From Brevinematales bacterium (GTDB lineage: Bacteria > Spirochaetota > Brevinematia > Brevinematales > GWF1-51-8), in assembly GCA_020059465.1 (NCBI GenBank), contig JAGVBZ010000045.1, forward strand, positions 1-41,780: a stretch of DNA of 41,780 nucleotides. Direction: 5' to 3'. The notes beneath the pieces are model-generated. The model saw only the letters and a program-made list of their open reading frames with translations, ran no database searches and had not been told where the DNA came from. A program made the position numbers and the translations under genes. Positions 1 through 41,780 of this stretch are shown piece by piece (position 1 is the stretch's first letter; each line of letters starts with the position of its first letter).

Positions 1-206
1 GCCTTGTCGATACCGCGTACGGCTAATCCCGATATGAAACTGAAACCGGCAACAAAGATTCAGCCCGTGCTCACACGCAGGTGTTTTACCAGCCTTGTCA
101 ATACCGCGTACGGCTAATCCCGATATGAAACTGAAACCGGCAACAAAGATTCAGCCCGTGTTCACGCGCAGGTGTTTTACCAGCCTTGTCGATACCGCGT
201 ACGGCT
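1..206. repeat. 91-bp tandem repeat (2 full units plus 24 bp)
   Basis: Two full 91-bp units (1-91 and 92-182) are followed by the first 24 bases of a third (183-206). By eye the two full units differ at only three positions. The array may continue upstream of the window. Because 91 is not a multiple of three, each unit shifts the reading frame, so an open frame running through it is unlikely to be a real gene. The function is unknown. Confidence 0.9.
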
Positions 207-240
207 TGCCTGCCTTGGGGCTGACTTTTAAGTCAAAAAA

Positions 241-310
241 CGATGTCACTGCGATCCCCGTGCTTCTATTTTTTATTGCACGGGGTGAAGCAGTCTATTC
301 TGTTTATTAT
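241..310 (+). repeat. Dispersed intergenic repeat, copy A
   Basis: The element starts GATGTCACTGCGA and contains a perfect 8-bp hairpin (CCCCGTGC at 256-263 with GCACGGGG at 278-285, 14-nt loop). It ends with GGTGAAGCAGTCTA and, after a short gap, TTTATTAT at 303-310. The same end motifs recur at 1465-1498 (inverted) and around 34897-35055. This suggests a short non-autonomous dispersed repeat. Confidence 0.6.
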
Positions 311-377
311 GGTATTGAAGCGGGGTATCGCAGAGAAAAATACCTCTATAATACTTCATATAACACATGAAAAGGCT

Positions 378-403
378 TAACCGGATGGAAAGTGTTCCGA
401 TAA
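378..403 (+). promoter_or_regulatory. Candidate flagellar sigma-28-type promoter of flgG
   Basis: TAAC at 378-381 and TCCGATAA at 396-403 resemble the FliA consensus TAAA-N15-GCCGATAA, matching 3/4 and 7/8 bases with a 14-nt spacer. It lies 43 bp upstream of flgG. The spacing is one base short, so this is a candidate only. A TATAAT at 347-352 is an alternative -10 but has no good -35. Confidence 0.3.
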
Positions 404-446
404 TTATAGAGCAGGACAGAATCCCAAATAAGGAGGGAGTAGCGTT

Positions 447-1241
447 ATGATGCGTGCACTATGGACGGCGGCTTCCGGAATGATAGGCGAACAGTTTCAC
501 ATCGATACCATCGCGAACAACTTGGCGAACATCAACACCACGGGCTTTAAAAAAGCGCGCGCGGAATTCGAGGACCTCCTCTATCAGACCGAGCGGCTTG
601 CCGGAACTCCGTCATCCGAACTCAGCCAGTATCCCGTCGGTATACAGACCGGTTTGGGCGTACGCCCGGCTGCGACCCAGAAATTCTACACACAGGGCAA
701 CTTACAGCAGACCGGCAATAATAAGGACATCGCGATTGAAAATGAAGGTTTCTTCGGTATATCTTTACCCGACGGCAGTACCGCTTATTCCCGCGACGGT
801 ACGTTTAAGATCGACTCCAATAAGGAACTCGTGACCTCGCAGGGGTACCGGCTGATCCCTCCCATTGTCCTGCCCGACGATTTTCTCGATAATTCGCTGA
901 CTATCGCTCCCGACGGGCTTGTCACAGTCAAAATCCCGTCGCAGGACGATCCCATCGAAGTGGGGCAGATATATCTCTACCGTTTTATTAACCCCGCCGG
1001 GCTCACCAATATCGGCGAGAACTTTGTGAAAGAAAGCCCCGCGTCCGGCCCCGCATATCAGGGTATTCCTGATACACAGGGTTACGGGAAAGTTCTGCAG
1101 GGTTTCCTCGAAATGTCGAACGTGAACGCGGTGCAGGAAATGGTCGATATGATCGTCGCCCAGCGCGCTTACGAATTCAACTCGAAGTCCATCCAGACCG
1201 CGGACTCCATGCTCGCGACCGCCAACGGCTTGAAACGTTAA
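447..1241 (+). CDS. flgG: Flagellar distal rod protein FlgG
   Basis: This 264-residue protein builds the distal rod of the flagellar basal body, the shaft crossing the periplasm. The N-terminal rod-family motif (ANNLANINTTGFKK, about residues 23-36) and the C-terminal motif (VDMIVAQRAYEFNSKSIQT, about 233-251) are both intact, and the length is typical for FlgG. Two ATG codons are adjacent; the first (447) sits about 10 nt after AGGAGGG (431-437) and was chosen. The gene stands alone here without flgF or other rod genes downstream and is closed by a strong terminator at 1262-1290. The N-terminal wording resembles spirochaete FlgG. Confidence 0.95.
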   Translation: MMRALWTAASGMIGEQFHIDTIANNLANINTTGFKKARAEFEDLLYQTERLAGTPSSELSQYPVGIQTGLGVRPAATQKFYTQGNLQQTGNNKDIAIENEGFFGISLPDGSTAYSRDGTFKIDSNKELVTSQGYRLIPPIVLPDDFLDNSLTIAPDGLVTVKIPSQDDPIEVGQIYLYRFINPAGLTNIGENFVKESPASGPAYQGIPDTQGYGKVLQGFLEMSNVNAVQEMVDMIVAQRAYEFNSKSIQTADSMLATANGLKR

Positions 1242-1261
1242 ACATAAATACCTATTCCTGA

Positions 1262-1290
1262 GGGGAGCGCGTCAAGCGTTCCCCTTTTTT
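1262..1290 (+). terminator. Rho-independent terminator after flgG
   Basis: A 9-bp stem (GGGGAGCGC at 1262-1270 with GCGTTCCCC at 1276-1284, one G-T wobble) has a 5-nt loop and is followed directly by six T residues (1285-1290). It lies 20 bp after the flgG stop codon and separates flgG from the next gene. Confidence 0.9.
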
Positions 1291-1464
1291 ATTAAGGATG
1301 CTTTTTTCACCGGCCGCTTCGCTCTGCTCGCGGTGACATTCTCCCTCATAAGTTCCAGCGTCTACCCACAACGAAACCCGTCGAGACAAAACCGATTGTC
1401 ATAGCGATACCGCGCTATATTGGTTTCTCATTACATAGTGGCTATCGATTTATGTTTTTATCCA

Positions 1465-1498
1465 TAGACTGCTTCACCGTTCACGCCCGCTGTGACAT
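1465..1498 (-). repeat. Dispersed intergenic repeat, copy B
   Basis: Read on the minus strand, this short segment begins ATGTCAC-GCG and ends GGTGAAGCAGTCTA. Its last 14 bases are identical to the end of copy A (284-297). It lies in the 287-bp gap between the flgG terminator and the VWA gene. The same gap also holds a TCACCG...CGGTGA inverted repeat at about 1305-1334 that may be a further degenerate relative. I see no gene in this gap. Confidence 0.5.
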
Positions 1499-1577
1499 AA
1501 ATATTTCAAAATTCCGGTACACTTTGAGTGTTCCTGTTTTGTATGCTATACTATACTATCATTTTCAGGAGCGGGCT

Positions 1578-2894
1578 ATGAAACACGGCGTGCTTTCCGC
1601 GCTATTCATCCTCTTTTTTACCTTCGCGTACTCCATCAGCGACTCTGTTTTTAATGAGATGATGGGACGGATAAAGCTCGTCCAATTCGCCACCGACAAG
1701 GAGGACATTCTCCATGAATACGCCGCCGAACGTTTTACTGCAGGACAGGTAATTACCGTACTCTCTCAGTTCAAGTTCTCCACCGATAAACTGAAAGTCC
1801 TCGCGATGTTTTCTAATAAAGTCACCGACCTGAGCAATATCTCCAAAATCGCAGAATCGTTTGCGTTCGCGGCGGATAAATCCAAAGCCATGCAGATAAT
1901 GACAGGGTGGGCATTTCCAACTATAGGCGCGGCTGTTATCCATTCCGCGGGGGCGTCGAAGACGATCAAAACCCTCGCGAAACAGCTCGCCGCGCCGAAG
2001 TTCTCCAAGGATAAACTGAAGCTCTTCAGGAACACGCTCGCCGTACTGACCGAGATGCTGAACGGGGACGATATCCTTCTAATAATGGGGGCGTTCGATT
2101 TCAGCGCTGATAGGGTCGAGGCGCTGATGCTCCTTGGAGATTATACGTCGGGGATCACCTGCGCGGAGGCACTGCTCATCCTTCGGAAGATCCCGTTCTC
2201 GAAAGACCGTCTCGCCCTACTCGCGGTCATCAAGGACTGGATTGTCGATACCGGGGAGGCGTATTCCCTGACCGCCGCGTTCGAGTTCGAATCCGATAAG
2301 CTCGCGGCGTGGAAAATTCTCAAGACGATCAAACCCGTCAGCCTGATGTTCGGTATAGTTAAAAAATCGCCCGCCGTGTTCGTGATCGATTTCTCCGGCA
2401 GTATGACAGTAAAGTTCAAGGCAGGCGGCGCTCAGTTGACACGTCTGGAGTATGTCCTGAACGAGCTGGAGACCGCGCTGACCAACCTCCCGCTATGGAT
2501 GCGTTTCAACGTCATCGCGTTCCACACGGAAGTAATGCCGTGGTCGGATTCGCCCCTACCGGCGGATCAGAAGAATATTCATTCCGCGGTCGCGTTTATG
2601 CGGCAGGTCTCGCCCGAGGGGGGAACCACGATCTATGATGCGCTCAAGTACGCATACTCCCAAAACCCGCAGGCGATCTACTTCCTGACCGACGGTATCC
2701 CCACTCACGGGGAAAAGACCGCCGTAGCGGATATCCTCGCCGATGTTAAAAAATGGCACGCCGCAAACCCCTGCCCGATCTACGCGATCGCGTTTCTGAT
2801 GGGAGAATTCGGCGGCGACGATAAGAAAGCGTCCATTTCGTTTCTGAAACAAATTGCGGAAATCACGGGCGGCGTGTTCCGGGTGATGGAGTAA
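1578..2894 (+). CDS. Exported DUF4476-repeat and von Willebrand factor A domain protein
   Basis: A 438-residue protein with a hydrophobic N-terminal signal (residues 4-20). The first 250 residues hold about seven copies of an F-x-F-x-x-D-K-L-x-x-L motif, which fits DUF4476-type helical repeats. The C-terminal part is a von Willebrand A domain with the MIDAS metal site: VIDFSGSM, then EGGTTIYDAL, then FLTDGIP. Such proteins usually make protein-protein contacts outside the cytoplasm; the partner is unknown. The start at 1578 follows CAGGAGC and gives a clean signal sequence; a longer frame from 1452 overlaps the upstream repeat and is unlikely. The pseudouridine synthase gene begins 2 nt after the stop, implying co-transcription. 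Confidence 0.8.
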   Translation: MKHGVLSALFILFFTFAYSISDSVFNEMMGRIKLVQFATDKEDILHEYAAERFTAGQVITVLSQFKFSTDKLKVLAMFSNKVTDLSNISKIAESFAFAADKSKAMQIMTGWAFPTIGAAVIHSAGASKTIKTLAKQLAAPKFSKDKLKLFRNTLAVLTEMLNGDDILLIMGAFDFSADRVEALMLLGDYTSGITCAEALLILRKIPFSKDRLALLAVIKDWIVDTGEAYSLTAAFEFESDKLAAWKILKTIKPVSLMFGIVKKSPAVFVIDFSGSMTVKFKAGGAQLTRLEYVLNELETALTNLPLWMRFNVIAFHTEVMPWSDSPLPADQKNIHSAVAFMRQVSPEGGTTIYDALKYAYSQNPQAIYFLTDGIPTHGEKTAVADILADVKKWHAANPCPIYAIAFLMGEFGGDDKKASISFLKQIAEITGGVFRVME

Positions 2895-2896
2895 AT

Positions 2897-3814
2897 ATGG
2901 GTACGCCGCATAAGTTCCGCGCGGACGCCGCTTTCGACGGTATCCGTCTCGATTCCGCCATCGCTCAAAAATATCCTCAATACACCCGCAGTTACCTGAA
3001 ATCCGCCGATATTCCGGTCACTCTGAACGGAAAACCTGTTAAATGGAGCGCCAAGCTCAGCGAGGGTGACGTTATCCAGTTCGATATTCCCGACCTGAAG
3101 CCCCTCGACGTCGTCCCGCAGGATATCCCGTTCGACGTGCTCTATTCCGATAACGATATCGCGGTCATCAATAAACCCTACGGCCTCCCGGTACATCCCT
3201 CGCACGGGCATCCCGACGGTACTCTTGTCAACGGCCTATTGCACCGTTTCGGCGGAAAACTCTCCGGCATCGGAGGCGTGGAACGCCCGGGAATCGTGCA
3301 CCGTCTCGATATGGACACCGCCGGGCTGATGGTGGTCGCGCTCAACGACGCCGCGCACCGGGATCTGTCACGCCAGTTTATGGACAGAAGCGTCCGGAAA
3401 ATCTACCACGCTATTGTCAAGGGGAATCCTCCCCCGGACGGCAGACTGGAGCACCCTCTCGGCAGGGCGCCGAACAATCCGCTGAAACGCGCGGTGGTGC
3501 CGGAATCGGCTGGCGGACGGCCCGCTGTCACCGAGTACCGGGTACTGGAATACCTTGCCGAGCACGCTTATATCGTCATCAAACTCCTGACGGGGCGTAC
3601 CCACCAGATTCGTATTCATTTCGCGTACGAGGGATTCCCTGTCGCGGGAGACCCGATCTACTCTCGGCATCACCGTATCTACGGCCTGAGCGGTATAGCC
3701 CTTTGCGCGAAAGAACTCCGTTTCGCTCACCCCGTTTCCGGGGAGGTGATGTCGTTCATGATCGACCTGCCAGCCGAATTCGCCGCGCTGCTCGAAAAAT
3801 TAAAAAAACATTAA
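2897..3814 (+). CDS. RluA/RluD-family pseudouridine synthase
   Basis: A 305-residue enzyme that isomerises uridine to pseudouridine in rRNA or tRNA, in the cytoplasm. An S4 RNA-binding domain occupies about residues 13-65. The catalytic domain shows INKPYGLPVHP (about 91-101) and the family signature HRLDMDTAGLMV (about 135-146) with the catalytic Asp at 138. The C-terminal GRTHQIRIHF motif is also present. The layout (S4 plus catalytic domain) is that of RluD/RluC; the exact target base cannot be told from sequence alone. It follows the VWA gene by 2 nt, with a GGAG in the end of that gene as ribosome-binding site. Confidence 0.93.
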   Translation: MGTPHKFRADAAFDGIRLDSAIAQKYPQYTRSYLKSADIPVTLNGKPVKWSAKLSEGDVIQFDIPDLKPLDVVPQDIPFDVLYSDNDIAVINKPYGLPVHPSHGHPDGTLVNGLLHRFGGKLSGIGGVERPGIVHRLDMDTAGLMVVALNDAAHRDLSRQFMDRSVRKIYHAIVKGNPPPDGRLEHPLGRAPNNPLKRAVVPESAGGRPAVTEYRVLEYLAEHAYIVIKLLTGRTHQIRIHFAYEGFPVAGDPIYSRHHRIYGLSGIALCAKELRFAHPVSGEVMSFMIDLPAEFAALLEKLKKH

Positions 3815-3819
3815 TCCGC

Positions 3820-3847
3820 TTGCAATATCGCCCAGGCGTCTTATAAT
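3820..3847 (+). promoter_or_regulatory. Candidate sigma-70-type promoter for the DUF389 gene
   Basis: TTGCAA (3820-3825), a 16-nt spacer and a consensus TATAAT (3842-3847) lie 30 bp before the GTG start at 3877. The position between two genes with a 62-bp gap supports a new transcription unit. Confidence 0.6.
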
Positions 3848-3876
3848 CATATCATCAGAAATTTCAGGAGAAATCC

Positions 3877-5085
3877 GTGAACGATAAACCCAAACCTTCG
3901 GATAGCCCCAGAAACGATAAACCGAAACAACCCGTTCCAGAGAAACCGGCAAAGAAAGAAGAATTTATGGATTCTGTTAAGGATGAAATGAAAAAAGAGA
4001 AGAAACAGGGGTTTTTCAGCTTTATCGGCCTGCAGATGAAGCAGGGGGAATTCGCCCCGCTCCGTGACGGAATCGGCGGAATAGTCGACCAGTACCGCAG
4101 CTTCAAGGAGATCAAAGAGGAAACCCGTCTGAAATTCGATACCTACGAATGTGTGGTGGAAGGCGCTCACGACAGTATCGAATATTATATCCTGCTTATC
4201 CTGTCCTGCCTGATCGCCGCGATGGGACTATTCGCCAATTCTACAGCAGTGATCATCGGCGCGATGCTGGTCGCTCCGCTTATGGGACCGGTACTCGGTT
4301 TTTCCGCGGGACTCCTCTGGGGAAGCAGGAAAGTGATCCTAAAATCGGTTTTTACCCTTTTTAAGGGTATTATTATCGTATTGGCGATCACCTCTGCGCT
4401 CGCTTATTTTATACCGGGAATCACAGTGACCAGCGAAATGCAGTCCCGTTCCCTGCCGTCTATCTTCGATATCATCATCGCCTTAGCCAGCGGCGCGGTC
4501 GGCGCATACGCCTACGCGAATAAAAAGATCACCAACGCCATCTCCGGGGTAGCGATATCGGTCGCGCTCATGCCCCCGTTATGCACAATCGGCATAGGTT
4601 TCGGTTTCGGAAATCTTTCCCTCGCATGGGGCGCGTTTATCCTATTCGCGGTGAATATAGTCGGGATTTCCTTAGCCGCGCTGATCGTATTTCAATTGAT
4701 TCGCCTGCATCCCCACGCATACGATGAGGAGGAGTTTCAGAAAGCGAGAAAGCGCGCGGCAGGCCAGATTATTATTTCCACCCTTCTTCTCGTGGCGCTC
4801 AGCGTTCCGCTCGTATATTTTATGAGTCTTTCATTTGAGCGCGAAAAGGAAAAATCTGTCATCGAATTCACAATCGATACTTATATGACGTCGGGAAGGA
4901 TATACGACCTGAACATGAAGTTTTCCAAACTGACCAATCATATCGACCTGGTGGTGCTTTTAAAAAAGAACGATACAATGTTCAATCCGGCGAACATGAC
5001 CGCAGAGCTGGAAACAAAGCTAAAGAAGAAGGTAATTCTCGAACTTTATACTATCCATCTGACCGAAGAAACTTTTACCAATTAA
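3877..5085 (+). CDS. DUF389 family integral membrane protein
   Basis: A 402-residue membrane protein. A charged, Lys/Pro-rich cytoplasmic N-terminus of about 95 residues precedes at least five hydrophobic segments (about 101-120, 122-148, 155-180, 195-213, 220-275), with a further one at 297-315. The sequence around NSTAVIIGAMLVAPLMGPVLG (about 121-141) and ISVALMPPLCTIGIG (about 227-241) is the hallmark of DUF389, whose biochemical role is unknown. A C-terminal soluble tail of about 85 residues follows the last segment. It starts with GTG, supported by CAGGAG at 3865-3870. It probably forms its own transcription unit. Confidence 0.88.
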   Translation: MNDKPKPSDSPRNDKPKQPVPEKPAKKEEFMDSVKDEMKKEKKQGFFSFIGLQMKQGEFAPLRDGIGGIVDQYRSFKEIKEETRLKFDTYECVVEGAHDSIEYYILLILSCLIAAMGLFANSTAVIIGAMLVAPLMGPVLGFSAGLLWGSRKVILKSVFTLFKGIIIVLAITSALAYFIPGITVTSEMQSRSLPSIFDIIIALASGAVGAYAYANKKITNAISGVAISVALMPPLCTIGIGFGFGNLSLAWGAFILFAVNIVGISLAALIVFQLIRLHPHAYDEEEFQKARKRAAGQIIISTLLLVALSVPLVYFMSLSFEREKEKSVIEFTIDTYMTSGRIYDLNMKFSKLTNHIDLVVLLKKNDTMFNPANMTAELETKLKKKVILELYTIHLTEETFTN

Positions 5086-5097
5086 TTCATTTCGCCG

Positions 5098-5135
5098 TTA
5101 TGAAATATCAGAAAACTTGCGTTGATATTTCATAA
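5098..5135. promoter_or_regulatory. Perfect 13-bp inverted repeat (possible operator or RNA hairpin)
   Basis: TTATGAAATATCA (5098-5110) and its exact reverse complement TGATATTTCATAA (5123-5135) are separated by 12 nt. It lies 13 bp after the DUF389 stop and about 100 bp before the first MBL gene. No T-run follows, so it is not a standard terminator on the plus strand. It could be a dimeric regulator site or an mRNA end structure. Confidence 0.6.
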
Positions 5136-5235
5136 AACGCCCCGATTTCCGGTATTATAGATGTATTCCAATGTCATTATTTCACTTTCTTGGATATTTT
5201 TCCGAAAAACAAGTGAAAACACATAAGAGGCTGCA

Positions 5236-6099
5236 ATGCGGATTCAACGGCGGTTTAAGGGCACTCTCTCGCTCAAAAATTCAGGTGAATTGACGATTTT
5301 TTTCATCGGAGTAGGAAGCGCATTCGCGCGTGAGAACGCCCAGACAAGCCTCTTGGTTATAAAAGGGAACGATCATCTCCTGATCGACTGCGGAAGCACG
5401 TGCCCCAACGCACTGTACCAGCTCGGGGTAAACATCGGCCAGATAGAACACCTTTTTATCACGCATTCCCACGCCGATCATATCGGGGGTTTGGAGCAGG
5501 TCGCGCTTTTCGGGCGTTATGTCAATAAGCGTAAACCCACTTTACTGATCACCCCGGAATACCGCGATATCCTGTGGAACTTTTCCCTGAAAGGTGGGTG
5601 CGGATTCGGCGAGCGGAAGGATGGAAAATATCTCGAATTCGACGATTTTTTCAACGTGATCGCGCCTAAACCCGTCAAGGGTTACTCGCATGATACGTTC
5701 GAAGCCGATGTCGGTTCGATACATGTAAAGATAATGCGTACAATGCATTTCCCGGACAGTTCCACCAACTGGAAGGATTCGTTCTGGAGTACCGGAATTA
5801 TCATAGACGACAGGGTGTTTTATCCGGCGGACACAAGGTTCGACCATGAGATGATAGAGGAATATATGTCCAAGCTCCCGATAGAGGCCGTATTCCACGA
5901 CTGCCAGTTTTTCACCGGCGGCGTTCATGCGTCGTTCGACCAGCTTTCCCAACTGCCCGCCGATATCAAGAAAAAAATGTACCTTGTCCATTATTCGGAT
6001 AACTGGCGGAATTTCGAGGGAAAGGTTACGGAGAACGGGTTCGCGGGGTTCGGGATGCCCCACACTTATTACACATTAGATAATAAGGACAGCAAATGA
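5236..6099 (+). CDS. MBL-fold metallo-hydrolase, first of tandem pair
   Basis: A 287-residue cytoplasmic enzyme of the RNase Z-like branch of the metallo-beta-lactamase fold. The two-metal site is visible: THSHADH (His77, His79, Asp81, His82), MHFP (His171), ADTRFD (Asp199) and LVHYSDNW (His252). GVGSAF near residue 25 and the HDCQFFTGGVHAS stretch (about 221-233) are shared with its neighbour. The substrate is unknown; relatives cut RNA, cyclic nucleotides or phosphodiesters. The start at 5236 follows AAGAGG. The stop overlaps the next start by 4 nt (ATGA), so the two are translationally coupled. Confidence 0.85.
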   Translation: MRIQRRFKGTLSLKNSGELTIFFIGVGSAFARENAQTSLLVIKGNDHLLIDCGSTCPNALYQLGVNIGQIEHLFITHSHADHIGGLEQVALFGRYVNKRKPTLLITPEYRDILWNFSLKGGCGFGERKDGKYLEFDDFFNVIAPKPVKGYSHDTFEADVGSIHVKIMRTMHFPDSSTNWKDSFWSTGIIIDDRVFYPADTRFDHEMIEEYMSKLPIEAVFHDCQFFTGGVHASFDQLSQLPADIKKKMYLVHYSDNWRNFEGKVTENGFAGFGMPHTYYTLDNKDSK

Positions 6100-6941
6100 A
6101 AATTGAAAAATTCGACGGGACCAAGCTCCCGCTGACAAACGACGGACATCTTTCAATATTTTTTTTCGGAGTCGGCAGCGCATTCTCGAAAAAACACTAC
6201 CAGACCAACCCGATTATTATCAAGGGCGACGATCACCTGATGATAGATTTCGGAACCCGTTCCAGCCAGGCCCTCTATGAATTGGGACTGAAAGTCACCG
6301 ATATCCGGAATTTTCTGGTCACTCATTCCCACGCCGATCATATCGGCGGGCTTGAAGAAGTGATGCTGATGGGGCGTTATGTCGCAATGAAGAAACCGAA
6401 TGTCGTAATCAACGAGGAGTACCAGAAAATCCTTTGGGAGAAATCGCTTCAGGGCGGGTGCGCGTACAGCGAGGAATCGTTCGGGCACTACCTGGAGTTC
6501 CCCGACTTCTGGAATATTATTCGCCCGGCGTATCTGAAGGATTACCCGCGCGAGACATGGCACGCAATAATCGGAGGTATCGACCTGAAGGCCCCGCGAA
6601 CGATGCATATTCCGGAGCACTCGATGGATTGGCGTTCGTCATTCTGGAGCTGCGGCGCGCTGTTGGACGAACGCATCCTGTTCACCAGCGACTCCCGTTT
6701 CGACCCGGACCTGATACTGGAATTCGATGAAAAGTTCAAATTAGAGGCGATTTTCCACGATTGCCAATTTTTCACCGGCGGCGTTCACGCGTCTATCGAC
6801 GAATTGAACACGTTACCGCCAAAAATCAAGGCAAAGATGTACCTCGTGCATTACGGCGATAACTGGCCCAGTTTTGAGGATAAAGTAAAGGAATACGGGT
6901 TCGCCGATCTCGTTCGGCAATGGACATTCTACAGGTTCTAA
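6096..6941 (+). CDS. MBL-fold metallo-hydrolase, second of tandem pair
   Basis: A 281-residue paralogue of the preceding gene, alignable over its whole length with hardly any gaps. All metal ligands are kept: THSHADH (77-82 region), MHIP (His171), SDSRFD (Asp199) and LVHYGDNW (His252). Both proteins share HDCQFFTGGVHAS. It overlaps the upstream stop by 4 nt, so the two are made together and may form a heterodimer (inference). Its last 4 bases overlap the converging gene at 6938. Function beyond hydrolase is not assignable. Confidence 0.85.
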   Translation: MKIEKFDGTKLPLTNDGHLSIFFFGVGSAFSKKHYQTNPIIIKGDDHLMIDFGTRSSQALYELGLKVTDIRNFLVTHSHADHIGGLEEVMLMGRYVAMKKPNVVINEEYQKILWEKSLQGGCAYSEESFGHYLEFPDFWNIIRPAYLKDYPRETWHAIIGGIDLKAPRTMHIPEHSMDWRSSFWSCGALLDERILFTSDSRFDPDLILEFDEKFKLEAIFHDCQFFTGGVHASIDELNTLPPKIKAKMYLVHYGDNWPSFEDKVKEYGFADLVRQWTFYRF

Positions 6942-7339
6942 TCTGCTTTATCGTCCGCAACCGGGTTATCGTATTGGATCAGCCCCGACGCGATCTCGCG
7001 TTCCTCGGAGTTCATCCCGCCGGCCACTATACCGTTTATCAGCGCGTCCCTCTTCTCCCCGTCCAGTTCAGGGTGAGCCCCGATATATTCCTCAGCCCTT
7101 TTCTGCCTCGTCGCGCGCTTTACCTTTTTTTCGATAATACTGGTTATCACCAATCCGCCGCCGAACAAAGCGGAAAAAACAATCATGAAGTGAAGCCATT
7201 CGAACTTGATCTGCATGATGTTTTTGATAAAATAGTAAATACCGAGCAGTGAGAACATCACGATATAAAAAATATTCCGCACCCAGCGGGCGCTTTTAGT
7301 AATCCATGGGGCTTCCCATCCGCCCGTACGCAAACCCAT
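6938..7339 (-). CDS. Small two-span membrane protein of unknown function
   Basis: A 133-residue protein I do not recognise. It has two hydrophobic segments (about residues 22-40 and 47-66) followed by a basic stretch (KKVKRATRQKRAEE) and a charged C-terminal tail, consistent with both ends in the cytoplasm. It starts 8 bp after the HExxH lipoprotein gene with AGGAG six bases before the ATG, so it ends a three-gene unit (hydrolase, lipoprotein, this gene). Confidence 0.7.
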   Translation of the reverse strand: MGLRTGGWEAPWITKSARWVRNIFYIVMFSLLGIYYFIKNIMQIKFEWLHFMIVFSALFGGGLVITSIIEKKVKRATRQKRAEEYIGAHPELDGEKRDALINGIVAGGMNSEEREIASGLIQYDNPVADDKAD

Positions 7340-7347
7340 AAAATCTC

Positions 7348-8454
7348 CTATTGATAGAATATTTGTATCGAATCAAATCTCGCCTTGACCAATTCGTTCG
7401 TCATCGGCGAATAGCTGATTATCGTTTTATCGTTCGATTTCACGGTAATCTTATAAGTACAGCCGAGTTTCTGCGTCAGATGATAGTATGTCACAAACTC
7501 GGCAAGGTCCTCCGTCCATGTCTTACTTCCGTAAAGGGTGACAAACGGCGTTTTAAAAAGCGCCCGATATACATTATTCATGTCCTTCATAAATATTTTC
7601 GGGCCGCCATTCCATCCGAACACGGTAATTTTATCACGGAGAGGAAAATTGTACTTGGGTACCGGTTGGTTGATCTGCTGCCATACCCCGTTTGTAAAAC
7701 TTACTATTCCGCCAAGCGGTTTATTGAAATAAGAATGGATTTTAACGTACATATCTTCAATATAAGGGGTAATGTTTTTCACATAATCCACGCCATGAGT
7801 TCCCTCATGGAGAAGGGCGTAAAAAAACGCGGAGTATTCTCCACTCACAATGATTTCGAAGTGATTGCCGAAATACCTGACCGATTTCTGCGATATTGAA
7901 ACCAGAGAATTATTACTCATATACTGAACAGATTCGGTGAATACCGCCTTATGTCCGGTCTCATCCGGTATAAAGCAGGATTCGTCCTTGAGAGTAACCC
8001 ACATTCCAAATGGGTAATCTAATGTTTCCGGATTAAATAGCATGATGAAGTAAAAATTACCGTTATCATCAAGCACACAATCTGTCATCCCGCTTCCCAT
8101 AAAATCTTTGATAAAATAGAGTCCGAGAAGGCGCTCCTGAAAAACCTTTTTATGAAGCGGGGGCAGCATTTCAATGTAATTACTGATTCGCAATAACTCT
8201 TTGGCAGTAGGAGTATAGGGAATATATTCCGGCTTATCATCTAATTTGATTATATAATCTAATACAAAACCCGGAGCGTCCTGAATCCTTTGTATGATCG
8301 GTTTCGATAAAATATCCGACGGATAAGACGAAACATTGTGAACCTTCGAGTTCAAGAGATCCTTCACTATTTTTTCATCGTCCGTCGTCTGACCATTCGT
8401 ACATCCGATACAGACGATACAAAATACTAATAAAACAAAAATGATTTTTCGCAT
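7348..8454 (-). CDS. Lipoprotein with HExxH zincin-like motif (putative metallopeptidase)
   Basis: A 368-residue protein with a lipoprotein signal ending VCIGC (Cys18). The stretch ALLHEGTHGVDY (His216, Glu217, His220) is an HExxH zinc-peptidase motif, and TEDLAEFVTYY about 110 residues later could supply a glutamate ligand. Known family membership is not clear, so peptidase activity is inferred from the motif. The ATG at 8454 lies 8 nt after AGGAGG and directly precedes the signal; an in-frame GTG at 8463 lies next to the ribosome-binding site and is less likely. It follows the alpha/beta hydrolase by 1 nt. It is richer in A+T than the flanking genes. Confidence 0.7.
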   Translation of the reverse strand: MRKIIFVLLVFCIVCIGCTNGQTTDDEKIVKDLLNSKVHNVSSYPSDILSKPIIQRIQDAPGFVLDYIIKLDDKPEYIPYTPTAKELLRISNYIEMLPPLHKKVFQERLLGLYFIKDFMGSGMTDCVLDDNGNFYFIMLFNPETLDYPFGMWVTLKDESCFIPDETGHKAVFTESVQYMSNNSLVSISQKSVRYFGNHFEIIVSGEYSAFFYALLHEGTHGVDYVKNITPYIEDMYVKIHSYFNKPLGGIVSFTNGVWQQINQPVPKYNFPLRDKITVFGWNGGPKIFMKDMNNVYRALFKTPFVTLYGSKTWTEDLAEFVTYYHLTQKLGCTYKITVKSNDKTIISYSPMTNELVKARFDSIQIFYQ

Positions 8455-8455
8455 A

Positions 8456-9445
8456 TCACTCACCTCCTATTTTATTGATAAAATCTTTCACAGCATCCAT
8501 AAACATTCCGGGCTGTTCCTCGTGAGGGATATGCCCGCATTCCGGGATAATCGACAGGCACGCGCCCGGCATCATGTTGGTCAGCGAGACCGTGTCCGCC
8601 GTCGGCACAATCCTATCGTCGTCGCCCGTAATAATCAGGATAGGAACATCGGTCATTTTAATCTTTTCCTTCGTATCGTCATAAGACGACGCTTTGATAA
8701 ACTCCCACAACCCGATATCCCAGTTGCTCATACCGAGGGGTTTCTTATATATTTCGATGTCGTTCTGAGTAATCTTATTGGTATCGTGCCACGCTTTCGC
8801 GAGAACATGCACCCCCCATTCACGGATACCCCGCAGGAACACGGGACCTAAATGATCGATGGACGGTATTGAATAGAAGAAGCGCGCCCATACGGGCGAT
8901 CCTCCGCCGTGCATAGGGACATCCTCGAGTATAATCGCCTGTACCATATCGGGGTAGGCCGCGGCGGCATGCACAGCGGCTATTCCGCCCGCGGAATGAC
9001 CAATCCATACCGCCTTGGCGATACCGAGAGCGTTCAGAAGCCCCGCCGCGGACTTAACCTGACCGGCAGTCGAGTATGGATTTATATTCGACCATTCCCC
9101 CGGCATAGCCCGGACGGTCAGCCCGAACCCCATACGGTCGTATGCGATCACCGTACCCAGCTTCGCCAGTTCCGGAAATACCTTATTCCATGAGTATAAG
9201 CTCGCCCCGAACCCGTGGAGAAGGAAAAACACAGGCGTGCCCTTTCCCGCTGTTTTGTAATGAAGGATTTCGCCGTCAATATTCGTAAAACGGCTGTCCG
9301 GGTCGGCGAGTTTCGAAACGGGTTTCACACCATCGAGAGGGCTTACCGGAATAAACGCGGGGAAAATAAATAACCCAAGTATCGCGATTCCGATACCCAG
9401 CATGATCCATCCGTTCCGTTTCCGGCGGTCTCCATCGTCAATCAT
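8456..9445 (-). CDS. Membrane-anchored alpha/beta hydrolase
   Basis: A protein of about 329 residues with one N-terminal hydrophobic segment (about 13-33), so the catalytic domain is probably outside the inner membrane. The alpha/beta hydrolase fold is shown by LLHGFGAS (oxyanion region), the nucleophile elbow GHSAGG, an acid in ITGDDDRIV and the His in CGHIPHEEQ. The substrate is unknown (esterase, lipase or peptidase-like). The ATG at 9445 has GAGG five bases upstream; the in-frame GTG at 9451 overlaps that site. It is first in a three-gene unit with the HExxH lipoprotein and the small membrane protein. The 169 bp upstream (9446-9614) show no gene. Confidence 0.85.
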   Translation of the reverse strand: MIDDGDRRKRNGWIMLGIGIAILGLFIFPAFIPVSPLDGVKPVSKLADPDSRFTNIDGEILHYKTAGKGTPVFFLLHGFGASLYSWNKVFPELAKLGTVIAYDRMGFGLTVRAMPGEWSNINPYSTAGQVKSAAGLLNALGIAKAVWIGHSAGGIAAVHAAAAYPDMVQAIILEDVPMHGGGSPVWARFFYSIPSIDHLGPVFLRGIREWGVHVLAKAWHDTNKITQNDIEIYKKPLGMSNWDIGLWEFIKASSYDDTKEKIKMTDVPILIITGDDDRIVPTADTVSLTNMMPGACLSIIPECGHIPHEEQPGMFMDAVKDFINKIGGE

Positions 9446-9614
9446 ATTCACCTCGGGATTATTATAACCCTAACCGGCGAAAAACTCCATATCCGCCACG
9501 GGCATTTGAAGTCAGCGGCCTATCTGACACGGAACAATGCCGTACATGTTCGTATACATCATGATATCAGAAAAGTTTCGTCTGCGCTCCGCAATGAACA
9601 TAAAAAATACGTGC

Positions 9615-10772
9615 TTAGAACGCCACCCGGAACGCGAACTCCACCGGCATTATCGTTCCGATCAGGTCGGATACCTCCTTCTGGGGTGCGCCTCCGCGGA
9701 GCATCCAGAGCGTGAACATCTGCGAAAAGTCGATCAGCATATGCGCGGTTACCGAATGGGTCAGACCGCCCCGGTCGTAGAGAAGATCGAGATAGAGTGT
9801 CAGCACAGAACGGCGTAGGAAGTTCAGCGCGATCTGTCCGCCGTTATATCCCATATCGATCTCCTGCGGAATATGCACCGCAGGGAATACCGTACAGTCG
9901 AATATCTTGGCGTTGACATGCCCGGAACTCGCGGCGATATCCTCGTAAAGGAATCCCCGGAATAAAGATTCCTCCGACACCGCGATAATAGTCGATTCGA
10001 GGTAGAAAAATAACAGCATCAGCGGAATAGATGCGATCGCCGGAGCTTCCCAGTTCCCGATATACGTTTTCCCGGTACTCCATATCGCATCTTTATGAGA
10101 ATACATGACAAGCGGGCCGATCACTCCCGCGATCGGGAGGATCACCATCGCAATATCGTTATAATGATTTCCGTCGAGGGGCGCGGTAAAAAGCTCGCCC
10201 AAACCGTACGGCCGCCATTCCTTATCGAATTTTGCGTCGGGAAACGTCAGAAATTCCTCTCCCTCAAGCTCGGTAATACCCTTGCGCCAGTCGTTATCGT
10301 AAATCCCCGGAGCAGCGTGGATACGTGAGTTTATATAGCCGAGGTATGCGGCATACATTGTCCCTTCCATCAGCCACGTATAAGCAAAATCGTTCAGCAT
10401 TCCGAAGTTTGTCTCGGTGTGCATCAGACGTTCGATTCCAACCAGTCCGCCGAATCCTAAAGTAAGCCCGATTCCGTCCAATGGGTTTACAAAGTAGACC
10501 GGAGCGATTGCACCGGACATGCTGACCATCCTCTCCCAGTATCCATTGATACCCAACGGGCTTTCGAAAAAGCTGAAGAGAACGAATGCGGTCGATATAG
10601 ACGGTGCGATCACGCATTCGAAGTGCGACCATCCCGCGCTCTGCTCGGATACAGGGGGTTTCTGCGGATTTTTATCCTTATTACCATCCTTTCCAACAAA
10701 TTGACCGAACGAAGGTACGGCCGCAGCAAAAATAAATAGAAACAGGACTGTTTTCAATCTGAAACTTTTCAT
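9615..10772 (-). CDS. CPBP-family intramembrane metalloprotease
   Basis: A 385-residue membrane protein with a signal peptide (cleavage near SFG-Q, residue 24). The C-terminal part has the three CPBP (CAAX protease/bacteriocin-processing, Rce1-like) motifs: SEESLFRGFLYE (Glu267, Glu268, Arg272), AVHIPQE (His300) and GLTHSVTAHMLID (His339/His344, Asp348). These side chains bind the metal and cut substrates in the membrane. The extra region of about 240 residues before the motifs is longer than in typical CPBP proteins. The start follows AAGGGGGAG. It is transcribed divergently from the GGDEF-PilZ gene. Confidence 0.8.
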   Translation of the reverse strand: MKSFRLKTVLFLFIFAAAVPSFGQFVGKDGNKDKNPQKPPVSEQSAGWSHFECVIAPSISTAFVLFSFFESPLGINGYWERMVSMSGAIAPVYFVNPLDGIGLTLGFGGLVGIERLMHTETNFGMLNDFAYTWLMEGTMYAAYLGYINSRIHAAPGIYDNDWRKGITELEGEEFLTFPDAKFDKEWRPYGLGELFTAPLDGNHYNDIAMVILPIAGVIGPLVMYSHKDAIWSTGKTYIGNWEAPAIASIPLMLLFFYLESTIIAVSEESLFRGFLYEDIAASSGHVNAKIFDCTVFPAVHIPQEIDMGYNGGQIALNFLRRSVLTLYLDLLYDRGGLTHSVTAHMLIDFSQMFTLWMLRGGAPQKEVSDLIGTIMPVEFAFRVAF

Positions 10773-10821
10773 TATCTCCCCCTTATTTTTTCATGAAATC
10801 CAAAAACCAGCGCCCTATTTT

Positions 10822-10850
10822 ATTATAATACTTTTGTGAATCATTTTCTA
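10822..10850 (-). promoter_or_regulatory. Candidate promoter of the CPBP gene
   Basis: On the minus strand, TAGAAA (10845-10850), a 17-nt spacer and TATAAT (10822-10827) lie about 50 bp before the ATG at 10772. The -35 element is 4/6 and the -10 is perfect. It sits back-to-back with the plus-strand promoter at 10856-10884. Confidence 0.6.
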
Positions 10851-10855
10851 TTTTT

Positions 10856-10884
10856 TTGACATATTTTATAATCGGGGGTATATT
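10856..10884 (+). promoter_or_regulatory. Near-consensus promoter of the GGDEF-PilZ gene
   Basis: TTGACA (10856-10861), a 17-nt spacer and TATATT (10879-10884) form a strong sigma-70-type promoter. Transcription would begin near 10891, giving a leader of only about 25 nt to the ATG at 10917. Confidence 0.7.
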
Positions 10885-10916
10885 ATATCGTATAATTAAG
10901 AGGGATGTGGGGTTTT

Positions 10917-12158
10917 ATGGATTTTGAGACGCTGGAAGACGTACCCGAACGAGATAGTATTATCAATACTTTCATTTCGGATTTTCTCTCGAATCTTGAT
11001 GAAAACGAAGAGCAGGTCAGGGAGTCTTTCAGCGATGAAATGCTGCCCCCCTGGTTCTATAAATTTATCATCAGCTTCTTAACTAATCTTGAATTCGATA
11101 ACGAGGAAGCAAAGGATCATTTCTATAAAATTCTCGCCCATCGTAAGGATATTTCCCTCGAACACAGGAAAATCGACATACGCATAGCGGCGCTGGACTA
11201 TTTTATGAATGTCGCGAATATCCTGAAGAATCCCATTTTCATCGAGTACGGGCTTTTTGAAAAAATATATACCTACAGCAAAGAAGACCCCAAGACACGC
11301 CTCTACAATCCCCGATTCTTTAAGGAATTTGTCCAGAAGGAAATTATCCGCGCCGACCGCTACCAGCAGAAATTTTCCATCATCCTGCTCGATCTGGACA
11401 ATTTTAAGAACATCAACGATTGCGAGGGGCATCTATACGGCGACGAAGTTTTGATACGTTTCAGTGACATTCTGAAGGATCACGTTCGCGGAGAGGATAT
11501 CGTTTCACGGTTCGGCGGCGACGAGTTTTCCATCCTTCTGCCGCAGACAGGGCGTATCGGCGCCCGCGCGATCGCCGAACGTCTCAGGGAGAAAATCCAT
11601 AGAGAATTCTCCGCCGATGAACGAATCAAATCTTCCGGAGGAATTACTTTTTCCGCAGGCATCGCCACCTATCCGTTCGACGCCACCGATTATTCGTCGT
11701 TGATCGATATCGCCGATAAGGCGCTGTACCGATCGAAATTCCTCGGTAAAGATACCATATACGACCGGCTTGAGCAGGATCTCCACAGCAAGAACCGCAA
11801 CGGCAACGAGCACAGAAAACACCCGCGTTTCCGCCTGAAGCAGAATCAGCTTCTCAGGTTATTAAACACTCCCGAACTGGTTAGAATCAGTTCGAGGATA
11901 GCGAATATCAGTAACGGCGGATTATTACTGGAATGCCACGGAACTATCGCCGACGACTTGAAGTCCCGTCCGCTTGGGCTGGTGCTCAATAAGCTCGGAA
12001 CAAAAGATATCGAAAACCTCGATTTGTCGGGAAAGGTCGTTAGAATTAATCAGGACGAGAGCCGTATAAAGTTCTATATAGCGATCGAGTTCGACGAGGA
12101 AATATCTCCCGAAGCATGGGAATTGATCGAGAAACTGGGAGAAACCATCGTCGATTAG
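10917..12158 (+). CDS. Diguanylate cyclase with C-terminal PilZ domain
   Basis: A 413-residue cytoplasmic protein. About 115 N-terminal residues form an acidic helical region I do not recognise. Next comes a GGDEF cyclase domain with an intact RFGGDEF active site, which makes c-di-GMP from two GTP, and the inhibitory I-site RGED exactly five residues before GGDEF. The C-terminal PilZ domain has RKHPR (RxxxR) and NISNGG (N-x-S-x-x-G), both needed to bind c-di-GMP. The protein can thus make and sense the same messenger. An ATG at 10905 is in frame but lies directly after AGAGGG; 10917 is preferred, though not certain. Confidence 0.92.
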   Translation: MDFETLEDVPERDSIINTFISDFLSNLDENEEQVRESFSDEMLPPWFYKFIISFLTNLEFDNEEAKDHFYKILAHRKDISLEHRKIDIRIAALDYFMNVANILKNPIFIEYGLFEKIYTYSKEDPKTRLYNPRFFKEFVQKEIIRADRYQQKFSIILLDLDNFKNINDCEGHLYGDEVLIRFSDILKDHVRGEDIVSRFGGDEFSILLPQTGRIGARAIAERLREKIHREFSADERIKSSGGITFSAGIATYPFDATDYSSLIDIADKALYRSKFLGKDTIYDRLEQDLHSKNRNGNEHRKHPRFRLKQNQLLRLLNTPELVRISSRIANISNGGLLLECHGTIADDLKSRPLGLVLNKLGTKDIENLDLSGKVVRINQDESRIKFYIAIEFDEEISPEAWELIEKLGETIVD

Positions 12159-12174
12159 TCCGGAATGATTCCGT

Positions 12175-13041
12175 TCAGCTTATGATATGTCCTTCCGAGA
12201 AGAATACCACTTTACCGCCCACCAATATTTCAAAATCATTTCCCGTTTTCACGGTTTTTACATGGAGAACCGAGGGACGGTTTACTTCGGCGCCCTGCAG
12301 AATTTTAATATCTATCGTCTTATCCTGCCCGTAATGGGTCAGGTATGCCCCCAGGCATCCCGCCGCGCTGCCGGTCGCAGGGTCTTCGGGTACCCCGAAC
12401 TGCGGGGCGAAAAGCCGTGCGCTCGCCGTTCCTCCATGCGGACGTTCGGGCGGAATAAAGCAATAGAACGGGTTTTCCGTATCGGCGGTCACTTTTCCGC
12501 TTCCCGACGAAAACACTTTATCCGAGCGCTTTAACGCCTCCCTGCTGCCGAGCGGAATCATCAGGAATGGTATCCCGGTCGACACTACAGCGGAAGGGTA
12601 GTCCGGATGAAAATCGTTCATATACATCCCGAATTTCTCCGCGATAGTCTTGATATCATATCGCGTTCCGAAAACCGGCGGATTCTGCCGCATCCAATAC
12701 GCACCGTCATCCCCCGAGTAAGTCACCGGTATGATACCTACCTTTAACGATATCTGAATACGCTGCGCGGTGTCGATGCCGTACTCGCGGGCGACTACCG
12801 CCGCCGTACCGAGTGTCGGATGCCCGGCGAACGGGACTTCCACAGAGGGAGTGAAAATTCGTACATGATACGCGCCGTCTTTTATCCCGGTCACAAACGT
12901 GGTCTCGGAGAAATGGAATTCCAGCGCGATCGCCTGCATTTCCTCGACGGACATTTCCTTCTTGGGAAACACCACCGCCAGCTGGTTGCCGCCGCCTTTA
13001 TCCTCAGCGAATACGTCCACTATATAATATTTCGCCTTCAC
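12175..13041 (-). CDS. PhzF-family isomerase/epimerase-like protein
   Basis: A 288-residue protein of the PhzF fold. The family's GNQLAVVF (about 18-25), FSETTFV with the catalytic Glu46, PFAGHPTLGTA and DPATGSAAG are all present. PhzF itself acts in phenazine synthesis, but no other phenazine genes occur here and most relatives have unknown substrates. The GTG start at 13041 has GAGGAG six bases upstream and overlaps the udk stop by 4 nt (GTGA), so the two are coupled. It is the last gene of the long minus-strand block. A short CGGAAT/ATTCCG hairpin (12161-12173) lies between it and the converging GGDEF-PilZ gene. Confidence 0.88.
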   Translation of the reverse strand: MKAKYYIVDVFAEDKGGGNQLAVVFPKKEMSVEEMQAIALEFHFSETTFVTGIKDGAYHVRIFTPSVEVPFAGHPTLGTAAVVAREYGIDTAQRIQISLKVGIIPVTYSGDDGAYWMRQNPPVFGTRYDIKTIAEKFGMYMNDFHPDYPSAVVSTGIPFLMIPLGSREALKRSDKVFSSGSGKVTADTENPFYCFIPPERPHGGTASARLFAPQFGVPEDPATGSAAGCLGAYLTHYGQDKTIDIKILQGAEVNRPSVLHVKTVKTGNDFEILVGGKVVFFSEGHIIS

Positions 13042-13673
13042 GGAGTACTCCTCTGCTTCTCGGCGATAATCGCCCGTATTTTATCGATCAGCATCCCGAA
13101 CCCGACCTCGTTATATCCCCCGTTGGGAATAATAATATCCGCTTTCTTCTTCGTCGGCTCGATAAACTGCTCGTGCATCGGTTTGCTGAAATTTTCATAC
13201 TGCGCGATTACCGATTCGAGCGTCCGTTTCCGTTCGATCACATCGCGCTTGATTTTCCGGATAAGACGGAGGTCGGCGTCCGCGTCCACAAACACCTTGA
13301 TATCCATCATACCCGCCATTTCAGGGTTCTCCAGTATCAGAATCCCCTCGATGATAATTACCCGCGAGGGATTCACAATAATTACTTCGTCGGTGCGGGT
13401 GTGTTCGATATACGAATATACCGGAACTTCTACAGAACGTCCCTCGCACAGGCGCTTCATATCCGCTATCAGCAGATCGGTATCGAACGCGGACGGGTGA
13501 TCATAGTTCACTTTCGGACGGTCTTCGAGGGGAATATTGTCCTGCCGCTTGTAGTAGTTATCGTGCCGGATCAGGGCGACTCCCGATGAAAATTCGGCAA
13601 TCACCCTGTCCGCAAGCGTGGTTTTTCCCGACGCCGATCCGCCTGCTATCCCGATTATTATTGGATCTTTCAC
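13038..13673 (-). CDS. udk: Uridine kinase
   Basis: A 211-residue cytoplasmic kinase that converts uridine and cytidine to UMP and CMP in pyrimidine salvage. The P-loop GGSASGKT (about residues 11-18), RHDNYYK and the DHPSAFD region typical of uridine kinases are present, and the length matches the family. It lies 12 bp after the nucleoside transporter gene, so uptake and phosphorylation of nucleosides are co-encoded. It overlaps the PhzF-family gene by 4 nt. Confidence 0.92.
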   Translation of the reverse strand: MKDPIIIGIAGGSASGKTTLADRVIAEFSSGVALIRHDNYYKRQDNIPLEDRPKVNYDHPSAFDTDLLIADMKRLCEGRSVEVPVYSYIEHTRTDEVIIVNPSRVIIIEGILILENPEMAGMMDIKVFVDADADLRLIRKIKRDVIERKRTLESVIAQYENFSKPMHEQFIEPTKKKADIIIPNGGYNEVGFGMLIDKIRAIIAEKQRSTP

Positions 13674-13685
13674 TTCACCGCCATT

Positions 13686-15986
13686 TTATAATAACATTCC
13701 TGCGATGGTCGCGGTCATCCAGGAAGCAAGCGCCCCGCCGATCATCGCCTTAAATCCGAGCGACGCGAGATCGGAACGGCGTTCCGGCGATAATGCGCTG
13801 ATACCGCCGATCTGGATACCGATCGAGCTGAAATTCGCGAACCCGCAGAACGCATACGTCGATATGATCACAGCCTTCTGCGAAATAACCTGCACCCCCG
13901 AGGCCAGCGTACCGGCAGCAAGCATATTGTTCGCACTGATATGATCGCCCAACGTAATATATGCAATGAACTCGTTAATCGTTATTTTCAATCCGAGCAT
14001 ATTGCCCACAGCGGCGGAATCCTCCCACGGTACGCCCATTACAAACGCGAGGGGACGGAAAACGAAGCCGAAAAGCTCCTTCATGCTCATCGGGAAAATT
14101 CCGGCGTAGCCGCCGTCGGGGCCGAGCTTTCCCCCGAATATGATACCGTCGAACAATTTATCGCCCCATCCGAGAAGCACGTCCACAAACGCAAGAATCG
14201 CGATAAACGATAGCAGCATAGCGGCGACATTCGCGGCAAGCTTCAATCCGTCGGTAGTCCCGGCGGTAACCGCTTCTACGATATTATCACCGACTTTGAT
14301 ATCGGGCATTTCCGCATCGCCCGCAGTCATCGACGTTTCCGTCTCCGGATGGATGATTTTCGCTATTACCAGCGCGGCGGGTGCGGACATCACACTTGCT
14401 GCGATCAGATGCTGTGCGGGAACACCCAGCCCGATGTATGCCGCAAGGACTCCTCCCGCGATAGTAGCAAATCCCCCTATCATGACCGCGTTCAGTTCAG
14501 ACTTGGTCATATCGGCAAGGAACGGCTTAATCAGGAAGGGCGATTCAGTCTGTCCGACAAAGATGTTCGCCGAGCAGGATAAGGTTTCCGCGCCGCTTGT
14601 TCCCATATTCCACATCATGAATTTCCCCATTGCGGAGATTACGATCTGGATAATACCGAGATAATACAGCATCGACATGAACGCCGAGAAGAAGATGATT
14701 GTCGGGATGACATTTACAAGGAAAACGAACATATTCGCTTTCCGCATCATATCGACCAATTGCTCGCCGAGCAGGAACTCGGTACCTTTCCATGTCAGCG
14801 AAAGAAAGCCGGAAACTTTATCCGATAGAAACGCCATCAACTGCTGGCCGGATATCCCTCGCGCCCATAATACCGCAACAGTGAGAATCACAACCGCAAC
14901 AAATGCATTCCGGGCCCATACTCCCTTTTTCGCCAATAACGAAACGATATAGAACACAAATACTGCGATCAGGATATAGGTCGTAATATGCAGGTTGCCG
15001 AGGGTTTCCCCGAAGTAGAAAAGCGTCACCGCCGCCGCTCCGCCGAAGAGTATTATCAGCGCGAAAAGAAACGGATTGAGTTTGATATTCTGCATGTCTT
15101 TTTCGAATATATAAAAGAGGATCATAAATGTAAAAATGAACATCCCGATAAACGAGATAATCCCGCTTCCGAGAATAATCAGCGCAAAAAGAAGCTGTAA
15201 CCCCACACCCCATAATACCGTTTTCAGTTTGATCGCTTTCCGGTTATTGGACATCAGGAACGCGATTCCCAGAAGTACGAGCATCCCGGCCACACTGATT
15301 AGACGATACCATTGCTGGGGTACGTCGATCCGGATAGTCAGTAGAACAGGCGCGCCCTCGTTTCCGGCGCCGTCGATCGCCTTAACCTGAACCGTATGAT
15401 CGCCGTTCTCAAGCGCCTCCAGCTTAAATTCCCATACCGACGCTCCGTCGGCGCTCTTCCACTCGCCGTTATCGATCGAATATTTTACTTCTTTTATACC
15501 GCTTGCGTCTACTACGCCGTCGTCCGCCGTACCGGAGAGCATAAACGTATCGTAAGGGATACGGACATTAGTGCCTTCCAATGTAAATTTCACCACCGGC
15601 GCAGACTTATCCGCTATCGACGGGTTTATCGTTACAGCCATTTCCTTGACCGCGGAACGGGCTCCCGTCACATCCTCGGAATAAATATATAGGATATGCT
15701 TCCCGGCGGATAGTCCGTCGTACGTTATTTTCCATTTTCCCGCCCCAGCCGCCTGTTTCGCGTCTGATGGTTTATCTATCGCGATAAAAACCCCCTTCAG
15801 GGCGGGTTTGTCTTTCACCTGCATAAACGCCCCGGAAACCGTGAGGGAATTCCCCGAGATCTCCGCGTTCTCTTTCGGAAATACCGTATCCGGGCTTTTC
15901 ATAGAGGCATCCGTCTTACTCTGCGAATACCCCGTACCCGCGGCTATCAGCACACTGAAAAGTAAAAACGAGATTATTTTCTTCAT
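13686..15986 (-). CDS. CNT-family nucleoside transporter with N-terminal Ig-like extension
   Basis: A 766-residue protein. A signal peptide (1-21) is followed by about 200 residues of two Ig-like beta-sandwich modules (LSAGKHILYIYSEDVTG and LENGDHTVQVKAIDGAGNE mark their ends), expected in the periplasm. From about residue 228 on it is a concentrative nucleoside transporter: repeated membrane spans and the signature around ETLSCSANIFVGQTESP (about 467-483). CNT proteins import nucleosides with Na+ or H+. The usual bacterial length is about 400 residues, so the extracytoplasmic extension is unusual. The RBS AGGAGGG precedes the ATG. It is followed by udk, which supports the nucleoside substrate. 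Confidence 0.92.
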   Translation of the reverse strand: MKKIISFLLFSVLIAAGTGYSQSKTDASMKSPDTVFPKENAEISGNSLTVSGAFMQVKDKPALKGVFIAIDKPSDAKQAAGAGKWKITYDGLSAGKHILYIYSEDVTGARSAVKEMAVTINPSIADKSAPVVKFTLEGTNVRIPYDTFMLSGTADDGVVDASGIKEVKYSIDNGEWKSADGASVWEFKLEALENGDHTVQVKAIDGAGNEGAPVLLTIRIDVPQQWYRLISVAGMLVLLGIAFLMSNNRKAIKLKTVLWGVGLQLLFALIILGSGIISFIGMFIFTFMILFYIFEKDMQNIKLNPFLFALIILFGGAAAVTLFYFGETLGNLHITTYILIAVFVFYIVSLLAKKGVWARNAFVAVVILTVAVLWARGISGQQLMAFLSDKVSGFLSLTWKGTEFLLGEQLVDMMRKANMFVFLVNVIPTIIFFSAFMSMLYYLGIIQIVISAMGKFMMWNMGTSGAETLSCSANIFVGQTESPFLIKPFLADMTKSELNAVMIGGFATIAGGVLAAYIGLGVPAQHLIAASVMSAPAALVIAKIIHPETETSMTAGDAEMPDIKVGDNIVEAVTAGTTDGLKLAANVAAMLLSFIAILAFVDVLLGWGDKLFDGIIFGGKLGPDGGYAGIFPMSMKELFGFVFRPLAFVMGVPWEDSAAVGNMLGLKITINEFIAYITLGDHISANNMLAAGTLASGVQVISQKAVIISTYAFCGFANFSSIGIQIGGISALSPERRSDLASLGFKAMIGGALASWMTATIAGMLL

Positions 15987-16011
15987 ACATCCCTCCTGAA
16001 TTTAATAAAAC

Positions 16012-16039
16012 ATTATAATAAGACAGCAGAAATATACAA
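16012..16039 (-). promoter_or_regulatory. Candidate internal promoter for transporter-udk-phzF genes
   Basis: On the minus strand, TTGTAT (16034-16039), a 16-nt spacer and TATAAT (16012-16017) lie 26 bp before the transporter start, in a 78-bp gap. The -35 is weak. If used, the uptake/salvage genes could be expressed apart from the secreted nuclease genes. Confidence 0.4.
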
Positions 16040-16064
16040 TAGAAATGTCGTTTGTGATCAATAT

Positions 16065-17537
16065 TTACCAGATATTCGTTACCCATTCCGGATGATCGAT
16101 GAACGGGTTGCGGTTTCCCTGGAAAAGCGTGTAGATCAGGTTATTCCGCAGCATCTCCTCCGGGCTGGGGGGGTCGAGAAAATGCCACTGGATCAGGACG
16201 GATAATTTGCCCATATACGGCATTCCGTTGGTAAGTATAATCGAATCGCGCAGTTCCAGATCGGGTTCGGTCGGGAGATTCCCCGCGTAACGCACCGCCA
16301 TATAGAACATCGCCCTTGCAATATCGCCCTTGACATCGTCCGGGGGCTCCCAACTGATATTGACATTCACTTCCTTTAGGCTTGGCGGTACTATTCCGTT
16401 GGTGAGATTGATATAGTACGGCGTCCCCGCTTTCGGAGTACCGCCGTTATCGAACGGATCGTTTGAGCGGTCGTTATTTACTCCGCCGATGGCAGCACGC
16501 AGGGCGAATATATCGGTATAAGGGGGCCAATCGGTTTTATCATTAAACCCGTATGTGTTCGGCCAAAGATGCTCGCGTTCCCAATACAGCCAGCGCTGAT
16601 CGCCCGAAAGGCCGCCGGGATTCTGCATGGTTTTCGGAATCGATTGAAATGTATAGATAGTCAGTACATTATTGTGGTTGCCGGGGTCTTCGTCCAATAT
16701 CCAAAGCGCGTCCCAAACATCGGTTGTGAAAGCCGTATAAGGAAACACCGTGTGCTGGTCGATGATATCGTGCAGGGCATTCTTGAGGGCCTGCCCCGTT
16801 TTCCCGTACGCGGACGAGTAATAGTAAAAATACGGGTCGGTCGTTATGTAATTGGTAAAGACATAGAAATTTACCTGCGTAACAAGGCTTTCCACACCGA
16901 GAAGATTCTTAACTTTCACATACGCGGTGTAGCTCCCGTTGGTAAGAGTCAGGTTGGTCGTCCAATCGCCCGTAAGATCGCCGGGGTTAATTCCCCCCGC
17001 CTTACCGTAAGGCGAACTGTTCAGCGAGAAATATACCCCTTCCAAACCAGCCGCGTCTCCGGCAGTCCCGTATATTGATATTTTGTTCGTGATATATATT
17101 TTATCGTTTACCGGAGGTTCGTCTATCGTGACCACAGGGAGATTTGTCCCCGAACTGCCGACCTCGATATTCAGGAGAAGTTTCATTTCGTTTAAATTCT
17201 CCCCGCCTGCGCCCTTTCCGATAAACCGCAGGAGATGAATCCCGCTGTCGACCTCATATACCTCGAACACAGTGCTCCAAGACCCGTCCGGCAGAAGCGA
17301 GACAATTTTCGGGTTGTACCCGCCTATAACGACAACCGATTTAATATCGCTTCCGGCAATACCCTCGACTGTCACCGGACGGGTTACGACCGCGCCCTGA
17401 GACGGTGTCAGGATTACCATATTGGTATACTTCGGCCCCGGGGTCCCCCCAGCAATATCGCGCAGGTTCGTACAGGATGCTGAAAGAAGAATAAGCATCA
17501 GTATACCCGAAAGTATCCATGAAGGCTTTTTTATCAT
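16065..17537 (-). CDS. Endonuclease I family lipoprotein with Ig-like repeats
   Basis: A 490-residue lipoprotein (lipobox LLSASC, Cys22). Residues about 40-230 form two Ig-like modules. The C-terminal 250 residues are an endonuclease I (EndA/BsnA-type) domain with REHLWP (Glu322, His323), GGVNNDRSN, PFDNGG, a WEP-DVKGDIARAMFYMAVRY region and GNRNPFIDHPEWV at the end. These nucleases cut DNA and RNA with little specificity, using Mg2+ and the Glu-His pair. The usual D-(L/M)-H-(H/N) tetrapeptide is replaced by DIFA (342-345). A gap of 15 bp separates it from the upstream gene, and AAGGA is the RBS. It probably acts on the cell surface or in the periplasm. Confidence 0.9.
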   Translation of the reverse strand: MIKKPSWILSGILMLILLSASCTNLRDIAGGTPGPKYTNMVILTPSQGAVVTRPVTVEGIAGSDIKSVVVIGGYNPKIVSLLPDGSWSTVFEVYEVDSGIHLLRFIGKGAGGENLNEMKLLLNIEVGSSGTNLPVVTIDEPPVNDKIYITNKISIYGTAGDAAGLEGVYFSLNSSPYGKAGGINPGDLTGDWTTNLTLTNGSYTAYVKVKNLLGVESLVTQVNFYVFTNYITTDPYFYYYSSAYGKTGQALKNALHDIIDQHTVFPYTAFTTDVWDALWILDEDPGNHNNVLTIYTFQSIPKTMQNPGGLSGDQRWLYWEREHLWPNTYGFNDKTDWPPYTDIFALRAAIGGVNNDRSNDPFDNGGTPKAGTPYYINLTNGIVPPSLKEVNVNISWEPPDDVKGDIARAMFYMAVRYAGNLPTEPDLELRDSIILTNGMPYMGKLSVLIQWHFLDPPSPEEMLRNNLIYTLFQGNRNPFIDHPEWVTNIW

Positions 17538-17552
17538 ATATATTTATCCTTT

Positions 17553-19118
17553 TTAATCGCTGCCCGGTGTACCGAGATTACCATATGCGGCGTAGGTCGG
17601 GTAGTAATTTTTGACTGTCACTGCCGACGACCATTCTGTGGTAAGCGCGCCGTCCCCGATAGGAAGGGTGAGGTCGCGTACCATCGGGACACCCGAATTA
17701 CCTCCGTATGTCGAAGGAGCGTTATATACATTCCCTGCGCGGTCGATATTATTCCCCAGCCCGTTCTGCAGTACCATCGTGAACCCTGTGTGATTGATGA
17801 ACATCCACTGCCAGTAAAAATCGTAAACCGAGAACACTTTCGTACTCGACGCGATCGTATAATGCCTGCCGGGCGCTAATACCGTCCCGTATGGAATAGT
17901 GAATATATTCGGCTCGCTCTGGACATTAAAATTGGTGATAATGACGCGGTATCCTCCGATATTGATCGATTGAGTGCTGACATTCTTCAGTTCGATAAAG
18001 CACGGCGCGTAATCGAGGCTTGTCCCGCTTAGTTTGATCCCCTTCCACAAAATCTCACTGAATACGATATCCTGATATGCGGCCGGATACTTAAACACCG
18101 GCGGCGTAATCGCGACATTCGAGACACCCGCCCCCGCCGTTTTCACGGCGATAGAGTTGTATATCTCTTTCACATACGGCCCGGTAATCATCAGGCAGAC
18201 GCCGTCGTTCTTCAGTGCCGACGAATCGTCCATCAGGTCGAATGTGGTAAATATCATGGTTTGGAACTGAGTATCGAGATCGGCGAAAATAATATTGAAA
18301 TCGAACGATGTATCCAGCACGCGCCCGCCGTTGGTCAGCAGGTACGCAAAGTTCGACAATTTCACGACCGCGCCCGGCGCGAAATCGAGGGTACTGCCGG
18401 GGCAGGAGTTCATCACATCGTTTAAAAGAAGCGCGAGTCCCGATTGTCCGAGAGCGCGGAGATTGCCCTTGATCGACGTATAGGTCTGGCCGAGCCGTGC
18501 CCGGATATGGGCAAATACGCTGTCGGTCGGATGAAAATACAGTTCGACCCAGTTGTCGCGGATATAATAATTCTGCACCTGATTGACCGGAAGTTTCTTT
18601 TCATAGCTGTCGCTCCCGTATGCGAATCGCCCGTCCCGGAACATCTGGAGGAACTCGCTCTCGAAACTGTACAGCATATCGCGGTCGGTCATCTTAAATA
18701 CTACGAATTTATCCGCCGCAATAGCCGACGATGACAGCAGATAGATCATCCCGTCAATAATAAAGAAATTGTCGTCCATATCGCCGTATGTATTTCCGAA
18801 ATTGGTGGAAACCGATGAAGAGATGCCTGCCAGCGACGCATTGTAATCCGCGTCCACCAGCAACTGAACCGTCACATTTCTTGCGGCGGCGGCTTCGAGA
18901 ACCGCTATGATCCCAGCGTCGTTCAAATCCTTCACAGCGACACATATCCTGTTGGTAGCCTTGCCGATTGCCAGAGAAAGGGCGCTTTTACCCCCGGACG
19001 GAATGAACTCGAGGGTGTCGTACCCTAGGCCCGAAGGGGGTTCCGCGCAGCCGCTAAACACGATACCGAAGCACATCACCGCAAGTAATAGAATATCCCG
19101 TTTTATCGATAAAATCAT
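17553..19118 (-). CDS. Degenerate PLD-fold lipoprotein with lamin-tail domain
   Basis: A 521-residue lipoprotein (lipobox VFSGC, Cys24). It resembles the PLD-LTD protein at 23770-25536, but both HxK(x4)D catalytic motifs are altered: MDDNFFIID gives Asp115, Asn117, Asp122, and FDFNIIFAD gives Asp273, Asn275, Asp280. The same change (H to D, K to N, final D kept) in both halves is striking, and phosphodiesterase activity by the usual mechanism is not expected. A lamin-tail domain follows at about 350-465 (FIELKNVS, GTVLAPGRHYTIAS). The start at 19118 has GAGAGG six bases upstream and gives a clean signal peptide; an upstream extension to 19223 runs into the beta-barrel gene. Confidence 0.82.
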   Translation of the reverse strand: MILSIKRDILLLAVMCFGIVFSGCAEPPSGLGYDTLEFIPSGGKSALSLAIGKATNRICVAVKDLNDAGIIAVLEAAAARNVTVQLLVDADYNASLAGISSSVSTNFGNTYGDMDDNFFIIDGMIYLLSSSAIAADKFVVFKMTDRDMLYSFESEFLQMFRDGRFAYGSDSYEKKLPVNQVQNYYIRDNWVELYFHPTDSVFAHIRARLGQTYTSIKGNLRALGQSGLALLLNDVMNSCPGSTLDFAPGAVVKLSNFAYLLTNGGRVLDTSFDFNIIFADLDTQFQTMIFTTFDLMDDSSALKNDGVCLMITGPYVKEIYNSIAVKTAGAGVSNVAITPPVFKYPAAYQDIVFSEILWKGIKLSGTSLDYAPCFIELKNVSTQSINIGGYRVIITNFNVQSEPNIFTIPYGTVLAPGRHYTIASSTKVFSVYDFYWQWMFINHTGFTMVLQNGLGNNIDRAGNVYNAPSTYGGNSGVPMVRDLTLPIGDGALTTEWSSAVTVKNYYPTYAAYGNLGTPGSD

Positions 19119-19128
19119 CCGTTTCCTC

Positions 19129-20742
19129 TCAAAACTCCAACTCGGTAAACAAATCGCACCCGAACGCGGGTTGGTTCCCGTAGGGGGCGTCCTTGATACT
19201 CGCATAATAAGCGTAAAACGCACCGGGAAGGAATATTCCCCCCTCCAAACCTATTTTAAATACACCCTGACTGAATACATAGGATACCGACCAGTCGATC
19301 TCAAACCCCATAAGCCTGCCGAGACGCATCTGATCGAATACATCGGGCGGAAGCGCCATATTGGTGTCCATAGAGGTGGAACTCGTGTCCATATAGAACC
19401 ATCCTTCGACCGATGCGTTCAGCCCCTGCTTTCCGGGAGCTTTGCCGGAAAGATCGAGATTCTCGATCTCCAGTTTGGCCGATGCTGAAAAAATCGGCGC
19501 TTTATGCTTCGCTACTATAGGATTGAAATCGATACCGGAGTAGTTAATATACGCCGAGGGATAAACCCCGTAATACTTACTGTAAATATATCCTCCGATC
19601 TTATCACCCTTCATCGAGACAAAACCGTAGTTCAGGTAATTGCCGTATTTATCGGTGGATGCGCCGCTTGTGTAGACAACATCCGCGGCGAATTTGAACC
19701 ATTCCATCCCCATTTCCTTGAAAGGCACTATGACGGAGCCGTGCAGAAGTATGCCGGAAATATCGACATTCGGCTTATCGGTGCTTTTTCTGTCGATACC
19801 GAACGAGTACGCGCCCTCGAGAAGTACCGATACGGCTTTGGTATCGAATAAAACGTTCAGTCCGGCAATCATCACCCAGTCGTTATCGGCAAAATTCCCC
19901 TCCGTACCGATCTTGGAGCGTTCATACCCGCCCATGTTATAGGTACTCTCCCCGGTCGCGCCTACGCGCGCGAAGAGAAAATACGGGCTTGCCAGTAGGG
20001 TTTTTATAAAATCGTCCGCGCCGCCGGTCATTTTCCAGTACGGCATAATCCCCATTTTAAATATATTTACATCCCCGTCAAAATACGGCACAGTATAATC
20101 ATGCCGGGGGGTTTTGAGGGTATAAATATCGCTGGCGGGCGAATTGAGCGAAAAGAAATCGAAGAACACGCTTGCGCCGATCCCTGAGTCTTTCATCAGG
20201 AAATCCACCCGGAACGCATCGAGATAATCGTCCAGAACATATCCGTTATGGTCGTCCGAATCGATTATCGACACAGGCTGCCTCCCGATCGTCAAATCAA
20301 GCCCGACCGCAGAACTATTCAGAATCGCCTTGGCGATATCGAATCTGCTCAGGAGCGTCCAAAGATAGAACGCGCTGTACTTCGACCCGGTCGTCAGGGA
20401 ATCGTTTCCCCAGTATCCGGGGCGGGACACTTCCACTTCGAGTGCGATATAGTCGAGTATTTCGGCCTTCGCCGATACCCCGATCTCGGAGAACCCGACA
20501 AACACAGCATCGTCGGAATATTCAACAGTCGCATAGCTCGAACTGTCGGTCAGCTTCAGGTCGCCGTTGGCAAAGAAATAGAAGCTGTTCTTCAGGTATG
20601 CGCTGAACGTCAGCGACTTCAGCACAGGCGTGTTGGTCGCACTTGTCTTGATCTCCATCGGCGTCTCACCTTCCTGTGCGGAGACATACGGTGTGTTCAG
20701 GAAAACCGCAGCGGCGATAATAATAACTCCGGATAATTTCAT
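19129..20742 (-). CDS. Outer-membrane beta-barrel protein (porin-like)
   Basis: A 537-residue protein with a signal peptide (about 1-22, cleaving after VSA) and no lipobox. The body consists of alternating hydrophobic/polar strands rich in Tyr, Phe, Gly and Ser, and it ends in TELEF, a C-terminal Phe typical of outer-membrane barrels. I cannot name the family. It sits between the 5'-nucleotidase gene (18 bp) and the degenerate PLD gene (10 bp), so it may form the channel through which nucleotides, nucleosides or oligonucleotides cross the outer membrane (inference). The RBS is AAGGAG. Confidence 0.75.
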   Translation of the reverse strand: MKLSGVIIIAAAVFLNTPYVSAQEGETPMEIKTSATNTPVLKSLTFSAYLKNSFYFFANGDLKLTDSSSYATVEYSDDAVFVGFSEIGVSAKAEILDYIALEVEVSRPGYWGNDSLTTGSKYSAFYLWTLLSRFDIAKAILNSSAVGLDLTIGRQPVSIIDSDDHNGYVLDDYLDAFRVDFLMKDSGIGASVFFDFFSLNSPASDIYTLKTPRHDYTVPYFDGDVNIFKMGIMPYWKMTGGADDFIKTLLASPYFLFARVGATGESTYNMGGYERSKIGTEGNFADNDWVMIAGLNVLFDTKAVSVLLEGAYSFGIDRKSTDKPNVDISGILLHGSVIVPFKEMGMEWFKFAADVVYTSGASTDKYGNYLNYGFVSMKGDKIGGYIYSKYYGVYPSAYINYSGIDFNPIVAKHKAPIFSASAKLEIENLDLSGKAPGKQGLNASVEGWFYMDTSSTSMDTNMALPPDVFDQMRLGRLMGFEIDWSVSYVFSQGVFKIGLEGGIFLPGAFYAYYASIKDAPYGNQPAFGCDLFTELEF

Positions 20743-20760
20743 AATAAGTACTCCTTCTTT

Positions 20761-22251
20761 CTATATCGCGGGGAGAATGACTCGTTTCGTCATATCCACC
20801 GATTGAACGGTTATTTTCTTCAGCTTTTTCAGGTACGATACGATCAGGTCGCGGAAATTCAGACCGGTATGAATAATTGCCGTACCCTGGGTGAACTGTA
20901 TATAATTATCCCCGCCCTTCGACATGAAATCGCTGACCGCGATTTTATATATTTTATTGTCGTCGATCGGTTTCCCTTTGAACATGATGACCGGCGTTTT
21001 CGATTTATCGGCCGAAATCTTCACTCCCTTGGAATAGTACAGAAACGCGCCTTGTCCGCGATTCGCCACACCCGCCTTCATGATCTCCTTGATATACTTG
21101 CCCTGCAGCTTCACGATACACAGCTCGTTATCGAAGGGCGAGACTGCGGTAATATCGCCTAAAGTAACAACACCGTCGGGGAGATAGTAACGGATAGACC
21201 CGGCGTTAATAATCGACATATCAGCGCCCGGCGCCGCCTGCAGGATAATATCCGCGATAAAGTTCCCCAGCGGAAGCTGATTCTCACGAATACCCTGCTG
21301 TTCGAAATATACCTCGGAATCGCATATCTTTTCCGCCATCATATCCTTAAATGCCGCGTTCTTATTGGAAATAAATTTTACCGTTTCTATATCTTCAGCG
21401 ATATTGCTGTTAATGGTTAATAATTCGTACTCCCGAGCGATTATTTTACCGCCGGCGACTTCCAATTTCAATATCCCCGCATAGAGACCGTAATTCCCAG
21501 CCTGTACGATCATTGTATTGCTGATATAGACAGGCGTGAATATAGGAGTATGGGTATGCCCGCCGATAATCACGTCAATTTCCGGTACGGCGGCCGCAAG
21601 CTGCATATCCTGTGTGAATCCGCTATGAGTGACGCAGATCAGGAAATCGTTAGTTTTCATGAGTTCCGTGGTGCGGAGGAGGCTTTTTAACGTCTCGATC
21701 TCAGGCTCGATCGTGACCAGTTTAATCGCATCCTGGTTAATCGTACCGATATTCGACGTGGTCATCCCCACGAATACGATCTTGATACCGTGGATTTGTT
21801 TGATGATATAGGGAATAAATATCCGATCGCCGCTCTGTTTATCGAAAATATTGGCGGACATCATCGGGAACTGCGCCATCATCCTGAGCGCTAACAGGTT
21901 GCTCAGGCCGTAATCGAATTCATGGTTTCCAACTGTCATCATATCGAATTTCATCCGATTCATCAGCTCTATATTCATCGTGCCTTTGTATACCGAACTG
22001 AAAAGCGTGCCGGAAAGGGTGTCCCCCGCGAGAACAAGCATCATATCGGGGTACTGTGCACGGATTGTGTTCACCACAGTCACCCCGCGCGCCGCCCCGC
22101 CGAGCGATTCTTTAGCGGCATTGATATAAGGAAGCATATAGGAATGGGTGTCGTTAAAATGCACGATCACAATTTTATCATTCTTCGCGCATGACGACGC
22201 TAAAAGTATTACCGCAATTATAAAGAGCCTGAGCGCATAAACGGGTTTCAT
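20761..22251 (-). CDS. 5'-nucleotidase lipoprotein (UshA/NucA-like), catalytically intact
   Basis: A 496-residue lipoprotein (lipobox LASSC, Cys21). The N-terminal metallophosphatase domain has every ligand motif: HFNDTHS (Asp34, His36), AGDTLSG (Asp77), GNHEFDYG (Asn109, His110), THSGF (His209) and GGHTHT (His232, His234). The C-terminal 5'-nucleotidase domain has NAGSIR and a KGGDNY stretch for the nucleoside. It should remove phosphate from nucleotides outside the inner membrane, yielding nucleosides for the CNT transporter encoded downstream. GGAGGA precedes the ATG. It lies 19 bp after its degenerate paralogue. Confidence 0.93.
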   Translation of the reverse strand: MKPVYALRLFIIAVILLASSCAKNDKIVIVHFNDTHSYMLPYINAAKESLGGAARGVTVVNTIRAQYPDMMLVLAGDTLSGTLFSSVYKGTMNIELMNRMKFDMMTVGNHEFDYGLSNLLALRMMAQFPMMSANIFDKQSGDRIFIPYIIKQIHGIKIVFVGMTTSNIGTINQDAIKLVTIEPEIETLKSLLRTTELMKTNDFLICVTHSGFTQDMQLAAAVPEIDVIIGGHTHTPIFTPVYISNTMIVQAGNYGLYAGILKLEVAGGKIIAREYELLTINSNIAEDIETVKFISNKNAAFKDMMAEKICDSEVYFEQQGIRENQLPLGNFIADIILQAAPGADMSIINAGSIRYYLPDGVVTLGDITAVSPFDNELCIVKLQGKYIKEIMKAGVANRGQGAFLYYSKGVKISADKSKTPVIMFKGKPIDDNKIYKIAVSDFMSKGGDNYIQFTQGTAIIHTGLNFRDLIVSYLKKLKKITVQSVDMTKRVILPAI

Positions 22252-22270
22252 ACTTCCTCCGTAAATTCAG

Positions 22271-23761
22271 CTATTTATTGATAATAGTCTTTCCCGATAA
22301 AAATAAAATTCTGGGAACCGGGTCCGCTATCTGCTCGGTGATAATCTTTACGTTCTGTAAGTAACTTAAAATGATATCCCGGATTAACATCCCCGAGTTG
22401 GTGACCTGCTCGGACTTGAGGAACTCGATATATCCGTCCCCGCCCATCCAAAGAAAGTCCGCTGTCGCAACCGTATAATCCTTTCCGTCCTGAATCGGCG
22501 CTCCGTTCCAAAGGATACCGATTTCCTTATTCGTCCCGACCGTCACCTTCAGTCCTTTAGAGTAATATAAAAAACCCCCGCTTCCCCGCTTATCGATACC
22601 TTTTTTGATGATCTGCTTGAGAACCGAGCCGGAAATCTTACCCTTGACCAGACAGTTCTCATAAGGGAATAATTGATAAATATCTCCGATATGCACTGTT
22701 CCCATAGGAATAGACGACCGGATAGACCCGGAGTTAATCACTGCAATATCTGCCTGTGATGCGTAGGCGAGAATATCCGCTACCAGGTTTCCAATAGTCC
22801 CCGGAAACGAACGAATCGCAGTCGCATCGAGAGTCATCATCGAATCGCATATCTTTTCCATCATCTTCAGATCGACAATCTCCGTCTTGTCGTTCAGATA
22901 AGTCAGCACCCATTTCGAATCGGGGATATTCTTATCCATCGCGACCAAATTATATTTAAACGAATTGATTTTCCCTTCCGAGATAGTCAGATCGATCTTC
23001 CCGACATAGCTCCCGTTCTTGCCCGGCTGTACGATATAAGTGGTTGGGGTGACATACGGCATAACCGTCGTCGTATCTCCGTAACCGGAAAGTATGATAC
23101 TAATCTCGGGGAACGCCTGTGCGAGTACTACATTCCGCTCGAAGCCGAGGTAACTGAGCAGGATGATAATATCGTTTGTGGCGGCAAGTTTTTTATCGCG
23201 CAGGATTTCGCTCAGAACCTGTTCGGGAGGAATAAGATCGACCTGCTCAGCCACTGTCCGGTTGAAAAGGTTCTGGTCGGGGGATGTCATCCCGATTATT
23301 ACGATCTTCGCGCCGGCGATGTTTGTAATCGCGTAGGGTTTGAACTCGGTGCGGGTTTTATTCTTTTCCACAACATTCACCGAAAGGAACGGGAAATTCG
23401 CGATATCTTCGAGCATGAACAAGTTATCCAATCCGTAATCGAATTCATGATGCCCGAGTCCGAGCGCGGTATACCCCATCGCGTTCATGAGTTCGATATT
23501 CACCTTTCCCTTAAAAATAGACGCATATACCGATCCGGGGAGAATTCCGCCGGAATCGAAAATAAGAACATTCTGATTCTTCCCGCGGATACTCTCGATA
23601 TAAGTTTTCAGACGGGCCGCGCCGCCAAGCCCGTCCGCGTCATGTATGAAAAACTGCGACAGCGTATCCGCCGTATGCAGGATTACCAGATGTTCTTTTG
23701 GCGCACAGCCTGTCCATAGCGCTACTGCAATAAAAAATGTTACCCCAATCTTAACTTTCAT
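22271..23761 (-). CDS. Degenerate 5'-nucleotidase-like lipoprotein (probable pseudoenzyme)
   Basis: A 496-residue lipoprotein (lipobox LWTGC, Cys19) that aligns along its full length with the intact 5'-nucleotidase downstream. Nearly all metal or catalytic residues are changed: NDTH becomes ADTL (His to Leu34), GD becomes GG (Gly72), GNHE becomes GHHE (Asn to His104), the THSG His becomes Tyr204 and GHTH becomes GYGD. The C-terminal substrate-binding domain keeps NSGSIR and MGGDGY. Nucleotide binding without hydrolysis is thus plausible. The reading frame is intact, so it is not a decayed gene. The start at 23761 follows GAGG; an ATG at 23773 overlaps the upstream stop and is an alternative. 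Confidence 0.88.
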   Translation of the reverse strand: MKVKIGVTFFIAVALWTGCAPKEHLVILHTADTLSQFFIHDADGLGGAARLKTYIESIRGKNQNVLIFDSGGILPGSVYASIFKGKVNIELMNAMGYTALGLGHHEFDYGLDNLFMLEDIANFPFLSVNVVEKNKTRTEFKPYAITNIAGAKIVIIGMTSPDQNLFNRTVAEQVDLIPPEQVLSEILRDKKLAATNDIIILLSYLGFERNVVLAQAFPEISIILSGYGDTTTVMPYVTPTTYIVQPGKNGSYVGKIDLTISEGKINSFKYNLVAMDKNIPDSKWVLTYLNDKTEIVDLKMMEKICDSMMTLDATAIRSFPGTIGNLVADILAYASQADIAVINSGSIRSSIPMGTVHIGDIYQLFPYENCLVKGKISGSVLKQIIKKGIDKRGSGGFLYYSKGLKVTVGTNKEIGILWNGAPIQDGKDYTVATADFLWMGGDGYIEFLKSEQVTNSGMLIRDIILSYLQNVKIITEQIADPVPRILFLSGKTIINK

Positions 23762-23769
23762 CCCCGACC

Positions 23770-25536
23770 TCATTCCATACCCGGAGTGGCATATGTGTTT
23801 ATTCTATAAAACGGATTAATCGTCGACGCAAAATTCACCCCGCATGTCGTCCAGCTGCCGATCAAAGTCCCGTCGTTCGTCCCGATTCTCACCATCGATT
23901 TGACGTATGCCGACGGGGTGCCGTTGGCAAGAATATCCCCGTGCAGAGGCGCGAGCGATCCCCCGGAAAAATATCCGGCCTTATCTACAACCGCTCCGTT
24001 CTTATCCTTCAGCCACATTTCGATATATGCATGATCGAGCGGGTGATAAAAAAACAGGTGCTCGAACGTATTCGCTTTTTTCAGCGAAGTATAGGCATAA
24101 TTGGTCGAGTAGGTCAGTACATGGAATCCCCCCGGCGGTAGAACCGTACCTTCGGGAAAAATGTACATGACATAATAACGCCCCTTCTGGATTAGCGTAA
24201 TTCCGGAGATAAACCATCCCGATATGTTGATAGAATGCTGCGTATTGTTCTTCAGTTCGATAAACCTATCCCCGGCGACATATTTCCCGTCGAAATCCAT
24301 GCTTCCGCCCCAGTTGATCTCGCTGATAGTTACTTCGCGCATATTCTGCATCGCATCGCCGCCGAGGTCTTTAGTGGGATGGGAACCTACTGCGTACATC
24401 TGCATGAAGTATTTCACGTACAGATCCACTATAAAGGGATCGCGGATAATCAGAAAATTCTCATCGTTGCCGTTATATGATGCGGCCTTGGAAAAATTCA
24501 TCGAACCCGTCAGAACTGCGGCGTTGGTGGTGCCCGGATCGATAACCATAAATTTATTGTGGCATTTTTCACCGCTCAGCGTATTCCCGATCACATGGTT
24601 GTTATTGCCGTCGTACTTCACGAAGATATTCGGCGTGTTCCCGATCTCGTCGATAAACAGCTGATGCGTGGAAGCGTTATTCCCGGTATGCCAGCTTTTA
24701 TCGAAAACACCGTACACCAGCACATTATTCAGCTTCGCGGCGGATATCATCCGATTCGCGATATCGGCATGGGTAAACGCATAGATCGCAAAAAATATTT
24801 TTTCCCGTGCGGTGTCTATGAGGTTTAAAAACACTTTATCCATACGGGTCGTTTCCGTGGCATTGACGCCGTAATAAGGCGCAAAATGTACGGAAATATA
24901 GGTAAAAGTATTATCGGAATTGGTGAGTGAAAATACGTTATTAGTAAACCCGCTGAAAAAATGATCGGTCTTATCGGTGCCAAAAAGCCCCTTAATCAGC
25001 ATAGTCTCGAAATCGCTCCGATAATACGCCGCAATCTGGGGAGAATCGATAAAGAGAACGTTATTATAGCTCCGGAAAATATCCGTCCCGGTAAAATTCG
25101 CCGATCCGCAGACCACATATCGCTTATCCACTATGACATATTTGTTGTGCATAATTTTATCTTTATTGCCGATCCGGAATTGAATACCGAGGGCGACGAG
25201 GGTCTGGTATTCCGCGGAATCCAGATATCCGAAATCTCCGACAAAACGGACGGTCACCCCGCGTTTCCATGCGCCGTATACCGCATTGAATATTGTCGGC
25301 TCGGTTAGTCCCATGATGCATAGATCGACTGAATCCTTAGCGGAGTCGACCAGCATTTTTATTTTTTCCTGTATCTTTGCGTCCACCGCGGATTCGGCGT
25401 TATATCCCGGTGTGGTAAAATACACCTGAATTTTACGGCCGTTCCAGAAATTCCCGGCAGGCGGTTCCCCGATGCTGCAGGATATTACGGTGAAAGAAAG
25501 GATCGATAAAACAAGCATATTCCGCATATTTTTCAT
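23770..25536 (-). CDS. PLD-family nuclease/phosphodiesterase lipoprotein with lamin-tail domain
   Basis: A 588-residue lipoprotein (lipobox VISC, Cys20). Two complete HKD motifs mark an active phospholipase D fold: MHNKYVIVD (His130, Lys132, Asp137) followed by GSANFTG, and CHNKFMVID (His326, Lys328, Asp333) followed by GSMNFS. PLD-fold enzymes cut phosphodiester bonds in lipids or DNA; the neighbouring nuclease and nucleotidase genes favour nucleic acid (inference). A lamin-tail domain at about 402-480 (FIELKNN, GTVLPPGGFHVLTYS) probably holds the protein to a surface or ligand. The start overlaps the upstream stop by one base (TAATG). Confidence 0.9.
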   Translation of the reverse strand: MKNMRNMLVLSILSFTVISCSIGEPPAGNFWNGRKIQVYFTTPGYNAESAVDAKIQEKIKMLVDSAKDSVDLCIMGLTEPTIFNAVYGAWKRGVTVRFVGDFGYLDSAEYQTLVALGIQFRIGNKDKIMHNKYVIVDKRYVVCGSANFTGTDIFRSYNNVLFIDSPQIAAYYRSDFETMLIKGLFGTDKTDHFFSGFTNNVFSLTNSDNTFTYISVHFAPYYGVNATETTRMDKVFLNLIDTAREKIFFAIYAFTHADIANRMISAAKLNNVLVYGVFDKSWHTGNNASTHQLFIDEIGNTPNIFVKYDGNNNHVIGNTLSGEKCHNKFMVIDPGTTNAAVLTGSMNFSKAASYNGNDENFLIIRDPFIVDLYVKYFMQMYAVGSHPTKDLGGDAMQNMREVTISEINWGGSMDFDGKYVAGDRFIELKNNTQHSINISGWFISGITLIQKGRYYVMYIFPEGTVLPPGGFHVLTYSTNYAYTSLKKANTFEHLFFYHPLDHAYIEMWLKDKNGAVVDKAGYFSGGSLAPLHGDILANGTPSAYVKSMVRIGTNDGTLIGSWTTCGVNFASTINPFYRINTYATPGME

Positions 25537-26267
25537 TACTCCTCTCCGCCGCCGCTCTGGCCCTCGCCGCCGGTCACTTGTCCGGGCGAGCAGAACACCG
25601 ATTTATTATACGACGGCCTGACTATCGAATTCGGCGCGGAGAGCGTATATGTCGTCCAATTCTCGATAGTGTAATAGCTTGCCATCGCCCCGCCGTATGA
25701 ATCTTTCAGACGTACCGCTGATTTCCTGATCTTCGAAAGGTTGACCCCCGCGGGCAGGTAAGTTCCGACTGCGAGCGGATCAAGCACAGGCATCGGTTCG
25801 TTGACGCCGAAATCGGCGGTATCGGCGTATTTTTTTCCGCCGCCGTCGTAAATATTGATCACAAATCCCGTTGCCGGCAGTTTCAAGCCGGGGACTATCA
25901 TATTAAAACGGGTGAATGCGCTGTTGGTGTTGTTGCCTATCGTAAACGTTTGACCCTTATCGAGTACTGTCCCCGCCGGCAGGACTATCCGCAGATAGCT
26001 CTGCCCCTCGACAATGATAATCCACCCTGAGAAATCCAGAAGACCGTAATAAGCGTTGCATATCTCGATAAAATCGTCGTCGGGATTGGAGTTCGCCCCG
26101 TTATTGTCGACACTTCCCGCCCAATGAACCTCTTCCACGTAGAGGGACGAGCGTGTTTCCAATAAACCGGTCAGCCCTGAATACGGCTTGCCGTCCGGCT
26201 CGCCGATACACCCGGGAATAAGGAACACGAAAGATAGAGAAATAAAAAAAAGAAGGCGCTTGAACAT
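25536..26267 (-). CDS. Stand-alone lamin-tail-domain lipoprotein
   Basis: A 243-residue lipoprotein (lipobox LIPGC, Cys20) that consists mainly of one lamin-tail domain (about 41-150: YVEEVHWAG, DDDFIEICN, LLDFSGWIIIV, AGTVLDKGQTFTIGN). It has a Gly/Glu-rich tail (GGEGQSGGGEE). No catalytic domain is visible. Its final TAA overlaps the start of the PLD-LTD gene by one base, so it is co-translated and may be a binding partner of that enzyme (inference). The RBS is CGGAG. A 75-bp gap with a strong hairpin lies upstream. Confidence 0.8.
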   Translation of the reverse strand: MFKRLLFFISLSFVFLIPGCIGEPDGKPYSGLTGLLETRSSLYVEEVHWAGSVDNNGANSNPDDDFIEICNAYYGLLDFSGWIIIVEGQSYLRIVLPAGTVLDKGQTFTIGNNTNSAFTRFNMIVPGLKLPATGFVINIYDGGGKKYADTADFGVNEPMPVLDPLAVGTYLPAGVNLSKIRKSAVRLKDSYGGAMASYYTIENWTTYTLSAPNSIVRPSYNKSVFCSPGQVTGGEGQSGGGEE

Positions 26268-26303
26268 AACGCACTCCGGTAATAATAAATTAATAAATAC
26301 AAC

Positions 26304-26328
26304 CCCGTCCCGCTTAACGCGGGACGGG
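26304..26328 (-). terminator. Strong hairpin inside the minus-strand block (possible partial terminator)
   Basis: A perfect 10-bp stem (CCCGTCCCGC at 26304-26313 with GCGGGACGGG at 26319-26328) has a 5-nt loop. Minus-strand transcription continues into TTGTATTTATTAATTT, which is U-rich but interrupted. It lies between the 916-residue lipoprotein and the LTD lipoprotein genes and could terminate, attenuate or stabilise the mRNA. Confidence 0.55.
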
Positions 26329-26342
26329 TGAATGTCTAAATG

Positions 26343-29093
26343 TTATGGAAGCAGTTTCCCTTTCAGCTTTACATTGTCAATTCTTAAGGTTCCGGTTGTA
26401 CCCGACGCTTCGTTTGCAAATATTTTTATAACATTAGTCACATTTGTCATTGAAGAAAGAGTGTAAACAAACATCGGGTTAGACGTAAATGCAGGAAGAT
26501 TTGTAATCCCGGTATTGAAATCAATTCCGTTCACTTGTACCTTCTGTTTTTTCGGCCCGGTTGCTGAGCGAACCGCATCAAACTCTAACGTAGTCAGATT
26601 GATTTTTCCGGAATTCGCGATTACTGTAAAAGAGAAACAGTTCGTCCAACCGGTTCCTAACGGCCACCCGTTATCGCTCATCGCAGGCGTTCCGCTCGGA
26701 GAATAACCGGCGGGCCATGTCACTGTGCCGTCCACAGTATCGCAGATTGAAACACTTACCCCGCTGTTTGTAATTGTCGCATACTTCACCGACCCGGTGA
26801 AATCATAGGTTACCAACGTCACCTCCGGAATTCCGGGAGGATTGGTCAGAACTACAAATCGTGAAGCGACAGAACTTTTTTTACCGAAGTAATCAAAAGA
26901 CCAAGCGCTCAGATTGTAGACACCGCCCGTCAGTACCTCGGTATTAATCGGTATCGCCCAGTTGTTTAAATTTACGGAGGTATAATTAGTTACTGAACCG
27001 ATCGCGGCATATACCGTCTCCACTCCGTAGTCATCCGATGATGTTCCGGTAACATTAATGATGGTTCCCGCAAGGTTTGTATAATAATTCACCGGGGCAG
27101 TGATAGCGACATTCGGATTAGCCGAATCCGGGAGAACATTGTTGGAATTAAACGATCCGCTCACTGTGATATTGTCTATGCGCAGCGTTCCGCTTCCGGA
27201 GGAAGCAGCGTTCGCTAAGATTTTTATCTGGATAAAACTCATATTGCTGAACGCGCTTAAATCGTTGGTAAACCACCCGGCTGTGAGAGGAATAGAACCG
27301 GTGGCTCCCGGAACATCTGACCCGTTCACCTGAATCTTGTAGGTTGCAGGACCTGTTGCGGAACGAAATCCGTTAAAGATCAATTTTTTCAGGCTGATAG
27401 TTTGTGTTTTCGGATATATATAGAATATGAAATAATTTCCCCATGTACTATCGGTTGGCCATCCGCTATCGGAGATGGCATCCAGAGTAGTAGGAGAAAT
27501 ACCTGCAGGATATGAGACGGATCCGTCGGCACTGTTTACGATAGAATTTGATGTGCCGGAATTGGTGTACACCGCCCGATTAATTTCACCTTCGAAATCA
27601 TATTTTACCAAATTAACTACAGGGAAAGGAATATTTGTAAGAGTAATATTCTGTGATGCAACCGAACTTTTCTTCCCGGTATAGTCTTCCGACCAAGCGA
27701 GCAATTGATAGTTGGTCGATGCGAGGGAAGAAGTATCCAAAGCGATAGCCCAGTTGTTTACGCTTACTGTCGTGGAATTGGTCACCGACCCTATCGCGGC
27801 ATATACGGTCTTTACCGCGATGTCGTCCGACGAAGTCCCAGCTACATTGAGCGTGCCGACCCCTGCCGTGTAGTTATTTACCGGCGAAGTGATGGCGGCA
27901 TTCGGAATACTGACATCCAGATCGGAGATCACTCCGAAAGTGACGTTATCCGCGAGGAACACCCCTGTCGCGAATACTCCCTCAATACCCAGGAAGGCAT
28001 AATTGGTACCGCCCCCTATCAGATGAACCGTTTGTACCTCTTTCCATGAACTATCTAACGTAATTGTTGCTCCCCACATTCTTCCGATATAGCCGGTCTG
28101 ATTCGCGCCGGAGTAAAATGCCGCGTATGTTGTCACTTTAGGCGCCCCGCTGAACATTTTCGCGTAATACCTGAGCACAATATAATCACCGGGAGAAACC
28201 GCCAGTTCATACTTATTCCACATCACCGGCGTACCGGAACTCTGTTCCAGTTTCACTGCATAGCCTACACCGCCGTAACCACTATCGAGAGTACTTCTAT
28301 CTATCGATGTAAACGGAACGGCATACCATCCGCCGTTTGTCATGATACCGTTTGTCCAGTTTGACGGGTATTTTCCCGGGAAGTACGGTTCGGGCCATGT
28401 CTCAAAGTCCCAGTTCGGCGAAATATAACTGAAGTCGATAATAGCCGTATAGCTGTTTGTCAGTGTCGAGTTATTCGATATGTCCTTAGCGAAAATTTTC
28501 AGCATATTGGTAGAACCGTCCGTAAAGCTCAAATTCGTATTGAACGACGATGTCCCGATCTTCTGATATGCGCCAAGATTAACGCTCAGATAGACGCCCT
28601 CGACGCCGCTTTTATCGTCGGACGCGGTACCCGAAACCTGCACGATCATCGAGGAGTAAATAGTAGTTGCCTGCGACGGTTTGGTAACCGTCAGTACGGG
28701 CGGCGTACTATCGGGTCCGCTGAGCGCAACCGATACGTTTCGGATATTTGTCGCCGAAGAATTGGCCTGCCCGTCGAATGCATAAATCTTCAGGACATGG
28801 GCGCCTGAAGAAAGGGAAATATTGGTGCTAAACGAAGTCGTCCCGATTTTCTTGGCCGCTCCGGTATCCACTATCAGGTATGTACCGATTACACCGTCCG
28901 GATCGGAGGCGGTACCGGAAACAGTCACGCTTCCGTCGGAACTGGTATATCCCTCAACGGGACTGGTTATCGTAATCGTAGGGCCGGATTGTCCGGGAGC
29001 GGAGCCTCCGGGAACCGGTTCGGTCGTACACCCGGCTGTTAACAAACCGAGCAGCAAGAATAAAGACGCACCATAAACCGTCTTTTTACTCAT
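26343..29093 (-). CDS. Large modular surface lipoprotein with Ig-like and repeated beta-sandwich modules
   Basis: A 916-residue lipoprotein (lipobox LTAGC, Cys22) without a visible catalytic motif. Two Ig-like modules come first (about 38-220; TSPVEGY, GAHVLKIYAFDG). A jelly-roll-like segment follows (about 225-400; WDFETWPEPY, RYYAKMFSG) and resembles carbohydrate-binding folds. Then an Ig-like plus beta-sandwich unit occurs twice: SPVNNYT/APVNYYT, YAAIGSVTN, GKKSSVAS, SATGP and TLRIDN recur in both. The domain style is that of surface adhesion or substrate-binding proteins. It is 20 bp downstream of the OB-fold gene with an AGGAGG site. The ligand is unknown; nucleic acid or matrix polysaccharide are options. 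Confidence 0.8.
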   Translation of the reverse strand: MSKKTVYGASLFLLLGLLTAGCTTEPVPGGSAPGQSGPTITITSPVEGYTSSDGSVTVSGTASDPDGVIGTYLIVDTGAAKKIGTTSFSTNISLSSGAHVLKIYAFDGQANSSATNIRNVSVALSGPDSTPPVLTVTKPSQATTIYSSMIVQVSGTASDDKSGVEGVYLSVNLGAYQKIGTSSFNTNLSFTDGSTNMLKIFAKDISNNSTLTNSYTAIIDFSYISPNWDFETWPEPYFPGKYPSNWTNGIMTNGGWYAVPFTSIDRSTLDSGYGGVGYAVKLEQSSGTPVMWNKYELAVSPGDYIVLRYYAKMFSGAPKVTTYAAFYSGANQTGYIGRMWGATITLDSSWKEVQTVHLIGGGTNYAFLGIEGVFATGVFLADNVTFGVISDLDVSIPNAAITSPVNNYTAGVGTLNVAGTSSDDIAVKTVYAAIGSVTNSTTVSVNNWAIALDTSSLASTNYQLLAWSEDYTGKKSSVASQNITLTNIPFPVVNLVKYDFEGEINRAVYTNSGTSNSIVNSADGSVSYPAGISPTTLDAISDSGWPTDSTWGNYFIFYIYPKTQTISLKKLIFNGFRSATGPATYKIQVNGSDVPGATGSIPLTAGWFTNDLSAFSNMSFIQIKILANAASSGSGTLRIDNITVSGSFNSNNVLPDSANPNVAITAPVNYYTNLAGTIINVTGTSSDDYGVETVYAAIGSVTNYTSVNLNNWAIPINTEVLTGGVYNLSAWSFDYFGKKSSVASRFVVLTNPPGIPEVTLVTYDFTGSVKYATITNSGVSVSICDTVDGTVTWPAGYSPSGTPAMSDNGWPLGTGWTNCFSFTVIANSGKINLTTLEFDAVRSATGPKKQKVQVNGIDFNTGITNLPAFTSNPMFVYTLSSMTNVTNVIKIFANEASGTTGTLRIDNVKLKGKLLP

Positions 29094-29113
29094 TGTATTC
29101 CTCCTGAATTAAA

Positions 29114-29908
29114 TTACCATTTCGATGTATAGGTCGTATCGACATGCGGATACACTTCATAACCGTTTATCATCGGAACCCCGTTATCGAGACAGAGCGC
29201 TCCGATCATCGCCACCCGTTCCCCAGGGGTAAAAACTCCGCTCACCGAGTAATACGGCGGTATGCTTTCGTTAAAATAAACAACGGAGACCCCTGCCGCG
29301 TTCTTCTTTACCTCTTTCACCGTTCCAGTCGCACGGATGACAATCCCGTCATCGATACCGGCCATATTTTTGATATCCTTGACATAGATCGCGGACGGAG
29401 CGCCGGCAGTGGTGACGGAAACCCCTGAAACGGCGGCCACTTCCTTCAGTCCTTTGAACGATTTGGCGGCGGTCACAGTGCAGGAAAACACCCTGCCGAG
29501 ACTTAGAGTTGTAATCAGGGGCTGGTTTACGCTCAGCCAGAAATAAATACCGCCCGTCGAGTCCTGGACATAAAACTGTCGGGAAGTAAAAGCGGAAAAA
29601 TACATGGAATAGCATAAACCTGTTATTACGCCTGTGATCTGGTAGGACTTGCCTGTAAAATCGCCCTGCGATTCCATAATAGAGCGAAGTTCGGCAATTG
29701 TGGTAGTGCCGTGGAAGGTGTCGGGATAATTGATATTCGTAATATTCGTAAAGGAGCTTTTGAACGCGGGGTTATGATTAGTACTTCCGGCGGGCATCGA
29801 GGCTATAGCTGTAAAATCGCCCGTTCCGGGCACGAAACCGCTTAGTTCCGTTTGACATCCGCTTAGAAACACGGAAAATACGATAATACAAAAAAACCGG
29901 TATTTCAA
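29114..29908 (-). CDS. OB-fold lipoprotein, first gene of the nuclease block
   Basis: A 264-residue lipoprotein (lipobox FLSGC, Cys18). From about residue 65 it looks like two tandem OB-fold nucleic-acid-binding modules of the type found in secreted nucleases such as YhcR: TGKSYQITGVITG, RQFYVQDSTGGIYFWL and LGRVFSCTVTAAKSF, then GIVIRATGTVKEV and GERVAMIGA. No nuclease domain is attached. It starts with TTG (29908), supported by GGGGAG seven to ten bases upstream and by a lipoprotein signal beginning there. It is the first gene of the long minus-strand block behind an extended -10 promoter. Role in binding nucleic acids is inferred. Confidence 0.75.
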   Translation of the reverse strand: MKYRFFCIIVFSVFLSGCQTELSGFVPGTGDFTAIASMPAGSTNHNPAFKSSFTNITNINYPDTFHGTTTIAELRSIMESQGDFTGKSYQITGVITGLCYSMYFSAFTSRQFYVQDSTGGIYFWLSVNQPLITTLSLGRVFSCTVTAAKSFKGLKEVAAVSGVSVTTAGAPSAIYVKDIKNMAGIDDGIVIRATGTVKEVKKNAAGVSVVYFNESIPPYYSVSGVFTPGERVAMIGALCLDNGVPMINGYEVYPHVDTTYTSKW

Positions 29909-29928
29909 CCCTCTACTCCCCGTAAAAT

Positions 29929-29937
29929 ATTATAACA
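29929..29937 (-). promoter_or_regulatory. Extended -10 promoter for the nuclease/scavenging block
   Basis: On the minus strand, TGT directly precedes a perfect TATAAT (29929-29934), forming an extended -10 element 20 bp before the TTG start. No good -35 is visible at 16-18 nt, which extended -10 promoters tolerate. The 190 bp between this site and the plus-strand lipoprotein gene at 30130 are very AT-rich and contain no gene. Confidence 0.5.
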
Positions 29938-30129
29938 CAGAATCTTACCGGAATCAGGTTAAGTTTTAATTAATATGAAATATTTTTCAGGTTAATTACG
30001 AGTTGTATATCACATAATATTTATATAATATTATATAATATATTTTCTAAAAATTATTAATTTTCCAATGCTTCTGATTGAAAAAAAACGTAATCTATTA
30101 TAAAATGATTATTATCTGGGAGAGAAACA

Positions 30130-30519
30130 ATGCGAATACTTTTCATTCCGCTGCTATTTCTTGCTATGGGCTGTTCCGCACCGGAAGATATCACCGGGAA
30201 AGCAAGGGATTTAGGCATCTTCCTTTGTGAAAGCTCGTTCACCAACACACTTTCCGAACTGGTCTCGAACCAGAACATCCCGCTTCTCGTTGAAATAGAT
30301 ACAAATATTATATCAGAACTTTATAAATATAGCGAAGAATTCTGGCAAGATTATGCTGTAGTGGCTTACGAAGAGGAAAGCCGGCCGAGCAACAGCGCGC
30401 CCTCACATACAATTCTTCTGAAAAGTAAAGACCGCGATATACTTTCAATTCATCTCCGATACGATCCATCGCTGAAAAAATTTTATATCCTAAACTTTTT
30501 TTCATTTTTAGATTATTAA
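30130..30519 (+). CDS. Small lipoprotein of unknown function
   Basis: A 129-residue protein with a lipoprotein signal ending LAMGC (Cys15). I do not recognise the mature part; its length and pattern of alternating hydrophobic residues suggest one small alpha/beta domain. GGGAGAG lies before the ATG. The methyltransferase-like gene follows after 30 bp, probably in the same unit. The gene is richer in A+T than most of the window. Confidence 0.7.
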   Translation: MRILFIPLLFLAMGCSAPEDITGKARDLGIFLCESSFTNTLSELVSNQNIPLLVEIDTNIISELYKYSEEFWQDYAVVAYEEESRPSNSAPSHTILLKSKDRDILSIHLRYDPSLKKFYILNFFSFLDY

Positions 30520-30549
30520 CTTACATAACGTCCATCCAGCAGGTAAATA

Positions 30550-31164
30550 ATGACCGATCCGCAGTTCCGGGTTTCACTTATCATTTTATACTCGCTTTTT
30601 TCCATTATGCGGCTGAATTTTTCACGGCTGGCGCGGAAGAATACCAAAACAATATATTCTGACCGAAATGAATTCAATCTTCTAAAAATCCTTATCGTAT
30701 TCGAAGTGTTAACTTTTTTTATTTACATCTTTTTTCCCGAATGGATCGATTGGGGAAATTTAGCCTTTATCCCATGGGTGCGCTGGACAGGCTTGGGTAT
30801 CGGCTTTCTTTCACTCGTGCTTTTTCTATGGGTTCATCTTACGCTTGGCAATAATTTTTCCGAACTGCTGCGTATTCGGAACAATCAGTCTATCGTTGTG
30901 GACGGCCCGTACCGTTATGTCCGCCATCCGATGTATACAGCGTTCATCGTCCTGCATATCGGAGTGTTTTTACTAAGCGCTAACTGGTTTATCGGTCTTT
31001 CCTGGAATCTCGGCCTCATTTTAATTCTGATCGAACGTATTCCCCGCGAAGAGACTATGCTGCTTGAAAGATTCGGCGGGATATACAAACATTACCTCTT
31101 ACGCACCGGAATTCTGTTCCCAAAAATTCATTTTTCCCGCCCGGAAGATAAAAGAGAGTATTGA
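30550..31164 (+). CDS. Isoprenylcysteine carboxyl methyltransferase-like membrane protein
   Basis: A 204-residue polytopic membrane protein of the ICMT/PEMT family. The C-terminal SAM-binding signature VDGPYRYVRHPMY (about 117-129) and the later EETMLLERFGGIYKHY stretch (about 173-188) are typical. Hydrophobic segments lie near residues 5-21, 39-57, 70-97 and 134-163. Bacterial members methylate lipids or small substrates of mostly unknown identity; protein prenylation is not implied. It follows the small lipoprotein by 30 bp. Confidence 0.85.
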   Translation: MTDPQFRVSLIILYSLFSIMRLNFSRLARKNTKTIYSDRNEFNLLKILIVFEVLTFFIYIFFPEWIDWGNLAFIPWVRWTGLGIGFLSLVLFLWVHLTLGNNFSELLRIRNNQSIVVDGPYRYVRHPMYTAFIVLHIGVFLLSANWFIGLSWNLGLILILIERIPREETMLLERFGGIYKHYLLRTGILFPKIHFSRPEDKREY

Positions 31165-31209
31165 ATCTGCACATATTCCGCTTATTTTTTATGCATTTTT
31201 CACTATAAC

Positions 31210-31218
31210 TGTTATAAT
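31210..31218 (+). promoter_or_regulatory. Extended -10 promoter of the WG/HEAT lipoprotein gene
   Basis: TGT (31210-31212) followed by TATAAT (31213-31218) lies 26 bp before the ATG at 31244, in an 79-bp gap. The -35 region is weak. The same TGTTATAAT string occurs at the promoter of the nuclease block. Confidence 0.5.
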
Positions 31219-31243
31219 TGTAATATAAATTCCGGGGATTCTC

Positions 31244-32917
31244 ATGAAAAAATTTTTAGCTCTATGTCTGCTTTCGCTCCTTTTATCGTCCTGCGGCGGC
31301 GCGAAGTACGGGATTATCAGTCAGTCGGGGGATTTTCTAATACCCCCGCGTTTCGATGAGATATGGGCGTTCAGCGACAACATGGCGGTCGTTCAAGCCG
31401 GCAATAAGTTCGGTTATATCGATTCGCATGGAGTTCTGGCTATTCCCCCCGCATATACGATGGCGGCCTCTTTTTCCGACGGTCTCGCGCCGGTGGAATT
31501 ATCCAACCGCGTACTGTATATCGATAAAACAGGGAAAACAGTCATTTCGGGACTTTTTATGGAGGCTTACGGCTTCCTTGAGGGATTTGCGGTAATCAAA
31601 GAGGGAAACAAATTCGGATATATCGACAAAAAAGGGAATTATTTAGTCAAACCGTTTTTTCTGTTCGCCAACGGGTTTTCCGGTGGATTAGCGCTGGTAG
31701 GGTTTCGCGCCGAGAAAACACACGGCAGTATCGGCGGGAAAATGATCTTCGGGTATATCGATAAAAGCGGGAAAATTGTAATCAGCCTCAATCATCTCGC
31801 AAAGGAACCGAAAGAAATATTCGCCTCACTTCTAAATTCGGTAGAGAAATTCCGCATATCCTTTCAGGGGAATCCTGCAGCCGGAAACGGCAAGAATGCG
31901 AAAAATATGATTGCGCTGATGAAATCGGAGGATATTTTCGAACGTCAGCTTGGGGCATGGGCGCTCGGAGAAAATAAAATTGTGGACGGCGAGAAAGTTC
32001 TGCGTGCAGCCTTATCCGATACCGATCCGTCGGTGCGTCTTCTCTCGGCATGGGCGCTGGGTGAGATCCGTGCCTACGATTCCGTCCCCGCTCTCTGCGC
32101 GTTATTCAAGAACGCCGATAAACAGCTCAAACTGATGGCAATTCATTCGCTCAGCCTGATCGACGGCGAGATGTCGCTTGTCCCATTAACCGCGCTTCTC
32201 CAGGACGCGGACCGGGATATCGTTCAGACAGCGCTATGGGCGCTCCAGCAACTGACGGTCATCAAAGGAGGGATTTTCGCCGAGGGAAAGGCTGTAATCC
32301 AGATCGGCGATCTGTTCGGTTATATCGACCGCAACGGAAACATTACGATCCCGCCCAAGTATTCCGAGGCTTATCCTTACCTCAATCAGCACGCCGTCGT
32401 CAAAAAGGGCGGAAAATACGGGTTCATTTCCGCATCGGGCGTACAAGTGGGGGGATTTTATTTCGATAAAGCCCTGCCCTTTTCCGGGGGCGTCGCTGTC
32501 GTCCAAAGCAACGAGTTATTCGGATTGATTGACACGAACGGCATCCTAGTGGCAAAACCCGTGTTTGACGCGCTTTTCTCGCAGTCGGAGGGTTTATCCG
32601 TCTTCGCCGTATCCAACCGTTTCGGATATATCGATAGTACCGGCGGAATAGTGATGAAACCGATTATGGAAAACGCGGGCACTTTTTCCGGCGGGCTTGC
32701 GCCTGTAAAAGGAAAGGGAAAGTACGGATATATGGATAAAAAGGGTCAATTAAAGATACCGTTTATTTATGAAGAAGCCTATCCTTTTAAGGAAGGCCTT
32801 GCGCCTGTAAAATCGGAAGGGAAGTGGGGATATATCGACACCAACGGAATTTATATCATTCCGCCGGCCTTTCAGGACGCATACCCGTTTACGGGTATGA
32901 TCGCCCCGGTTAAATGA
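31244..32917 (+). CDS. WG-repeat lipoprotein interrupted by HEAT repeats
   Basis: A 557-residue lipoprotein (lipobox LLSSC, Cys17). It has about ten WG (KWG) repeats of the form GYIDxxG-xxxIPPxY-A-F-GLAPV, which are thought to fold as beta strands of a propeller. After the fourth repeat (about residue 180) there is a helical insertion to about 345 with HEAT-type repeats (LGAWALGENKI, LLSAWALGEIRA, ALWALQQL), and then the WG repeats resume with FGYIDRNGNITIPPKY. Such repeats bind other proteins; no catalytic site is visible. It has its own promoter; the desulfhydrase-like gene follows after 16 bp and may be co-transcribed. Confidence 0.85.
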   Translation: MKKFLALCLLSLLLSSCGGAKYGIISQSGDFLIPPRFDEIWAFSDNMAVVQAGNKFGYIDSHGVLAIPPAYTMAASFSDGLAPVELSNRVLYIDKTGKTVISGLFMEAYGFLEGFAVIKEGNKFGYIDKKGNYLVKPFFLFANGFSGGLALVGFRAEKTHGSIGGKMIFGYIDKSGKIVISLNHLAKEPKEIFASLLNSVEKFRISFQGNPAAGNGKNAKNMIALMKSEDIFERQLGAWALGENKIVDGEKVLRAALSDTDPSVRLLSAWALGEIRAYDSVPALCALFKNADKQLKLMAIHSLSLIDGEMSLVPLTALLQDADRDIVQTALWALQQLTVIKGGIFAEGKAVIQIGDLFGYIDRNGNITIPPKYSEAYPYLNQHAVVKKGGKYGFISASGVQVGGFYFDKALPFSGGVAVVQSNELFGLIDTNGILVAKPVFDALFSQSEGLSVFAVSNRFGYIDSTGGIVMKPIMENAGTFSGGLAPVKGKGKYGYMDKKGQLKIPFIYEEAYPFKEGLAPVKSEGKWGYIDTNGIYIIPPAFQDAYPFTGMIAPVK

Positions 32918-32933
32918 CCAAATGGGGGTGCCT

Positions 32934-33932
32934 ATGTTTGATTTTTTAAAAAAGAGAGAAGCGATTCTGCATGCTGCGACCCCGATCCATCGTCTCGAAC
33001 GGTTCAGTCAGGAAATCGGATGCAATATCTATATGAAGCGGGACGATCTGACAGGGATGGGTCTTTCAGGGAATAAAATACGTAAACTCGAGTACCACCT
33101 TTTCAAAGCCCGCGCGGAGGGCGCTAACTGCATGATTACATGCGGAGGTATCCAATCCAATCACGCGCGCGTAACCGCAGTGCTCTGCCGCCGTTTCGGG
33201 CTGCATCCGGTGCTCATTCTCGGCGGCACCGATCCCGGCCCCGATTATCAGGGAAACCTTTTACTCGATAAACTGCTCGACGCCGAAATCCATTGGGTAG
33301 ACGAGCACGACCTGTTTCATAACAGCGATAAAATGATCGCTGAAACCGCGGCGGAATTACACAAGAATGGTTATCAACCGTACGTTATGCCGATGGGAGG
33401 TACGGACTCGGTCGGACTGAACGGGTATATCGCGGCAGGCCTTGAAATCCGCGAGCAGGAGAAACAGATGCATACCGCGTTCGACGCAATATTCTGCGCG
33501 GTCGGAACAGGCGGAACTCTCGGCGGGCTGATCATCTTCAAAGAACTGATTGACTGGAAAGTCAGGCTATACGGCGTAAATGTTATGCTTAATGCGGAGT
33601 ATTTTCGCGAGCGTATCGATGTCCTGGTACGGGAATTTATCGACGGACACAAACTTTCGCTCCCTCATCACCGCGACATGATTCAAATGGTAGACGGGTT
33701 TGTCGGGCCGGGGTACGCAAAGACCACCCCGGAGGGAGTCGGTCTGATCAAACGGATCGCGCGGCTTGAGGGAATATTCCTCGATCCGGTCTACACCGGG
33801 AAAGCTTTCCAGGGAATGATGAAAATGATTGAAGACGGGAGATTCACTCAACGATCGAATATCCTTTTTCTGCATACCGGGGGAATGTTCGGCTTGTTCG
33901 CGCAGGCGGGGGATCTGTTTCCGGGAGAATAG
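32934..33932 (+). CDS. D-cysteine desulfhydrase/ACC deaminase family PLP enzyme
   Basis: A 332-residue cytoplasmic enzyme of fold-type II PLP proteins. MKRDDLTGMGLSGNKIRKLE places the cofactor lysine at about residue 48, and GGIQSNHARVTA and GTGGTLGG (phosphate-binding loop) are intact. Members break D-cysteine into pyruvate, H2S and ammonia, or deaminate ACC; the sequence fits the D-cysteine branch better, but this is not certain. The ATG at 32934 has GGGGGTG upstream; the ATG at 32922 lacks a ribosome-binding site. Confidence 0.87.
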   Translation: MFDFLKKREAILHAATPIHRLERFSQEIGCNIYMKRDDLTGMGLSGNKIRKLEYHLFKARAEGANCMITCGGIQSNHARVTAVLCRRFGLHPVLILGGTDPGPDYQGNLLLDKLLDAEIHWVDEHDLFHNSDKMIAETAAELHKNGYQPYVMPMGGTDSVGLNGYIAAGLEIREQEKQMHTAFDAIFCAVGTGGTLGGLIIFKELIDWKVRLYGVNVMLNAEYFRERIDVLVREFIDGHKLSLPHHRDMIQMVDGFVGPGYAKTTPEGVGLIKRIARLEGIFLDPVYTGKAFQGMMKMIEDGRFTQRSNILFLHTGGMFGLFAQAGDLFPGE

Positions 33933-34041
33933 CCCTATCGATTCCCATGTTTTATCATACTCTGATATAATTCCGCTCATTTGTTTACTAAAAAAAACAT
34001 GTAAGGTAAAATAAGCCTTCCCATGAAAAGAGGAGGTCTCA

Positions 34042-34845
34042 ATGAAAAGATTTTCGGTGTTCCCTTTATTGTTTCTTTCGTTGTTGTTTTTCGGATGCGG
34101 CAATAATAACACCGCGGATACGGGAACGAATACTGTATCGGCCGATCAAAATGCCGCAGCGCAGCCTACCGGTAAGATGGTGTTTATCTATGCGTCATCC
34201 GGCCTGAATATGCGGAAAACTCCCAGCCTCGAGGGTGAGAAGCTTACCAAGGTTCCCTACGGCGCGGCAGTAGAGGTACTTGAGGACAGTAATCCACCGG
34301 TAACAATGACCTACGAGGGCCTGAAAGGAAAGTGGATATATGTGAAATTCGGCGCGGATAAAGGATATGTTTTCGAGGGTTTTATGGGACGTCTCCCCGT
34401 TCCGCAGCCCGGGGTCACATTCTTCGATTATTTCAGGAAAAACTTCGCGCCTCTGAAGAAAATTGTCACCAATGAATACCGAAACGAAGATAACGGCGAC
34501 GAAGTTTTTTATACGCTCGATGTTGATTTTTTCTACGACATGGGTATTATCATCAAAAAATACGAGTACAGTGAAGGCGGCGACGAGACGGTCACTATCC
34601 CGGATATGACTATTCAGGAAGCGTTTGTGTTCCTCAAACTTTTCAATATCCCCACATTGAAAGGAATTTCTTTCCCCACAAAAAGCTACAGTAAATCAGC
34701 CGATCCAGAGCATTATATTTCGGTAAACGTTGAAACCGAGAATAACGAGATAACCACAATCAACATCAGCGTCAATATCGAGTTTGTGGTTATTAAAAAG
34801 GATGGTAAAAATAAGGTAAAAATCGTTATAGGAAGCGGGGCTTAA
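34042..34845 (+). CDS. SH3-domain lipoprotein
   Basis: A 267-residue lipoprotein (lipobox LLFFGC, Cys19). After a linker rich in Asn, Thr and Ala, residues about 45-118 form a bacterial SH3 domain (ASSGLNMRKTPSLEGEKLTKV, GKWIYVKFGADKGYVFEGF), a fold often used to bind cell-wall peptides. The remaining 150 residues are an unrecognised alpha/beta region. AGGAGG lies before the ATG. It seems to be a single-gene unit; the 250 bp after it hold a dispersed repeat. Confidence 0.82.
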   Translation: MKRFSVFPLLFLSLLFFGCGNNNTADTGTNTVSADQNAAAQPTGKMVFIYASSGLNMRKTPSLEGEKLTKVPYGAAVEVLEDSNPPVTMTYEGLKGKWIYVKFGADKGYVFEGFMGRLPVPQPGVTFFDYFRKNFAPLKKIVTNEYRNEDNGDEVFYTLDVDFFYDMGIIIKKYEYSEGGDETVTIPDMTIQEAFVFLKLFNIPTLKGISFPTKSYSKSADPEHYISVNVETENNEITTINISVNIEFVVIKKDGKNKVKIVIGSGA

Positions 34846-34896
34846 CCTGCAATAAAAATGTTTTTCACGATAGGGGTTGTTTTAAAAGGTAAAAAA

Positions 34897-35055
34897 CGAT
34901 GTCTCTGCGAGGCGCGAAGCGACGAGGCAGTCTAGTCTATTGTATTTTATTATCAGTTGTTGAAATTGATTGCTTATGCCGCGCTGCAATAAACTTTTAA
35001 AGCGCCGTAGAAAAAGTCTCTTTTTCATTTGATAATAAACCACACAGACTGCTTC
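34897..35055. repeat. Dispersed intergenic repeat, copy C, with imperfect inverted ends
   Basis: CGATGTCTCTGCGA starts at 34897. GAGGCAGTCT...TTTATTATCA (34924-34955) is matched in inverted orientation by TGATAATAAA...AGACTGCTTC (35030-35055), so the segment is flanked by imperfect inverted repeats of about 26-32 nt. The GARGCAGTCT and TTTATTAT blocks match copy A near 287-310. A GAAAAAG/CTTTTTC hairpin lies inside at 35010-35026. The layout is MITE-like; no coding sequence is seen in the 250-bp gap. Confidence 0.6.
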
Positions 35056-35095
35056 ATTGCATTCGCATGACTAGTTTCTAGATAAAACAATTCTG

Positions 35096-35980
35096 TTATA
35101 TGGATTGAAAGAACGTCAGCATTCCCTCGGGCTTTTTCGTCTTTGCGATATCCAGCACCCGCCGGAATCCTGCGATATGCGGCGTTTCGCGGTTGACATC
35201 GAGCATCGTTTCGATCGCGCTGACCTCCGCGTAATAATGGCAAATCTTCGCGTACTCATATTCGAGATAAAGCGCCATTCCCTCCCGGAGTCCGATATTT
35301 TCATAATCCCTGCGCTTCCAATGAAGGTACTGCCATGCGTGCGTGAGCTCGTGGGTAAGCACGGTCACGAAGTATTCCTCCGGGTAGTACGGGACGATAT
35401 AAATATTACCGAGGACATGAGGATTTTTTCCCGGCACGAACAGTCCCGCGGTTCGGAGATTCAGCCCGTTCGCATAATTCTGAAGCTCGGAAAACCGGAC
35501 GAGATGCACCGATACGTCATTCGGCAGAAGGATATTAAAATGATAAAGGATATTGGACACTACCCGTTCGTAAAGCCCCATCGCCTTTTTCGGGGTAATC
35601 CCATCGGTCTGCCCGCATTTCACACATCGTTTGTCCGTACCCTCCGCCGGGGAATAGGTTTTTCCGGCGGGCCTCCCGCAGACCGGGCAGAGCGGAGTGG
35701 TGATGCATCCGGAGCAGTAGAACGAACGGAGATGGGTATACGTGCGTTTCGCGGTCAGCGACTTTCCGCATCCCGCGCAGTACGACCGAAGCAGCCCGGC
35801 ATAGCACTCCGGACAGTAATCGACATTCCGCATCTTTTCGGACTGATGCACCCCGGATATCATGACACGTCCGCATTTCCGGCAGACCTTTACGCATTCG
35901 CCGCAATAGGGTTTGCCGCCGATTTTTACCGGACTTGGATCGCCGCCGATTTCGGTGGAGCAGTTGACGCATTTTTCCAT
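35096..35980 (-). CDS. DA1-like peptidase with four C4 zinc fingers
   Basis: A 294-residue protein. The N-terminal 125 residues hold four successive CxxC...CxxC fingers (Cys 4/7/26/29, 33/36/56/59, 68/71/89/92, 98/101/119/122), LIM/treble-clef-like. The C-terminal part has VLTHELTHAWQ (His210, Glu211, His214) and LREGMALYLEY (Glu233), the layout of DA1-type zinc peptidases, which in plants follow LIM domains. There is no signal peptide, so it acts in the cytoplasm. The ATG at 35980 follows GCGGGG; an upstream extension to 36085 adds no motif. The substrate is unknown. The 197-bp gap to the divergent nitroreductase gene has only a short TCCG-GGGGT/ACCCC-CGGA hairpin. Confidence 0.82.
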   Translation of the reverse strand: MEKCVNCSTEIGGDPSPVKIGGKPYCGECVKVCRKCGRVMISGVHQSEKMRNVDYCPECYAGLLRSYCAGCGKSLTAKRTYTHLRSFYCSGCITTPLCPVCGRPAGKTYSPAEGTDKRCVKCGQTDGITPKKAMGLYERVVSNILYHFNILLPNDVSVHLVRFSELQNYANGLNLRTAGLFVPGKNPHVLGNIYIVPYYPEEYFVTVLTHELTHAWQYLHWKRRDYENIGLREGMALYLEYEYAKICHYYAEVSAIETMLDVNRETPHIAGFRRVLDIAKTKKPEGMLTFFQSI

Positions 35981-36177
35981 ATTTTCCCCGCGAATATATT
36001 TTCGGGTGCGCGGAATAAAAAGTAAAATTTCTTTATTTTTTCCGGAAATTGTGTAATAATAAAATTCGAGAGTTACCCTGCGCACAGGCGAGGCTGTATA
36101 GCATCCTGCGCTGCAGCATGCGAGTCCGAGGGGTTGTTATCACCCCGACGGAAAAAAGTACGGAATGGAGAATATCA

Positions 36178-36720
36178 ATGACTTTTATGGAATTGGCAAA
36201 ATTCCGCCAGAGCAACAGGAAATATAAAGAAACGCCGGTCGAACGCGATAAGATCGAGCGTTGTCTCGAGGCCGCGCGTATCGCGCCGTCCGCATGCAAT
36301 TCCCAGCCGTGGTACTTCATCGTGATCGACGACCCCGAGCTTCGGAAGAAAGTCGCGCGCGAGACGTTCGGCGCGGTGCTGAATTTCAATCATTTCTCAC
36401 TCACCGCGCCGGTGATGGTCGTAGTGGTCACCGAACCGTCGAATCTGACCGCGCGCGTCGGCGGGGCAATCAAGAATCGTCCGTATAATCTCATCGATAT
36501 AGGTATCGCGGCGGAGCATTTCTGCCTGCAGGCCGCTGAGGAAGGCCTCGGGACATGTATGCTCGGCTGGTTTAACGAGAAGCCGCTCAATAAGCTGCTG
36601 AAAATACCCGACGGGAAAAAAATCGACATGGTCATCACTATGGGATATCCCGAGGATAAGCAGCGGGATAAGACCCGGAAGAAAATCGACGAGATCAGGC
36701 ATTACAATTTAGAGAAGTAG
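36178..36720 (+). CDS. Nitroreductase-family flavoprotein
   Basis: A 180-residue flavin oxidoreductase. FRQSNRKYKETPV near the N-terminus, CLEAARIAPSACNSQPWYF (FMN phosphate binding), and the LGTCMLGWF and MGYPED stretches typify the family. It reduces nitro groups, quinones or similar compounds with NAD(P)H; the true substrate is unknown. The ATG at 36178 has GGAG seven bases upstream; an open frame from 36049 extends it without any family sequence. A DUF433 gene follows after 20 bp. Confidence 0.9.
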   Translation: MTFMELAKFRQSNRKYKETPVERDKIERCLEAARIAPSACNSQPWYFIVIDDPELRKKVARETFGAVLNFNHFSLTAPVMVVVVTEPSNLTARVGGAIKNRPYNLIDIGIAAEHFCLQAAEEGLGTCMLGWFNEKPLNKLLKIPDGKKIDMVITMGYPEDKQRDKTRKKIDEIRHYNLEK

Positions 36721-36740
36721 GGGTTTTGAAAGGGGGACTT

Positions 36741-36935
36741 ATGAAAAAGCTCGATAGGATTACGGTTTCACCGGAATTCTGCAAGGGTCTGCCGTCTATC
36801 CGTGAGACGCACATTTCAGTCAAGGCGATCATTAAACTGCTTGCAAAGGGATCGACGGAAACAGAGGTGCTTCAGGCTTTTCCGGAATTGGAGCCGGAGG
36901 ATATTCACCAGGCCAAGCTGATAAAAAGGTTATAA
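36741..36935 (+). CDS. DUF433 family protein (VapB-type antitoxin-like), copy 1
   Basis: A 64-residue protein with the DUF433 pattern: RITVSPEFCKGLPSIRET, then a helix and the closing FPELEPEDIHQAK. DUF433 proteins often serve as antitoxins next to a PIN-like or DUF5615 toxin; no such gene is adjacent, so this one looks orphaned. AGGGGGA precedes the ATG at 36741. A paralogue lies at 38023; 39 of 64 residues agree by hand alignment. The 135 bp after it contain no gene. Confidence 0.82.
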   Translation: MKKLDRITVSPEFCKGLPSIRETHISVKAIIKLLAKGSTETEVLQAFPELEPEDIHQAKLIKRL

Positions 36936-37070
36936 TTTACTTCCAAACCAATCACAAATATTGTCAAATCGGCCAATATAAATACTGTTATCTGAAGGAA
37001 AAACCGCAAATCCGGTCAAGTATTTTCACCGGAATACGGTTATAATCTTTATTATTTCCAGGAGGGTAAA

Positions 37071-37823
37071 ATGGACATCGTAGCATTGAATGAGAATAAT
37101 ATCGAATCGGAGCATATCTGCTGTGCGTTTTCGGACAAGAAAACAATCGAAGGGTATGCCGCAAAAAAAGAATACCTGAAATCCGGGATTCCTCACGGAC
37201 TAATATTCAAGAAACTTAACGTCAAGCATAAGGTGTTTATCGAGTATTCTCCCGCCGAGACAGCATGGCTTCCTGTGGACGCGCCGGGGTATACTGCAAT
37301 ACTCTGTTTTTGGGTAGCCGGCCAGTACAAAGATCAGGGGTACGGTAAAGCATTGCTGGAAGAATGTATCCATGATTCAAAGGACAATAACGGCGTAATC
37401 GTCATTTCCACCGCGAAAAAGAAACCGTTTTTCACCGATAAATCATTTTTCCTGAAGCATGGTTTTACCGTCTGCGACAGCGCACCCCCATTCTTCGAGC
37501 TTCTGGTACTCCGGAATACGGACGCCCCTCTTCCGAAATTCCGCGACAACGCCCGTCTTGCCGAATGCCCCGAGAAAAACGGCATCGCTGTGTATTATAC
37601 CAACCGTTGTCCGTTCACCGAATACTACACCGATGAACTGGAGGAAGCAGTTAATGCCAAAGGTATAGGTTTCACACGGAGAAAAATCGTCACTCTCGCT
37701 CAGGCGAAGGATTTTCCGTCCGCGTCGAGTATCTATTCTATTTTCTATAACGGTAAATTTGTCACCCACGAAATCCAGACCGCCGGGCGTTTTGAGAAAC
37801 TCTGGGCGGGTATGGAGAAATAA
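37071..37823 (+). CDS. GNAT acetyltransferase with YoaP-like C-terminal domain
   Basis: A 250-residue cytoplasmic protein. The first 145 residues form a GNAT N-acetyltransferase domain with the acetyl-CoA loop YKDQGYGKALLEE (about 84-96). The C-terminal 95 residues, with YYTNRCPFTEYY and SIYSIFYNGKFVTHE, fit the YoaP-like domain known from Bacillus YoaP. The substrate is unknown. AGGAGGG precedes the ATG; a TATAAT at 37041-37046 is a possible -10, overlapped upstream by a small TCCGGT/ACCGGA inverted repeat (37011-37033). Confidence 0.85.
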   Translation: MDIVALNENNIESEHICCAFSDKKTIEGYAAKKEYLKSGIPHGLIFKKLNVKHKVFIEYSPAETAWLPVDAPGYTAILCFWVAGQYKDQGYGKALLEECIHDSKDNNGVIVISTAKKKPFFTDKSFFLKHGFTVCDSAPPFFELLVLRNTDAPLPKFRDNARLAECPEKNGIAVYYTNRCPFTEYYTDELEEAVNAKGIGFTRRKIVTLAQAKDFPSASSIYSIFYNGKFVTHEIQTAGRFEKLWAGMEK

Positions 37824-37910
37824 AGCCGCGCATTTCCATCATGCCGCTCTCTCAACTCTCAGCCGATTCGGATATCAATCTTTTTCACATGGATAGAAAA
37901 TCGCTTCTAT

Positions 37911-37957
37911 GCTTGTCATTCTCCCCTCTTTCCGTTAAAATATACGCATCGATAAAT
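37911..37957 (+). promoter_or_regulatory. Duplicated 47-bp promoter segment, copy 1
   Basis: This segment is identical over 47 bp to 38759-38805. It contains TTGTCA (37913-37918), a 17-nt spacer and TAAAAT (37936-37941), a good sigma-70-type promoter (5/6 and 5/6). Transcription would start about 75 bp before the second DUF433 gene. Confidence 0.75.
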
Positions 37958-38022
37958 GAAATAATGAGGAATAATAAAATTTCGTTTGTATATCTTAATA
38001 TTAGCGAAAAGGAGGAGAAAAA

Positions 38023-38217
38023 ATGAACGAGTTCGACCGAATTACCGTTTCTCCAAAATATTGTTCCGGTCAACCCTCCATCCGTGAGACCCGGATTACC
38101 CTCAGTGTGATTTTAAGAATGCTTGCGAACGGTTCTTCGGAAAATGAAGTGCTCGCCTCTTACCCCGAACTACAACCGGAGGATATTCATCAGGTAAAAC
38201 GCATCAAAGAGCTGTAA
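38023..38217 (+). CDS. DUF433 family protein (VapB-type antitoxin-like), copy 2
   Basis: A 64-residue paralogue of the gene at 36741. RITVSPKYCSGQPSIRETRI and YPELQPEDIHQVK mark DUF433. As with copy 1 there is no toxin-like gene next to it; a Nudix gene follows after 101 bp. AAGGAGGAG precedes the ATG. It is driven from the duplicated promoter segment at 37911-37957. Confidence 0.82.
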   Translation: MNEFDRITVSPKYCSGQPSIRETRITLSVILRMLANGSSENEVLASYPELQPEDIHQVKRIKEL

Positions 38218-38318
38218 TTTCTTACCCGCCCCGCTCTTATACTACTGACAATAATAAAAAATCCAAGTAACTTCGATACACCGGTGAAATTCCATTTTTG
38301 ATAAAAAGGGGTTCTTTA

Positions 38319-38750
38319 ATGAATATTCGATTTTATGTCATCGCTCTGATTATTAAAAATAATAAGTTATTAATGATTCAGGAATCCAAGCCGGAGTGCA
38401 GAGGTAAATGGTTTCTGCCGGGAGGTAGGGTTGAAGATAATGAAAATATCAAAAATGCTATGATCAGAGAAATAAAGGAAGAGGCAAATCTTACTGTCAA
38501 TCTTGAAGGTTTGTTCTATTTCGATGAATCGGATATAATAGATTTCAGACGCTATAGATTTGTTTTTTTATGCACCCCCCATAATATGAATGAAAAAGAT
38601 GTTGAGGACGAGCACTCTATCCGCTCGAAATGGGTTACTTTCGATGAAATAAACCAATATGATCTACGAAGCCTTATTGTCAGCGAATTAATTGCAAAAT
38701 ACAAATTGTCCCGGAAAGTTATGAATATCGATAATTTTATCACAATTTAA
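38319..38750 (+). CDS. Nudix hydrolase
   Basis: A 143-residue protein with a Nudix box: GRVEDNENIKNAMIREIKEE, followed by ANL, which fits GX5EX7REUXEE but has Asn where the conserved late Gly is expected. Nudix enzymes split nucleoside diphosphates linked to another group; the substrate cannot be told. The ATG at 38319 has AAAAAGGGG upstream, whereas the in-frame TTG at 38298 lacks a site. It is clearly richer in A+T than its neighbours, which could reflect transfer. Confidence 0.87.
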   Translation: MNIRFYVIALIIKNNKLLMIQESKPECRGKWFLPGGRVEDNENIKNAMIREIKEEANLTVNLEGLFYFDESDIIDFRRYRFVFLCTPHNMNEKDVEDEHSIRSKWVTFDEINQYDLRSLIVSELIAKYKLSRKVMNIDNFITI

Positions 38751-38758
38751 TTTCCGTT

Positions 38759-38805
38759 GCTTGTCATTCTCCCCTCTTTCCGTTAAAATATACGCATCGA
38801 TAAAT
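38759..38805 (+). promoter_or_regulatory. Duplicated 47-bp promoter segment, copy 2
   Basis: Identical to 37911-37957. TTGTCA (38761-38766), a 17-nt spacer and TAAAAT (38784-38789) lie 27 bp before the glycosyltransferase start at 38817. Confidence 0.78.
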
Positions 38806-38816
38806 AAGGAATAACA

Positions 38817-39962
38817 ATGCCGAAGAAAAAGATACTCATGCCGATACTCGAGGCCGGAGCCGGACATAAAATGCCCGCGCTCGCTGTCAAGGACTCTATC
38901 GAGGAACTGTTCCCCGGAAAGTACCAGATCGACGTCGTGGACTTCGCGGTCGCGTCCGGCGCGCTCGCCGCCGATAAACGGATGAAGGGATTCTGGGACG
39001 CGTGCCTCAAGAATCACACCTACGCCCGCATCACTTACCGGATGATGGAACTGACCCACCCTGTCGGACACATCGTCCTGCCGATCGGGTTCGGCAGTTT
39101 TATCCGCAAGGGGCGCGAATTCGTCCGCCAGTACAATCCCGACCTGATCTTCTCATGCCATTACTATTCGCTCACGGTCGCGGCTATGGCGCGCGATAAG
39201 CTCAAACTCCCCGCGAAGGTCATCGGATGCATCACCGACCCGTTCGACGCCTACTCGTTCTGGTGCGAGAAACGCGCGGACAATATCGTCGTATCGTCGG
39301 AAAAATCGAAAGCGAAGTGCATGCGCCGCGGAATCAAGCCCGAACGTATAAAAGTATTCCCGTTCCCGGTAAATAATAAATTCCTGCTCCTCGCGCATAA
39401 CCGCGCTGAAATCCAGAAACAGTACGGCCTCGACCCGTCCCGTATCACTATCCTGACGAGCGAAGGCGGGCAGGGAATCGGGATGATCGCGGGATATGTC
39501 CGCGAGATGTACCGCAAGGGCTATAAGGTAAATATCCTCAACGTATGCGGGAAGAACGCCGCGCTGAAGGACGAGCTTGACCGGATGGTGCGCGACGAGA
39601 AATCCGATACCAACCTCGTCCCGCTGGGTTTCGTAAGCAATATGAACGAACTCCTCGCCGCGTCGGACCTGTGTATCGCGAAGGCGGGCGCGTCCACCAC
39701 GTTCGAGGCGCTGTTCATGAACGCCCCGATCATATTCACCTCATGGGCGAATCAGGCGGAAAAGCCGAATATCGACTACTGTGTCGAAAACAACACCGGA
39801 TGGTACGCCCCGAACGCCAGGACGTTCTGGCCGATCATGGATGAAATCATGTCCACCGATATATTGAAAAAGTACCGCCAGAATATCGTCGATCTGAAAC
39901 TTGTCTCCGGCGCGGACGATATCGCGCGGTTCGTGATCGGGCGTCTGGAGGGTGATATATGA
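38817..39962 (+). CDS. MGDG synthase/UgtP-like lipid glycosyltransferase
   Basis: A 381-residue glycosyltransferase of the GT28/MGDG synthase group. The N-terminal PILEAGAGHKMPALAVKDSI is the lipid-acceptor-domain motif, and FVSNMNELLAASDLCIAKAGASTTFEAL is the C-terminal nucleotide-sugar site. Relatives transfer glucose or galactose from UDP-sugar to diacylglycerol on the inner membrane. The sugar and acceptor are not determined. The stop overlaps the acyltransferase start by 4 nt (ATGA), supporting a joint role in membrane glycolipid synthesis. Confidence 0.87.
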   Translation: MPKKKILMPILEAGAGHKMPALAVKDSIEELFPGKYQIDVVDFAVASGALAADKRMKGFWDACLKNHTYARITYRMMELTHPVGHIVLPIGFGSFIRKGREFVRQYNPDLIFSCHYYSLTVAAMARDKLKLPAKVIGCITDPFDAYSFWCEKRADNIVVSSEKSKAKCMRRGIKPERIKVFPFPVNNKFLLLAHNRAEIQKQYGLDPSRITILTSEGGQGIGMIAGYVREMYRKGYKVNILNVCGKNAALKDELDRMVRDEKSDTNLVPLGFVSNMNELLAASDLCIAKAGASTTFEALFMNAPIIFTSWANQAEKPNIDYCVENNTGWYAPNARTFWPIMDEIMSTDILKKYRQNIVDLKLVSGADDIARFVIGRLEGDI

Positions 39963-40777
39963 AAATGCCGCCCCTGACCCATTACCCGTTCCCGGACAAC
40001 ACCTACGATACCCCGCCGGATACGACCCGTTACCCCATAGACCGTATCCTGTTCGGCGCGCGTGTCGGGTTTCTGGTCAATCTTCCGCGTATTGTCACAA
40101 CGGGAAATAAGCTATCCGCGCGCGGGATGTTCGACAAATACGTATTCGCCCGTCACGCGTACGAGGTGATGAGCGCGGTCGAGCACAGCGGCGGACGTAT
40201 CCATATCGAGGGTATCGACCATATCCGCAACAACGAAGGCCCGTTCGTAGTCGTCAGCAACCACATGAGCACCCTCGAGACATTCGTTTTCCCGTGCCTG
40301 TTCAACTATTACCACGATATCACCTATGTTGTCAAAGAGAGCCTGCTGAAACGGAAGGGATTCGGCGAGATCATGCGGGCGATCGGCGCGATCGGCGTGA
40401 CTCGGCAGAATCCCCGCGACGATTTCCAGCGCGTGATGAGCGAGGGCGAGACACTCCTGCACGCGGGACGTTCGATAGTCATATTCCCCGAGGGCACGCG
40501 CCATACGGTATTTGTACCGAAGGATTTCAACAGTATGGGCGTGAAGCTCGCGAAACGCGCGGGGGCGAAAATTTTGCCTGTCGCTATCAAGACCGATTTC
40601 TGGCAGAACGGCAAGGTCATCCGCGACTTCGGCCCGTTCAAGTGGGGAACCCCCATCCATATGAAGTTCGGCGCGCCGATGGAGATTCACGGCAACGGCG
40701 CGGAGGAGCACGATTGGATCGTGAACTTTATCCGGACAAGTTATCTCTCATGGGGCGGGGAAGTCCGGGAGGGGTAA
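39959..40777 (+). CDS. PlsC-type acyltransferase with HX4E motif
   Basis: A 272-residue acyltransferase of the 1-acyl-glycerol-3-phosphate acyltransferase fold. VVVSNHMSTLE is block I, but the catalytic Asp of the usual HX4D is Glu here. FPEGTRH is block III and ILPVAIKTDFW lies in the block IV position. It moves an acyl chain to a lipid; coupling to the glycosyltransferase suggests a glycolipid or its lipid precursor as acceptor (inference). It starts within the upstream stop codon. About 45 residues precede the usual domain. Confidence 0.87.
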   Translation: MKMPPLTHYPFPDNTYDTPPDTTRYPIDRILFGARVGFLVNLPRIVTTGNKLSARGMFDKYVFARHAYEVMSAVEHSGGRIHIEGIDHIRNNEGPFVVVSNHMSTLETFVFPCLFNYYHDITYVVKESLLKRKGFGEIMRAIGAIGVTRQNPRDDFQRVMSEGETLLHAGRSIVIFPEGTRHTVFVPKDFNSMGVKLAKRAGAKILPVAIKTDFWQNGKVIRDFGPFKWGTPIHMKFGAPMEIHGNGAEEHDWIVNFIRTSYLSWGGEVREG

Positions 40778-40798
40778 ACATCTTCACAGGATACCATT

Positions 40799-40957
40799 AT
40801 GATAGAAGAAAACCTCCAACCTAAAATCTACACCCCAGCGAACCTTAATCACCCAATTCCCGCCTTAACGAATCTGTCCGACCCCATTGCGTTTTTCTAT
40901 TACCCCGACCGTTCCATCCGTGTACTGGGTGAATATAATACTTTCGATCGTGATTAG
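40799..40957 (+). CDS. Possible small ORF, 52 residues, unknown
   Basis: An ATG at 40799 with CAGGA seven bases upstream opens a 52-residue frame rich in Pro, Asn and Tyr that ends at TAG (40955-40957). It is 21 bp after the acyltransferase gene and could be co-transcribed. I recognise no domain, and it may be the start of a truncated gene. Confidence 0.35.
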   Translation: MIEENLQPKIYTPANLNHPIPALTNLSDPIAFFYYPDRSIRVLGEYNTFDRD

Positions 40958-40971
40958 TCTTGGCGTTGCAG

Positions 40972-40997
40972 ATGAATTTAAAAAATTTTTAATTCAT
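40972..40997. other. AT-rich inverted repeat between converging genes
   Basis: ATGAATT (40972-40978) and AATTCAT (40991-40997) flank an A6-T5 core in the 146-bp gap between the small ORF and the converging methyltransferase gene. It could act as a bidirectional mRNA end, but there is no GC stem. Nothing else is seen in this gap. Confidence 0.35.
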
Positions 40998-41103
40998 GAA
41001 TGATATAATGAAAGTGAAAATTCAAATCCATTTATTTCGCTTTCCTAAAACTGAATTGGTAAGATAATGCTTTGTATCAGAAATAAGTTGATACTTTTTT
41101 ATT

Positions 41104-41652
41104 CTACAGTTTCTTTATAATATACATATGAATTTCAGAGTTATATTCAGGATATTCAGTGTAACCATCACTTAAGACAATAAAATCTATTCCTGCTTCA
41201 AAAATAATGTTTTTTAACTCATGCTCTCTTTTCGATCCTTTTTGCATAAAATTACAGAGTACACCATTCGGTTTCAATTCCTCTATCACCCTGGTTAAAA
41301 AATCTTTTTCCTTTTTAAAATCATTTTTATAGAAATGAAGAATTGAATCCAGCAAAACCATATCGAATTCATCCGTGATACCAAACTTAAAGATGTCAGC
41401 GACAAAGCCTTTAACCTTTAGCCTTTCAATTTGAGCCGTTTTATTTAAACGCTGAATACCTATATCAGAAATATCAATACCGGTTACTTGATAACCAATC
41501 CTTCCTAAAAAAAGCGCATCTCTTCCTTGTCCGCATCCAAGGTCTAATACATTTCCTCTTTCAGAGTAGGCTTTAAAAAATTCCACAAGACCAGGGTACG
41601 GTTTTCCAAAATATTCCTCTGTCAAATAATATTTATTATATGGATTGCGCAT
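41104..41652 (-). CDS. Class I SAM-dependent methyltransferase (TehB-like)
   Basis: A 182-residue methyltransferase. VLDLGCGQGRDALFL is the SAM-binding motif I (about residues 35-49), GIDIS is the acidic end of strand 2, and MVLLDSILHFY is motif IV. It resembles TehB-type small-molecule methyltransferases; the substrate is unknown. GAGGAG lies 13 bases before the ATG, a rather long spacing. The gene is AT-rich compared with the window as a whole. The last 128 bp of the window upstream of it show no further gene. Confidence 0.85.
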   Translation of the reverse strand: MRNPYNKYYLTEEYFGKPYPGLVEFFKAYSERGNVLDLGCGQGRDALFLGRIGYQVTGIDISDIGIQRLNKTAQIERLKVKGFVADIFKFGITDEFDMVLLDSILHFYKNDFKKEKDFLTRVIEELKPNGVLCNFMQKGSKREHELKNIIFEAGIDFIVLSDGYTEYPEYNSEIHMYIIKKL

Positions 41653-41780
41653 TATCTTATTATTTCTCCTCTCGGATATAATTAATTAGTCCATCCTGAA
41701 AAACCCACAGATTTATTAAAGCAAGTCGAAAACAGGGCGTTTCCAGAGCGAAATGAACCAGATAAAAATTCGGCGCAAGA

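Follow-up and report, generated by a model that had tools for sequence, protein, structure and literature searches.

Gene content of the locus

The stretch of DNA analysed here, called the window, is the 41,780-nucleotide contig JAGVBZ010000045.1 of a Brevinematales bacterium that shares its genus with the public MAGs GWF1_49_6 and GWF1_51_8. Its reverse strand carries, in this order, genes for a 264-aa lipoprotein, an Ig-domain protein, a lipoprotein with a lamin tail domain (LTD) (25536–26267; PF00932, E 1.1e-7, just under the cut-off), a PLD-LTD lipoprotein (23770–25536), two 5'-nucleotidase homologues (22271–23773 and 20761–22251), a β-barrel protein of outer-membrane type (537 aa; 19129–20742), the PLD-fold protein that is the subject of this study (17553–19118), an endonuclease I lipoprotein with an Ig domain (16065–17537; PF04231, E 2.6e-36), and a CNT-family nucleoside transporter (13686–15986; PF07662, E 9e-70; TIGR00804). 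Intergenic gaps range from −4 to 78 bases. The PLD-LTD protein is NucT-like (PF13091, E 2.2e-38; the NCBIfam NucT match is below cut-off) and both of its HKD sites are intact. The barrel, whose gene lies immediately upstream of the PLD-fold gene, is predicted largely as long β strands; its low-confidence model resembles AlgE and the Occ porins, and it has a weak NCBIfam match to a family named for the Leptospira protein LA_2168.

The two 5'-nucleotidase homologues, identified by domain search, were compared at the motifs that are established as the metal site of the UshA family. The lipoprotein encoded at 20761–22251 retains them (NDTH, AGD, GNHE, THSG, and GGHTHT), while the same places in 22271–23773 read ADTL, SGG, GHHE, SYLG, and SGYGDT, losses that are identical in all three congeners examined. 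The C-terminal substrate domain of the latter protein is kept, and its motifs NSGSIR, FLYYSKG, and GGDGY persist in two congeners and partly in the third. In the following, homologues with and without their active-site motifs are referred to as live and dead, respectively. Judged by these motifs, the operon pairs live and dead copies of two unrelated nucleic-acid enzymes, PLD and 5'-nucleotidase.

Two side observations concern the distal genes. The window has one endonuclease I of a more divergent type, and congener G002 encodes two in tandem (L058:16342–18117 and 18131–19594), one of which is a much stronger match (E 8.9e-81). The CNT transporter (766 aa) carries N-terminal Ig-like/OmpL47-type domains, which is seemingly unusual for a NupC-type protein.

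A two-lobed PLD lipoprotein without HKD motifs

The dead PLD is a protein of 521 aa composed of a lipoprotein signal, about 320 aa of PLD fold, and an LTD (residues 346–462; 17733–18083; PF00932, E 2.3e-9). Its start was placed at the ATG at 19118, which yields a signal peptide; an alternative start of the open reading frame at 19223 overlaps the upstream gene. Signal peptide and lipobox occupy residues 1–24 (19047–19118) and end in FSGC, with Cys24 invariant in the six closest homologues. The lipobox suggests that the protein is exported as a lipoprotein.

The PF13091 score of the dead PLD is below the gathering cut-off. Its two-lobed PLD fold is nevertheless indicated by a profile match to NucT, the nearest solved sequence relative (6ehi; E 5.8e-12), and by a Foldseek search in which PLD-superfamily structures were the best matches (probability 1.00) to a low-confidence model (pLDDT 56, pTM 0.46) that was built from a seven-row alignment and is poor in the second lobe.

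A previous reading of this DNA, made from the sequence only, had placed D115-x-N117-x4-D122 and D273-x-N275-x4-D280 at the HKD sites and had pointed to HxK(x4)D in two copies in the paralogue 23770–25536. Both statements were confirmed by alignment. Site 1 (D115-D-N117-FFII-D122; 18753–18776) aligns column for column with H130-N-K-YVIV-D of the live paralogue, and site 2 (D273-F-N275-IIFA-D280; 18279–18302) with H326-N-K-FMVI-D. The PLD nucleases NucT, Nuc, and PLD3/PLD4 (PF13091) share the two-lobed fold with the dead PLD. Catalytic PLDs have HxK(x4)D twice in each functional unit, followed each time by GSxN or a similar sequence, whereas in the window protein both His and both Lys are replaced, giving DxN(x4)D at both sites, and GSxN has given way to SSSA (site 1) and TTFD (site 2). 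The dead PLD domain is also acidic: the pI of the window copy is about 4.5, and the median in the dead family is 5.1 versus 6.2 in live PLDs.

A family of HKD-less PLDs in Spirochaetota

Close homologues of the dead PLD are 78, 74, and 62% identical to it, and two distant ones 29 and 27%. Across these six sequences site 1 reads DDN (window), DDN, DDN, DSD, SAN, and QSN, and site 2 reads DFN (window), DFN, masked, DFN, WFN, and SCN. Within the genus, DxN is thus present at site 1 in three of four copies (the fourth being DSD) and DFN at site 2 in all three readable copies; neither of the two distant homologues shares the first Asp, though both have the Asn. Outside this genus, Asp takes the place of the His at one distant site only.

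A search of contigs with the single dead PLD protein as query gave no matches. Profiles from three dead subgroups were searched over 393 Spirochaetota genomes, an even sample of the phylum, and one collection scan that was not restricted to this phylum returned three loci, all from Spirochaetota. The loci fetched contained 91 PLD homologues after removal of duplicates, of which 53 carry both HKD motifs and 38 lack both; a single motif was not seen in any of them. At site 1 of the dead PLDs the Asp is kept in 38/38, and the Lys is replaced by Asn in 34/38 (D, T, T, and H in the others). Site 2 is readable in 36 of them; the Asp is kept in 35, and the Lys has become Asn in 29, Gln in four, and Ser in three. 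The His is absent at both sites in all dead PLDs and replaced by varying residues: Y (11), E (8), R (7), but also D, S, K, F, and Q at site 1, and G (21/36), P, S, D, and W at site 2. Site 2 was located by a pattern requiring N, S, or Q in eight rows, i.e., seven Turneriella-type rows (a label of convenience) and one other; when these are left out, the count of Asn, made by hand, is 22/28. For L087 the second pattern match was used, in agreement with the alignment, and in L081, the eighth Turneriella-type row, a profile put site 2 at the same place independently.

Column conservation was ranked over 232 well-filled columns of 37 dead sequences with subgroup weighting. Places 2 and 3 are taken by the two Asp columns, places 9 and 14 by those with Lys changed to Asn, and places 170 and 57 by the His columns. 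The family signature is a twin xxN(x4)D in which both His are lost, Lys is mostly Asn and less often another polar residue, and Asp is kept. The window protein conforms to this definition: it has no His or Lys at either HKD site, and Asp is retained and Asn stands for Lys in both. The check proposed with the earlier reading, whether DxN(x4)D is conserved in both halves of the homologues, thus comes out positive for the Asn and the last Asp but not for the first Asp, which varies outside the genus. A selected DxN(x4)D motif or metal site is unsupported family-wide for the same reason, and nothing was found in favour of a new catalytic variant across the family.

A second group (L110–L122) comprises 13 dead PLDs in open reading frames of about 640 to more than 1700 aa; they occur in Turneriella-type and neighbouring families and lie mostly away from the barrel.

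Phylogeny and selection

In a tree calculated without the motif columns, a single branch separates all 37 dead from all 53 live PLDs (UFBoot 100, SH-aLRT 99). The tree contains long branches; the split was retained after six long rows had been dropped (SH-aLRT 97). AU tests did not reject a tree joining the dead PLDs of the window lineage to live PLD-LTDs (p 0.29) or one joining Turneriella-type dead PLDs to their live neighbours (p 0.07). One ancient origin of the dead PLDs is favoured, though not proven, over several origins. The tree does not favour a recent duplication in place of the live PLD-LTD next to the dead PLD, an alternative that the AU test left unrejected (p 0.29).

Compared with its counterpart in the nearest congener, the PLD domain of the window's dead PLD shows a dN of 0.130 and a dS of 1.37, values within the range of neighbouring working genes. 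The resulting dN/dS of about 0.1 indicates that the gene is under purifying selection. Together with the ranks of the Lys-to-Asn columns, it substantiates the view already taken from the sequence that the parallel change in both halves goes beyond random decay, and the protein, lipid anchor and LTD included, is maintained by selection.

Co-occurrence with the outer-membrane-type barrel

The barrel was found in 30/30 genomes with a dead PLD as compared with 35/393 overall (Fisher p 4e-40, uncorrected for kinship); at the thresholds used, no dead PLD was found in the other five genomes with the barrel. In one of these, G008 (L062:1376–4521), a live PLD-LTD directly adjoins the barrel, an arrangement that is possibly an ancestral or a reduced state.

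Gene order is conserved within groups. In 6/6 genomes of the close group the barrel gene immediately precedes that of the dead PLD; in Turneriella-type genomes the barrel is followed by an LTD lipoprotein, and the dead and then the live PLD come next. In the third group the barrel is located at most about 6 kb from the dead PLD in 6/10 genomes, and in five of these a live PLD is no more than about 8 kb away; several of the remaining ones are on short MAG contigs. Outside the window's class, the loci scanned contained LTD proteins, PLDs, and the barrel, and neither a 5'-nucleotidase nor endonuclease I was found among the neighbours checked.

Discussion

We consider it rather probable that the window protein is an ancient PLD pseudoenzyme acting as a non-hydrolytic partner or binder in a nucleic-acid-scavenging module; whether it captures a ligand or is a structural partner is a separate matter that this estimate does not cover. 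PLD catalysis requires both His of the HKD motifs, and the Lys, which are placed along the active-site cleft of known PLDs, bind phosphate (PMC10783504). With all four residues gone according to the alignment, the protein would be incapable of a phosphohistidine mechanism and is presumably inactive. In PLD3 the HKD Asp is about 20 Å away from the active site and is thought to be structural (PMC10783504), so that its retention in the dead PLDs speaks for the fold and not for catalysis.

Co-occurrence and gene order argue for a surface module in which the dead PLD would be the non-hydrolytic subunit, associated with a live NucT-like PLD, LTD proteins, and the large barrel. The most likely task of this module in this organism would be the capture of extracellular nucleic acid and the uptake of its nucleosides, as suggested by the compact operon, which also encodes a CNT nucleoside transporter, endonuclease I, and two 5'-nucleotidases, one live and one dead. 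Since no 5'-nucleotidase or endonuclease I turned up among the neighbours checked elsewhere, the nucleic-acid role is derived mostly from the window's class. A nucleic-acid setting is also supported by the DNA-degradation loci of Ca. Izemoplasmatales, in which secreted nucleases and a nuclease-LTD protein are encoded together with genes that probably serve nucleoside uptake (PMC8289736). These loci belong to another phylum, and the passages on them mention neither a pseudo-PLD nor an outer-membrane component.

For the dead PLD itself we prefer a model in which it would hold nucleosides, nucleotides, or oligonucleotides where the barrel opens, by analogy with SusD. A cleft that lacks positive charges and is lined by two Asn may suit a neutral or weakly charged ligand, or else packing. 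The acidity of the PLD domain argues against simple DNA binding and makes nucleosides, nucleotide ends, or proteins likelier partners. Capture of substrate or product is placed only slightly ahead of a structural role, which is nearly as likely without being probable in its own right. As a structural pseudoenzyme the protein would have no ligand of its own; it would form a hetero-oligomer with the live PLD, or plug or hold the barrel, similarly to the FAM83 anchors, and Asn and Asp would be kept for packing of the interface between the two lobes. The proximity of live and dead PLD genes across lineages and the acidic surface charge of the dead PLD are compatible with such a function, as are the presumed structural role of the HKD Asp in PLD3 (PMC10783504) and its requirement for protein binding in FAM83 (PMC6008594). 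Yet a ligand bound in the cleft would account more readily for the specific, symmetric Lys-to-Asn replacement there, and the dead 5'-nucleotidase of the same operon keeps its substrate-domain motifs, which hints at binding as a common theme.

The remaining explanations receive far less credit. D115, N117, D273, and N275 could come together at the two-fold axis as ligands of a divalent metal, thereby creating a metal-dependent phosphodiesterase, and in this genus two Asp and two Asn would indeed face each other. However, the His position is occupied by many different residues, which would not be expected of a catalytic ligand common to the family. The variable first position rules out a conserved DxN(x4)D motif or a metal site of two Asp and two Asn for the family as a whole, and we regard a new site of this kind as improbable. 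A decaying gene or a chance pattern, to which the loss of the catalytic residues and of GSxN might point, is hardly credible in view of the dN/dS of about 0.1, the intact frame in homologues, and the recurrence of these substitutions among 38 relatives from several families; random decay is ruled out by dN/dS and by the conservation of the Asn and Asp columns.

The FAM83/SACK1 proteins (PF07894) are PLD-fold pseudoenzymes that have mostly lost the His, have kept the HKD Asp, and now serve as partner proteins or anchors dependent on that Asp (PMC6008594). The dead PLD resembles them in being a pseudo-PLD with lost His and retained Asp; however, FAM83/SACK1 proteins are vertebrate, have one pseudo-HKD per chain, and mostly keep the Lys, whereas the dead PLD is predicted to be exported and has two sites with Lys changed to Asn. 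It did not match PF07894, nor did it match the PF11495 profile. The latter represents TrmB and TrmBL2, which possess a PLD-like fold without catalysis but are archaeal DNA-binding regulators or chromatin proteins, in contrast to the LTD-containing lipoprotein of the window. One dead relative (Nl494_bin20) matches part of PF11495 (E 8.6e-6), and the fold search with the window protein also retrieves TrmBL2 structures. In SusCD-type glycan uptake, a single operon encodes an outer-membrane channel together with degradative enzymes and lipoproteins of the cell surface, and SusD-type lipoproteins hold the glycans. The operon layout is the same here, but the analogy is functional only, and the folds are unrelated: the window protein has a PLD fold, and the barrel is AlgE/Occ-like and not a TonB-dependent SusC.

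To our knowledge, the main examples of PLD pseudoenzymes are FAM83 and PLD5 of vertebrates and TrmB of archaea. Literature searches on PLD together with TrmB, Turneriella, or lamin tail domains, and on lamin tail domains in spirochaetes, yielded nothing relevant, and a named system for outer-membrane uptake of DNA as food in these spirochaetes was not found in the literature searched. As a tentative and rather doubtful generalization, nucleic-acid-degrading enzymes might be accompanied throughout the phylum by dead twins (of PLD, joined in this genus by 5'-nucleotidase) that keep the substrate or the product at an outer-membrane channel of their own, constituting a nutrient-capture device made of pseudoenzymes that would be the nucleic-acid counterpart of SusCD. 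A large bacterial family of pseudo-PLDs with a symmetric Lys-to-Asn replacement, encoded beside a live copy and a fixed channel, allows the use of the PLD cleft after loss of catalysis to be tested. If the nucleic-acid role holds true, the module would represent a route by which these spirochaetes take DNA as food through the outer membrane.
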